Shown here: in pieces, positions 1-64,000 of the stretch
How positions within the stretch are numbered: position 1 is the first letter of the stretch
Layout: every line of letters starts with the position of its first letter
Source: Beroe forskalii
Lineage: Eukaryota > Ctenophora > Nuda > Beroida > Beroidae
Assembly (NCBI GenBank): GCA_011033025.1
Contig: WFMF01000050.1
Span: 372,001 to 436,000 of the forward strand
DNA length: 64,000 nucleotides
Direction of reading: 5' to 3'
The notes under the pieces: generated by a model
Told to the model about the DNA's origin: nothing
The model's input: only the letters and a program-made list of their open reading frames with translations
Databases searched by the model: none
Position numbers and translations under genes: made by a program

Positions 1-71
1 TTGCTGCGACACTATGTGCCTAATAACTGAGCATTACCAAGGAAAGGCCCTACCACCCAAAACATTAATAT
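1..71. repeat. 70-bp direct repeat, copy 1 (copy 2 at 408-479)
   Basis: The first 71 bases recur almost exactly at 408-479, with one extra A in an A-run. The pair brackets a 336-bp interval that holds the tRNA-like sequence, and copy 2 runs straight into the 40-bp minisatellite. This may be a tandem duplication of about 407 bp or the end repeats of an insertion; the window edge hides what lies upstream. I see nothing recognisable in 72-314. Confidence 0.85.
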
Positions 72-314
72 CTGATATTAAACACAACCGCCAGACAAAC
101 CTTTGGGTGAAGTCTTAAGTGTAGCCAGGTATCTAGTATACATTGAATACACGATTACAGAATAAAAAGTAATTGTACTTTACTCCCACCTAAATCATAA
201 TATATCACAATACACACTCTGTCTGGCAACATATTGGGGCAGCCGATAATGGTAATGCGGTGACGAATGGCATGTTAATGTGTATGTAGCATGAAAGATT
301 TCGAAGTGTATCGG

Positions 315-387
315 GCCGTGATAGCTCAGTGGTAGAGCACCCGATGCATTATCGCGGAGGTCGTGGGTTCAAGTCCCGCTCCCGGCA
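315..387 (+). tRNA. tRNA-like sequence, probably a pseudo-tRNA or SINE head
   Basis: This 73-nt stretch folds as a cloverleaf. The acceptor stem is GCCGTGA with TCCCGGC (one mismatch), followed by a canonical D-arm GCTC-AGTGGTA-GAGC and a T-arm GTGGG-TTCAAGT-CCCGC. The internal A box (TAGCTCAGTGGTAGAGC) and B box (GGTTCAAGTCC) needed by RNA polymerase III are both present. The anticodon arm is poor: the stem has a mismatch and the loop TGCATTA would give anticodon CAT but has G instead of the invariant U33. It is therefore more likely a tRNA-derived pseudogene or SINE promoter than a working tRNA. No oligo-T terminator directly follows. The 5' half is closest to tRNA-Ala-like sequences. Confidence 0.55.
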
Positions 388-479
388 ACGGCCCTTTGAT
401 TTTCTGATTGCTGCGACACTATGTGCCTAATAACTGAGCATTACCAAGGAAAGGCCCTACCACCCAAAAACATTAATAT

Positions 480-1704
480 GCTAATATTTCTATTCTGTTT
501 TCCCTGCCCTGGGCTATATTCTAATATTTCCATTGTTTTTATTGCTCTGGGCTATATGCTAATATTTCTATTGTTTTTCCTTGCCCTGGGCTATATGCTA
601 ATATTTCCATTGTTTTTCCCTGCCCTGGGCTATATGCTAATATTTCCATTGTTCCTTGCCCTGGGCTATATGCTAATATTTCTATTGTTTTTCCTTGCCC
701 TGGGCTATATGCTAATATTTCTATTGTTTTTCCCTGCCCTGTGCTATATACGAGTGTTTCTATTGTTTTTCCTTACCCTGGGATATATGCTAATATTTCT
801 ATTGTTTTTCCTTGCCCGGGGCTATATGCTAATATTTCTATTGTTTTTCCTTGCCATGGGCTATATGCAAAAATTTCTATTGTTTTTCCTTGCCCTGGGC
901 TATATGCTAATTTTTCTATTGTTTTTCCTTACCCTGGGCTATATGCTAATATTTCTATTGTTTTTCCTTGCCCTGGGCTATATGCTAATATTTCTATTGT
1001 TTTCCCTGCCCTGTGCTATGGTGTTTCTATTGTTTTTTCTTGCCCCGGGCTATATGCTAATATTTCTATTGTTTTTCTTTGCCCGGGGCTATATGCTAAT
1101 ATTTGTATTGCTCTTCCTTGCCTTGGGCTATATGCTAATATTTCTATTGTTTTTCCTTGCCCTGGACTATATGCTAATATTTCTCTTGTTTTTCCTTGCC
1201 CTGAGCTATATGCTTTTATTTGTACTGTTTTTCCCTGCCCTGGGCTATATGCTGATATTTCCATAGTTTTTCCCTGCCTTGGGCTATATGCTAATATTTC
1301 TATTGTTTTTCCTTGCCCTGGGCTATATGCTAATTTTTCTATTGTTTTTCCTTACCCTGGGCTATATGCTAATATTTCTATTGTTTTTCCTTGCCCTGGG
1401 CTATATGCTAATATTTCTATTGTTCTCCCTGCCCTGTACTATATGCGAGTGTTTCTATTGTTTTTCCTTACCCTGGGCTATATGCTAATATTTCTACTGT
1501 TTTTCCATGCCCTGGACTATATAATAATATTTCCATTGCTTTTCCTTGCCCTGGGCTATATGCTAATATTTCTATTGTTCATTACCTGCCCTGTGCTATA
1601 TGCTGATATTTCTATTGTTTTTCCTTGCCCTGGGCTATATGCTAATATTTCTATTTGTTTTCCTTGCCCTGGGCTATATGCTAATATTTCTATTGTTTTT
1701 CCGG
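480..1704 (+). repeat. 40-bp minisatellite array A (forward orientation)
   Basis: There are about 30 copies of a ~40-bp unit built around CCCTGGGCTATATGCTAAT followed by a T-rich half. Units vary by substitutions and 1-3 bp indels, which opens overlapping reading frames on both strands (for example 421-1266 and 741-1748). The translations, endless LFLALGYMLIF or PGLYANISIVF repeats, look like membrane protein but are by-products of the array. The same satellite occurs inverted at 36317-38420 and in both orientations at 42445-43735. Confidence 0.95.
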
Positions 1705-1717
1705 CAATGTTGTACCA

Positions 1718-2215
1718 CAGGAACATGACGAAAATTAGTATCCATTAGTTACCATTAGTATCCGTGGTAACTGGGTGGATACTGGGTGGATACTGGGTGG
1801 ATACTAAATTTCAGATTTAGTATCCACGGATACTAATGGATACTGGTGGCTAATTTTTCTAAAATAGTATCCACCATGGATACTAAATTAGTATCCATTA
1901 GTTACCATTAGTTACCATCAGTTACCATTTAGTATCCACCCAGTTACCACGGATACTAAAAATTGCCGTTATTTACCATTTAGTATCCATCAGTATCCAC
2001 GGACGAATTAGTATCCATCAGTTACCACCACTTTGTAAAAAATCAATTTTGGTGGATACTGGAGCCCAAATTTGGTAACTAATGGTAACTAATGGTAACT
2101 AAGTGGTAACTGAGTGGTAACTGGGTGGATACTAAAATAAATAGTATCCACGAGATAAAATTTATTTGCAAAAACAGAATAGCTGTGCACAAATGTGAAT
2201 TTTAAAAATTAGTTA
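1718..2215. repeat. Degenerate mixed-orientation relatives of the 21-bp satellite
   Basis: Short words related to the adjacent satellite (GTATCCA, GTTACCA and their complements GGATACT, GGTAACT) alternate in both orientations, so this stretch is locally palindromic. It probably represents decayed or ancestral units of the 21-bp array. Confidence 0.6.
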
Positions 2216-2274
2216 CCACAACTTGCGAGCCCCTGTAGCTCAGTAAAAACCCCATACTCAGTTAAAATTAGTCT

Positions 2275-2925
2275 CCTCTCAGTTACCATTAGTATCCACC
2301 CAGTTACCATTAGTATCCACCCAGTTACCATTAGTATCCACCCAGTTACCATTAGTATCCACCCAGTTACCATTAGTATCCACCCAGTTACCATTAGTAT
2401 CCACCCAGTTACCATTAGTATCCACCCAGTTACCATTAGTATCCACCCAGTTACCATTAGTATCCAGTTACCATTAGTATCCACCCAGTTACCATTAGTA
2501 TCCACCCAGTTACCATTAGTATCCACCCAGTTACCATTAGTATCACCCAGTTACCATTAGTATCCACCCAGTTACCATTAGTATCCACCCAGTTACCATT
2601 AGTATCCACCCAGTTACCATTAGTATCCACCCAGTTACCATTAGTTTCCACCCAGTTACCATTAGTATCCACCCAGTTACCATTAGTATCCACCCAGATA
2701 CCATTAGTATCCACCCAGTTACCATTAGTATCCACCCAGTTACCATAAGTATCCACCAAGTTACCATTAGTATCCACCCAGTTACCATTAGTATCCACCC
2801 AGTTACCATTAGTATCCACCCAGTTACCATTAGTATCCACCCAGTTACCATTAGTATCCACCCAGTTACCATTAGTATCCACCCAGTTACCATTAGTATC
2901 CACCCAGTTACCATAAGTATGCACG
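2275..2925. repeat. 21-bp minisatellite array (CAGTTACCATTAGTATCCACC)n
   Basis: About 31 nearly uniform copies of a 21-bp unit are present. Because 21 is a multiple of 3, minus-strand frames stay open for 105-155 codons (WILMVTG or VDTNGNW heptads). These frames have no other coding support and are rejected as genes. One unit is interrupted near 2460, where WILMVTG switches to VDTNGNW. Confidence 0.95.
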
Positions 2926-2991
2926 CAGTTATCCTGATGTCACGTGATAATGACATCACGTGACATATTACGTAGCATATCACGTGACCTC

Positions 2992-3238
2992 TAGTTCTAT
3001 CCAGTGCCGATTATATCCAGTGCTGATTATATCCAGAGCCGATTATATCCAGTGCCGATTTTATCCAGTGCCGATTTTATCCAGTGCCGTGTTAACCATT
3101 AATAAATCATAGTACATGCGCGGCTTTGTCACGTCAATTCTTCATCTTGAAATTATTAGTAAATATACGGCTAGTGTCCCATATAACGTTAACGCTGGGC
3201 TCTTCATTATCTATGATAATGACGTCAGTCAGAAAAAT
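2992..3238 (+). repeat. Left arm of outer inverted repeat (partner 9425-9658)
   Basis: The arm begins CTAGTTCTATC and then has about five degenerate copies of TATCCAGTGCCGATTA. It continues through an AT-rich stretch into GTGTCCCATATAACGTTAACG. The reverse complement of the whole block, including the TATCCAGTGCCGATT copies, occurs at 9425-9658. The two arms enclose 6.2 kb that holds the Kolobok element and four MITE copies. No clear target duplication flanks the arms. Confidence 0.8.
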
Positions 3239-3242
3239 ATAG
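3174..3242 (+). mobile_element. GTGTCCCATATA MITE, interrupted copy (continues 7762-7820)
   Basis: The MITE end GTGTCCCATATA is followed by a TCATTATCTATGATAATGACGTCA stretch (written here as a feature, seen in every copy). It is cut at 3243 by the Kolobok insertion, and matching sequence resumes after 7761. The remainder runs only to the next MITE end at 7821, so this copy is partial. Confidence 0.7.
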
Positions 3243-3246
3243 TTAA

Positions 3247-3430
3247 AGGGGGAGTGAACTAAAAAATCTATATTCATGAATTTTCGATTTCATGATTTAT
3301 TCTGATAGTGAGCCAAGAAATATTAAGATTGCCGTTGGAACGAACTCTCTACCTAATTTAATACCGGAGATATAACGCGTCAAAAGTTAATTAGGTCGTG
3401 ACGTCACTATGCGTCAACTCAACTTGACTG
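3247..3430 (+). repeat. Kolobok left terminal inverted repeat
   Basis: The first 14 bp match the right end perfectly and weaker pairing continues to about 3430. The most conserved internal block is GTGACGTCACTATGCGTCA, which contains a palindromic CRE-like TGACGTCA. It may be a transposase or host-factor binding site; that role is inference. Confidence 0.75.
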
Positions 3431-3929
3431 CGCGGTGCTGTAGCCTGCAATACAGTACTGCTATTATAGAACCGTATTCAATACCTGTGGTCCTGTGACA
3501 TTGACAATCAGTGAAACACAAATATGAAGTAATTTAAGACCATTCAATTACTATGGTCTTAGTCTGACATGTTTATTTAAGTGTGTATTCTGTGCGATAC
3601 ATCTATACAATGCAATGTTTTCATAAAACATGAATACATCATTAACCTCTAACCAGACCCTTTTGACACACGATCAGTTCCAAATTATCGTTCAGTGTCC
3701 TGTTTTTTATTGTGAAATTGTGATTGCTTCAATTCATAAGAAGATAAGACACCTCTACTTGCTGCATTTTTGATTCTATAATCTTAAACAGGCGATTCTC
3801 ACAGCTCACTGGAATATTTGCTTCAGCTCTATTTAATGTCTAAGCTATGTCAGAAATACCGTAGATCCTATTTTCTATTAGCAAGATTATTGATAAATAA
3901 TACTTTAATAGTCATGCAGTTACTTTATT

Positions 3930-4598
3930 CTACATCTCTTGAAAAGTTAATTCCTCAATACAGCCATCGTATGAGAATCCTTTGTATTGTCCATTTTCCT
4001 CTGGGAAAGCATCACGTATTTTATTTACAACACATGAAGGGAGGGCTGCTCGTCTCCACTTCCCAAGCGGACGACCACACATAGCCAAGCTGATGAATGT
4101 TTTGTACGCTAAGTGACGAAATAGACTGTTATCAATCTCTTTCTCGTAAAATCTTTTCCTCTCTTTCATATCCGATATTGCCTGACCGAACAATTGCCGA
4201 TTGAACTGCAACCTTTTCACGTCCATTACTTCACGCTCAAACACTGGATTAAGAGTGACACATTCATATCCTTCCATGATATCTTGTAGTATTTCACTTT
4301 CTTGACAACAAAAACTTTCAACGGTCGTCGTCATCGTTTTGCACAGATTGCATGAGCAGTAAACGTCCACATTCAAGTTAGCATTTTCATGGTGAGCATA
4401 TGATTCTTCGTCGTCCTCAGTGTCGTCGTCAGTGTCGTATCCATCTGACGCCAACTCATCATCACTTGGGTGTGGAGATATTTCATGTGTAGGATCCAAG
4501 TCTAGATAGCTTGCCGGCACTGTGTCTTCTAGTTCCTCCTCGAGAACTCGTACCATCCGATCAACGTCCGCAGCATCGAGATTCGCAAATTCCTCCAT
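3930..4598 (-). CDS. P2X7-receptor C-terminal (ballast) domain-like protein carried by the Kolobok element
   Basis: This single-exon frame of 222 codons has an acidic, disordered N-terminal third (D/E-rich at residues 46-68). It is followed by a cysteine cluster C81-S-C-N-L-C86, then C97-C98 and C113, and a C-terminal block LPSCVVNKIRDAFPEENGQY (residues 187-206). That arrangement, CxCxxC...CC...C followed by LPxCxxxxIRxxFPxxxGxYxGF, is the hallmark of the P2X7 C-terminal 'ballast' domain (P2RX7_C), which binds zinc. There is no channel part or membrane segment, so this is the free-standing domain, as in many invertebrate 'P2X7-like' proteins. It is divergently arranged with the transposase, 104 bp apart, inside the same TTAA-bounded element, so it probably serves the transposon. 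Its biochemical role is unknown; DNA, RNA or nucleotide binding through the zinc cluster is only a guess. The Met at 4598 is the first in frame and gives a sensible acidic leader. Confidence 0.8.
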   Translation of the reverse strand: MEEFANLDAADVDRMVRVLEEELEDTVPASYLDLDPTHEISPHPSDDELASDGYDTDDDTEDDEESYAHHENANLNVDVYCSCNLCKTMTTTVESFCCQESEILQDIMEGYECVTLNPVFEREVMDVKRLQFNRQLFGQAISDMKERKRFYEKEIDNSLFRHLAYKTFISLAMCGRPLGKWRRAALPSCVVNKIRDAFPEENGQYKGFSYDGCIEELTFQEM

Positions 4599-4702
4599 AA
4601 AATCTGTAAATCTAAGATAGAAAGTTTAAATTTATATACAGTATTAGCTAATTAAAACTCAATATGTATTCAGTTCACAGGTAGATTGCAATCCAGTTAC
4701 AA
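4599..4702. promoter_or_regulatory. Putative bidirectional promoter of the Kolobok gene pair
   Basis: The 104 bp between the two divergent start codons is AT-rich with TTTATATACA near 4631-4640, a possible TATA element. Both genes have only this space for core promoter sequence unless their 5' UTRs overlap. No further motif is assigned. Confidence 0.4.
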
Positions 4703-7273
4703 ATGCCACATACATGTGGTGCATATGGCTGTTCGAAACGGAGTGGAATTGATAAAAGTGATCTACGTTCCTGGCTACGTTTCTACCCTTTTCCAGCAGA
4801 TCAGAAAATGAAGAAACTTTGGGCCAGCAGAGTGAAACGCAAAGATGGAGATGTTACAAAATACATGAAATTATGCTCAGACCACTTCCATGACTCTTGT
4901 TTTCAGAACATAACTCGTGCTAACATTTGCTATCATGATGGAATGAAGATACACCTGAAGACTTCAGCCATACCGAATACCGATATGAACACTGAATCTC
5001 CAGTACGTTTATCATCTGCTGAGTCCTCTACACCATGCCGAAAAAGGAGAAGAGTTGATTTAGACCGCGTTGAAGACATTGTTTCAGACAACAATAACGT
5101 TCTTATTCAGATAGGTTTGTTAGAACGGGAATGCGATGATGACCAATTGCTTGGGCCTGCCTCTCCTACACAAGACGACCCAGATCTGGATGTGCCTAAC
5201 TTTGTGCATCAGGAAACACAGACATCCAATGATGACTTAGGGCTCTCCTACATGAACCGAAGTGTTCAAACTGGTGATTCATTGGCTAATTTATTGTTAC
5301 GAGAAACCTCACCACCACAACTCCAGTCAGATCGTGTAGATTCAATGAACAATAATTGCCTCGATGACACAGACAGTGATTTCAGTGACGTAGATGATCC
5401 CACTGACCCCGATTACTCTTGTTCTGGAGTAGATGCAGTTATCAGCACTACACTCGATTCTTATGATTACATTATCATTTCGAGAGAAACCATTCAATCA
5501 CTGCTATCAAGGTGTGAAAGATGCGGATCATTCATAACCGATTCGACCACTTTTGTCCGAGGAGTATGTATCGGTGGAGAGTATACGTGTGCTATTGGTC
5601 ACAAAGTTAAATGGGGGTCTTCTGAAAAACATAATGGCAATTCAGAAATCAACACTCTTCTACCCGCAGCTTTCATCATGAATGGATGTGGATATGAGGA
5701 TATGAAATCAATCATGAACACTTTGAATATGCCCATATTATCAAATAAAATGTTCTATCAAAACATGAAGAAGTGGGTTTATCCAACGATCTGTAAAACT
5801 TTCATGACGCAGCAAACCCAGGTGATAGATGATCTGAAGAAGAAAGAAGGTCTTGTCATATCAGGTGATGGCCAGTTCGACTCCCCGGGACATTGTGCTA
5901 AGTACTGCGCCTGGACAGCATCTGAACAGTCATCTGGAAAAGTAATTGACTTTCAAGTGGTTCAGAAAGGTCAGTACACAGGGGAGCTGGAAAAGAAGGC
6001 TTGTAGAGAGACCTTGCTCAAAATAGAAGGTGAGAAAGGCCTCAAAATTAACAAGCTTGTCACTGATCGACACACTGGAATCGGCAAAATGATTCGGGAG
6101 GATTTCCGCACATTGATCACGAGGCTGATGTGTGGCATTTTGCTAAGTCGATCAAAAAAGAAGCTTCATAAGATAGCGAAGAAACACCCTGAAGTCAAAC
6201 CATGGATCAAAAGTATCATAAACCACTTCTGGTTCTGTTGTCAAAAGTGTAATGGGGATGGGGACCTCATGTTAGAACTTTGGCATTCTAGCCTCCTTCA
6301 TATGACCAACCAGCACACGTGGAAAAGACAGCATCTTCTGAAGAAGAAGTATGGATTATACATTGGGACAGGCAAGCCTTATCCTCGCCCATTTTCGTCA
6401 GTGAAAGGTTGTTTCCATCCTAGAATGACCAAAGCACAAAGCCGCTCCAAAGACTGGCTGGATGTTGACACGCCAGCTTTTGAAGCACTTGTCAAGCTAT
6501 TCACTAATACACGGCTTTGTAATGAAATGAAGATGTGCAAATCATTCATACACACAGGTGGCATCGAAAACTTGCACAGTGTGAAGAATAAGTTCCTACC
6601 CAAGAGGAAACATTTTTCAATGAATTCACACATTGTAATGCTGATGCTGGTGGCAATGGAGTATAATGATCACATAGATGCTCGGAAAGATGGAAAAGCC
6701 AAAGTTGGAAAATCAGTGGAGTTTTCTAAAGCTGCAGGTGATTATGTTCTAAAGAAGAAATATGTAAAAGATGCCCTCCCCAGGAAGCTGGAAATGATGA
6801 GCTCAATAAAGTCATCCTTGAAAAATGACCACAAATATGATCTCGAGAACTTACTGAAACCATACAAGATAAACCCTGTGCCAAAAAACACCATCCCTGC
6901 AGGGATTAAGAAGCCGACGGTTCAAGATCTATCCACTCAATTTAGCAAGTTTATGAGTGACAACATTGTTGTACCCCCTAGAACACCTGCATGCATTGAA
7001 GCGTCTGCATCAAAGAAAGGTAGGGGTCGAGGGCATAGTACTCGAGGATCAAGCCGTGGATCAAACCGTGGATCTACCCGTGGATCTACCCGTGGAACAA
7101 GCCGTGGATCTACCCGTGGATCAAGCCGTGGAACAAGCCGTGGATCTACCCGTGGATCTACCCGTGGAACAAGCCGTGGATCTACCCGTGGATCAAGCCG
7201 TGGAACAAGCCGTGGATCTACCCGTGGATCAAGCCGTGGATCTAATCGTGGATCAACTAGCGGAGGAAAATGA
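4703..7273 (+). CDS. THAP-domain DDE transposase of Kolobok type
   Basis: The frame has 856 codons. An N-terminal THAP zinc finger (residues 1-~85) shows C5-x4-C10, P31, W40 and C58-x2-H61-F62, for sequence-specific DNA binding at the element ends. A variable acidic linker follows, then CERCG at about 270 with a second Cys/His pair, and the catalytic core: SGDGQFDSPGH (D389/D393), TDRHTG (D455) and GIENLHS (E622), the acidic residues of an RNase H-like transposase. The fold should also carry a DxxH motif between D455 and E622. That motif (DVWHFAK) is present only in the +2 frame at 6118-6159, while the ORF itself reads a nonsense stretch at residues ~472-486. One missing base near 6116 and one extra base near 6160 compensate, leaving the ORF open but the motif destroyed. 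The C-terminus (773-856) is an RG/RGS/RGT-rich tail encoded by 15-bp repeats. The product would excise and reinsert the element at TTAA. This copy is probably inactive unless the shifts are sequencing errors. Confidence 0.88.
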   Translation: MPHTCGAYGCSKRSGIDKSDLRSWLRFYPFPADQKMKKLWASRVKRKDGDVTKYMKLCSDHFHDSCFQNITRANICYHDGMKIHLKTSAIPNTDMNTESPVRLSSAESSTPCRKRRRVDLDRVEDIVSDNNNVLIQIGLLERECDDDQLLGPASPTQDDPDLDVPNFVHQETQTSNDDLGLSYMNRSVQTGDSLANLLLRETSPPQLQSDRVDSMNNNCLDDTDSDFSDVDDPTDPDYSCSGVDAVISTTLDSYDYIIISRETIQSLLSRCERCGSFITDSTTFVRGVCIGGEYTCAIGHKVKWGSSEKHNGNSEINTLLPAAFIMNGCGYEDMKSIMNTLNMPILSNKMFYQNMKKWVYPTICKTFMTQQTQVIDDLKKKEGLVISGDGQFDSPGHCAKYCAWTASEQSSGKVIDFQVVQKGQYTGELEKKACRETLLKIEGEKGLKINKLVTDRHTGIGKMIREDFRTLITRLMCGILLSRSKKKLHKIAKKHPEVKPWIKSIINHFWFCCQKCNGDGDLMLELWHSSLLHMTNQHTWKRQHLLKKKYGLYIGTGKPYPRPFSSVKGCFHPRMTKAQSRSKDWLDVDTPAFEALVKLFTNTRLCNEMKMCKSFIHTGGIENLHSVKNKFLPKRKHFSMNSHIVMLMLVAMEYNDHIDARKDGKAKVGKSVEFSKAAGDYVLKKKYVKDALPRKLEMMSSIKSSLKNDHKYDLENLLKPYKINPVPKNTIPAGIKKPTVQDLSTQFSKFMSDNIVVPPRTPACIEASASKKGRGRGHSTRGSSRGSNRGSTRGSTRGTSRGSTRGSSRGTSRGSTRGSTRGTSRGSTRGSSRGTSRGSTRGSSRGSNRGSTSGGK
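7024..7262 (+). repeat. 15-bp coding repeat (CGTGGATCTACC/AAGC) for the RGS/RGT tail
   Basis: About fifteen in-frame copies of a 12-15 bp unit encode (S/T)RGS and (S/T)RGT. The unit alternates TCTACC, TCAAGC and ACAAGC variants in higher-order groups, which indicates expansion by slippage or unequal exchange. Arg-Gly-rich tails commonly bind nucleic acid nonspecifically. Confidence 0.85.
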
Positions 7274-7569
7274 TAGGAAATTTTAAAATCAGTTATCAGA
7301 CTTATATAATAGCTTTAAAAGTTGTATGTTTGCATGGTCAGTCGTGTTGATATACGTATAAAGTGCTAAATCTTTATGAGTTGATATTATACAATGAAAA
7401 GAACAGTGTATGCATTATTGCACTAAAAATGTGTAAGATACGATCGTATTTTGTTTTGTCTGCAAGATATAAAATGCATAATGCCAATTGTCAATGAAGA
7501 AGAAAGTATCAGCAACAAATTCAAATTACCTAAGCACACGAATAATTCACCTAGCTACAGCAGTTATTG

Positions 7570-7757
7570 GTATATGTTTGATATACGCGCGTATCAGACT
7601 GACGCATAGTGACGTCACAGCTCTAATTACATAAACGCCCCATATCTCGGATTGGATTACACTAGGAATCTCGTTTTTCCGGATAATTGATCCTTGATGA
7701 GCAATGATTGAGTGGGTAATGTGAAAGCATACCCTTAAAAATAAGTTCACTCCCCCT
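7570..7757 (-). repeat. Kolobok right terminal inverted repeat
   Basis: It ends with the complement of AGGGGGAGTGAACT next to TTAA. The subterminal region repeats the TGACGCATAGTGACGTCAC block of the left end in inverse orientation. Confidence 0.75.
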
Positions 7758-7820
7758 TTAAGCACATCAACTGCTTTAAAGGTTAGGGTTACGATCAGGA
7801 TAAGGTCAGGATTTGGGCTA

Positions 7821-8091
7821 GTGTCCCATATAATTCCAGAACAGCAGAGCTTTCATTATCTATATGATAATGACGTCACTCGGAAAAATAAAGATAGCAC
7901 ATCTAGCTCGCTTTGAGGGTTAGGTTTAGGTTCAGGATTAGGGTCAGGATTTGTTAGGTTTAGGGCTACTGTTAGGATTAAGGTGAGGACTAAGGTTATG
8001 ATTTTGGTTAGGGCAATAAATAGGTTTAGGATACAAAAAGATTGACGTTTAGGTCTGTGACGTCACTCAGCCAGAGTTATATATGGGACAC
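7821..8091 (+). mobile_element. GTGTCCCATATA MITE, copy 2
   Basis: This 271-bp unit has terminal inverted repeats GTGTCCCATATA / TATATGGGACAC, a TGACGTCA block near each end, and a centre of degenerate telomere-like GGTTAGGGT/AGGATT words. No coding potential is seen. Related copies follow at 8374, 8799 and 9252. Confidence 0.8.
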
Positions 8092-8373
8092 ATACCGAGA
8101 ATTGACAGACGTTGCCCGTTTTTTTCTTCTGACAGTGACTGGATTAGGATGGCTAAGAATTAGAAAGCACAAATGTGACCGTTCAAATGTGGAACCTTGT
8201 GCAATGCGCACGCGCACGGGGTAAACATCCTACGATCCTAGTCCTACGATCCTAGTCCTACGATGTCGGGAAACGAAACTTGCCGCGCACTCTATGCGCA
8301 AATTCAAAACCAGGGCCCTGGTTAGGGCAACTGCAAGCCCGATTGTCATTATGACTATGTCGTAGGATGGTAT

Positions 8374-8618
8374 GTCTCCCATATAAACGGCTCTGAGTGA
8401 CGTCACAGATCTATTTCTAAACGTCAATTTTCCTGTATCCTAAACCTAACCATTGCCCTAACCAAAACCCTAACCTTAATCCTTATCCTAAACCTCACAA
8501 ATCATGACCCTAACCAGAACCCTAACCTTACTGCTTAAAGCGCTAGATGCGCTTGATTATATTTTTCTGAGTGACTTCATTGTCATAGATAATGAAGGCT
8601 CCCGTTTACATGGGAGAT
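8374..8618 (+). mobile_element. GTGTCCCATATA-family MITE, copy 3 (GTCTCCC variant)
   Basis: The left end is GTCTCCCATATAAACGG and the right end CGTTTACATGGGAGAT. The inside has CTAACC words, the AGCGCTAGATGCGCTTGATTA block and the TGACTTCATTGTCATAGATAATGA palindromic subterminal region. Orientation of the TAACCC words is opposite to copy 2. Confidence 0.75.
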
Positions 8619-8798
8619 TGACCCGTAGGATTTTAAACCATAACCCTACCCTCGCTGGTCGCTCATGCAATTGCAGCGCAACGTTCCACATAAATTGGAC
8701 GTCACTCTTGCGCCTTTGGCGGGCAACGTTTGTCAATGACTAAAAAATTATGCGGAATTTTGTGATGCGCACGTTTGTAGGACCCTAATTTCCGGTAT

Positions 8799-9118
8799 GT
8801 CTCCCATATAAACGGCTCTTGTCTGACGTCGTCAGACCCATTATTTAAAATTTTAAATTTTAAATAATGGGGGTCAGGCAACGCCTGACAAAACGGCTCT
8901 GAGTGACGTCACAGATCTAAACGTCAATTTTTCTGTATCCTAAACCTAACCATAGCCCTAACCAAAACCGTAACCTTGATTCTAGCCCTTACCCTAACAA
9001 ATCCTGGCCCTAATCCTGACCCTAACCCTAGTCCTTAATGCGCTAGGTGCGCTTAATTATATTTTTCTGAGTGACGTCATTGTCATAGATAATGAAGGCT
9101 CCCGTTTATATGGGAGAC
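8799..9118 (+). mobile_element. GTGTCCCATATA-family MITE, copy 4, containing a 72-bp insertion
   Basis: The terminal repeats are GTCTCCCATATAAACGG and CCGTTTATATGGGAGAC, perfect over 16 bp. The left arm is interrupted at 8820-8891 by a tiny palindromic element flanked by AACGGCTCT duplications. The remainder matches copy 3, including the CCTAACC-rich centre. Confidence 0.8.
8820..8891. mobile_element. 72-bp mini-MITE with 9-bp target duplication
   Basis: AACGGCTCT at 8811-8819 is repeated at 8892-8900. The 72 bp between starts TGTCTGACG and ends CGCCTGACAA. Each end folds on itself, and the centre is an almost perfect palindrome CATTATTTAAAATTTTAAAT... reading back to ATAATG. A 9-bp duplication fits Mutator-like elements. 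Copy 3 (8374-8618) shows the uninterrupted sequence, confirming insertion. Confidence 0.8.
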
Positions 9119-9251
9119 CCGGAGACCGACCTTATTTCCTCACGCTCTCATTCAACCTTTAGGCCTCGTCAAACAGCCGCAGCCGCCAGGCATGACATCA
9201 TCCGTCAAAACTGACGTTTCTCACGCACGGGTCTTATTCTATATTTGGTAT

Positions 9252-9481
9252 GTGTCCCATATTACTCTGGCTGGGTGACGTCACACTCACACTCACAGAC
9301 CTAAAGCAAAGGTCACATTTTCTGTATGGCCCTAACCTTAATCCTGACCCTTAACCTAACAAATCCTGACCCTAATCCTGACCCTAACGCTGACCTTTAA
9401 AGTGCTAGATGCACTTGACAATATTTTTCTGACTGATGTCATTATCATAGATAATGAAGAGCCCAGCGTTATATGGGACAC
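9252..9481 (+). mobile_element. GTGTCCCATATA-family MITE, copy 5
   Basis: It is bounded by GTGTCCCATATT and TATATGGGACAC. It contains CCTGACCCTAACC words and ends in the ATTATCATAGATAATGAAGAG block that is also part of the outer inverted-repeat arm. Confidence 0.75.
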
Positions 9482-9658
9482 TAGCTGTATATTTACTAAT
9501 AATTTCAAGATGAAGAATTAACGTGACAAAGCCGCGCATGTACTATGATTTATTAATTAAACACGGCACTGGATAAATCAGCACTGGATAAAATCGGCAC
9601 TGGATATAATCATACTGGATATAATCAGCACTGGATATAATCGGCACTGATAGAACTA
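9425..9658 (-). repeat. Right arm of outer inverted repeat (partner 2992-3238)
   Basis: This is the reverse complement of the left arm. It holds five degenerate CGGCACTGGATATAATC units and ends GATAGAACTAG. Confidence 0.8.
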
Positions 9659-9837
9659 GTGATGTAATTCGGAATTTTATCCGACCGTACATTAGGAACA
9701 GGTGTTTCATTATTTTCGAGCAGTTTTTACGTGTACGAAATAACGTTTACATTTACGAAATTTACAGAGACTTTTTTTTATATTATTTCACTCTGTTGCG
9801 TGGCGTATGCCTGCAGGGTCTTGCAGTACGTTTATTA

Positions 9838-10507
9838 AGGGGGCCGGGGGGTCTGAGGTCGATTTTCGGTTTTTTATTGTTCCTGATAGAGCTGAACGCC
9901 AGCTTCCAGTCTATGTTTTTACCGTAACAAAAAATATTGTTCCTAGCCGAAGTTAGGATTTAGGAAGTTTTCAAATCACAATTTCGCCTGAAATTACAGT
10001 GCGTGCGCGAACTTCTGACTCGATTTGCCAAAAATCAACTTCAAAATCTATCTCCACCTACGTTTTTTTGAGGAAAACCCTTGAAAGTTGAAACTTGATA
10101 GTAATGTTCTAGGGCATAAAATAAAGCTTTCATACCGATTTTTGTTTCAGAATTGGACATATGAATTTTTAAAGTTGGCTCCTGTCCCAAAAATGGTCAA
10201 AAAAGACGATTTTTGAATTTCGAAAATCGATATTTTCACTTCTGAGGCATAAATCAAAATTGGGCTCGCTTGAAAGTTTTGTTTTATGCCCTAGAACATA
10301 ACTACCAAGTTTCAAGGGTTTTCCTAATAAACTGAAGGAGATAGATTTTAAAGTTCATTTTTGGCAAATCGCGTCGGAAGTTGTCGCGCTCGGCTGGGAA
10401 CAATATTTTTTGATGCGGTAAAAAGATACTGGTAGCTGGCGTTCTGCAGATCTATAAGAATCAACAAAAACCTAAAATCTAACTCAGACCCACACACCCG
10501 GCCCCCT
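9838..10507. mobile_element. Foldback MITE, 670 bp, TTA target duplication
   Basis: Almost the whole element is one imperfect palindrome with arms of about 330 bp. Ends are AGGGGGCCGGG / CCCGGCCCCCT flanked by TTA at 9835-9837 and 10508-10510. Paired landmarks include GAACGCCAGCT (left) with AGCTGGCGTTC (right) and GTTCTAGGGCATAAAA with its complement. A 3-bp TTA duplication and G-rich ends fit PIF/Harbinger-derived MITEs. Confidence 0.85.
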
Positions 10508-10510
10508 TTA

Positions 10511-12066
10511 TGTTAAGTATAAAGGGACATAAATTGTTTAAAGTTTTTATATGTCGAATTGTTTGATGAAGGTTGTTCGGAATTTAGACAGTCCGTTTTT
10601 TACATAGGAAACAACGTTTATGAGGATAATTCGAAAACAAATGCAATGTAGTTTATTTAACTTTCGACATAGAACCCGTTCAATAAAACCCGTTCCACAA
10701 TACACAGTTCGCACTGTATAAGTTCCGTTGACAATGATTTATTATAGTGGTCTGTGTTGGTGCCACTGTCCCAATTGTCCCTTACTCAAGAAAACGTGGA
10801 TTGGTACACTAGGGGCTAATGGGTCAAGGGAAGTGAGAAGGGAACAATTGAGACAAAAATGGCTGATACAAATTTGGGACTCAAATGTTGTGTTTGTGAG
10901 TGGCAGTTTGGTATTCTTAACCACAATCTATGATATGAGAAAGAATTATCAAGGCAGCAACCACTGCAATGTTAACATATGACTTCATTTCTGTTTTTAT
11001 TTAAAAGTTGCAGTGTAGTATCATAGCCTGCATATTTCAAAAGCCTCGTGTCTGTTGGAAAGTGATACCTTGACGTCGGCCTAGGAGTTGTAAAATGTGC
11101 GTTTTTCGTATTCATGATCATTTTTATAGTTTTCATCAGTGGATATGGATCAGTCGATATATTGGCTAAATGAATCAAGAACTTAAATTGAAATCAATTT
11201 ACTCAATCTCTAAAAATGAAGTTTATTATTCCAAAGAGATTTTGGAAGATCTAATAAAGGAAATGATGCAGATTATGAACTAGAAGTAGAAGCAGTTGAA
11301 AATATTGTTTTGATAGACGAATAAATTCTTGATCTTTTAAAAATTTTTCAAATAATTCGAAAAATTTGATTCTCATCTTCTCAAAAATCAATGAGTTTAA
11401 ATTATCAAATTTAAATTTAAATTTGAATCTAAATTTAAATTAGATATTATATATACAGTATTATACAGCATATTATATATACCATGGGTATCAGCTCTTA
11501 TGAACTGCGGTCGAAAAACGATACGTGTGTGAACTTATAAACAAGCACGCATTTTATAATGTGTATCACTTATTTTATGTACTTAGTTTGTGCGATTTTG
11601 ACGAAAATCGAACAAATTTCATGTACTACAGTTAGGTATAAGGTACTACTATTATAGTTTGTTGTCATTCGATATGGCCCGAGTTTGTATGGCCCTAGTT
11701 TACATTAGTAAAAATTTAATTCAATCTTACGTCTTATATTACGTCAAATTGTGAAATAACATGGGTATAGTTGTTGATGGTGTACTCATATAGAATTTGC
11801 GTTACTTGTACAGCTATTTATGTTTTACTTTAGGTAGGTACTTGGTACAATGTTCTTTTTATTGTTGGTACTGGAAAAGCAGTAGTGTATTGAATATGGC
11901 CGAGATTTGTTATGAAATTCGGCCTACCAATTGTTGTAGGTACTACTTTCATACATGGAATGCTTTAATTTCTTCTTCGGAATTTTTTCAGTGCCTACTT
12001 TATTTCGTTGGAAATAACATAGCATACCTACTGTACTTCATCAGTAGGTATCTACATACTGACATA
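10511..12066. other. Unassigned AT-rich DNA
   Basis: I see no supported gene, RNA or element. 11340-11460 is very AT-rich with AAATTTAAATTTAAAT runs. The short open frames (60-151 codons) lack recognisable domains. Confidence 0.5.
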
Positions 12067-12486
12067 CCTTATTGGCCTTTATTTAACCGGCCCTTAAGGA
12101 CAAAAATGACTTTGAGATTTTTGTTCAAAGGGCCGGTTAAAAAAAGGCCGGTTAAATTGGGGCCGGTCAAATTAAAGGCCAGTAAATTAGGTCAAATTAA
12201 ACTTCTATTACTTGCCTTTTATTCTCATGAACGTCATTATATAACACGATAATGACCTTAATCATCGTGAAAGATCAGGATTTGGGTCTTTCGTTGCAAT
12301 TTATTAAGTATAAATGCGTTTTAATGGTCATTTTAGAGCAAAAAATCCTTGGTCTGGTGACCACTAGAAAAATTTTTGTCCAAGGGGCCGGCTAAAACGG
12401 TTCAAAATTGATTCGATTTTTGTCCATAGGGCCGGTTAAAAAAAGGGCCGGTTAAAAAAAGGCCGGCTAAATAAAGGCCAATAAGG
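12067..12486. mobile_element. MITE with CCTTATTGGCC termini and TA duplication
   Basis: A 420-bp element has inverted ends CCTTATTGGCCTTTATTTA / TAAATAAAGGCCAATAAGG flanked by TA. Subterminal GGCCGGTTAAA words are repeated three to four times at each end in inverse orientation. TA duplication suggests a Tc1/mariner-type mobiliser. The first 5 bp after TA (CCTTAT) are shared with the ACGGACAT MITE at 45133. Confidence 0.8.
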
Positions 12487-12784
12487 TACCTCAATACAGA
12501 AGTGCTGTAATATGATAAACCATGTCTTTAGCTAGGAAATGAAAAAATAATAAATTTTCATGCGACCACCCAGAGTTTAATAGATGATTTTCACAGTTTT
12601 TAGTTTTATCTTTTCTGATTTATGTTCACTTGATACCACTTATTGATTGATTTATATAGGACGGGATTCTTAGGATTTTCTGTTTTGTTGCTCGCTGTTT
12701 CTTTTCAACGGACTCCAATTTTGTTACGCGTTACATTTTCTTTGTTGTTGATATCAAGCCATGGTTATTGTTGCATCCCGCCTT

Positions 12785-12900
12785 TCGCATACCTATCGGG
12801 CATAATTATCACGGACATTACATTCACGCTGAGCACCTCACCGTGAATATTAATGTCCGTGAAAATTTTGTCCGTGATACTCATGTCCGTGATTTTCAGG
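12785..12900 (+). mobile_element. ACGGACAT-family MITE, degraded copy
   Basis: TACCTATCGGGCATAATTAT and repeated CACGGACAT/GTCCGTGA words match the better copy at 45133-45584. The right end is not found here. Confidence 0.6.
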
Positions 12901-12924
12901 TCCTTGAAAATTAAGTAATTTTTG

Positions 12925-13560
12925 GACGCTGCTAGAATTAATCATGATTTTTTGAACATTAAAATTTCTAATTTTCGTCATGAAGAAAAAATATTTCTAA
13001 ACGAGCTTTCTGCCAACAATTTGTACTTATTTTTAAGATTTTCTGACGGTAAAACTGTAGCTTTTGGACGTACTCAGAATTAATTATGATTTTTTGAACA
13101 TTAAGTTGCTTATTTTCGTCACGAAGCAAAAATTATTTTTTAAAACGAGCTTTCTGCCAATGCTTTGTACCTATTTTTAGAAAATTCTGCCGGTAAAGCT
13201 GTAATTTATGGACGCTGCTAGAATTAAATATGATTTTTGAACATTAGATTGCTATTTTTTCGTCGCGAAGAAAAAATTATTTCTAAACAAGCTTTCTGCC
13301 AATGATTTTTACCTATTTTTATACTTTTCTGACGGTTAAATTGTAATTTTTGGACTCTGCTAGAATTGATTATGATTTTTTAAATACTAAATTGCTAATT
13401 TTCATCAAGAAAAAATATTATTAAACGAGCTTTCAGCCGACGATTTCTTTATATTTTTAGAATTTTTTGATGGTAAAACAGAAATTTTTGGTCGCTCCCA
13501 GAATTAATTATGAATTTTTTAACAATTAATTTGTATTTTTCGAAATGAAGGAAAACTGAT
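12925..13560. repeat. ~142-bp tandem repeat, about 4.5 copies
   Basis: Successive units start at about 12925, 13068, 13210, 13353 and 13490 with GACGCTGCTAGAATTAAT-like sequence. Each contains GAACATTAAATTGCTAATTT and ACGAGCTTTCTGCCAA. Units are clearly diverged, so the array is old. Confidence 0.85.
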
Positions 13561-13624
13561 TTTAATCTGGAAGTATTCTTAAGGAATAGAACTAAATCTA
13601 ATAAATTTAGCTGGAATTGAGCCT

Positions 13625-13735
13625 CTACCTAGTACCTAGTGAGTCACTTACGCAATCCGTTACTAGCTAGTGAGTCACTACCTAGTCACTCACTAGCTAG
13701 TGAGTCACTACCTAGTGAGTGACTTACATTGCATA
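13625..13735. repeat. CTAGTGAGTCACTA short tandem/palindromic repeat
   Basis: CTAGTGAGTCACT occurs about six times with inverted CACTCACTAG between copies, making the stretch self-complementary. Confidence 0.75.
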
Positions 13736-13931
13736 CGGGCCATTGAGTTACCGTGCGAAGATTTTTCGCAAACATTAAAGTTTCGAATTTTCTCCTGCAC
13801 AATCTTCATTCAAAAGTAATTTTAACTGCAAGTCTGCAAACTCGCACGGTCAAATCACTGTCAAAGGGACATGTGACCGATAGCTAGTTCACCTGCTATC
13901 ATTCACCGTCCGCACACACCTAGTGAACTAA

Positions 13932-14074
13932 ACCACCAAAACCGTTGGACGGTTGGTCTAGTAACCCCCCGCTGGTTTGGATGTGATCAGCCCATTTTGT
14001 CTCTTTTCAGGTTCCGTTGTCACATCCAAACCCGCGGGGGGTTACTAGACCAACCGTCCAACGGTTTTGGTGGT
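13932..14074. repeat. 55-bp-arm near-perfect hairpin
   Basis: The left arm (13932-13986) and right arm (14020-14074) are near-perfect reverse complements around a 33-nt loop. Outer bases are ACCACCAAAACCGTTGGACG and the inner ends TGGATGTGA / TCACATCCA. There is one small indel in the C/G run. Such low divergence between arms points to a recent insertion or a structure under correction. No target duplication is evident. Confidence 0.9.
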
Positions 14075-14084
14075 GATATCTTGA

Positions 14085-14235
14085 CAGATGTATGTAGTTT
14101 GAACCCATGTTACTTGCCCAAAGGCAGTTTGGACCCACGTAACTTGCCCTCACGTAGTCCGAACCCACGTTACTAGCCCACACGCAAGTCTAACCCACGC
14201 AACTTACCCAGACGAAGACCCAAACTACGTTATTC
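14085..14235. repeat. ~33-bp tandem repeat (GAACCCACGTTACTTGCCC)
   Basis: There are four to five diverged units, each containing ACCCACGTAACTTGCCC followed by a CACG-rich spacer. Confidence 0.75.
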
Positions 14236-14266
14236 TAACTTGGAATTACTAGAATTGATATATTTC

Positions 14267-14600
14267 TTAATTTCTACAAATCGTCCATGTGAACTCACGT
14301 GCTAAAAATATAGCAACCAGATCTAATTTCACGTGCATAAGTCGTATTTGAACTCATTTCAACGTAACCAAGTCGAAAATCCCGTGTGAATATCAATTTC
14401 TTCAAATCCCCTAATTTCTACAAATCGTCCGTGTGTACTCACGTGCTGAAATATAGCAACCCGATCTAATTTCACGTGCATTAGTCGTATTTGAACTCAT
14501 TTCAACGTAATCAAGTTGAAAATCCCGTGTAAATATCAATTTCTTCAAATCCCCTAATTTCTACAAAACGTCCGCGTGAACTCACGTGGCCACGTGCTTC
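14267..14600. repeat. ~141-bp tandem repeat, about 2.4 copies
   Basis: AATTTCTACAAATCGTCC recurs at about 14270, 14412 and 14553. Each unit holds ACTCACGTGCTAAA, TCTAATTTCACGTGCAT and CGTATTTGAACTCATTTCAA. Units are highly similar. Confidence 0.85.
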
Positions 14601-14619
14601 ACTAGTCCATCGTATATTT

Positions 14620-14845
14620 CCCCGTTATTCAGACCCCCGTTATTCGGACCCCCGTTATTCGGACCCCCTTTATTCGGACCCCCGTTACTCGGACCCCCGT
14701 TATTTGGACCCCTGTTATTCGGACCCCCGTTACTCGGACCCCCGTTATTCGGACCCCCGTTATTCGGACCCCCGATAGTCGGACCCCCGTTATTCGGACC
14801 CCGTTATTCGGACCCCGTTATTTGGACCCCGTTATTCTGACCCAC
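14620..14845. repeat. 15-bp satellite (CCCCGTTATTCGGAC)n
   Basis: About fifteen copies are present with minor variants (TTACT, TTTGG, ATAGT). The 84-codon FGPPLFGPP frame over it is an artefact of the 15-bp period. After it, 14850-15480 holds only two loosely similar blocks, each with GATGACGTCAT and CTTATAGCCTATAA, perhaps an old duplication. Confidence 0.9.
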
Positions 14846-15499
14846 ATAATCCGATGAAAACTCTATGAGTTGGAGATGAAAAAAAAGTAGCGCAAAATAG
14901 CGTTCTATCACAAAATACGCTATTTTAGTGGTTTTACGCGATTTTGATGACGTCATCACAGCACCCAAATAAGCTCAAACCAACTTCCCATATAGCCTAT
15001 AAGACAATTCCGCCTTAGTACAACATACTTTGACCAGTCTCATCTCAAGATAAGCTGCAGTTCTTGACATATCACTCGTTTAAGTTTTTCTCCTAAAATT
15101 TTGAAATTGATTTTTCACCGTACCTTAGAAAATCGCGTATATCTCGATGAAAAATCGAGATAGCCCAATGATCCGTATGATTTTCTGAAAGCTCTTTAAA
15201 TTTCCAACTAACGATTTTTCAACATTTTTGAGCTATCTCCATTCCTTCTTGGTGAAAAATGTGCATAAAGATGGCTTATTCTCGCTAAAAAAAGCAATAA
15301 AATTTCGCTAAGTTGATGACGTCATAGTGACGGGAAAATGACGTCACCAGAACTTCTCTTATAGCCTATAACATTTTCCCATCTTAGATAAACAAAACCT
15401 GACCTCGATCATGGCTCTACCATTTCCCGTTCTTGACATCTCGGCTTTCCAAATTTGCTCCCAATTATCATGATACATCTTCTTATATATTATATCACC

Positions 15500-17620
15500 C
15501 GGGGGATATCAGTGAGTAAGTGCAGAGACATATATGGTGAGAAAGTGCATTTAGCCAAATTTCAGAGATACCACCCACCCCATATTGCAGTTACTCACAA
15601 TAATCCAATTAATACTAAGTGATTTTTGAAAAAATTTTCAGGCACCACCCCAAAATATCGGCTAATTTGAATATTTAGACAGTTATGACAGAATCTTATT
15701 TCAACAAAATGCAACATTTTGATGAATGGTAGATTTTGCACGCTAGATCAGATCAGCAAATGCAAATTTCTGCCTTGATATAATAATAAAAGAATAACTT
15801 TCTATAACTTTCTATTGGTTCACTAATACACCCGCATAAGCTATAAAATAGTGATAGGATAGGGATACTTAATATATTATACTAGCAGGCCCGTTGGGCC
15901 TGCTAGAATAATATGTAAATGATGGACCTGCTAGAATAATATATAAATGGATACAAAGCTCACTCGGCGGCGCTTCGCGCCACCTCGTTCGCAAATTTTG
16001 AAAAAAGAAAGGAATATTAAACCTTATGAAGCAATTATTAACTTAAACGGAATAATGAATTTTATGAAGGAGCAGAGTGCAAAGTAGTTCGGTCAATCTT
16101 AGTCGTGCTAAACCATGTGCGTTTTGTTCCGTGTTGATTGCAAGATGATGTTGATTCTGATAACTGATAGTGATTCTCATACTGACTTACTGTCATTGGA
16201 CAACTTTGTTTTGATCACATTGATCCAGGCCAGGAATGGTCTTGAATCTGCTAATTTATCCGACTTGAATGTTAAATAGAACTTTGTAAACCTTAAATTG
16301 ATCACGGCTAATTTAATAACTACATTTACGCCGACCGAGCATTGATTATCGGCCGACCTCTACCGCAGTTCTTTTTGAAAACCATCTATCTGGATTATCC
16401 TCCTTTATTCGAGTTATGTCCATCTTGAGATCTTAATTTGAAGTAAAAAGAATGTCAAATGTTCAAAAACTGCAGCACAACATTTATTAACAGTAGTAGC
16501 GTAATAGAAAGCACTCTCAAAGAACTGATTATCATCTACACGTGCGAAAATTGGTTTCCATAGCAACGGCGCCTCATTTCTCCCTTTTGCCTTTGTTTCT
16601 CTTGATATTTACTTGGCAAGCTCAAATCTAATGGTGTGCGCCCGCCCGCACAAACATTATTCACGTGTGAATTTACTTTATTATTAAGATTGTAACCAAA
16701 AGATATGGACTGATCGGACTACAGCACTTCTGTACTGTAGTTCATAGATTAAAATATGTATTGATAGCAATATGATCCCTTTCATGTTAGGAATGTTTAA
16801 TTTGTTTTCTATAGTTCATTGGAGAAATTATGAAAAATTATTATTCACGAGTCACGACGAGCTTGAATCTCAACCATAACAATCATGGTATGGATCTGCA
16901 CACAAGAAGACAATAATAATTGCAAATTATGAATATTTAATAACCTAACCGTTTGATTTTATTATGGGAAAAACTGTTGATTGTCGAACATTCAAATTTT
17001 ACAACGAAAAGTACACGCACAACTTCACACGTTAAAACTCAGTAGGTATGGTCGTGTAGACGACAGAAAGCCGTATCAAAGTAATCTGGGATTGGCCGGG
17101 ATTAGAAAACATTCTAATCTCATTGAAGTTACTGTTATGCTTCAGTACCGTTCAGTATTTTGTCTCCAGACCGGCTCAGTACACGATCAATATCCGCGCC
17201 AAGTAGATTGTGTAGAGAGTATAGAGATAGTAATGCTGATAATGTAATATCTTAATATGTATGTATGATATGGTGTAATCGTGTAATCAATATCTAAATG
17301 AACTGGCTAGATATAGTTCTAGATATAGTTCTATAATTAGTTGTGACTTCAATTTTGAGATACAATCGTATACCACATCGAAATGCTTTGAAATACCTAA
17401 ATTTACATCCCGACAAAGCTACATATATTGCAGCAGTTTTTGCTGCACTTACTCACAAATGAGTAAGTGATATTCACCATGACCTTGGGACACCACCCTT
17501 TTTCCAAGAATTCCTGTGAGTAACTGCAATGTGAGTAACTGCATTCGTGAATTTTGGAGCACGACCACCACGTGAGTAAGTGGGCATAAGGTCTGTGCAC
17601 TTACTCACTGATATCCCCCG
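15500..17620. mobile_element. 2.1-kb TIR element with 7-bp target duplication
   Basis: TATCACC at 15493-15499 is repeated at 17621-17627. The termini are perfect for about 25 bp and begin CGGGGGATATCAGTGAGTAA. Subterminal copies of GTGAGTAA(G/C)TGCA occur several times near both ends, like transposase-binding sites. There is no transposase frame, so it is non-autonomous. It contains a Helitron (15892-16689). The 7-bp duplication does not single out a superfamily. Confidence 0.88.
15892..16689 (-). mobile_element. Non-autonomous Helitron, copy 1
   Basis: On the minus strand it starts A|TCTTAATAATAAAG and ends GCCCAACGGGCCTGCTAG|T. This is the Helitron signature: 5' TC, 3' CTAG after a short hairpin, insertion between A and T, no target duplication. 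A second hairpin GGCGCGAAGCGCC lies upstream of the 3' end. The body matches copy 2 (33927-34763), for example GATTGCAAGATGATGTTGAT and the TTGGCAAGCTCAAATCTAA stretch. No Rep/helicase gene is present. The 3' end is partly duplicated (CCTGCTAGAATAATAT twice). Confidence 0.75.
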
Positions 17621-18435
17621 TATCACCCTGTGACACTCAAATCTCTAACTTATACCCCTGGCCAGTTTTCTTTTTACCGCGGGGGGTTACCGCCCTGGCC
17701 AGGGCGGGAATAATAGATGTTATTCTTGAAAAAAAATTAAATTCTAACAATTATCCGTGACCTACTGACCTGATTTCTGAACATACGCTTGAAACCATAC
17801 GCTTGAACATACCTCGAAACCACCAGGAAGTCACGTATGTAATGCGGTTACATATTATTTTTTGGAGACTTGGAGAGTTTTATCGAGGAATGTTATCAAT
17901 TGCGCTATGAAATCTTGTTATGATTGCATTATGTGAAGGAGTTCTAAGTAGCATGCTCGTGGATTTCAAATATTTTCGGCTGTGATTTTTTTCCCATGTG
18001 TTGCTGTTCCTACCAGTTTTGTGATGCAGGATTTTATTGCTATAAAGTTTTACCTATTGAAACTAGGCGGTGTAAGATTTGTATTTGGTTTTGTGAAACG
18101 AGATGGGTTTGTTAATTAAGAAACAAAGAGAAAAAATAAATTACTAGGGTTTTCACTTTTCGCATTAAATTGGAAAAAATTTGGATCAAACAAAAAAGAT
18201 GGTCTTTGGAACATAAAATTAAAAATGGATACAAAATGTATCATCTTTTCATAAAAATGCCTAATTTTTGATGAAAGTTGGTAATTACAAAGGTCATGAT
18301 TTTGTGACATTGCCCATCCACAAATCACAATAACCTCAATCCTCATTTAATTAGCTGTGACCAGTGGAAAACAAGTAATTTAGAAAACAAGTAATTTAAA
18401 TTTCATGCCATTTTTGGAAATAATGAATTACAGTA

Positions 18436-19131
18436 TAGCTCACCCGCCACCAGAAAAAAAAATGAAAAATTTGTTTAATTTAAAAAAATTTTAATTTCAA
18501 AATTTGTTTTAAAAAAATTTTCTAATTTTTCTTTTTAAATTTTGAAAAAAAATTAAAAAAATTAAAAACCATGGCTCAAACCCGCCACGAAAAATAAAAC
18601 TGAAAATGAAAATCGTTTTTTATTCAACGTACGAACTTTTTGTGCGCCGCGCAAAAATTTTAAAATTGATTTGAAAACAAAACGCTTCATCTATTCAATG
18701 GGCTGGGCTGCCTGATGATTGCCTGTCATTCTACAAGTACATAATTGAGGAGAAAGGCTGATGGACTTGTCGAGAACTTTACTGTTGGTAGTTGGGACAT
18801 GAATTTGGCTGCTGTTCATATCATTTTGCTTACTTATACATTATGAATTTAACGTAACGCGCGAACGCCAAACGCGTTTTTCATAATGTTTCAAGATGAA
18901 CTGATGAAGCAATTTCGTTATTAATTCAAATTGATTTAAAAATTTTGCGCGGCGCACAAAAAGTTCGTACGTGATTTGAATAAAAACGATTTTCATTTTC
19001 AGTTTTAGTTTTCGTGGCGGGTTCATGATTTTTAATTTTTTTTAAAAAATTTAAAATTTAAATAAAAAAATTTTTAGATAAAAAAATGAATTATTTTTTA
19101 ATTTTTTTCTGGTGGCGGGTTTGAGCCACCA
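18436..19131. mobile_element. Foldback MITE with GCTCAAACCCGCCACC termini
   Basis: The left end TAGCTCACCCGCCACCAG and right end CTGGTGGCGGGTTTGAGCC bracket about 250-bp inverted arms. Conserved blocks are CGTACGAACTTTTTGTGCGC on the left and its complement near 18955-18975. The unpaired centre is about 18690-18880. A/T-rich runs near the ends vary in length. The short minus frames here are not credible genes. Confidence 0.75.
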
Positions 19132-19134
19132 TAC

Positions 19135-19862
19135 TTCTGATGTTATCAACTGCCTTTTCTTCCCTACGACTCAGAGTATTCATTGTTTCGGCCTGGATGT
19201 TGTAGACAAGGAGATTTACTTCTTCAGTTATTTTTGGGATTGTGCGGGACTGGGGGTTCTCCTCTTTCAAGGCACGTATCCGAGCATTGAGTTTCCTTCT
19301 TTTTCTTTTCATGGCTGTTACAACGTTGGTCTTTTTCTGGGCCGCAAATGATCAGATGGTGCCTTGCAGGGGAGTGGAGGAGTGTGATCTGCAGGACAGT
19401 GAGCTTTAGTGACTCGTGGATTTGCTCAGAATCTTTGTTGCAGAGTACCCACAGATCTTCCCAATTGATACTTTTGAATGCTCCGTTCATGGCACAAAAA
19501 TCAGCATTGTGATATTCTGCTGCTCTAAAGGAGTGAGGACTACGACTCTTTAATTGGTGAGCTGAGAGGATACCGAGCATGTCGAAGCCAAGCAGAGCGT
19601 TAACTAGGCAATGGTCAGAGAGGGTCGTTGGCCTGATGCTAACTTCTGCAACATAACGAGGTACATTGGTGAGGACAAGGTCTAGGGTGGGTTCACCCCT
19701 TGTCGGCTTTTTGACTACTTGTGACAAAATGGTTTTTGTCCATGAAGTCAATGAAGTCTGCACCAGAGGTTGAGAGGGAGGATATGGGCATCTTCCAATC
19801 TATCTCAGGGATAATTGAAGTCCCTAAGAATATAGAGGTCAGGCATCCTGACGTTGCTAAAA
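19135..19862 (-). pseudogene. Non-LTR retrotransposon fragment (endonuclease C-terminus)
   Basis: Minus-strand frames read RDFNYP...IDWKMPISSL, then (after a frameshift near 19700) KPTRGEPTLDLVLTNVPRYV and LSDHCLV. These are the GDFN-P, LDLVLTN and SDH motifs of the EEP endonuclease of CR1/Jockey/RTE-type elements. The later part (INWEDLWVLCNKDSEQIHES) resembles the linker before the reverse transcriptase. It is 5' and 3' truncated; no RT motif follows, and sequence passes into the MITE at 19131. A stop and at least one frameshift show it is dead. Confidence 0.8.
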
Positions 19863-19869
19863 AAGTAAA

Positions 19870-21558
19870 TACTAAAACAAATAATTAAGTTAATTCTATA
19901 TCATTGTCAGATTTCCTGATGACGTTGAAGATTCGACGAAATTAATTGAATTTCAGAAAAAGTTCGTTTCACTTCGCTGAGCTAAGAAGAGAATAAAGAA
20001 AATTATTCATTCTATTATGCGGCTCATGAACAATTATCCGATATTTCAGTTAAAACAAAAACTCACAATGTTAAAAAAGCCGAGGCTCCTGCAGCTTGTC
20101 ACCTTTTGGGTAAATGAGTTTTCTGAAATTCATTTAGGAAGCGAAATGACATTCTTAACTGAAAAACTCACAAAATATAATGTCGGTTTTTGTGATACTC
20201 TAACGTGGATTCAATTAATGTGAGCTTTCGACTAAACATTGTGCTTTTTATTGCTAAAATCATGTCGGTTTTGTCGAGACATGTGAGGTTTTGTCTTAGA
20301 ACTAGCCTTTGATGTTAGATCTAATTTTCGTAATCAGGTGGAACTCGCCATCATATTCTTGGTTGACTGGTTGATTCACTCCAGAACATAATCATAAGAT
20401 TAGGTATGAAAAATTAAATTCCTTGTACAATATTAAGGGGGCCCATTTAGTATTTGCATTATTCTCATTGGTTCTTTATCTGATAAAAATTGTTTCCAAT
20501 AGAATCTTTCTTCTGCAATATCGAATGGCTAACTCTAAAGTGGATTGTACTGTCGTATCAAACCCAAATACATTCCAAAATAATCAGGTGGGTTAAATCT
20601 TGAAACATGGCATGAATTCACATTTATCTATGAAACTATGTGTAGCATATCCTCCTGCATGTTTTCTTTTGCCAAATATTTTGTTGCTGCATGATTTCTT
20701 TTTTCCTCCCACTAACGCTCGCTCCTGACGACGCTTATAACGTGATATTCAAAAGCATTTGTAAACAAATATCTTGTTTAAACTTCTTCCTCCTGAGATA
20801 TGCTGTTTCTTGTCTTCCCGCAATGTTTGATTTGTACCTATTATCTAAACTCATAATTTCGAAGATTCTGCTGTAGCATGAAACCAGGAATGATCAGTGC
20901 CGTTCACCCCCAAGAATGCCATATAAATCATGGTTTTTGTGAAAAGGTTTGCTGTCTGATTACGTGTATGTACATGTTTTTCAATCGAGGGAACAGACAT
21001 TTCATCTACGACAATCCACCTGACGACACTAATTTATCTCACAATATTTCACCTGCAAGGTCAGGGCAAAAGTTTGCGGGGGGGAGCCACAGACCCACCC
21101 TAAGATGCTGGATTTTTCGGACAACAGACCCACTTTTTGGATAAAAAGCAATACTGTCAACATTAAACACGATTTTCGACTATTCTTGGCCTTTTGACAA
21201 AAATTGAAAATTGTTCACTAAAGCAGTGTAATGTCATTTTCTGTCAATGAATTCTTCAAGATCATCAATCAGTCTCTGTCAGGAGCCCCAAAAAGGCAAA
21301 AAGCCTCTTAACTATTAAATCGTAAATTTTGTCACGACAGCAATTTTGAAACTAATAAGCAGGGGTCTTGGGGCGGCAGCCCTGCACTCTGCAGAAGCCG
21401 AACTTTCTGAGCAAATAAAGTTTCAGCCTATAGTGCTGTAAATAAGATTTTGCTGGTCCGGGTTTTCTTCCTTTAACATCACTAAAGTTAAAACAAAGAC
21501 TGCAGGTGTTGCATAAAGGTTTTATCACTAATTGTGTTCATTGAGTGGTGCATTTCAG
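19870..21558. other. Unassigned intergenic or intronic DNA
   Basis: I see no supported gene or element. Short frames (for example 20017-20223, 68 codons) have no recognisable domain. If the exon at 21559 is real, this may be intron. Confidence 0.4.
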
Positions 21559-21648
21559 GAGAGAGATGATAACAACATTCCGCTGAAGGAGAATGGTGAA
21601 GTGGAGCAGGAGAATGAGCTGGATGAGCTGCATAACATCAGGAAACAG
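21559..21648 (+). CDS. Probable internal exon of an unidentified host gene
   Basis: A 90-bp, phase-0 open block is bounded by an acceptor (GCATTTCAG) and a donor (AACAG|GTATAT). It encodes 30 acidic/polar residues beginning ERDDNNIPLKENG and ending ELDELHNIRKQ, charged and helix-prone, plausibly a coiled coil or linker. Its base composition (coding-like, GC-richer than its surroundings) stands out locally. I do not recognise the protein, and neighbouring exons were not identified in this window. Confidence 0.5.
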
Positions 21649-21974
21649 GTATATCTATTATAGTTCCGCCCCTATCACAGTGGGGACAGGGGAAGGACAC
21701 CGCTTCAACAATATTTAGCCCTGCCGGTGATGCCACTTTAGCACTTTGATAAACATACATTATCAGCGATAATTGAGAATAAGAGCTTTATCACTATAAT
21801 CAGTACTATACATTATTTGCTTCAAATTTGTACTTTTTCTAATCAAAATCCCAAATTCAATCAAACTAAAAATTTTCAATCAAACTAAAATTTTATTGTT
21901 CTCGACACAATCAATCTATATGCAATATATCCCTTACATCACTTTATAAAACTTACATTTATTATTTAAACTAA

Positions 21975-22084
21975 TCTTAATTATAATTTCGTAAGTGCAC
22001 GTGAATTATGTCTGTCTTGCCGTATTCAATTAAATTTGATCTTGCCAAGAAATTGGACAAAGAAGCACCGTTGCTACGGAGAGT
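21975..22084 (+). mobile_element. Helitron copy 3, 5' fragment
   Basis: It starts A|TCTTAATTATAATTTCG and shares GCACGTGAATTATGTCTGT with copy 2, then stops after about 110 bp at GTTGCTACGGAGAG. The 3' end is absent. Confidence 0.65.
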
Positions 22085-23300
22085 GTTAAATTTCAAATCA
22101 CAGGGACAAGATAAACAAGTATATATAGAGTGTAATCAATCAGTTGTAATATATCAACTTATACTGATATTAGTTCACAAATACGCGGTGTAGTGTGTGT
22201 ACCGTATTGTTGGAGCCAGGAGTAGAGGGTGTTGATGATTGAAGTTATCCAAGAAGGTATGATGAAAACAAGGGAGTCATTCACATCCTAGAAGGGTGAA
22301 CGGGGTTAGGGTATGACAAATTTCCCCCGATTCTCCAGTCGAACGACCCGCTGTGACCGAGGTCAACCGAGATGATGAGCCGACTGCTGTTTCTGGAAGC
22401 GGAGGCTCGTACCGGTCACTGAGCGAGTACATCCTGATGAAAAACCACTGAGAACTTCACTAAACCAAAGTCACGTCCAAACTCTCGTCACCGGACAAGG
22501 TCTGAGATGAAAGATAAAAATCCCGCCAAAACTGGAAGCAGTAAGTATGCGCGCCGACGCGCCCGGAAGGGCGCGCGCGGCAAATGCTGACCACAATCAG
22601 CGCGCTCTGGACAGCAAATAAATGTCGTGGCGCGTTCCGTCAATCTTATGAAAGGAGGTGAACAATGTTCAGAAACCATTGCAGGTGTCAGCAAAATGGG
22701 AATGCCAAGACCAGTCTGTAACTGAAAACCATCAGCAGCAAACACGAGTCTTCAGAAAACCTGAGGGATGAGTCCACAGAAACCTGAGTGACGGGTAAAG
22801 CTCTCAGACCCAGCTGAGTAGCAGCCGAAAAACAGGAAGGAATCCGCTAACGCCGGAAGTGACAAACTGTAGCGGAATCTGCTAGGTGTCCGGTGATGAA
22901 GTAAAAAGTCGCAGTGGCACGAAAGTAGCAGGGTATAAAGCACATTAAAACGTCCAAGGTGAAAGCAGCATCCAGGAAGCGTAGTAAAATGTACACACAC
23001 AATACACCGTGAGAAGGGTGATCCTCGGTACATACCACACACGCGTATTTCCCCTCGATCTTTTTTTCAAAATCGAGCCAAACGAAAGCTTCGTGATTTT
23101 AAACTGAATTCTCAAACACATAGATTAGATAGTAAATAAATTAAATATGATTAATTCAATTTTGAGTTAAATAAACTGTTTCTACAGTGTCAAACGAAAA
23201 ATGTGTCAAACAAATCAAATTTCACACATATGTATCCCATGATACATCTATTCTAGAACTTAAATATTAAGAATAACACGAGAAAGAATCGCGGAAAACG
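22085..23300. repeat. Distal left part of the inverted duplication (rearranged)
   Basis: Blocks here are reverse complements of 35240-36316: 22085-22180 pairs with 36215-36316; 22300-22560 with ~35910-36120; ~22650-22740 with 35240-35350; ~23070-23170 with 35370-35460. The order is shuffled relative to a simple palindrome. 22540-22580 is a CG-rich patch. The short minus frames are not supported. Confidence 0.65.
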
Positions 23301-23312
23301 CTCAGAAACTGG

Positions 23313-25304
23313 GGGGGGGGGGTCCACCGGCCAACGGCCAACCGTCTTAAAAATTTGCCATTTCGGCCAATTGGCCGTTGGCCGGTTGGCCGTTTTTTCG
23401 TTTTTTACCCCTGCTTTCGGCCAGAAGCATTTTAGTTGAAAGTTGTGAGAGAAAAAGTTGTTACAATTTCTATAACCGACATTTTCCCGCTAATTTGATT
23501 GGTGGGGGTGTCAAATGTGTCAATTGAGGTCGTTGAAACAATCAAACTTTGCCCTTATGCTTGAAGAAGGCTCAAGCTCCATAAATTTTATAAAATGTTG
23601 TTTTGAATGTTGCCAAAATCAAAGAAAGTAAGAATTTTGAAAGTTGCTATTGGTATTTTGGTGTGCTTAGCTGTTGACTGTTGAGGGTACATCTGGTCAT
23701 TGACACGTGATGACTGAAGAGTCATGATAAGACATGATAAGGCAAATTGAAATTTTAAGTGTTTTATATGTTCAAAATCACTCATGACAAGTCTCGAAAC
23801 AATGATCAGAAAGTTTTCAGTAGGGTTTTACCAGGGGTCAGCATGGCAGGGGTTCAGCAGGCCAGCAGTGAGCAGGGGTTCAATAGGGAGTCACCAGGGG
23901 GATAGTGGGGTCGCCAGATGGCAGGGGTAGTGGGGATCGCCAGGGGGTCACTAGGGGTTAGTGGGGGTCAGTAGCGGTTAGTGAGGGTCAGCAGGGGTTA
24001 GTAGGAGTTCACCTGGGAGTCACTGCTGACTCCCAGGTGAACTCCTACTGAACCCCTGCTGACACCCAGGTGAGCTCTTACTGACTCCCTGCTGACCCCA
24101 CTGCAAGTAAGGGGTCAGCAGGGAGTCAGTAAGAGTCAGTAAGAACTCCCTGGTGAACTCCGACTGACCCCATACTGAACCCTGCTGACTCCCAGGTGAA
24201 CCCCTATTGAATCCCTGCTGACTCAGCAGGGATTCAATAGGGGTTCACCTGGGGGTTCAGTAGGTATCTCATTATGGGGTCAGCAGGGGTTCAACTGTAG
24301 GATTTCACCAGGTCAGTAGGGGTTCACTAGGGTGTCAGTAGAGGGTCAGCAGGGGTCAGTTGGAGTTCGCCAGGGAGTTACCAGGAGGTCAGTTGGGGTT
24401 TCTCCAGGGGGTTAGTGGGGGTCAGTAGGAGGTCAGCAGGGGTTCACCAGGGGTCAGCACTCAGCAGGGGGTTAGTAGGAGTTCACCAGGGAGTCAGTAG
24501 TGGGTCAGTAATGGGTCAGCAGGGGATCATCAGGGGTTCACCAGAGGGTCAGTAGGGGTCAGTATGTGGTCAGCAGGGGTTCAGTAGGAGTCTGTAAGGG
24601 TTCACCAGGTGGTCTGCGCTGCAGGGTCAGCAGGGTCAGTAGGAGTTCACCAGGGAGTCAGCAGGTGGTCATTAGGGGTTCACAAGGGGGTCAGCAGGGG
24701 GGGCAGTAGGGGTTCACCAGGGAGTCAGCAGGGGATCAGTACGGGGTCTGCAGGGGTTCAGTAGAAAGCAATGCTGTTTTAGAAGGTAATATTAGTTGTT
24801 GAAAGGTGATATTAGTGGTGAAAAGGTCCCGGAAGTGGGAGCAGGAGTGGATTTCAATGGTAGCAGAGCCTTGGGGTTGACAGAATTCTGGGAAGCCAAC
24901 GTTAGCTCCAATAGTCTAATGACAATATCAGGGTGAGTGATTCCTAACAGGGCACTCCAATACTTTCCTGGGCACTGGGGATATTCAATACCTCGAGGTG
25001 AACCTATTGAGACTTTAACAGTAGGATGATCCAGGTCTATGAGTTGCCAAAAGTACTAGACTACGAAAATGAGCTTAATTATCTTTAACTTCACATTTTT
25101 CGCAATTTCGATAATAAGTGTCTTCAAATGTACTCAGGTGTGTTTTAGAACTATAACAAGCAACTTTCTCTCTGGTAGTTTTTTGATTGCACCCCCCTGA
25201 AGAGCGGTAAATATCAAAATAGAAAACGGCCAACCGGCCAACCGTCTAAAAAATTTCCAATTTCGGCCAATTGGCCGTTGGCCGTTGGCCGGTGGACCCC
25301 CCCC
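23313..25304. mobile_element. 2.0-kb TIR element with GGCCAACGGCC-type ends and 7-bp duplication
   Basis: AAACTGG at 23306-23312 is repeated at 25305-25311. The inverted ends (~80 bp) begin GGGGGGGTCCACCGGCCAAC, followed by repeated GGCCAAC words. The middle (about 23820-24770) is an irregular array of CAGGGGTCAGTAGGGGTTC-like units. This array includes two long hairpins around 24025 and 24215. No transposase frame is seen. The right arm of the inverted duplication lacks it, so it inserted after that duplication or was lost there. Confidence 0.82.
23820..24775. repeat. Irregular GGGGTCAGTAGGGGTTCACCA array with internal hairpins
   Basis: Units of about 14-30 bp combine GGGTCAG, CAGCAGGGG, AGTAGGGG and GTTCACCAGG. 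At ~23990-24062 and ~24186-24252 the array reverses and forms hairpins with arms of about 30 bp (for example CACCTGGGAGTCA / TGACTCCCAGGTG). Confidence 0.85.
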
Positions 25305-25429
25305 AAACTGGAAGAGGGTTCTAGCTGAGAGAATGAGTGAAAATGCTTGTGACTGTGGAAAAGTTCAAGTTACGAGGTTATAGCACTCAGGAACTAACAA
25401 TATTACCCTCCCGTGGCTCAAACTCCAGT

Positions 25430-28400
25430 GTGATAATTATCGATATATATCACTCCTTTATAGAACTACTGTACAGTGGCGAATTTATAGTATTATGATA
25501 ATGATACATGGAACCTGAAATTGGGGGTTAGTGTAGAAATAAATGAATAGGGATACAGCCAGCCGACACCGGCACGAACATTAAAGTAAGCAAGAAATAA
25601 AATTATATGTAAGGAATATTATATACGACGAACGAACACGTGATATATTACATCCTAATAGACAAATGACAGTCACTGGACCACCGAACGCTGACTCTTT
25701 ACAGACTAGCACAAGGACAGGGGCTAGAACTGAATAATCATATAAGGGAATATAAAACGAACTACCTAAATGAAATGCTAAGGGTTCGCGCCGAATAGCA
25801 CTTTTATGGCTATTTGACTAAAAATACAGCAATTTCTGAACAAAATCCGACGAAAAAATCCCAGTAAAATAAGAACAATCAATTTATAGTATATGGGGAA
25901 AAGGGGAATGTATATACGTAGGGGATAAGGGTGTTATAAATAACTATCATTCTGTATACTGCCAAATTAGTAAAACAGCTCGATATTTTTCCCTCTGGCT
26001 AAAAAATATCGATGCTACAGAAATGACTGTATTTATCAAAAGAATAACATATTGTATTTGTTCAGTTGCCAAACGTCAATCACAGTGAACTGCAAAGTGC
26101 ACCACTACACGACAGGTGATTCAGAAGATTGACAACTAGGCCAATTCAATATATTATACTTGTCAATTGCTACGTATAAAGAAATCTATTAAAAATAATT
26201 TAACTATCAAAACGCCTAAAAAAGTTAAATCTAATGAAAATTCAATAAACAAATAAATAGGTTACCTACCCTCCAAAATAAAATAAAAAATCCCGTGAAA
26301 ACAAATGCTCCTAAAAATAATTTAACACACGAGATCCTCTGAGGCATTCTTTTGTCGTCATACTCCCCAGGGCATGGACGTAACAATAAAAGCTGGTTAA
26401 ATTGAAGACATCCCCAGTTTCTCCTCTTCATCTTCGGCCAGCTGCTGCAGATCCACAAATCCGTTCTCCAACATCTCACATAATGTTGAAGTGGAAGCTT
26501 GCACCTTAGTGAGGCAGTCACTCACCATGTTAGAGGACTTCACCCAATGAACTGAGGTCCTTTCCTTCTCGTTGCTGATGACCTGCTTCATTTCAGCAAT
26601 TGTGACCCTGAGGAGTTTCTCTGTAACCAAATGATTGGAGTAAAGGGCTCTTCTCAACTGGATACTGTCTGTGAAAATCCTGATAGAGATCTTCTGTTTT
26701 CTGGGATCCTGGAATAACACCTCTTCCAGCATACTCCTGATGTAGTTGGCGTCTCCATTACAGTCAGTGAGGCTCAAACATTCTGCTGCAATAGTACTAT
26801 GTACCACACGGTGTACTTTCTTGCTCTTCCAGTTGAGTAAGGAGCATTTTCCATCCTTGTCTGCCAGACATATTAGGTAGCCAGCACCACTGCTTACCTT
26901 GTCGTTGCAGTTGTTGAGGGATGCATCGCAGAATGCCAAAATCTGGAGGCTATTTTCGTCGAGTTTGGGAAAGAGAATGTGGTCCAATCCTGACTGGATC
27001 TTTGTCACCACTTTATTGAGAGATTTCAAGTCCTTAACTGTGGGGCTTTGAGATGCTAACGATGTGCTGTAGGCATCATAGGATATGTCAGGCCGAGATT
27101 GATGAGCCAACCAGTTTATCTTACCAAGCAGCATCTGGTAAGACTTCTTCTCTGAATGATCCAGAATCCTTTCATTATCTCTCATTAGACCAGAAGCTAG
27201 CCTAATTGGCTCTATATTCTTGGCAAATGCTTTCTGCTCTATTTTTATTCCATCTGCGTTCTGATCCAAGGAAATACCCACGTAGTCAAAGGTTGTTCCA
27301 TTTTGACTGCTAATGGAGTATTTTTCAGTGAGCTTCTCAATGACTTCTGTTATGAATCTCTCATTTCCAGCAAACAGAAAGTCGTCGACGTGTGAGACTA
27401 GCATCCCAATCAAGTCATCTTTGTTGTAGAAGCAAAACAAAGCAGGATCCAGGATCGATTCCTTACAACCAACACTTAGAAGTTCTGACTTCAATGACTT
27501 ATACCAGTTGAATGCTGCATCCCTCAAGCCATACACTGGCTTCTTAACTAGCCAGATGATCCCTTTCTTCTTAATGTCTGATGGGGGCTTGAGGTACAAT
27601 TTGCGCTGCATGTTGTCACTCTGCAAGAAAGCAGCTTTAATGTCCAGGGACTGTATATTCCAGGTCTTCATAGCTGCAATGGTCAAAAACAGTCGTTGAG
27701 ACGTCTTGTCGGCAGTTGGGGCATCACTCTGAAGAAACTGGGCTTCCTCAAATCCTCTGGCCACTAACCTAGCCTTGACACGGCCATCGTCCTTTTTATT
27801 CACAATCCATCTACTGGAGATGATTGGAACAGTCATGTCACGGTCTTCTTCTTTGATCTCTTCGTAAACACCAAAGTCTATGAAATTCTTCAGCTCATTG
27901 TCTTTAGCTTCTTGTATCTTGGTTAGCAACTCCTTGTCTGGAAACTCTGTGAAGAGTATTTGGTTATCCTGTTGGGTAGACAGCAAGGTTTCATCAGGTA
28001 CAAGTTTTTCTAACTCATCCAATCTATCAGCAAAAACTGATAAGTCCTTTCCATCACTATCTTGGATGTTGTAACGGTTCTTGTTAACCCCTTTAGCTGT
28101 TCCTGCAGGTCCTAAAACTGTCCCACTGTTCCATGATTTTTCACCTGACTTCTTGTAGCGAATGCTGTCTCCTCCCTTCAACACAAATCTAGCCTTCTTC
28201 TTATCCTCTCTCACTGGTGTCCAGCGGTCTGAGCTAAAGGTTTCTGCAGCATTTTCTTTAGGAGTAGTAACATGCCTGATTCCTTCCGCAGCATTTTCTT
28301 CAGGACTATTGAAATGCCTGCTTTCCTCCACAGGTTCATCATTGGGGAGGTTTGCTTCTGTTACTTGAGGATTACTATCCGGTGTGTCATCTTCATCTTC

Positions 28401-29030
28401 ACTAGAAGATTCCTCTTCACAGTTAGCACTCTGAATGGTGTTTCTTCTCTCATTGCTCTGTTGTGTCTGGCTGCTATCTTCTAAGAGTTGATCTGAGTTC
28501 ACTTCTTCATCAGCCCTGGTCTGCAAGATGAGCTTTGAGGGGTGTACTCTGACAAATGAACCACCGTGTTTAACCAAAACCAGCTTCTTGTATTGGCCGA
28601 TCACGATTCCAGGACCATGCCAAGTTGTGTCTCTAATGCCTGTTCGGTAATATACTCTGTCACCTGCAAAGTACTGACATTCATAGGCTTGATAAACACG
28701 TCCTTTGAGTGCTCTGGCTAATCTATCTGATGCCTGTGCCTCCAAGAAAGCTTTTCTAGCCTCATGCATGGCGTTTAAGTTCGAAGCAACAATCTCACTG
28801 GATGTTCTTCTCTCAATCTGACCCAGGTTGATTTTAGAATCGTCCAATCCTGGTATCTTTGGGTTGTATCCCAACACGAGCTGCATTGGAGAGAATCCAT
28901 ATACATTGCTCATGCTGTTCTTTGCTTGGAGTGCCCAACACAGTGCAGTGGCTGATGAGCACTGAGTCTCTTCCTTAATCTTGAGAGTCATTTCAGCAAG
29001 TATGCCATTGTGACGTTCTACAACACCATT
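25430..29030. repeat. Left core arm of large inverted duplication
   Basis: This is the reverse complement of 30818-35165 through the copia pol and about 1 kb of flanking DNA. The right arm differs by scattered small indels and the Helitron at 33927-34763. The 1.8-kb centre (29030-30817) is unpaired. Confidence 0.9.
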
Positions 29031-29162
29031 GCTGAATGGCGAGAAGGCAGCAGTAGTCTTCATGTTGATGTTTAGGTTTTGGCACATGTCCAAGAAGTCC
29101 TTGTTGCAGAACTCTCGCCCTCCAGAGGTTGGGCAATCTTCTAACCTTGTCTTTGACAACAC
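26397..29162 (-). CDS. Copia-type retrotransposon Pol (integrase C-part, reverse transcriptase, RNase H)
   Basis: One uninterrupted frame covers 921 codons. Visible in order: the end of the integrase core (FSNGVVERHNG near residue 45), the integrase C-terminal region with TWHGPG (~180), an acidic linker, and the copia reverse transcriptase. The RT shows RWIVNKK (~450), KARLVARGFEE, DIKAAFLQSD, PVYGLRDAAFNWY and the catalytic SHVDDFL (VDD ~592-594). RNase H follows with FCDAS (~742), AAECLS and FTDS (~832). The N-terminal half of integrase, protease and gag of the copia element are missing: at about 29130 the sequence switches to a gypsy element, so the first ~10 codons and the Met belong to gypsy DNA. 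A purine-rich tract near 26400-26420 (minus strand) could be the polypurine tract. The frame is intact but the element is 5'-truncated. Confidence 0.9.
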   Translation of the reverse strand: MLSKTRLEDCPTSGGREFCNKDFLDMCQNLNINMKTTAAFSPFSNGVVERHNGILAEMTLKIKEETQCSSATALCWALQAKNSMSNVYGFSPMQLVLGYNPKIPGLDDSKINLGQIERRTSSEIVASNLNAMHEARKAFLEAQASDRLARALKGRVYQAYECQYFAGDRVYYRTGIRDTTWHGPGIVIGQYKKLVLVKHGGSFVRVHPSKLILQTRADEEVNSDQLLEDSSQTQQSNERRNTIQSANCEEESSSEDEDDTPDSNPQVTEANLPNDEPVEESRHFNSPEENAAEGIRHVTTPKENAAETFSSDRWTPVREDKKKARFVLKGGDSIRYKKSGEKSWNSGTVLGPAGTAKGVNKNRYNIQDSDGKDLSVFADRLDELEKLVPDETLLSTQQDNQILFTEFPDKELLTKIQEAKDNELKNFIDFGVYEEIKEEDRDMTVPIISSRWIVNKKDDGRVKARLVARGFEEAQFLQSDAPTADKTSQRLFLTIAAMKTWNIQSLDIKAAFLQSDNMQRKLYLKPPSDIKKKGIIWLVKKPVYGLRDAAFNWYKSLKSELLSVGCKESILDPALFCFYNKDDLIGMLVSHVDDFLFAGNERFITEVIEKLTEKYSISSQNGTTFDYVGISLDQNADGIKIEQKAFAKNIEPIRLASGLMRDNERILDHSEKKSYQMLLGKINWLAHQSRPDISYDAYSTSLASQSPTVKDLKSLNKVVTKIQSGLDHILFPKLDENSLQILAFCDASLNNCNDKVSSGAGYLICLADKDGKCSLLNWKSKKVHRVVHSTIAAECLSLTDCNGDANYIRSMLEEVLFQDPRKQKISIRIFTDSIQLRRALYSNHLVTEKLLRVTIAEMKQVISNEKERTSVHWVKSSNMVSDCLTKVQASTSTLCEMLENGFVDLQQLAEDEEEKLGMSSI

Positions 29163-30594
29163 TATTATCTTTGCTCAGTATCCGATGCACCTCAGTTGTA
29201 CAAAGTTTAGGTGCCTTGCTGTTTTTCACAAAGGCTTGACAAAATTCTAACAACATTTTCACTTGGTTTTGCTCATGAACTGATAATCCTCCCCAATTTA
29301 CATTTTTCTACAACCATTGATATGTCATCATCTACATTATCAGTCACCATGAATACCCAGTCAGAACCTTCTTATTTTCTGGTTATCCCAGTCAAATTCT
29401 GTTGACCCATATTGTTTGAGAAAATCTCTTCCCAAAATCAGCAAGTTCTCCCTACCTGGTATTTCCATGGGTTTGACACTGTGCTTAGTTTCCCATGTAG
29501 AGCTGACTGAGATTTCACACATCACAGCTTCTCCTGCATATCCAGCACCACCAATTCCATGCACTTTATGATGTTTTTGTGCTTCAGATGTGGAAAAGTT
29601 CTTCACTCATGACTGATATCCCTGCCCCACTATCAAACAATATTTCAACTTCTTTGGCAGTATTGTCATGTTTGATAAGTCCATATAGTCATAAGTTATT
29701 TGAGGTGGGAAAACTATTGCCAGAGAGTTGTGGGTTGAATTGCTTCTTGGCATAACATTGACTTTCACATGTCCTGTCTTACCGCATTTCAAACATTTTC
29801 TATGATAACATGCACTAGCAAAGTGCCCTGGTTTGTCACAGACCCAACATTTACGTTTGTTGCCTTCCCACTGTTACTCTTTCCAGCAGAATTGATCATG
29901 AATTGAGAGTCATCAGGAGCCATATTTTCGTGATATAGTTGAACATCTTGCAGGGCTCCTTTGAGGTTGCAAACTTCATTTTTTCAATTCATTGGCCCAT
30001 GATGGGATGTTTTCTTTGGTCAGCCTGGAATATACGGTCACCATCCTCCTGTGCTTCTTTTGATAGTCACACTTGATTCCTTTGATGCCTTTCATTATTT
30101 TAACTTTGATAGTTTCAAACAGTTGAAGTAATTCTTCCTCAGTCATGTTTGCTTTTATACTATCCTTGTGAGCATCATAGATTTTTTCTCCATTTTTTAG
30201 GACATTGAGAAACTTAATCATGATCATTTCAAAACTAACTCAGCCAACTTGTCTTCATAATTTTAGCGTGAAGAAGAATCCCATCAAGTCTGCATATGAC
30301 AACGAATCTGGCTTGATTGCCCAAAACTCGTTAACCCTTGTCATCTTGTTCTTTTCACCATCAATGAGGTTTTCAAGTTCTTTCAGTGCCTCCCCCAAGA
30401 TTTGCTTTTCCTGAACATGCTTCAGCAATCAAAACTTCTCCATTTGTACACGGTTAACATATGCTGGCAAATATGTTTTTCTTTTCTTCATCTTTCAGAG
30501 TGGCAGTTGCAGCAAGAAACCGTCTTCTCCAATCTTTCACTGATTGGCCTGGTCCAAGATGAGGAATAGGAGTAACTGTTGTTGTTGTAGTCAT
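29130..30594 (-). pseudogene. Gypsy-type gag and protease, frameshifted 5' portion
   Basis: Minus-strand reading starts at ATG 30594 (TTTTTVTPIPHLGPG, then VKDWRRRF) and passes through several frames of a gag-like helical domain. Two zinc knuckles follow: CWVCDKPGHFASAC (29850 region, CX2CX4HX4C) and CLKCGKTGHVK (final Cys lost). The protease reads ILFDSGAGISVM (29600-29640) and ends ILGRDFLKQYG. The linker toward RT (LEFCQAFVKNS...VHRIL...VRRLP) is gypsy-like and stops at the junction with copia near 29130. Multiple frameshifts make it non-functional. The start lies only 15 bp inside the LTR, with no tRNA-like primer site starting TGG. Confidence 0.75.
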
Positions 30595-30609
30595 CTTTGA
30601 GAAAGTTTA

Positions 30610-30817
30610 TGTCGTCAGAATGATACACAAGAGTTGGAATATAAAATGAAATGATTTCCAATAGAATATCAGACCAATATAGAACTGGATAATCTGGTAC
30701 ACAAGACTTCCTAGAATATGAGTTACGGATCAAATCTCAATAAATAAATGATTCAAAGTATATCAATCAAATAAAGGATATATAATTTATCAAAATCCCA
30801 AAATATATATCCTGACA
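30610..30817 (-). mobile_element. Gypsy-family LTR (5' LTR position)
   Basis: This 208-bp block begins, on the minus strand, TGTCAGGATATATATTTTGG and ends GACGACA. It is almost identical to the LTR at 38421-38627. It lies directly upstream of the gag start and abuts the plus-strand copia copy at exactly its outer end. Confidence 0.8.
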
Positions 30818-33420
30818 GTGTTGTAGAACGTCACAATGGCATACTTGCTGAAATGACTCTCAAGATTAAGGAAGAGACTCAGTGCTCATCAGCCACTGCA
30901 CTGTGTTGGGCACTCCAAGCAAGAACAGCATGAGCAATGTATATGGATTCTCTCCAATGCAGCTCGTGTTGGGATACAACCCAAAGATACCAGGATTGGA
31001 CGATTCTAAAATCAACCTGGGTCAGATTGAGAGAAGAACATCCAGTGAGATTGTTGTTTGAACTTAAACGCCATGCATGAGGCTAGAAAAGCTTTCTTGG
31101 AGGCACAGGCATCAGATAGATTAGCCAGAGCACTCAAAGGACGTGTTTATCAAGCCTATGAATGTCAGTACTTTGCGGGTGACAGAGTATATTACCGAAC
31201 AGGCATTAGAGACACAACTTGGCATGGTCCTGGAATCGTGATCGGCCAATACAAGCTGGTTTTGGTTAAACACGGTGGTTCATTTGTCAGAGTACACCCC
31301 CTCAAAGCTCATCTTGCAGACCAGGGCTGATGAAGAAGTAACTCAGATCAACTCTTAGAAGATAGCAGCCAGACACAACAGAGCAATGAGAGAAGAAACA
31401 CCATTTAGAGTGCTAACTGTGAAGAGGAATCTTCTAGTGAAGATGAAGATGACACACCGGATAGTAATCCTCAAGTAACAGAAGCAAATCTCCCCAATGA
31501 TGAACCTGTGGAGGAAAGCAGGCATTTCAATAGTCCTGAAGAAAATGCTGCAGAAGGAATCAGGCATGTTACTACTCCTAAAGAAAATGCTGCAGAAACC
31601 TTTAGCTCAGACCGCTGGACACCAGTGAGAGAGGATAAGAAGAAGGCTAGATTTGTGTTGAAGGGAGGAGACAGCATTCGCTACAAGAAGTCAGGTGAAA
31701 AATCATGGAACAGTGGGACAGTTTTAGGACCTGCAGGAACAGCTAAAGGGGTTAACAAGAACCGTTACAACATCCAAGATAGTGATGGAAAGAACTTATC
31801 AGTTTTTGCTGATAGATTGGATGAGTTGTACCTGATGAAACCTTGCTGTCTACCCAACAGGATAACCAAATACTCTTCACAGAGTTTCCAGACAAGGAGT
31901 TGCTAACCAAGATACAAGAAGCTAAAGACAATGAGCTGAAGAATTTCATAGACTTTGGTGTTTACGAAGAGATCAAAGAAGAAGACCGTGACATGACTGT
32001 TCCAATCATCTCCAGTAGATGGATTGTGAATAAAAGGACGATGGCCGTGTCAAGGCTAGGTTAGTGGCCAGAGGATTTGAGGAAGCCCAGTTTCTTCCAG
32101 AGTGATGCCCCAACTGCCGACAAGACGTCTCAACGACTGTTTTTGACCATTGCAGCTATGAAGACCTGGAATATACAGTCCCTGGACATTAAAGCTGCTT
32201 TCTTGCAGAGTGACAACATGCAGCGCAAATTGTACCTCAAGCCCCATCAGACATTAAGAAGAAAGGGATCATCTGGTTAAGAAGCCAGTGTATGGCTTGA
32301 GGGATGCAGCATTCAACTGGTATAAGTCATTGAAGTCAGAACTTCGGAGTGTTGGTTGTAAGGAATCGATCCTGGATCCTGCTTTGTTTTGCTTCTACAA
32401 CAAAGATGACTTGATTGGGATGCTAGTCTCACACGTCGACGACTTTCTGTTTGCTGGAAATGAGAGATTCATAACAGAAGTCATTGAGAAGCTCACTGAA
32501 AAATACTCCATTAGCAGTCAAAATGGAACAACCTTTGACTACGTGGGTATTTCCTTGGATCAGAACGCAGATGGAATAAAAATAGAGCAGAAAGCATTTG
32601 CCAAGAATATAGAGCCAATTAGGCTAGCTTCTGGTCTAATGAGAGATAATGAAAGGATTCTGGATCATTCAGAGAAGAAGTCTTACCAGATGCTGCTTGG
32701 TAAGATAAACTGGTTGGCTCATCAATCTCGGCTTGACATATCTTATGATGCCTACAGCACATCGTTAGCATCTCAAAGCCCCACAGTTAAGGACTTGAAA
32801 TCTCTCAATAAAGTGGTGACAAAGATCCAGTCAGGATTGGACCACATCCTCTTTCCCAAACTCGACGAAAATAGCCTCCAGATTTTGGCATTCTGCGATG
32901 CATCCTCAACAACTGCAACGACAAGGTAAGCAGTGGTGCTGGCTACCTAATATGTCTGGCAGACAAGGATGGAAAATGCTCCTTACTCAACTGGAAGAGC
33001 AAGAAAGTACACCGTGTGGCATATAGTACTATTGCAGCAGAATGTTTGAGCCTCACTGACTGTAATGGAGACGCCAACTACATCAGGAGTATGCTGGAAG
33101 AGGTGTTATTCCAGGATCCCAGAAAACAGAAGATCTCTATCAGGATTTTCACAGACAGTATCCAGTTGAGAAGAGCTCTTTACTCCAATCATTTGGTTAC
33201 AGAGAAACTCCTCAGGGTCACAATTGCTGAAATGAAGCAGGTCATCAGCAACGAGAAGGAAAGGACCTCAGTTCATTGGGTGAAGTCCTCTAACATGGTG
33301 AGTGACTGCCTCACTAAGGTGCAAGCTTCCACTTCAACATTATGTGAGATGTTGGAGAACGGATTTGTGGATCTGCAGCAGCTGGGCCGAAGATGAAGAG
33401 GAGAAACTGGGGATGTCTTC
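30818..33420 (+). pseudogene. Broken copia Pol copy (inverted duplicate)
   Basis: Plus-strand copy of the 26397-29162 gene, starting mid-integrase at GTGTTGTAGAACG. Single-base gains and losses shift the frame at roughly 30920, 31060, 31250, 31300, 31830, 32035, 32090, 32270 and 32905. The catalytic region SHVDDFLFAGNE (~32430) survives in the longest remaining frame (32288-32929). RNase H continues at 33016-33396. Residue-level identity with the left copy is very high where in frame, so the damage is recent or includes sequencing/assembly indels. Confidence 0.9.
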
Positions 33421-35165
33421 AATTTAACCAGCTTTTATTGTTACGTCCATGCCCTGGGGAGTATGACGACAAAAGAATGCCTCAGAGGATCTCGTGTGTT
33501 AAATTATTTTTAGGAGCATTTGTTTTCACGGGATTTTTTTATTTTGGAGGGTAGGTAACCTATTTATTTGTTTATTGAATTTTCATTAGATTTAATTTTT
33601 TTAGGCGTTTTGATAGTTGAATTATTTTTAATAGATTTCTTTATACGTAGCAATTGACAAGTATAATATATTGAATTGGCCTAGTTGTCAATCTTCTGAA
33701 TCACCTGTCGTGTAGTGGTGCACTTTGCAGTTCACTGTGATTGACGTTTGACAACTGAACAAATACAATATGTTATTCTTTTGATAAATACAGTCATTTC
33801 TGTAGCATCGATATTTTTTAGCCAGAGGGAAAAATATCGAGCTGTTTTACTAATTTGGCAGTATACAGAATGATAGTTATTTATAACACCCTTATCCCCT
33901 ACGTATATACTTTCCCCTTTTCCCCATCTTATATATAATTTGGAGATGGCACGTGAATTTTGTCTGTTTGTGCGGGCCCACAGTTTAAATTTGAGCTTGC
34001 CAAGAAAATATCAAGAGAAACGAAGGCTAAGTTGGGCTAAGTCGCTGTTGCTATGGAAACCCAATTTTACACGTGCAGATTATGATCAGTTCTATGCGAG
34101 TGCTTTCTATTACGCTTATACTGTTGAATGCAGTGCTGACTGTGCTGTAGTTTTTTGAAAATTTTTGACGTTTCCTTAACTTCAAATTCAAGATCTCAAG
34201 ATGGACAATCATGGGCATAACTTGAATAACGGAAGATATTTCAGATATATTGTTTTCATAAAACTCTGACAAAGGATTGTCGATAATCAAAGCTGAGTCT
34301 GTGATAACATTTAGTTATGAAATTGGTCCTTTAGAGCATTATAAGGTTCGCGAAAGTACAATTTAATCGAGTCGAATATAGGCGGAGCAGATTACGGAGA
34401 CATATCCTCCCCTGGATCAGGGAAAAAACGAAATTGTTCAATGTCAGTATGAGAATAATTTGTGAGAATTGATATCATCTTGCAATCAAAACGGACCAAA
34501 ACTCAGATGATTTAGCACGATTAATCATTAAGATTAATCGAAGGACTACTTTCCACTCTGCTCCTTCATAAAATTGCTCATAACTTTTGTTCTAATTGAA
34601 ATTTTTGATGCAGTAAATTGGTAAAAAGTATCCAATCACTTTGAATGGAAGCGTTGAAAATTTTCAAAAGAGGTGCTGTGTAGCAGCACCGAGTGAGATG
34701 CGTTTTTGCAGCCCCAATGCATGTCCCAACGGGCCTGCTAGTAAATTAATAAGTTTACCCTAGTATACTATAAATTGATTGTTCTTATTTTACTTCGGAT
34801 TTTGTTCAGAAATTGCTGTATTTTTAGTCAAATAGCCATAAAAGTGCTATTCAACAGAACCTTAGCATTTCATTTAGGTAGTTTGTTTTATATTCCCTTA
34901 TATGATTATTCAGTTCTAGCCCCTGTCCTTGTGCTAGTCTGTAAAGAGTCAGCGTTCGGTGGTCCAGTGACTGTCATTTGTCTATTATTAGGATGTAATA
35001 TATCACGTGTTCGTTCGTCGTATATAATATTCCTTACATATAATTTTATTTCTTGCTTACTTTAATGTTCATTGCGGTGTCGGCTGGCTGTATCCCTATT
35101 CATTTATTTCTACACTAACCCCAATTTCAGGTTCCATGTATCGTTATCATAATGCTACTCAGCGG
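33421..35165. repeat. Right arm of inverted duplication beyond copia, interrupted by a Helitron
   Basis: Reverse complement of 25430-26396. It contains the TATAAATTGATTGTTCTTATTT and AGAGTCAGCGTTCGGTGGTCC stretches also present on the left. No open frame is supported. Confidence 0.85.
33927..34763 (+). mobile_element. Non-autonomous Helitron, copy 2, with paralogous empty site
   Basis: It starts A|TCTTATATATAATTTGG and ends TTTACCCTAG|TATACT. The left arm at 25893/25894 preserves the unoccupied site: its complement reads CCCCA|TATACTATAAATTG, exactly the two flanks joined. No duplication is seen and insertion is between A and T, as expected for Helitrons. The usual 3' end of the family (CGGGCCTGCTAG) lies at 34738-34741, 22 bp before the end used here. 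A stem-loop GGTGCTGTGTAGCAGCACC lies at ~34671-34689. No Rep/helicase gene is present. Confidence 0.88.
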
Positions 35166-36316
35166 TTAGTTCCTGAGAGCTTTAACCCGTCCTGAACTTT
35201 CTGGTCTCATCCTCAAGGTTTCTGAACCCTCTTCCAGTTTGCTGCTGATGGTTTTCAGTTACAGACTGGTCTTAGCATTCCATTTGCTGACACCTGCAAT
35301 GGTTCTGAACATTTGAAATCACCTGTTTCATAAGATTGACGGAATGCAGCATAAACATTTTTGCTTAACTCAAAAACTGAATTAATCATATTTTTAATTT
35401 GGTTTACCTTCCGGCCAGGCTGGCGTCCCGGTTAAAATCACGAAGCTTTGCTTGGCTCCATTTTTTGGCGGGATTGATCTTTCATCTCATGTACCGAGGA
35501 CTTCCCTCACGGTGTATTGAGTTTGGACGTGACTGGTTCATGCTGCTTTTCTCAGTGGTTTTCATCAGGATTATACCCGCTCAGTGACCGCCACGAGCCT
35601 TTTACTTCCAGAAACAGCAGATCGGCTCAAGCCTGTCATCTCGGTTGGATTCCTCGGTTTTTCTTTTGGTCGTTCGACCTGGAGAAGCTTTACCTGTCAC
35701 CAGGTTCCTAATCCCTCAGGTTCACCCTTCTAGGATGTGATGGTTTTCTTGTTTCAGACTCTTGACATTCCCATTTTGGATACTTCAATTTCTGGAACAC
35801 CCTCCTCCTCCAAGCTCAACGGAACGCTGGTACACACATTTGCTGTCCAGAGCCGCTGATTGTGAACTTTGCCGCGCAGTATAAGTTGATATATTACAAC
35901 TGATTGATTTTGGCGGATTTTTACTTCATCTCAGACTTGTCCGGTGACGAGTTTGGACGTGACTTTAGTTTGCGAACAGTGGTTTTTCATCAGGGATGTA
36001 CTCGCTCAGTGACCGGCACGGAAAAAACAATAAAAGCAGTCGGCTCATCATCTCGGTTGACCCACAGCGGGTCGCTCGACAGAATCGGGGAAATTTTATC
36101 ATACCCTAACCCCGTTCAACAAGGAAAAATGACCTTGTTTTCATTGGCATACCTTCTTGGATAACTTCAATCATCAAAAACAATAGAAATGGCTAAACAA
36201 TATAGTCCACACCAAGGATTTGTGAACTAATATCAGTACAAGTTGATATATTACAACTGATTGATTACACTCTATATATACTTGTTTATCTTGTCCCTGT
36301 GATTTGAAATTTAACA
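35166..36316. repeat. Distal right part of the inverted duplication
   Basis: Blocks are inverted relative to 22085-23170. A sub-block containing GAGTTTGGACGTGACT and CGCTCAGTGACCG occurs twice (35519-35600 and 35948-36020), a local duplication. I see no supported coding frame. The stretch ends at the minisatellite. Confidence 0.65.
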
Positions 36317-38420
36317 AGAATAAGCCCAGGGCAGCGAAAAATAATGGAAATATTAGCATATAGTCCAGGGCAAGGAAAAACAATGGAAATATTAGCATAT
36401 AGCCTAGGGCAATGAAAAACAATAGAAATATTAGCATATAATCCAGGGCAAGGAAAAACAATAGAAATATAAGCATATAGCCCGGGGCAAGTAAAAACAA
36501 TAGAAATATTAGCATATAGCCTAGGGCAAGGAAAAGCAATAGAAATATTAGCATATAAGCATATAGCCCAGGGCAAGGAAAAACAATAGAAATATTAGCA
36601 TATAGCCCAGGGCAAGATAAAACAATGGAAATATTAGCATATAGCCCAGAGCAAGGAAAAACAATAGAAATATTAGCATATAGCCCAGGGCAAAGAAAAA
36701 CAATAGAGTATTAGCATATAGTAAAGGGCAAGGATAAACAGTAGAAATATTAGCATATAGCCCAGGGCAAGGAAAAACAATAGAAATATTAGCATATAGC
36801 CCAGGGCAAGGAAAAACAATAGAAATATTAGCATATAGCCCAGGGCAAGGAAAAACAATAGAAATATTAGCATATAGCCCAGGGCAAGGAAAAACAATGG
36901 AAATATTAGCATATAGCCCAGGGCAAGGAAAAACAATAGAAATATTAGCATATAGCCCAGGGCAAAGAAAAACAATAGAGTATTAGCATATAGTAAAGGG
37001 CAAGGATAAACAGTAGAAATATTAGCATATAGCCCAGGGCAAGGAAAAACAATAGAAATATTAGCATATAGCCCAGGGCAAGGAAAAACAATAGAAATAT
37101 TAGCATATAGCCCAGGGCAAGGAAAAACAATAGAAATATTAGCATATAGCCCAGAGCAAGGAAAAACAATAGAAATATTAGCAAATAGCCCAGGGCAAGG
37201 AAAAACAATTGAAATATAAGCATATAGTCCAGGGCAAGGAAAAACAATTGAAATATTAGCATATAGCCCAGGGCAAGGAAAACAAAAAAATATTAGCATA
37301 TAGCCCATGGCAAGGAAAAATAATAGAAATATTAGAATAAGCCCAGGGCAGCGAAAAATAATGGAAATATTAGCATATAGCCCAGGGCAAGGAAAAACAA
37401 TGGAAATATTAGCATATAGCCCAGGGCAAGGAAAAACAATAGAAATATTAACATATAGCCCAGGGCAAGGAAAAACAATAGAAATATTAGCATATAGCCC
37501 ACGGCAAGGAAAACAATAGAAATATTAGCATATAGCCCAGGGCAAGGAAAACAATAGAAATATTAGCATATAGCCCAGGGCAAGGAAAACAATAGAAATA
37601 TCAGCATAGCACAGGCAAGGAAAACAATAGAAATAAGGAAATATTAGCATATAGCCCAGGGCAAGGAAAAACAATGGAAATATTAGCATATAGCCCAGGG
37701 CAAGGAAAAACAATAGAAATATTAGCATATAGCCCAGGCAAGGAAAACAATAGAAATATTAGCATATAGCCCAGGGCAAGGAAAAACAATAGAAATATTA
37801 GCATATAGCCCAGGGCAAGGAAAAACAGTAGAAATATTAGCATATAGCCCAGGGCAAGGAAAAACAATAGAAATATTAGCATATAGCCCAGGGCAAGGAA
37901 AACAATAGAAATATTAGCATATAGCCCAGGGCAAGGAAAAACAATAGAAATATTAGCATATAGCCCAGGGCAAGAAAAACAATAGAAATATTAGCATATA
38001 GCCCAGGGCAAGGAAAACAATAGAAATATTAGCATATAGCACAGGGCAGGGAAAATAGAAATATTAGCATATAGCCCAGGGCAAGGAAAACAATAGAAAT
38101 ATTAGCATATAGCCCAGGGCAAGGAAAAACAATAGAAATATTAGCATAGCCCAGGGCAGTGAAAACAATAGAAATATTAGCATATAGCCCAGGGCAAGGA
38201 AAAACAATAGAAATATTAGCATATAGTCCAGGGCAAGGAAAAACAATAGAAATATTAGCATATAGCCGAGGGCAAGGAAAAACAATAAAAATATTAGCAT
38301 ATAACCCAGTGCAAGGAAAATTAATAGAAATATTAGAATAAGCCTAGGGCAGCGAAAAATAATGGAAATATTAGCATATAGGAAAAACAATGGAAATATT
38401 AGCATATAGCCCAGGGCAAG
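36317..38420 (-). repeat. 40-bp minisatellite array B (reverse orientation)
   Basis: About 50 copies of the array-A unit on the opposite strand (ATAGCCCAGGGCAAGG...). Higher-order structure is visible: the block with ACAATAGAGTATTAGC and TAGTAAAGGGC recurs at ~36702 and ~36967, and AATAAGCCCAGGGCAGCG at 36317, 37333 and 38336. Frames of up to 211 codons are artefacts. Confidence 0.95.
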
Positions 38421-38627
38421 TGTCAAGCCAGAATGATACACAAGAGTTGGAATATAAATGAAATGATTTCCAATAGAATATCAGACCAATATAGAACTGG
38501 ATAATCTGGTACACAAGACTTCCTAGAATATGAGTTACGGATCAAATTCAATAAATAAATGATTCAAAGTATATCATCAAATAAAGGATATATAATTTAT
38601 CAAAATCCCAAAATATATATCCTGACA
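38421..38627 (-). mobile_element. Gypsy-family LTR (3' LTR position)
   Basis: 207 bp, minus-strand ends TGTCAGG and GGCTTGACA. A purine-rich tract (AACAGGGGAGTG on the minus strand, 38628-38640) lies immediately upstream, the expected polypurine tract of a 3' LTR. It is inserted in the 40-bp satellite. Confidence 0.82.
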
Positions 38628-40180
38628 CACTCCCCTGTTAAAATTCAAGAATGGTAATACATACAAATCGTTTACTAAAAATTGTTCAATGAACAAAACA
38701 TTCATATATCAAATGGTTAAACTTTCAATTTTGAAATTCAGATAAACTAATTTCAAATTCAATATAAATGAAACATCACATCATTTATCTCATAGAATTT
38801 GTTTGTTGAGAAATTGACCAGAAGCAGTTCTGGTCACAGTTTCATTAGTTGGCGGGGGGAAACTAGAGTTTAAATCAGAGAATCAGACAAAAACACGCCA
38901 CTGAATCTTTTGCCTATCCAAGGTATCCTGTAAATGCTGACTATTATCCCTTGGATTGGATTGGGTGATATCATTCCTTTGGGGTTGTGATGGAAACAAT
39001 CTGAACTGATTCAATTATTGTACTGGGTTCTTGATCACCCCTGAATTGGGCAGTTTTGTGGCTTCATGTTGACTCAACACTGGCTTAATGTTATTAGATG
39101 AAATATTTTAGATCCATCTTTGGGTCCTTTTCACTGAATAATTAACTGGCCCCACTTTGCTCTCAATAAAATATGGACCTTTCAGCCAATTTGGAGCTAC
39201 CTTGGGGTTGGGACCAAAATTTCGTTTTTATCATGACTTTATGACCAATCACATATTCATTTTGATAGCAGTTTTTATCATACTGCTTTTTGTACTGCTC
39301 AGCAGCTTCCAAAACATTGAGCTTGGCATCTTCTATTACAACATTTTTGTCTAACTTTTGATAGGACTAATGTCATGAAGTTATCAACAGGCAGCTGACC
39401 ACTGTCCCCCAGCATACAGGTAAAGGGAGAATATTTCAATGACTTGTTAACTGCTGTGTTGTGAGCCAAAACTGCCTCGTGAATAATGAGATCCCAGTCT
39501 GTGACAGGGATTTTGCGGCTTTCACAAATAACACTTATTAACGATTTTACAGATCCAATAGCACGTTCTGCTGCTCCATTCCCCTCGGGATGGTAGGGAG
39601 ATGATCTTTCTTTAGTTATAGCTAAAGTGTTGCACAAGTCATTGATGATCTTTCCATCAACATTCTTCCCTTGATCTGACCTTAGTTTCCTTGGTATTCC
39701 AAATACCGAAAACCACTTATCCCAAAGAGCCTTCTAAGTGTTTCTCAGCAAGTTGATTTTGGAAGCACTGCAACCGAAACGAATTTGGTGGCCAGATCAA
39801 TAATCAGTAAGAAACAGCATAGTCCTCTTGACCAGTGGCATACTACCAATATCCATGCTGACACATTTCGGGTTCTGGAACTTCGTATTAGCAACCATCT
39901 CAGCCTTTGGGTTTTTCTGATTTTTGTGGCTGCACATGACTGGCAATCTTTGACTGCATTTTCGATTTGCTCCCGCCATTCCTTTTCCACCAGAATCTGA
40001 CTTGATCAAGATGGTGGTATTTTCAACACCTTGATGATACTGGCCATGGAGTTCATCTTTTAGTTGATAGCTAGTTGACCCTGAGTGGTAGATCAGGTGG
40101 TCCCAAGGGGCACTATGAAGCAAATCGCAACTGTGTCCTTTCTCCAACCACAACTACTGCTCTGCCATTTTTGGTCCCTC
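38628..40180 (-). pseudogene. Gypsy-type integrase, frameshifted 3' portion
   Basis: Reading the minus strand: an HHCC zinc motif region (LKDELHGQYHQG, then CQSCAATK) at ~40060-39930; a core with DIG(S)MP and LFLTDY at ~39840; GIPRKLRSDQGKN at ~39680; SSPYHPEGNGAAERAIGSVK at ~39590-39540; and a chromatin-proximal tail with VIGHKV at ~39250. These are the integrase motifs of gypsy-like elements. Several frameshifts (near 39640, 39760, 39930) disable it. RT and RNase H are missing. The adjoining LTR matches that at 30610, so this is the same family. Confidence 0.8.
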
Positions 40181-41605
40181 CATATTCAAAATTGGTCGAT
40201 CTCTACCTTAGCTTTAAATCAAACGGTGCAGTTTGATCCATGGGATAGAGTTTCAGACCAATTTTCAGGCCTGAATTGCTTCATGGGGCTATTTAAACAA
40301 ATAGAAAGCTCTTGATCAAACGTGCAACTCATGAGTCATACTAAATGACACATCATCTGGTATGACCAGATTGTGGGTATCCATGTACAACGTGTATACC
40401 TGCACTGCACATCGGTATAAGAGTGCTCTATACCAACTATTTTCTAGTTTGTTTCTCCGGAACTCAGAGTTATGGGTTCTACAAATGTTGACATGTTAGG
40501 ATGATTAAAGCTAATAGTTCATATTCAAATATAAATTATCAAGCAGCAGACAAGCTCTATTATGGAGGGAAGGATGTAGAATACCTCTTTTCCTTCAACA
40601 TAAAAACAACTCCCTCCTGATAATTAATAGGTATCTTAGATCATATGAATAAATTTGCCATTTTGAAATTCATACATAATATATCAGACAATTAGATATT
40701 ATTTGAAGAGCTTGTAAATATAGCAATCCCTATTTGTAAAACAACTCGTTGGCAACTGTAAAGAAAAGATCTTCCTAACATTTAGTCCCCATTTGTATTT
40801 TTGTGTGGTGTGAATTGTAAATTTTGTGGAGATAAATAAAACTTCTTTGTTTAACTTCTTTGTTTACCTATGCAATTACCCGGCCACTGAGGATCTTTCG
40901 TGAGCCATTTCACCCTTTCAACTTATTTTACAATCTGATGCTTCTGACCTATGATTTATGAAGATACATATCAATAACGAGCTAGGCCGTCGGGCTCGTT
41001 CTTCGTAACCCAAGCTGCCACAGGTCATCAATAAGTCAATACACGTCTTGTTCCTGATTAACGATTTTAATTCGAGCTCAGTGTTCAACCCATGTTAATA
41101 GTGATAATATAATAATGCTGTTATTTCTCCGAACCTCGCTCTTGCATTGAATAGTCGTTGTATTTTGCCACAAGAACTTTCTGTTGGTTTTAAAATTCTT
41201 TGAAGATTTATACTCAAACTTTCAACATTTCCTTTCTAGAAGGGTAAATCTCTCAAATAAGCTCCCGAGAATGAATAGGTATTGGATAATGGATATATCG
41301 CAGTCAAGTAATTGCCCAGACTATTCAGTGTCACATGAATAGAAAATCTGCCCCAAAATTCGCTCTTTAGGTATTATAAATTGGAAAATTGATACACGTA
41401 TGGATTGGGGATGCTGAATTTGAGCGGGGCCGTGGAGTGTGGACACTAGACATATCCATGACTAATCTAAATTCTTACTTGCACACTAGAAGTGAAATAG
41501 CCCATGTCAGTGTCAACTCTGCATCATGCTGGAGGATGGAAGTCAAGCTACTAATACAGTACTACAGTTATACGAACTTTTACCATGGGCTTTCCCTGAA
41601 TTCAC
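40181..41605. other. Unassigned DNA
   Basis: I see no recognisable gene or element. Short frames show no domain. Confidence 0.4.
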
Positions 41606-42275
41606 AGTGTATCGTGTTGATTCGGCTTGTTTGGGGTTGATTCGCTTTTTTCTGTGTTGATTCCGCTTGTTTCGGGTTGATTCGCCTTGTTTCGGGTTGT
41701 TGTGGGTTGATTCAACTTGTTTTGCTGAAACAAGCCGAAACAAGCCGAAACAAGCCGAAACAAGGCGAAACAAGCCGAAACAAGCGAATCAACCCGAAAC
41801 AAGCGAATCAACCCGAAACAAGCGAATCAACCCGAAACAACCCGAATCAAGCCGAATCGACCTGAACTACGAGCAGTTTTGTTTTTTTCCGTTTGTTTCG
41901 GGTTGATTCGCCTTGTTTCGGGTTGGTTCGCTTGTTTCGGCTTGATTTGCCTTGTTTCGCTTGATATGTCAGCAAAAACACAAAACAACCCGAAACAACC
42001 CCGAATCAAGCCAAAATTTTACTAAAACCTGGAACAAGCGAATCAACCCGAAACAAGCTGAAACAAGCCGAAACAAGTGGAAAATGAAAAACTGCTTGTT
42101 TCGGGTTGTTTCGGCTTGTTTTGCTTGTTTCAGGTTGTTTCGGGTTGTTTCGGCTCGTTTCGCCTTGTTTCGGCTTGTTTCGGAAGGTTTTTGGGTTGGT
42201 TCGGGGTGGTTTCGGGTCGTTCCGCTTGTTTCGGCTTGTTTCGGCTTGTTTCGGGGTGGTTTCGCTAGTTCCTGC
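41606..42275. repeat. Orientation-switching CGGCTTGTTT array
   Basis: A 10-bp word CGGCTTGTTT / CGGGTTGATT runs forward at ~41612-41725, reversed (AAACAAGCCG) at ~41726-41870, forward at ~41890-41970, reversed at ~41985-42075 and forward at ~42090-42270. Frames here are artefacts. Confidence 0.88.
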
Positions 42276-42444
42276 TTTTAGTATCTACGCCCTAATAAAA
42301 CTGATTCACAATAGTAGTTGTTGATTTGTACTTCACACTAAAAACTTAAATGACAGATGATACTAACAGATGACTACTGACTGACTACACACTAACACTG
42401 ACTACTAACTACTAACACAACTGAAAAGAACAACTTCTACTGAA

Positions 42445-43735
42445 TTCTATTGTTTTTCCTTGCCCTGGACTATATGCTAATATTTCTATTCTGTTTCCCT
42501 GCCCTGGGCTATATTCTAATATTTCCATTGTTTTTTATTGCTCTGGGCTATATGCTAATATTTCTATTATTTTTCCTTGCCCTGGGCTATATGCTAATAT
42601 TTCCATTGTGTTTCCCTGCCCTGGGCTATATGCTAATATTTCCATTTTTTCCTTGCACTGGGCTATATGCTAATTCTTCTATTGTTTTTCCTTGCCCTGG
42701 GCTATATGCTAATATTTCTATTTTTTCTTGCCCTGGGCTATATGCAAATATTTCTATTGTTTTTCCTTGCCCTGGGCTATATGCTAATATTTCTATTGTT
42801 TTTCCTTGCCCTGGACTATATGCTAATATTCTATTGTTTTTCCTTGCCCTGGGCTATATGCTTATATTTGTATTGTTTTTCCCTGCCCTGGGCTATATGC
42901 TAATATTTCCATAGTTTTTCCCTGCCTTGGGCTATATGCTAATATTTCCATTGTTTTTCCTTGCCCTGGGCTATATGCTAATATTTCTATTGTTTTTCCT
43001 TGCCCTGGGCTATATGCTAATATTTCTAATGTTTTTCCTTGCCCTGAAATATTACCATATAGCCCAGGGCAAGGAAAAACAATACAAATATTAGCATATA
43101 GCACAGGGCAAGGAAAAACAATAGAAATAAGGAAATATTAGCATATAGCCCAGGGCAAGGAAAAACAACGGAAATATTAGCATATAGCCCAGGGCAATGA
43201 AAAACAATAGAAATATTAGCATATAATCCAGGGCAAGGAAAAATAATAGAAATATAAGCATATAGCCCGGGGCAAGTAAAAACAATAGAAATATTAGCAT
43301 ATAGCCTAGGGCAAGGAAAAGCAATAGAAATATTAGCATATAAGAATATAGCCCAGGGCAAGGAAAAACAATAGAAATATTAGCATATAGCCCAAGGCAA
43401 GATAAAACAATGGAAATATTAGCATATAGCCCAGAGCAAGGAAAAACAATAGAAATATTAGCATATAGCCCAGGGCAAAGAAAAACAATAGAGTATTAGC
43501 ATATAGTAAAGGGCAAGGATAAACAGTAGAAATATTAGCATATAGCCCAGGGCAAGGAAAAACAATAGAAATATTAGCATATAGCCCAGGGCAAGGAAAA
43601 ACAATAGAAATATTAGCATATAGCCCAGGGCAAGGAAAAACAATAGAAATATTATCATATAGCCCAAGGCAAAGACAAACAATAGAAATATTAGCATATA
43701 GCCCAGGGCAAGGAAAAACAATAGAAATATTAGTG
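42445..43735. repeat. 40-bp minisatellite array C with head-to-head inversion
   Basis: Forward units fill 42445-43045 and reverse units 43046-43735. The turn lies at GCCCTGAAATATTACC, where a unit is cut. Variant units at the left edge match array A (TATTCTGTTTCCCTGCC then ATTGCTCTGGGC). Those on the right match array B (GAGTATTAGCATATAGTAAA). Confidence 0.93.
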
Positions 43736-43739
43736 AAAC

Positions 43740-44535
43740 AAAGATTAGTGAAACAAAGATTAAAATCTATAGCTGACAACATTTTCTTTTATTAGAATCA
43801 TATCAACTCAAATAATAATAATTATCAATTAATGTCAGTAAATTATAATCAGATAATATGTCGAACATTATTGGTGGTACCATTCAGACAAAAATATCAA
43901 ACAGTGTATTAAGTTGAAGTACACATTAGAAGTTATAATATAAGTCAAGATAATACTGAGGGACTCAGCCTAAGGTTCAGGGTTAGCTGCATGGGGTCAG
44001 GGATGGGTCAGAAGGTATGTTCAAGTTGTATAACAAAGCATTTCATTTGAGATGCTGTTGGGGTGGTGATGTTTTCTTTCAGCATGGTGAATTCAATTTT
44101 AGTTCCAGTTACTTAAGTCCTTATGACTAAACCTTAAGCCTTAATAAATGCGGGGAGTGCCTAAATTATATATTCAAATAATCAGGCACTCCCAATGTTG
44201 TAGTTTGAAGTCAGTAAGACTACAGGTTAGCTATAAAGACATAAGGGACCTATATAACAGTATAATGTTAGTATCATCAGTAATAGTATAACAACATCAA
44301 TAATACTATCACAACACCCAAATTCACACAAAACTTTTTGATAGTTTCAACTTTTCTCTCAAACAATCACTGCAGCTAAAGGATGCTCTTGCCTTGTCAG
44401 CTTAATCACATCTCTGGTACAGTGATTGTAATTTTGGGTATTTGAAGAAGGAAAAAAGTGGTATAATGGAAGCAAGAAGTAATTAAGGAAAGTTTGATGC
44501 TTTCTGCTTGGTAGTTGCAGGTTTTGAATATGATG
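43740..44535. other. Unassigned AT-rich DNA
   Basis: I see no gene or recognisable element. The stretch separates the minisatellite from the GTCCACC arrays. Confidence 0.4.
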
Positions 44536-44539
44536 GTTT

Positions 44540-45040
44540 GGCTAAAAAATGGGTGGACTTAACTCCGCCGCGGACCCGCTGCGGACCCGGTGGACCCGCT
44601 GCGGGTCCGCCGCAGACTCCACTAAAGTCCACCATAAAATTTTTTTGGTGGACTTTGGTGGTGGGTCCGCTGCGGGTCCGCTCGGGCTCCGCCGCGCACT
44701 GGTGGACAGTCCACCGAAAAAGTCCACCAAAAAAGTCCACCAGGGAAAAAAGTCCGCCGTGGATTGGAGTCCACCGCGGAGTTTTTGTCTACCGGTGGAC
44801 TCCCCAGGTGGACTCCACCAGCGGACTTTGGTCCACCGGCGGAGTCCACAGGTGGAGTCCACCAGCGGAGTCCACATGTGGATTCCACCAGCGGAGTCCA
44901 CAGGTGGAGTCCACCAGCGGAGTCCACATGTGGATTCCACCAGCGGAGTCCACAGGTGGAGTCCACCAGCGGAGTCCACAGGTGGAGTCCACAGGTGGAG
45001 TCCAACTCCACCAGCGGAGTCCTCTCGCGGATAACATTTT
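44540..45040. repeat. GGAGTCCACC/GGTGGACTCC array, left block with inverted arm
   Basis: Tandem GCGGAGTCCACAGGTGGAGT units (20-34 bp) fill 44800-45030. Upstream, 44640-44735 (GGTCCGCTCGGGCTCCGCCG, then GTGGACAGTCCACCGAAAAA) is repeated in inverse orientation at 46060-46165, so the two blocks may be the ends of one 1.6-kb palindromic element. Overlapping frames on both strands are repeat artefacts. Confidence 0.8.
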
Positions 45041-45132
45041 TGGCCCCGAAATTCCATGATTTTCTGGTGAAATAGCCGTCAAATCGCTCAAAATTTCCAT
45101 GAATTGCAGACGTCCGCATTATGTCCGATATA

Positions 45133-45584
45133 CCTTATCGGACATAATTATCACGGACTTTAGATTCACGGACATAAAACTTCACGGACATTAATATTCA
45201 CGTACGATCCAGCCACTTCAGATTTCAAAAAATCTTCAAAATTATCGGCTCGATTTCTCCCATTTTCCCCCACTTGAATGCTTGAATTGAAGATTTTTTC
45301 AATATTTTTCTTTAATAAATATGATAAATTTCCATATTGCAGGTACTAAGCATTAAAAAGAAGCATAATTTCCTTACAAATTCTATTATTTGTGCATTTC
45401 AAGAGAGGAGGTCAGAAATTTTGCGTCTCTACCCTATAAATTTTAGGACGAAATGCCGGACTTAATTTTCACGTACCTGAATATTACGGACATTAGTATC
45501 ACGGACAAAATTTTCACGGACATTAATATCCATGCTAAGGTGCTCAGCGTGAATTTAATATCCGTGATAATTATGTCCGATAAG
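45133..45584. mobile_element. ACGGACAT-family MITE, complete copy, TA duplication
   Basis: The 452-bp element has ends CCTTATCGGACATAATTATC and their complement, flanked by TA (45131-45132, 45585-45586). Subterminal CACGGACATTA words repeat in both arms. It is inserted at the left edge of a GTGTCCCATATA-family MITE fragment. Confidence 0.85.
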
Positions 45585-45586
45585 GT

Positions 45587-45778
45587 AAACGGGGCTGAGT
45601 GACATCACAGATCCGAAGGTCAATTTTTCTCTATCCTAAACCTTACCGAGACTCTTACCAAAACCCTTACCTTAATCCTGACCTTAAACCTAACAAATCC
45701 TGACCCCTAATCCCGACCAAAACCTTCAAAGCGCTAGATGCGCTTGATTATATTTTTCTGAGTGACGTCATTGTCATG
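45587..45778 (+). mobile_element. GTGTCCCATATA-family MITE fragment
   Basis: AACGGGGCTGAGTGACATCA, the CCTAAACC/CCTGACC centre and the AGCGCTAGATGCGCTTGATT block match copies 3-4 near 8.4-9.1 kb. Both extreme ends are missing. Confidence 0.75.
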
Positions 45779-45799
45779 CACATGGCACTCCTTTCCAAA

Positions 45800-46165
45800 A
45801 CCATACAGCCCTAATGGCGGAGTCCACTGGCAGAGTCCACTGGCAGATTCCACCAGTGGAGTTTACTGGTGGACTCCACCGGCGGAGTCCACTGGCGGAG
45901 TCGACTCCACTGGGGATTCGAGTCCACTGGCGGAGTTGAGTCCACTGGCGGAGTAGAGTCAACCAGTGGACTCCACTGGTGGAGTCCGCCAGTGGACTCA
46001 ACTCCGCCAGTGGACTCCGCCGGTGGAGTCCACTGACTCCACGGCGGACTTACCTCCACAATTATTTTAGTCCACGGTGGACTTTTTTGGTGGACTTTTT
46101 CGGTGGACTGTCCACCAGTGCGCGGCGGAGCCCGAGCGGACCCGCAGCGGGCCCACCACTCCGCA
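45800..46165. repeat. GGAGTCCACTGG array, right block
   Basis: Units of GGCGGAGTCCACT in both orientations, ending in the inverted arm described for 44640-44735. No gene is supported. Confidence 0.78.
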
Positions 46166-46184
46166 GCGGAGTTTCGAAAAGTCC

Positions 46185-46410
46185 GCTGCGGGTAGGAAAC
46201 GACCGGTTACAGTTTTTCGAAAATTCCGGTTTCGGTTTCGGTTTCGGTTTACCAATTTATGGAATGTCGGTAACGGTTACGGTTACGGTTTGCCAAATTC
46301 ATTAACGTCGGTTACGGTTTCGGTTACGGTTAGTAACAGCCAAAAACCGCGGTTACGGTTTCGGTTACGGTTTGCTCAAATTAACGGTTTTTATTCGGTT
46401 CGGTTCGGTT
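46185..46410. repeat. CGGTTT/CGGTTA hexamer-rich repeat
   Basis: Clustered GGTTTC and GGTTAC hexamers occur in several runs. They resemble degraded telomere-like or simple-sequence DNA, but the hexamer is not a standard telomere unit. Confidence 0.7.
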
Positions 46411-46735
46411 AGTGGACATTTTAAAATCTTTGACTCAAAATTTTAAATAGTCTATCCTATAGTAGTGAAGTACCTATAGTAGTGAAGTACCTTTCCTATA
46501 TTTGTTGATAAACATAATATTATACATTATGCAAACTGTACCAAACGAGTTACAACATGCGAACTGCTGCCTCTCACTCTAAATATCATGTTAACTTCAA
46601 TATCTTCTATAGTTCTATCCATCCAGTGAATTCGAGTTGTTATTGGTCGGCTAATATCATCGAGTGGCGAAGCCACCAATAACGCTCTTATTTTCCAACA
46701 CGCAAGAACTTTTAACCAATAGCAGTTCGTTCAAT

Positions 46736-46805
46736 ACCTTATCGGACATAATTATCACGGACTCTAGTTTCACGGACATAAAACTTCACGGACATTAATA
46801 TTCGC
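46736..46805 (+). mobile_element. ACGGACAT-family MITE, left-end fragment
   Basis: TACCTTATCGGACATAATTA and following CACGGACAT words match 45131-45200. The rest is absent. Confidence 0.7.
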
Positions 46806-47345
46806 TCGATCCAACCACCTCAAATTTTAAGAAATCTTCAAAATACTCGGCTCGACTTCTCCCGTTTCCTTCCACGACTTGATTACTTACTTGAAGATTT
46901 TCCTCCCCCATTGGCCTTTTGTGTATACAAAAGGCAATAAGGAAGGTTGGTAGAGATCGTGGTCTGGGAAGGTTAGAAATAGGATATGTGCATATCAGGT
47001 CAGAGTTTGCAATACAACTACTGTAATTTCTGGAAAGTGCCTGGATTTCTCCTTTATAATATCAGTCGCGAAAATGTCTCTCCGTCCCTCCGTGTCCCAT
47101 TTTCACAAAATGTTCAAAATCACGAATTTCTCAATTTTGGAGATGTCGATTATCAAAAACAAAAATCTTTTAGGCTGACCAGGCCCATCCGTGCCACATA
47201 TTGCTCGAACTCTCTAAATTATGATAAGTTCTAAATTAAATTAAATTAATTAAAAGAGCTGATGAGATTTCGTGTCAGAAATCTTAGGACTGAGTTGGAC
47301 TGGTTGTAGGAAAAGGCTTCCGTTCTGTAGTTCGTTAAGTGCCAA

Positions 47346-47903
47346 AGTCAGTCAATCAGTCAGTCAATCAGTCAGTCAATCAGTCAGTCAATCAGTCAGT
47401 CAATCAGTCAGTCAATCAGTCAGTCAATCAGTCAGTCAATCAGTCAGTCAATCGGTCAGTCAAAATCAGGTCAATCAGTCAGTCGGTCAATCGGTCAGTC
47501 AATCAGTCAGTCAATCAGTCAGTCAATCCGTCAGTCAATCAGTCAGTCAATCAGTCAGTCAATCAGTCAGTCAATCAGTCAGTCAATCAGTCAGTCAATC
47601 GGTCAGTCAATCAGTCAGTCAATCAGTCAGTCAATCAGTCAGTCAATCAGTCAGTCAATCAGTCAGTCAATCAGTCAGTCAATCAGTCCAATTCAATCAG
47701 TCGGTCAATCAGTCAGTCGATCGGTCGGTCAAGTCAGTCGGTCAATCAGGTCAGTCAGTCAGTCAGTCAATCAGTCAGTCAATCAGTCGGTCAATCCAGT
47801 CAGTCAATCGGTCAGTCAATCGGTCAGTCAATCAATTCGGTCAATCCAGTCAGTCAATCAGTCAGTCAATCAGTCAGTCAATCAGTCAGTCAATCAGTCA
47901 GTT
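47346..47903. repeat. 12-bp satellite (GTCAATCAGTCA)n
   Basis: About 45 copies, with GGTCA variants and a few single-base slips that move between frames. SVSQ and NQSV frames of up to 212 codons are artefacts of the 12-bp period. Confidence 0.95.
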
Positions 47904-47939
47904 AATATGAAAAGATAAAGTCACACACTGAAAAGATAA

Positions 47940-48392
47940 AAGGAGGGAGGGACATAGCTGAATTCATCCATCCAGACTTCAACAGCTAAAGGGAGGAGGG
48001 GGGATTTAGCTGAATTCATCCGTTCCAGACTTCAACAGCTGCTAAAGGGAGGGGGACTTTGCTGAATTCATCCGTTCAGACTTCAACAGCTGCTAAAGGG
48101 AGGGAGGGGACTTTGCTGAATTCATCCGTTCAGACTTCAACAGCTATAGGGAGGGAGGGGACATAGCTGAATTCATCCATTCAGACTTCAACAGCTAAAG
48201 GGAGGAGGGGGACTTAGCTGAATTCATCCGTTCAGACTTCAACAGCTGCTAAAGGGAGGGACTTAGCTGAATTCATCCGTTCAAGACTTCAACAGCTATA
48301 GGGAGGAGAGGACATAGCTGAATTCATCCATTCAGACTTCAACAGCTAAAGGGAGGAGGAGGGGGACTTAGCTGAATTCATCCGTTCCTTTT
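47940..48392. repeat. ~55-bp minisatellite (GCTGAATTCATCCGTTCAGAC), block 1
   Basis: Eight or so units hold AGACTTCAACAGCT, AAAGGGAGGGGGAC and TTAGCTGAATTCATCCGTTC. The same array flanks both non-LTR ORF1 fragments. Confidence 0.92.
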
Positions 48393-48654
48393 GATTGAAA
48401 ACCAGTGGGGTACCACTAGGGCTTTGAAAATATATACATAAATCTGAAATCATTCTCCAAAAAGTAATATTTGAAAATCTCCTCAACGAAAACTAAATAG
48501 TATGAAAAATATGCGAAAACATTCATTAGTTTTGTGTGATATTTGTATCAAACTCATGTAACACTGTGCTGCAAAACCTAGAACAATAGAGGAACAATAT
48601 TAAATTCACATCATGCATTCGCGATCGACCAATAATAGGCATCGTTTGAAATGA

Positions 48655-49520
48655 TCACGATCCGTTAGAGTTGACCACAGTCACTACAGAACCGAATTTG
48701 ATGTAATGTTTTCTGCTAGGATCACCGTCACGTTTCTTCTTCAACTCCTCAATAAGGAGTTTATGTGCCGAGCGTTCGTCCATAGTCCTATCCGGTCTAA
48801 TAAAAACTGAACTGAACTTCTGTGAGTTCCGCAGCTTCTTGGCCTGCACTAAGATGTCTAGATGTGCTCGTACACGACAACATAACCTTCACTGGTCTTG
48901 AGCGCTTCTGGTCCCCGGTCTTGCCCACGACAAACCTCAGCAGCAGGTTTGATTCCCAGCTCTCCGAACACTTCCAGCACTTTACCAGACAAGTCCTCAT
49001 CCTTTTCTTCAGGCACACCGAACAACATCAGGTTCCTACTCCTATCTTCCCTGAACAACATCCTTAACTACACTTTTCAGCGTCTGCTGACTGATCTGCG
49101 CTGATTCACCAGTGCTTTTTACAGCCTCGCTGTATGTCTTGATCTGCTCTTCAACAGTCTTCGTTACTGATTCCGTCACCGCACTCTGTACTGAGTTCAA
49201 CATCTTGTCCTTGCAAATAATCATCTCATGCTGTTGAACAATAACAAGCTTCTGCGACTTCACGAGGTCTGATTTAGTAGTCTGAAGATCTGACCTGGCA
49301 TGTCTGAGACTGTTGTTCTGAATTCGCACATACTGAAACAACCGCAACACATTGTGACAAGCTTTTCCTTGCTCAACTCTCGGCACTTTGACGGCGTAAC
49401 ATGGGTCGGATCGTCGCAGGTCAACTCCGCCATTGCCCTTCCGAGCCAAAGACTTGCCCTTCCCACCAAATCGTCAATTTCTCTGTCATTAGAGGGCTTT
49501 GTAGAAGTATTTGCAGCCAT
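48655..49520 (-). pseudogene. Non-LTR retrotransposon ORF1-like fragment, copy 1
   Basis: Read in three or four frames from ATG 49520: AANTSTKPSNDREIDDLVGR; a coiled-coil region (NNSLRHARSDLQTTKSDLVK, then SVVKDVVQ); an RRM-like region RSRNLMLFGVPEEKDEDL with VFGELGIKPAAEVC; and KKLRNSQKFSSVFIRPDRT with LLIEELKKKRD, ending at the stop 48655-48657. This is the ORF1 architecture of CR1/L1-like elements: coiled coil, RRM, C-terminal domain. Frameshifts near 49380, 49045 and 48855 inactivate it. No ORF2 is nearby. Confidence 0.75.
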
Positions 49521-49654
49521 GGTATTCAGGAATACACACAGCCACAATAACGGTGTTGTGCGATTATCAAGCAACTGATAACAGAGAGATAAAATCAACA
49601 CGCACACAAATAATGGTATACTGCACTGATGAAATAATGGTATACTGCACTGCT

Positions 49655-50240
49655 GTTCCAGACTTCAACAGCTATAGGGAGGGAGGGACATAGCTGAATT
49701 CATCCATTCAGACTCAACAGCTAAAGGGAGGGGAGGGGGGACTTAGCTGAATTCATCCGTTCCAGACTTCAACAGCTGCTAAAGGGAGGGGGGGGACTTT
49801 GCTGAATTCATCCGTTCCAGACTTCAACAGCTATAGGGAGGGGAGGGGACATAGCTGAATTCATCCATTCCAGACTTCAACAGCTAAAGGGAGGGGAGGG
49901 GGGACTTAGCTGAATTCATCCGTTCCAGACTACAACAGCTGCTAAAGGGAGGGGGGGGGGGGACTTTGCTGAATTCATCCGTTCCAGACTTCAACAGCTA
50001 TAGGGAGGGAGGGACATAGCTGAACCATCAATTCAGACTTCAACAGCTAAAGGGAGGGGGGACTTAGCTGAATTCATCCGTTCCAGACTTCAACAGCTGC
50101 TAAAGGGAGGGGAGGGGGGACTTAGCTGAATTCATCCATTCCAGACTTCAACAGCTATAGGGAGGAGAGGACATACAAGATCCATTCCAGACTTCAACAG
50201 CTAAAGGGAGGGGAGGGGGGGACTTAGCTGAATTCATCCG
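49655..50240. repeat. ~55-bp minisatellite, block 2
   Basis: Same unit as 47940-48392, about ten copies, with variable G-runs. Confidence 0.92.
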
Positions 50241-50332
50241 TTCCTTTTGATTGAAAACCCGCGGTGGGGTACCACTAAGGGCTTTGAAAATATATACATA
50301 AATCTGAAATCATTCTCCAAAAAGTAATATTT

Positions 50333-52105
50333 CATCAATAGTTGGATTAAGGGTACAGTTTGGGGGACAAGCCAAATAGGGCTAAAATCGGTGGGTTGTC
50401 TTAATGTTGCTGAAAAATGGTTAATAATCCTGCAATTGACCTCAAAGTAAGGTTATTATGACTCTCAAATGATTATAGCAGATAGCGTTGTAAAGTAAAT
50501 GGTTAATATTTATTCCAAATGTGGTTTTTTGGTGGTTAAAGTAGAAAAAGTCACATTTAACCACTTTCTGAAATTTGTTTTTGGCTGAAAATTGTCTCAG
50601 AAGCTGATATAAGCCTTCATTTTAGTATTTCATTGAAATTTCCACTTAAAAGGCTAAATTGTTGCCAAAAATGTGGTTAAAATAAACATTGGTAAAATAG
50701 CTTATAATCTGTAATCATCAAAATAGTGGTTAATAATGGCCTGTAGGAATTGGAAACTGTCATACATATTTTTGGATGATAGAAACTACATATATGATAT
50801 GAAAATATGCACTTTGTTGATTTTGGTGGTTAAATAGATCAAAAAAGGTATTTTAAACCTAAATTTGGGGATTTTAACCACTAAATTGGCACCTTTTGTC
50901 CTGAATTTGAAAGGAGAATGTTCTCTAAGGTGTTAAAGAGCATATGCAATCAAATTTATATCATTCTGAACAGTTTTAAAAGCTGAAACGGTGGTTAAAA
51001 AGGACATTATCCAGAAATGGCCATTTAAGCAAAAATGCTTGTTTTTGGGCCATAAAGTGGTTAAATTGAATTTTTGATGGTTAATTCCAATTCAGAAAGA
51101 AACATACCATTAAGATAAACTAGCAAACTGAATTTGAGCCAATTATAACTTTGCGTTGTGAAGTTATGTGGTTAAAACTTCAAAAACCAGTTGTCCGACT
51201 AGCCTAAAAAATAAAGGTTATCATTAACCACCACCAAGACTACATCAGATACAGAAAATTTATTGGTGTTGGGAATTTCTGGCATTATTGGCAGACCATA
51301 TACAACAAAAAATTTTGATAGTCTGGTCTATGTTGTAGTTGTTATTATGGTTAAACAATTTTCAGTGGACGACAAGTCGAAAAAAATGTTTGGGGCCCAA
51401 TTGGTGGTTAAATTTGATTTTAACCATTTGAAACCCATTGCATATGATTTTCGCAATGGAGTTCTAACACAATATGTTGGCTCTAGGAATTGGTCTTTGC
51501 TTGAGTTATGTGGTTAAAATGAGTTAAAACCACAGCAGCATACAAGGAAAAAAGCCACTTATCGTTAACCACCACCGACATTTTTTGAGGTAGAAATGTA
51601 GGACCTTCACCAAAACTATTTCGCAATGGGGCTCCACCTAACCACCAAGTCTCAGAACTCTTCCTCCTTTTTTTCAGCCGTGGTGGTGAAATAACCACGC
51701 GCGCCGCGCGCGCGCGCGCGGGAAACCCGCTTAACCTTCACCACCGCCGAGCCAACATGAGGTAAATTTTCAAGCCCCATTGGATTAAGTCATACTACAT
51801 CTCATCTCTCTGCTGGACTTGGTTTCAGATCTCAGAGATTTATACTTTTCTCAATATTTGCCACTCTTTGTGGTTAATTGAGCATTTGTCCCCTGAAATT
51901 GCCAATTTTGGCCTTTTTTTCACCACTTTTTGGCCCCTGGTTCTCACCAGAAGGCTTTGGAAGGATCAAATTTATGCTTGGTCGACAGCTCAATGCCTTC
52001 TGGATGTGGTGTAACTGGTTTCAATTTTGAATTCACTAATTTGTGACCATAGCAGTGGTTAAATGTGAGCTAGTTGGAATTGTAACCTTAATCCAACTAT
52101 TGATG
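50333..52105. mobile_element. 1.77-kb TIR element with ATTT duplication and a dispersed GTGGTTAAA motif
   Basis: Perfect 20-bp ends CATCAATAGTTGGATTAAGG are flanked by ATTT (50329-50332, 52106-52109). The paralogous segment at 48469-48472 preserves the uninterrupted site GTAATATTTGAAAATC. The interior carries about twenty GGTTAA/TTAACC motifs, mostly GTGGTTAAA, in both orientations and irregularly spaced. It also has a pure CG dinucleotide tract (51698-51720). No frame over 84 codons exists, so no transposase is encoded. Confidence 0.88.
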
Positions 52106-52294
52106 ATTTGAAAATCTCACTCAACGAAAACTAAATAGTATGAAAAAATATGCGAAAACATTCATTAGTTTTGTGTGATATTTGTATCAAACTCATGTAA
52201 CACTGTGCTGCAAAACCTAGACCAATAGAGGAACAATATTAAATTCACATCATGCATTCGCGATCGACCAATAATAGTCATCGTGTTGAAATGA

Positions 52295-53162
52295 TCACGA
52301 TCCGTTAGAGTTGACCACAGTCACTACAGAACCGAATTTGATGTAATGTTTTCTGCTAGGATCACCACAACGTTTCTTCTTCAACTCCTCAATAAGGAGT
52401 TTATGTGCCGAGCGTTCGTCCATAGTCCTATCCGGTCTAATAAAGACTGAACTGAACTTCTGTGAGTTCCGCAGCTTCTGGCCTGCACTAAGATGTGTCT
52501 AGATGTGCTCGTACACGACAACATAACCTTCACTGGTCTTGAGCGCTTCTGGTCCCCGGTCTTGCCCACATGACAAACCTCAGCAGCAGGTTTGATTCCC
52601 AGCCTCCGAACACTTCCAGCACTTTACCAGACAAGTCCTCATCCTTTTCTTCAGGCACACCGAACAACATCAGGTTCCTACTCCTATCTTCTTCCTGAAC
52701 AACATCCTTAACTACACTTTTCAGCGTCTGCTGACTGATCTGCGCTGATTCACCAGTGCTTTTACAGCCTCGCTGTATGTCTGATCTGCTCTTCAACAGT
52801 CTTCGTTACTGATTCCGTCACCGCACTCTGTACTGAGTTCAACATCTTGTCCTTGCAAATAATCATCTCATGCTGTTGAACAATAACAAGCTTCTGCGAC
52901 TTCACGAGGTCTGATTTCGTAGCCTGAAGATCTGACCTGGCATGTCTGAGACTGTTGTTCTGAATTCGCACATACTGAAACGCTTCGCAACACATTGTGA
53001 CAAGCTTTTCCTTTGCTCAACTCGGCACTTTGACGGCGTAACATGGGTCGGATCGTCGCAGGTCAACTCCGCCATTGCCCTTCCGAGCCAAAGACTTGCC
53101 CTTCCCACCAAATCGTCAATTTCTCTGTCATTAGAGGGCTTTGTAGAAGTATTTGCAGCCAT
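52295..53162 (-). pseudogene. Non-LTR ORF1-like fragment, copy 2
   Basis: A direct duplicate of 48655-49520 with the same start (ATG 53162) and stop, and its own indels (for example near 53025, 52780 and 52500). It shares the flanking sequence and bounding minisatellite, so the whole segment of about 1.86 kb was duplicated in tandem. Confidence 0.8.
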
Positions 53163-53294
53163 GGTATTCAGGAATACACACAGCCACAATAACGGTGTTG
53201 TGCGATTATCAAGCAACTGATAACAGAGAGATAAAATCAACACGCACACAAATAATGGTATACTGCACTGATGAAATAATGGTATACTGCACTG

Positions 53295-53520
53295 CTGTTC
53301 CAGACTTCAACAGCTATAGGGAGGGGAGGGGACATAGCTGAATTCATCCATTCTAGACTTCAACAGCTAAAGGGAGGGGAGGGGGGACTTAGCTGAATTC
53401 ATCCCTTCCAGACTTCAACAGCTGCTAAAGGGAGGGGGACTTTGCTGAATTCATCCGTTCCAGACATCAACAGCTATAGGGAGGGGAGGGGACATAGCTG
53501 AATTCATCTTTTCCAGACTT
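53295..53520. repeat. ~55-bp minisatellite, block 3
   Basis: Four further units, cut off by the purine tract. Confidence 0.9.
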
Positions 53521-53555
53521 TTGTTTTATTCTGAAAAAATTTTTTGTTTTATTCT

Positions 53556-54450
53556 AAGGGGAGGGAAGGGAGGAGGGGAAGGAAGGAGGGGAAGGGAGGA
53601 AGGCAAGGGAGGAAGGGAAGGGAAGAAGGGAAGGGGGAGGGAAGGGAGGAAGGCAAGGGAGGAAGGCAAGGGAGGAAGGGAAGGGAAAGGAGGAAGGGAA
53701 AAGAGGAAGGGAAAGGAGGAAGGGAAGGGAGGAAGGGAAGGGAGGAAGGGAAGGGAGGAAGGGAAGGGAGGAAGGGAAGGGAGGAAGGGAAGGGAGGAAG
53801 GCCAAGGGAATGGAGGAAGGGAATGGAGGAAGGGAAGGGAGGAAGGGAAGGGAGGAAGGGAAGGAGAAGGGAGGAAGGAAGAGAGAGAAGGGAAGGAGGA
53901 AGGGAAGGAAGAGGAGGAAGGAAGGAGAAGGAAGGAGGAAGGAAGGAGGAAGGGAAGGAGAAGGAAGGAGAAGGAAGGAGGAAGGAAGGAGGAAGGAAGG
54001 AGGAAGGAAGGAGGAAGGGAAGGAGGAAGGAAGGAGGAAGGAAGGAGAAGGAAGGAAGGAGGAAGGAAAGGAGAAGGAAGGAGGAAGGAAGGAGGAAGGA
54101 AGGAGGAAGGGAAGGAGGAGGAAGGAGAAGGAGAAGGGAAGGGAGGAAGGAAGGAGGAAGGAAGGAGGAAGGAAGGGAGGAAGGAAGGAGGAAGGGAGGA
54201 GGTTCAGACAGGAACAAGGATAGGGAGGAGGAGGACAGGAAGGAGAAGGGAAGAAGGAAGGAAGGAGGGAGGAGGAAGAAAAAAGGAGGAAGGAGAAGGG
54301 AGAGAAGGAGGAGGAAGGAAGGAGGGAAGGGAGGAAGGCAAGGGAGGAAGGGAAAGGAAGAAGGAAGGGGAAGGAAGGGAGGAAGGCAAGGGAGGAAGGA
54401 AGGGAGAAGGCAAGGAGGAAGGAGAAGGAAGGGAAAGGAGGAAGGGAAAT
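53556..54450. repeat. 0.9-kb purine-only tract (GGAAGGAGGAAGG)n
   Basis: The plus strand is almost wholly A/G for about 890 bp, in imperfect 11-13 bp units. Extended polypurine mirror repeats can form triplex (H-DNA). The 309-366 codon frames on both strands are artefacts. Confidence 0.95.
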
Positions 54451-54619
54451 CGTATGACACGATATTTGTTTAACAGTTTACACGTATACGATACCTATAC
54501 CTTATGGCTTTGTCGTACGCGTGTCGCGTACGATAACCCGCTGACGCCAGCCCGCGGAGCGGCTATGGCGTCAATGAGAATGAGCGCCGCGCGCGAGCCG
54601 CTGATTCTCGAGAGGGTCT

Positions 54620-54750
54620 AGGTCTATATTCAACGTCAAACAAACGATACCCGCCCCTGTTTGGTTATTGGTTCCATTTATATAGCGTCAAACAAACGTC
54701 AAACAAACGATACCCGCCCCTGTTTGGTTATTGGTTCCATTTATATAGCA
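54620..54750 (+). repeat. 60-bp tandem duplication (AAACGATACCCGCCCCTGTT)
   Basis: GTCAAACAAACGATACCCGC followed by TTTGGTTATTGGTTCCATTT occurs twice in tandem. Just upstream, 54500-54600 is CG-rich. Confidence 0.85.
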
Positions 54751-55785
54751 ACAGTGATGCCATTGGCACCATTGTCACGTTCACCGAGGGAACACCATTG
54801 GTGCCATTGGACATATTGGTAACTTAACAATGATGCCACAACAATGGTGCCACTGCCAGTGCAGCGCCAATGGCACCATTGGTACCAATATGTCCAATGG
54901 CATCAAATCCAATGGTGCCAAATGTGTCATTGCTGGCAATGGTGCCCATGGCACCATTGTCGCTATTTGAATGGCACCATTTCTACCATTGGTGCCAATT
55001 GCATTTGCAACATTGTAACCATTGGTGCCAATCGCACCATTGTTACCATTGGTGCCAATGGCACCATTAAAATGGTGCCATTTGCGCCAATGGTAACAAT
55101 GATGCCATTTGCGCCAATGATAACAATGGTGCAATTGGCACCAATGCTAGCAATGGTGCCATTTAAATAGCGACAATAGTGCCATTGGCACCATTGTCAC
55201 CAATGACACATTTGGCACCATTGGTGCCATTGGACATATTGGTACCAATGGTGCCATTGGTGCCACTGGCACCATTGCAGTGGCATTGGTTCTATTGCTA
55301 CCATTGGTATCAATGGTGCGATTGGTGCCAATGGTAACAATGGTGCCATTGGCACCTATGGTACCAATGGCGCCATTCCGATGGTACGATATATTTCGGG
55401 CCATTTAAATGGCGCCATTGGCACCATATGTGCCGATGGCACCATATTTGCCGATGGCACCATATGTGCCGATGGCACCATATGTGCCGATGGCACCATA
55501 TGTGCCGATGGCACCATATGTGCCGATGGCACCATATGTGCCGATGGCACCATATGTGCCAATGGCACCATATGTGCCAATGGCACCCATCTACTATTGG
55601 TGCCAATGGCACTATTGGTGCCATTTTAATGGTGCCAGTGGCACCATTGGTGCCAATGGTAGCAATAGAACCAATGGTCCAATGACACCATTGATGCCAT
55701 TACAATAGTGCCAGTGGCACCATCGGTACCAATATGTCCAATGGTGCCAATGGTTCCATTTGTGACAATTGTACCAATGGCTTCT
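54745..55785. repeat. Self-complementary GGTGCCATTGGCACC array
   Basis: Words AATGGTGCCATTGG and CCAATGGCACC intermix in both orientations, so the array is palindromic at many scales. At 55425-55600 it condenses into ten uniform 18-bp units (TGCCGATGGCACCATATG). The array resumes at 56738-56965 after an interruption. Frames are artefacts. Confidence 0.92.
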
Positions 55786-56231
55786 TTTCTTTTTCTAAGG
55801 GTGGAACGCCGGAACGGCATTATTCGGCAGAAGCCCTACTAACCATGCCGTCAGGACCAACCTCTGCTGGCTGAGCTTAAGGCTCCCTGAGATGTGCAAT
55901 ATTAATACTACCAATATGATATGCTGCGACGATCTTCTCGGAGCCTAGATGATCGTCACCATCCTGCAGCTTGCAATCCCTTATGGAGTGAGCCCAAAAG
56001 GGAAGACAGAGACCAAACTGCTTGAGAGAATTCGCACACTAAGAGTGATTTGACCTGGAGATATCATCTATCAAGTGGAAACTGGGAATAGGAATCGAAG
56101 TCGCTTTAAATGAGAACGGGTCTAAGTGAAAAGCAGATACTGTAGTTATTAATCAGTCAAAACTTCTGAGAAACAAATCTGTACTTTGTGTTATCTGACT
56201 GCCATTATATGCGAAGGGCATAGACAGAAGT

Positions 56232-56673
56232 CAGGCCCGTAGACAGAGGGGGGCTAGGGGGGCTGCAGCCCCCCTCGGAAGAAGAGGTACCATTTCAAAA
56301 AAATAGTTAGAATAAAAGTTTTTGACTGATAATCATAATTATATACTAAGGCTTGGTTAAATAGTGGCAGTTTACTAGTTTAATCTTATTCTGACTGTTA
56401 TAGCTCATTTATTTTTGATTGATACTTTTTCGATGCTCTAATTTTGACAAATATCGTCCTGTACATTTCCTGTACATTTCTTTATTGTAAAAATCATCCT
56501 GTAGCACCCTAATTTCCCTAAAATTTTTCGGGGGGCTCCGCCCCCTAACCCCCTGGCAGGGGTTCGCCCTCGTACCCCGCTGGGGGCTGCGCACCCAGAC
56601 CCCTGCTGCAGCTTGCTCGCTTCGCTCGCGGCGTGAGGGCCCCTCCCGGAAAAAAAACCTGGCTACGGGCCTG
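56232..56673. mobile_element. hAT-like MITE with 8-bp target duplication
   Basis: The ends CAGGCCCGTAG / CTACGGGCCTG are flanked by ACAGAAGT (56224-56231) and ACAGAATT (56674-56681), seven of eight identical. The interior has GGGGGGCT-rich stems near both ends. An 8-bp duplication and CAG-like termini fit hAT. Confidence 0.85.
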
Positions 56674-56737
56674 ACAGAATTGGCCTGGGACCCATGTTAC
56701 TGGGAGTTAGGACTGAGTGTTGAGGCCTAACCAGAGA

Positions 56738-56965
56738 GGTGCCAATGGTACCATTGTCGCTATATAAATGGCACCATTGGTACCATTGATGCCACTCCCC
56801 TCAAATGGTGATCTCGACTTTGGTATCGCTTCTTAATGGCGATTGCCAATGGCGATACGGTGTACCATTGGTACCATTTAAGCCATCACCATTGGTGCCA
56901 ATGGATCTCCATTGGTGCCATCTAGTGGCGCCCTTGGCACCGATGGTGCCATTGGTGATATGTGC
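56738..56965. repeat. GGTGCCATTGG array, resumed part
   Basis: The same words as 54745-55785 reappear. The ~950 bp between holds the hAT MITE and about 450 bp of unassigned DNA. Confidence 0.75.
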
Positions 56966-57544
56966 TACCCGCTATGACACTTTCGCCAGGAATTCTATGA
57001 AAAAGAGCATTTTAAACCACGTTATTCAAAAAAACATGAGCTTCTTACTGTTCACAACCTGCACAAATATCACTGCATTCTAGAACACTTTAAAGCTATG
57101 AACTGCGAGTACCAATGCCAATATATGAACTATTTCAGCACTCTAGAATCCGTGATGATAAAATAGTGAGCCAGAACATATCCGTTCTTTTTTGATTACC
57201 AATCCTCTAACTTATGCTCTTATGGAAGCTGGATAAACTTGCCACATTGCTACAATGTACATGCCCTGATTTAAGCCGGAGATACACTAACACACGAACA
57301 TACATCACCATCAAAGAACATCACCATTCATCACCATCAGCTAAATGTTTTGGGTATTCAGTAAATTCTTTGACTCTGACTCTGAGTATTAACTATGATA
57401 TTGTCTACAACTGTTGTTGTTTACTTACACTGTATTGTTTCCCACACTAGGATTTACACATGGAGTCAGTGTGTCTGGTGTGTAACCGAGGTAGAGCAGT
57501 CTCATGGTGCAGGTGCTCCTCTCTTGTTCCTTGTGTTGAACGTG

Positions 57545-57690
57545 TGCTCTCTCATTGGTCTGCTCGCGTGTCACGTGACCTCAATGCGCGCTTCTATTGG
57601 CTGAAAAACAACTCCATGGTAGAATTATCTCTAACCAATAGGAGGCGTGGATTCAGGTCACGTATATTCAGGCCAGCCAATCAGCGCGCG
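57545..57690 (+). promoter_or_regulatory. Probable promoter with clustered CCAAT boxes
   Basis: Four CCAAT elements in both orientations (CATTGGT ~57553, ATTGGCTG ~57596, AACCAATAGG ~57634, AGCCAATCAG ~57676), a palindromic GTCACGTGAC E-box (~57569) and locally raised CG density suggest a TATA-less promoter for the exons downstream. A donor-like ATGAG|GTAATT follows at 57823-57832. The open frame across this region (57460-57831) is not convincing as coding. Confidence 0.4.
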
Positions 57691-58351
57691 GCTCTGTTGA
57701 GAGAGCGTGACACAGAGAGTAGCTTACACAGAGCACTCATTTCATTGTCACGATCGTTTCCTTGTGTTGCTCTGAGCTGCTCTGCCTCGTATTTCGTGTC
57801 GACCCTTTCATCATCTGACGTCATGAGGTAATTCTCAACTGTAATTAATTAGTAATTAATTCATAATTAGACTTCTATTCATAATTAGTAATTACTTTGA
57901 CCATAATGAACATTCAAAGTTCATCATGAATCAATCTTAATTTACTCAAAATTCCAATCTTTTCCTGATTTATTTTATTGCTGATATTACTGCTTCTCTC
58001 ATTATCATTTTAAATTCCATTCCCCAACTGTTGAACTTCGCATATTTCATTCAAACTGTAAATCGGTACACATTCTACACATTCTACATTCCTCGGCCTG
58101 ATAACTTGACTCGTTGATAACGGTGTGTTGATTGCTTTACATTCTTCATTCTTTCAAATTATTTCTTCTGATTCACTTCTCTTGCGTACCTTGATCTAAG
58201 GAACATTTGGACTTTCTTTCTTATCCGGGGCCAGTCATTATCTACAGAGCTAGAGATCTAGCCATCTCGATGCACGTTGCAACATCATTTTATTCTTTCT
58301 TTGCCGTGAAGTATACTGATTGGGCCTCTGGCTAAAACCCTTTCATTCCCG

Positions 58352-59568
58352 GGTAGTCGGACATTTGTCCGACACGGACATTTGTCCGACACGGACAGTT
58401 GTCCGAAAATCCCACAACAATTTCTTCAAACTTATTGGTAAGTGATTGAGGAGCCTTTCACTTGTCCGACACGGACATTTGTCCGAATAAGACACAGAGT
58501 TAATGAGGTAGTCAATGTTTATAGAATAAAGTACTGTATAATCAGCATGTTGGGAGCAGGGGCTTGAGGGTCCTCCACATCATGCAGTGGAACGAAGGCG
58601 ATGGCTCCAATCTTTGCGAAGCTGTCTCTGACCGGTGAGTTCTCGATCTGGTACTCCTCCACGAGGTCAGCCTGACGGAGATGCTTGAAGAGGGACTGTT
58701 TGAAGTGGAACTGGAAGTTGCATCCCCGCCTGGTGGTGAGGGCCACACATCAGCAACAGCGTTGTGGATTGCAAGCTCGTAGTCCATGAGGATGGAGGAG
58801 GGTTGGTAGGGACCCCAGGTGTCGACTTCTTCGAAGAGGTTTCTGTAGAGGGTGGTGGCCTTTCCAGGAAGAAGCCCGTAGAAGAGGGGGAGATGGAGGG
58901 TGTCTGGGAAGAGCCCATGAATGGTGAAGAGCTGTTTGAAGAGGTTGGGAGAGGACTTGAAAGTACCATCCATCACCCAGTCGTTGCAGTCCACCATGGC
59001 AGAGGCATTGGTGGCAGTTCTCCAAAGGAAGGATCTTCTGGTCTGTTCTGAGTAGCCGGAGTCCCAGAGCATGAGGCACTCCTTGTTGTGGGAGAGGATG
59101 TAGTCTGCTGGGATGGTGAGGTGTTCCAGGTCTCTGAGGGAGCAGGGATGCTTGTCAGCTGCCTGGCCATCCGTGCGAGACTCCCATGGTGCTCGTTAAG
59201 ATGTTTAAGTGGTGTCATGGCCCTGCATGGCGTAGCATACGACATCGTCTCGCATCACATTACATGAGAACATCCCATCTCGTCCAATCTCGTCAGTATC
59301 GGGTCCCATCACCCTATCAGTGATGGGCTGATATCAAACCTAGGACTTGGGTCGCATCACATGATTTTGTACCTACATCAATCGGGGAACCTTGCCGTAT
59401 AATCATCAAATGTAAACACAGTAGTTCCCCTTTACTTCATGGAATAAAATTGTGTCTGACTTTCGGACAAATGTCCGAATTCGGACAGTTGTCCGACACG
59501 GATATTTGTCCGAATAGCTTATTTCAGGTGTAGGACAAATGTCCGTGTCGGACAAATGTCCTAGAATC
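58352..59568. mobile_element. Mutator-like element (MULE), 1.2 kb
   Basis: CATTCCCG flanks both sides (58344-58351, 59569-59576). The ends carry inverted TCGGACATTTGTCCGACACG-type repeats, with further GGACATTTGTCC copies subterminally (58440-58490, 59464-59515). It encloses a damaged MULE transposase, so duplication size, ends and gene agree. Confidence 0.82.
58519..59196 (-). pseudogene. MULE transposase fragment
   Basis: The minus strand reads RDLEHLTIPADYILSHN, then VDCNDWVMDGTFKSSPNLFK, LHLPLFYGLLPGKATTLY and SSILMDYELAIHNAVADVWP. These are the DGTFK..P..F.QL, LP-Y-LL and D-E-A signatures of the MULE domain. After a frameshift near 58740 it continues GCNFQFHFKQSLFKHL...IGAIAFVPLHDV, the GC-FH-Q and LAFVP motifs. 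The N-terminal DNA-binding part and the last acidic region are missing. Confidence 0.85.
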
Positions 59569-59666
59569 CATTCCCGCACCTATATTTCTTTTCCATTTAT
59601 TCTTATACTCGCATTTTATTTTCACTCTATTCTGAATATCGTTTCATTTACTATTTCTCTCACCAG

Positions 59667-59834
59667 GGACCTGCATCAAGATCCTCCCTGACTGTCAAGA
59701 GAACCCTCTCAGAGAGTCAGAGGGTTGCTGATGTGGTCCTGGATTCTGTTGCTGTCTCTAATTTGTGGTGCCACTCTCTGCTTCTGGATGATTTCAGAGA
59801 GGAGTCTCTCATGCTTCTTCAGAAACAAAGCTAA
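59667..59834 (+). CDS. Possible exon ending in a stop codon, unidentified gene
   Basis: After a good acceptor (TCTCTCACCAG) a 56-codon frame runs GPASRSSLTVKRTLSESQRV to LLLDDFREESLMLLQKQS and a TAA. The composition is coding-like (Ser/Leu/Arg-rich, helix-prone). I do not recognise it. It could be a last exon or a retained-intron end; the donor-like AAGTATTT lies just after the stop. Confidence 0.4.
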   Translation, partial: GPASRSSLTVKRTLSESQRVADVVLDSVAVSNLWCHSLLLDDFREESLMLLQKQS

Positions 59835-60111
59835 GTATTTTCAGTGTTATTTTCACTTAACTTTTATTGGGCTGGGTGGGGGGAGGGAATACGGATTGGA
59901 GACTGAGAGGAAGGTTGAGAGAGTGGGGAGAGAGGGCAGGGTTTCAAGATGGGGACCTCAGTGCCCTCAGCCCAACCCAGCTGTGCATTGTACTTGGTGA
60001 GTCAGCCATGGACAATGTATCATTCCCACCCACTCACTGACTGACTGACTGACTGAATTCACTCTTTCATCACTCATACCACATTCACTCAATCTCGTTC
60101 GTTCACTCGCA

Positions 60112-60256
60112 CGGATTTTGAACGCACGTTTTTCGCCCGGATTTTGAACGTACGTTTTTGCCCGGATTTTGAACGTACGTTTTTCGCCCGGATTTTGAAC
60201 GTACGTTTTCTGCCCAGATTTTGAACGTACGTTTTCTGCCCAGATTTTGAACGTAT
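60112..60256. repeat. ~25-bp tandem repeat (CCCGGATTTTGAACGTACGTTTT)
   Basis: Six units with CCCGG/CCCAG variants, preceded by a short (TGAC)n run at 60036-60055. Each unit contains the palindrome ACGTACGT. Confidence 0.88.
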
Positions 60257-60423
60257 TTCGCACGTATATCGCACTCTGAAGAAGGATGGAGGAGAGAAGG
60301 ATGGAGGAGAGAAGGGAGTGAGGAGGGGGGGGGGAGAGAGGGGGAAGGGAGCAGGGGTGGGAGTGTTGAATTTGAACCTCATTTCATTCACCCAACTTTT
60401 TTCTTTCATAGCATTCCTTTCAG

Positions 60424-60528
60424 GAGAAGATGGGACCGAGGCTGAAAAGATGGAGCCAGGAGACTTGGGAGTCCCCTAAGAATCTTCCGCTGTCACATTC
60501 GTCTCGGAGACAGAATTCCAGTTACGAG
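60424..60528 (+). CDS. Exon cassette copy 1, exon a
   Basis: 105 bp, phase 0, between CCTTTCAG and GAG|GTAAGT. It encodes 35 residues starting EKMGPRLKRWSQETWE and ending RRQNSSYE. Basic/polar and unrecognised. The duplicate at 62012-62116 has mostly conservative differences. Confidence 0.6.
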
Positions 60529-60660
60529 GTAAGTAATATGAAAGTTATTTTGGATTTATTTTGTATCGTTGGGCTTCAGGATTCATGATTACTGATTAAA
60601 TTTTAGAGCTCGATATGTTACACTTTCACTACCCCGTATCAATAACACTTCCCCTCTCAG

Positions 60661-60753
60661 GAACTCAGCTATCTTTTGCTCTTTTGGAAAGTAGATAAAG
60701 AGAGTGGGGCTGAGAGAACCAATAAACTATGATCAATGGCCTCGGAACTTGCT
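60661..60753 (+). CDS. Exon cassette copy 1, exon b (contains a stop)
   Basis: 93 bp between CCTCTCAG and GCT|GTGAGT. In the phase of its neighbours codon 24 is TGA. The matching exon of copy 2 (62242-62315) has no stop but is 74 bp long, shifting phase. Either this exon is skipped or both copies are decaying. Confidence 0.45.
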
Positions 60754-60899
60754 GTGAGTTTCATTGATTTGATAATTGTTTCTTTTGAAATACCAAAATC
60801 ATTCACATACTGATATTCCTAGATTTCATTAAAAAGTCATTTCAAGTTTTTATTAGAATTTGCAATAATTCTTTAAAAAGCTTGCAATAAATTTCTCAG

Positions 60900-60977
60900 G
60901 AGCTGTACCAAGAAATCAGAGCTGGTGAACTCTCATTCGAGGAGGGAGCGGAGTTACGAGCTATCCTGGATTCCGCT
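60900..60977 (+). CDS. Exon cassette copy 1, exon c
   Basis: 78 bp, phase 0, between TTCTCAG and GCT|GTGAGT, encoding ELYQEIRAGELSFEEGAELR then AILDSA. An acidic amphipathic helix is likely. Copy 2 (62466-62543) differs by one silent base only. Confidence 0.65.
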
Positions 60978-61123
60978 GTGAGTATTGCGACTTTTGAACT
61001 AATGAATTTTGCTCTATGTTGCATTAAGCTGAGCCTTTATTTTAATAGTAGGATTTTCAATTCACCGGGAAGTGGATTCAGGTTTTTTAGGATATCGGTT
61101 GTTTGTTTTGATTTTCGCTACTA

Positions 61124-61875
61124 CCGGGTGGGCCTAAAAGAACGTTACAAAAGTAACGCGCTGTAACTTTGGTTGTGTTTGGAGTTTCTTGATGAAACTT
61201 TGGGATGTCATAGGTATGTATGATACAATTTTGCACCAAGAATTTGATATGTCTACCTCAAAAAGTGCCCGAGTTATCAACGAAAAACCGGTTTATTTGC
61301 CATATCTCAGCTTCTGAGACTCAAAAATGTTAGCTACTTCAGGATCATATTGCCCACATATTGCCCGTAATATCCTGAAAGTTTCATCAAGATTGCTCAA
61401 AAAACCTCGGAGATATGCGCCTTTTTGTATCGCAAAAAGTGTACATAAAGCACAATTATAAAAGGGTACATTATGCAAGCTTGCATAGTTTTACATGTCC
61501 AAATATGGAGATAAGCACGGTGTTAGTTTACATTTCATCTGCAGAGTGTGTAAAAGCTTGCGTATACAGGCTTTTTTGCGATACAAAAAGGCGCATATCT
61601 CCGAGGTTTTTTGAGCAATCTTTATGAAACTTTCAGGATATTAGGCAAATATTTGGGCAATATGATCCTGGAGTAGCTAACATTTTTGAGTCTCAGAAGC
61701 TGAGATATGGCAAATAAACCGGTTTTTCGTTGATAACTCGTGCATTTTTTGAGGTAGACATTTCAAATGTTTGGTGCAAAATTGTATCATACATACCTAT
61801 GACATCCTATGACAATCCAAACACAACCAAAGTTACAGCGCGCTAACTTTGTAACGTTCTTTTTGGACCACCCGG
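61124..61875. mobile_element. Foldback Tc1/mariner-type MITE, 752 bp
   Basis: Ends CCGGGTGG / CCACCCGG flanked by TA (61122-61123, 61876-61877). Arms of about 310 bp pair nearly throughout, for example AACGTTACAAA..GCGCTGTAAC on the left with its complement on the right, and TCAGCTTCTGAGACTCAAAA with its complement. The loop is about 61440-61570. It sits between the two exon cassettes. Confidence 0.88.
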
Positions 61876-62011
61876 TATAATGTGAGTATCTGATATGTAT
61901 GACGGGGGTAGAGGAGGGAGGGGCAGGGGAACCCGGAACAGGGGTGGAAGTGTTGAATTTGAACCTTTTTCTATTCGCCCCAACTTTATCCTCTCATAGC
62001 ATTCCTTTCAG

Positions 62012-62116
62012 GAGAAGATGGGACCGATGTTGATAAGATGGAGCCAGGAGACTTGGGAATCGCCTAATAATCTTTCGCTGTCGCATTGGTGTCAGAGACA
62101 GAATTCCAGTTACGAG
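62012..62116 (+). CDS. Exon cassette copy 2, exon a
   Basis: Duplicate of 60424-60528 with the same splice junctions (TTTCAG, GAG|GTAAGC), encoding EKMGPMLIRWSQETWE to QRQNSSYE. The preceding intron sequence (GGGTGGAAGTGTTGAATTTG) is duplicated too. Confidence 0.6.
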
Positions 62117-62241
62117 GTAAGCAATTTGAAAGTTATTATGGACTTATTTTATATCGTTGGGCTCCAGGATTCATGATTAAATTTTAGAGTTCGATATGTT
62201 AAACTTTCACTACCCCGTATCAATAACACTTCCCCTCTCAG

Positions 62242-62315
62242 GAACTCGGCTCTCTTTTGAAAAGTAGAAAGAGAGCGAGGCTGAAGATAACCCATCAACA
62301 GCCACGAAACTTGCT
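62242..62315 (+). CDS. Exon cassette copy 2, exon b
   Basis: 74 bp between CCTCTCAG and GCT|GTGAGT, open, encoding ELGSLLKSRKRARLKITHQQ and a few more residues. It lacks about 19 bp relative to copy 1 and so changes phase into exon c. Confidence 0.45.
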
Positions 62316-62465
62316 GTGAGTAGCATAATTTTATTGATTTGATGTAATTATTTCTTTTGAAATTACAAGAATTCCTAAATTTCATTGAGCAAGTCATTTT
62401 AAGTTATTACCAGAGTTTGCAATTAATTCTTAAAGAAGCTAACAATTAATTTCTCATGCTCTCAG

Positions 62466-62543
62466 GAGCTGTACCAAGAAATCAGAGCTGGTGAACTCTC
62501 ATTCGAGGAGGGAGCGGAGTTACGAGCTATTCTGGATTCCGCT
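62466..62543 (+). CDS. Exon cassette copy 2, exon c
   Basis: Nearly identical to 60900-60977, same junctions and phase. The protein is not recognised. Confidence 0.65.
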
Positions 62544-62944
62544 GTGAGTATGCAACTTTTTTTGTTTTTAACTTTTTCGAATTTAATAGGATTTTCAGTA
62601 CAGTGGGATGACGTGGGTGTTAATGATAGGTTGTTTTAGCCGGCTATTTGTTTTGATTGTTTTGTTTTGACTTGCGGTTTCTGATTGGTTGTTTTTATGG
62701 TTTGCGGTTTCTGGTTGGACGGTGGTTTCTTATGTGTGGTTGATGTTGTAACTGACAGATTGGGAATATAGGGGAGTGAGGGATGAGGTGTGAGTACTGA
62801 GTAGGTTACTGCGTACTTTATCTTTTACTTATTCATTTACCTTCTTTTACCTTTAATCACTATTCAATAATCCATCTCAATTTATTTATTGAATACATTT
62901 ACTTCATAAGCAATTACTCAAACTTCTTAAAACTTAAAGCAAAT

Positions 62945-63170
62945 TAAAACTTAAAACTAATTCTAACTTGAAACTAAATAAAACTTGAAACTAATTAAAA
63001 CTAATTAAAACTAATTAAAACTAATTAAAACTAATTAAAACTAATCAAAACTAATTAAAACTAATTAAAACTAATTAAAACTAATCAAAACTAATTAAAA
63101 CTAATTAAAACTAATTAAAACTAATCAAAACTGATTAAAACTGATTAAAACTGATTAAAACTTTTTTACA
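62945..63170. repeat. 10-bp satellite (AAAACTAATT)n
   Basis: About seventeen copies with TAATC and TGATT variants that recur every few units. Confidence 0.9.
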
Positions 63171-63282
63171 TAAAACTTATAACAACTTAAAACTAATCAA
63201 CTAACTGTAACATAAAACATATTCATAATTAAAGCCGAAAACTAATTAAACCATAAAAAGACATAAACCAATCAAATTTTGG

Positions 63283-63540
63283 AAATAAATTTTGTGAAAA
63301 TTTGGAAATTTTGTGAAAATTTGGAAATTTTGTGAAAATTTGAAATTTGTGAAAATTTGGAAAATTTAGAAAATTTGAAATTTTGTAAAATTTGAAATTT
63401 TGAAAATTTGGAAATTTTGTGAAAATTTGGAAATTTTAGAAAATTTTGAAATCTTGTGAAAATTTAGAAATTTTGTGAAAATTTGGAAATTTTGTGAAAA
63501 TTTGGAAATTTTATGAAAATTTGGAAATTTCGTGAAGGTT
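63283..63540. repeat. ~18-bp satellite (TTTTGTGAAAATTTGGAAA)n
   Basis: About fourteen irregular copies. The minus frame of repeated FTKFPNFHKIS is an artefact. Confidence 0.9.
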
Positions 63541-63734
63541 GAAATTTGGGAAATAAAAAAACAAAATATCAAACAAAAGCAAACTAAAAAACAAAACTCA
63601 ATTTTGGAAAATCTAAGAGTCAAACCGACTAATTGTTATATTCATTCTTGTAACATTTTCATGTATATTATGAGGGGTCCTTTTTTGTTTTTAAACCTTT
63701 TAATTATTTTTCCCCTTTAGTGGGGAAATTTTTT

Positions 63735-64000
63735 TTAGGGGTCCTTCGTTAACTTGATCGTGTCCCCTGTTAGTGATAGGGTCCTCTGTTAACTTGATAG
63801 TGTCCCCTGTTGGTGATAGGGTCCTCTGTTAACTTGAAAGTGTCCCTGTTAGATATAGGGTCCTCTGTTAACTTGATAGTGTCCCCTGTTGGTGATAGGG
63901 TCCTCTGTTAACTTGATAGGGTACCCTGTTAGTGATACGGTCCTCTGTTAACTTGATAGTGTCCCCTGTTAGTGATAGGGTCCTCTGTTAACTTGATAGT
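63735..64000. repeat. ~40-bp minisatellite (GATAGGGTCCTCTGTTAACTT), open at the window end
   Basis: Six to seven units of TGTCCCCTGTTAGTGATAGGG followed by TCCTCTGTTAACTTGATAG; the array continues beyond the window. Confidence 0.93.

Follow-up and report, generated by a model that had tools for sequence, protein, structure and literature searches.

A Kolobok transposon of Beroe forskalii that carries a free-standing P2X7 ballast-like gene beside its THAP/DDE transposase

Why does a mobile element carry the ballast domain otherwise known from the tail of the P2X7 receptor, and what might that domain do for the element? The question is raised by a locus in the window, as we call the whole 64,000-nucleotide stretch of Beroe forskalii DNA analysed here. 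The first-pass annotation had described a TTAA-flanked element with perfect 14-bp ends and two head-to-head genes, one for a THAP/DDE transposase and one for a 222-residue protein, and this description proved correct by coordinate check, open reading frame list and Pfam. The element occupies 3243..7761, and its inverted ends are complementary at 18/18 positions including TTAA (14 bp without it). The two genes, transposase and KolX, diverge from a 104-bp gap that is presumably a shared promoter. The features are as follows.

3243..3246, left TTAA target-site duplication (basis: sequence; joined flanks match related repeat copies)
3247..3260, plus strand, left terminal inverted repeat, 14 bp (as an 18-mer with TTAA, 25 exact copies genome-wide)
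3398..3416, plus strand, left subterminal inverted repeat, 19 bp, with TGACGTCA (inverted-repeat comparison)
3930..4598, minus strand, KolX gene, 222 aa, acidic N-terminus and P2X7 ballast-like C-terminal domain (ORF, Pfam, PDB sequence, fold)
4599..4702, gap between the divergent genes, 104 bp (sequence only)
4703..7273, plus strand, transposase ORF, 856 aa, THAP finger, DDE residues and RG-repeat tail (ORF list, Pfam, alignment)
7600..7618, minus strand, right subterminal inverted repeat, 19 bp (inverted-repeat comparison)
7744..7757, minus strand, right terminal inverted repeat, 14 bp (inverted-repeat comparison)
7758..7761, right TTAA target-site duplication (basis: sequence; joined-flank alignment)

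The flanks of the element belong to a dispersed repeat. After fusion with a single TTAA, they aligned over the joint with five other repeat copies in the window, one of which adjoins the element (identities 158/181, 83/100, 77/92, 79/100 and 69/88, with small gaps in each), and one of the five has TTAA itself there. As the joined flanks align across the joint to related repeats, the element was inserted there with duplication of TTAA. A second inverted pair of 19 bp, also perfect, lies about 155 bp inward of the left end and 143 bp inward of the right end, and within it is the palindrome TGACGTCA, which we take to be the consensus of an ATF/CREB site. Just left of the element, short tandem repeats (a 16-bp unit among them) occupy window positions 2457-3100; elsewhere in the window, at 26397-29162, a 921-residue frame was recognised by eye as resembling a copia-type retrotransposon polyprotein.

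The element ends, 5'-AG ... CT-3', agree with the 5'-RR and YY-3' ends described for Kolobok (PMC9587614). With these ends, the TTAA target duplication and a second gene bearing a ballast domain, the element belongs to the Kolobok superfamily of cut-and-paste DNA transposons and is of the Kol0 type. The other TTAA superfamily, piggyBac (PMC9587614), was ruled out by the RR/YY ends and by the Pfam matches to THAP and a Mutator-like transposase. In the account of Kojima and Bao (2022; PMC9587614), Kol0 families encode KolX, which resembles P2X7 residues 476-595, and P2X7 arose by fusion with KolX. The general idea behind a transposon-borne ballast is therefore already published, with the KolX-P2X7 link in print since 2022, and the window's element is a further, well-confirmed example with added detail. 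As described there, Kol0 of the Kolobok-1_XT type shares with it the TTAA, the RR/YY ends, a DDE transposase and, as second gene, KolX, whose product has seven cysteines and resembles the P2X7 ballast; the window's element differs in representing another family, and in its DxxH signature being out of frame. Ballast proteins had also been traced across animals, with no transposon link (Rump et al., 2020; PMC7016195). Like KolX, nanor and the other metazoan ZCD proteins of that paper are short, with a C-terminal ballast and the same cysteine pattern, but they are not identified there as transposon genes; a tick protein with a 'TAHP' domain (the paper's spelling) ahead of its ballast is also reported there.

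The assignment of the 222-residue protein to the P2X7 ballast had come from family knowledge, and it is now backed by profile, PDB sequence and predicted fold, which are all concordant. The proposed profile search matched P2RX7_C at E = 2e-19 (70.7 bits against a Pfam cut-off of 23.5 bits), and the structure prediction that had been suggested with it, with structures ranked by Foldseek, gave a predicted fold agreeing with the ballast. This agreement rules out a chance resemblance, and it also upholds the claim that a mobile element carries a ballast gene as an accessory. A P2X receptor gene was ruled out as well, since P2RX7_C was the sole family over its cut-off; in contrast to the ballast of P2X7 receptors (PDB 8v4s, 6u9v, 9e3m and others), KolX is free-standing, with no channel domain matched. 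Residues 1-70 of KolX hold 26 D/E and 2 K/R, and the seven zinc cysteines (C81, C83, C86, C97, C98, C113 and C189) are all present, forming a predicted zinc site. Across 35 aligned KolX rows, each of these cysteines is kept in between 31/33 (lowest) and 34/34 (highest) of the covering rows. The public protein searches returned 7, 23 and 12 hits, few for the depth wanted, and all 18 proteins in the KolX alignment match P2RX7_C, having been gathered by homology and hence not being independent.

In Pfam, the transposase matched THAP (E = 2.7e-10) and the Mutator-like transposase (E = 2.4e-8), and a Xenopus laevis THAP protein was among the hits of its profile (P0033, E 1.5e-91). The catalytic layout had been called directly visible, which holds for the DDE triad: D389, D455 and E622 are in place and conserved in the aligned rows, and on family knowledge, rather than a structure model of the transposase, we take them to be the catalytic acids. 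It does not hold for the C/DxxH signature expected between the second D and the E, which lies outside the window's frame because of single-base length differences that may be assembly errors. DxxH was found in 22 of the 25 aligned transposase rows, the two other rows without it being fragments that do not reach that region, and the sister copies C203 and C247 carry it in open frames. The window copy is thus probably either inactive or affected by assembly errors in this region. The residues of the THAP finger (C5, C10, C58 and H61 as C2CH, with P31, W40 and F62) are all present, as are H533, H538, C570 and H572, which we regard as an H2CH zinc finger, both under the definitions of PMC6004289. 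At window positions 7003-7290, a 12-bp tandem repeat encodes the RG-rich tail of the transposase, with 20 K/R and no D/E. The tail sets the window's row apart, as no RG tail was seen among the 24 remaining rows of the alignment (the C-terminus is missing from about seven of them). For this reason, a handshake between the acidic tail of KolX and the basic tail of the transposase is unlikely to be general.

With one mismatch allowed for the 18-base end and for a reversed-pattern control alike, the end occurred 25 times in the 216-Mb genome, every time exactly, against one occurrence of the control; by our count they make up ten facing pairs, with five ends left single. Long copies are found at three loci, the window, C203 and C247. 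C203, which has one exact end only, is identical to the window at 4385/4422 aligned bases (99.2%), and C247 at 4389/4417 (99.4%), gaps excluded. Neither of the two has an uninterrupted transposase in the assembly. KolX, too, is interrupted in C247, and in C203 it is split close to its N-terminus; that near-identical copies differ by so many short length changes hints at assembly noise. The check on whether both genes always occur together found them head to head in all three long copies (with frames broken in two), but not in the short elements with the same ends. These are seven facing pairs, 1.62-1.94 kb apart, which share with the window the end stretches alone (74-86% identical), and a search of all seven sequences found neither KolX nor transposase in any. 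Their 19-bp arms are exact on one side in seven and on the other in five, with TGACGTCA at both ends in seven. The remaining facing pair, on C312, has its TTAA pair 8.1 kb apart and is excluded from the counts of gene content. The long stretches between ends on C132 and C836 yielded neither a KolX nor a transposase match. KolX differs from the window's at four and six substitutions in the long copies (dN/dS 0.74 and 1.24), too few for selection on KolX to be demonstrable between the three. In a transposon family with a free-standing ballast, and with few substitutions separating its long copies, the original activity of the domain could be assayed off-channel.

The window's KolX, used as a query, gave 85 matches, which were grouped by hand into 81 loci, and the transposase query, with 53 of 568 candidates scored, gave at least 64 matches, reduced by hand to 43 entries. 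The genome-wide co-occurrence that the first-pass annotation had put forward as a check thus stands at a minimum: for at least 26 of the 81 KolX loci, a transposase match lies no more than 6 kb away. Sixteen of the 26 are divergent; in the ten others (C694, C1042, C254, C603, C224, C493, C305, C196, C469 and C490) KolX lies downstream of the transposase and is read in the same direction. The Pfam search added one further pair, on C380. Beside the KolX loci that stand alone, a second transposase query, with 60 of 149 candidates scored, showed no transposase among the matches listed.

Trees were built from 35 KolX rows and 25 transposase rows, three of the latter without a nearby KolX. From the 26 pairs, 22 entered the comparison, C247 and C112 being unused and C203 and C558:732730 having no transposase row. 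Path distances in the two trees were strongly correlated (Mantel r 0.879, p 0.0001), and r was 0.865 for the 17 pairs left after close copies were dropped; KolX and transposase have been inherited together. In the transposase tree, where the window row has a long branch and four rows are filled to less than half, a single branch (99/97) separates the 10 co-directional from the 12 divergent rows, corresponding to one layout change. One change is likewise needed in the KolX tree, the relevant forks of which are weak. The main-text account of Kol0 in PMC9587614 makes no mention of such a layout split.

Considering these results, we have proposed a plausible model. The THAP/DDE transposase would recognise the inverted ends and insert at TTAA, as family knowledge suggests and in keeping with the observed insertion, and KolX would be a short protein that combines an acidic tail with a predicted dinuclear-zinc ballast domain of P2X7 type. 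We give a probability of roughly 60% to KolX being a dedicated partner of the transposase that helps to assemble the transposition complex or to regulate it. This reading is based on the structure and insertion of the element, the predicted fold, the conservation of the zinc site, the congruent trees and the presence of both genes in the three long copies; from these we infer both a physical partnership with the transposase and a step in transposition at which KolX would act. The co-inheritance also lends indirect support to the role in transposition suggested in the first-pass annotation.

Several observations count against a partner of the transposase. Of the 17 listed transposase loci whose frame reaches 690 aa or more (some with internal stops), 14 have KolX within 6 kb, but the three at C271, C370 and C914:258523 gave no KolX match within that distance. 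Conversely, among the matches listed, no transposase lies within 6 kb of 55 of the 81 KolX loci, many of which are short or interrupted. The uninformative dN/dS values and a TTAA element carrying KolX alone must be set on the same side. This element, 1.77 kb long with 23-bp inverted ends (for example L011:544-2310), has no transposase gene; a search allowing up to two mismatches gave 70 occurrences of its end (control 0), and four other stretches bounded by this end (L070, L071, L075 and L076) gave no KolX match. Seven KolX-only copies were examined (C181, C196, C295 twice, C1112, C159 and C272), and they are 93.1-99.3% identical to the copy at C295:24168 in six comparisons. That these copies spread while lacking their own transposase gene, that the KolX frame is open in four of them (155-235 aa) and split in three, and that lone KolX loci are many would suit a captured host gene that hitch-hikes with the element and takes no part in its movement. 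We consider this improbable, because the zinc site persists across many diverged families, the two trees are congruent, and a passenger should be easily lost, as in the short elements.

Apart from a dedicated transposase partner, KolX might act on the host side, shielding the element, altering transcription or countering silencing outside the transposition complex. The acidic N-terminus would suit such a role, as would the transcription role hypothesised for the related zebrafish nanor and cited by Rump et al. (PMC7016195). Co-inheritance with the transposase over diverged families fits a direct partner better, without excluding a host role, and we regard the host-side alternative as rather unlikely, less so than the hitch-hiker.

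According to PMC9859053, it is unknown what the zinc and GTP/GDP sites do in the P2X7 ballast. One more reading concerns the guanine nucleotide. The P element transposase, like the window's, combines a THAP finger with an RNase H-type DDE enzyme and needs GTP, but it has its GTP-binding domain inside the enzyme, whereas the window's element encodes a separate ballast protein (PMC7776569). KolX could accordingly be a guanine-nucleotide-dependent cofactor acting in trans, doing for the Kol0 THAP transposase the job of that built-in domain, with the P2X7 guanosine pocket inherited from KolX. Of the rat guanosine-site residues R546, H547, R574, R578 and K583 (PMC7016195), the equivalents R161, H162 and R195 are present in the window's KolX, and the receptor's R574 and K583 are replaced by V191 and E200. 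Over the 35 rows, R546 is kept in 35/35, H547 in 24/35 and R578 in 34/34, and R574 and K583 in 0/34 each. The two arginines kept in every covering row, the P2X7 pocket and the GTP need of the P element transposase led us to this reading; with two of five contact residues never kept, and the P element transposase called unique in using GTP (PMC7776569), we hold it to be very improbable.

A transposon source of the P2X7 domain, which the first-pass annotation had suggested, is the published view (PMC9587614) and thus not new, and our tree left its direction undecided. P2X7 groups with fish and tick proteins, one metagenome protein and the ballast of a Beroe frame on C697 (81/79 and 93/83 support), on long branches and with a midpoint root; a test of three groupings rejected none (p-AU 0.157, 0.176 and 0.141), so neither the direction of transfer nor the source of the P2X7 tail is settled by the tree. 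It is possible, if doubtful, that Kolobok picked up its ballast from an old host gene, and that P2X7 took its tail from this host gene and not from the transposon, which would be compatible with the other readings. The tree grouping itself, the C697 frame and the linkage of ballast genes to two markers across invertebrates reported by Rump et al. (PMC7016195) point this way, against which stand the same long branches, midpoint root and unrejected groupings (p-AU 0.141-0.176) and the argument of Kojima and Bao that KolX was the source (PMC9587614). The frame at C697:22420-24591 (L061:121-2292) is open over 724 residues and ends in a full ballast (residues 575-720, 64.7 bits), with no transposase in the 3.1 kb examined nor on C697 among the matches listed, and with imperfect inverted repeats alone (71-74%). 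From these features it is likely a host gene, which could be either an old animal ballast gene or a domesticated KolX. Upstream of it, frames resembling WD repeats and a sulfatase were read by eye.
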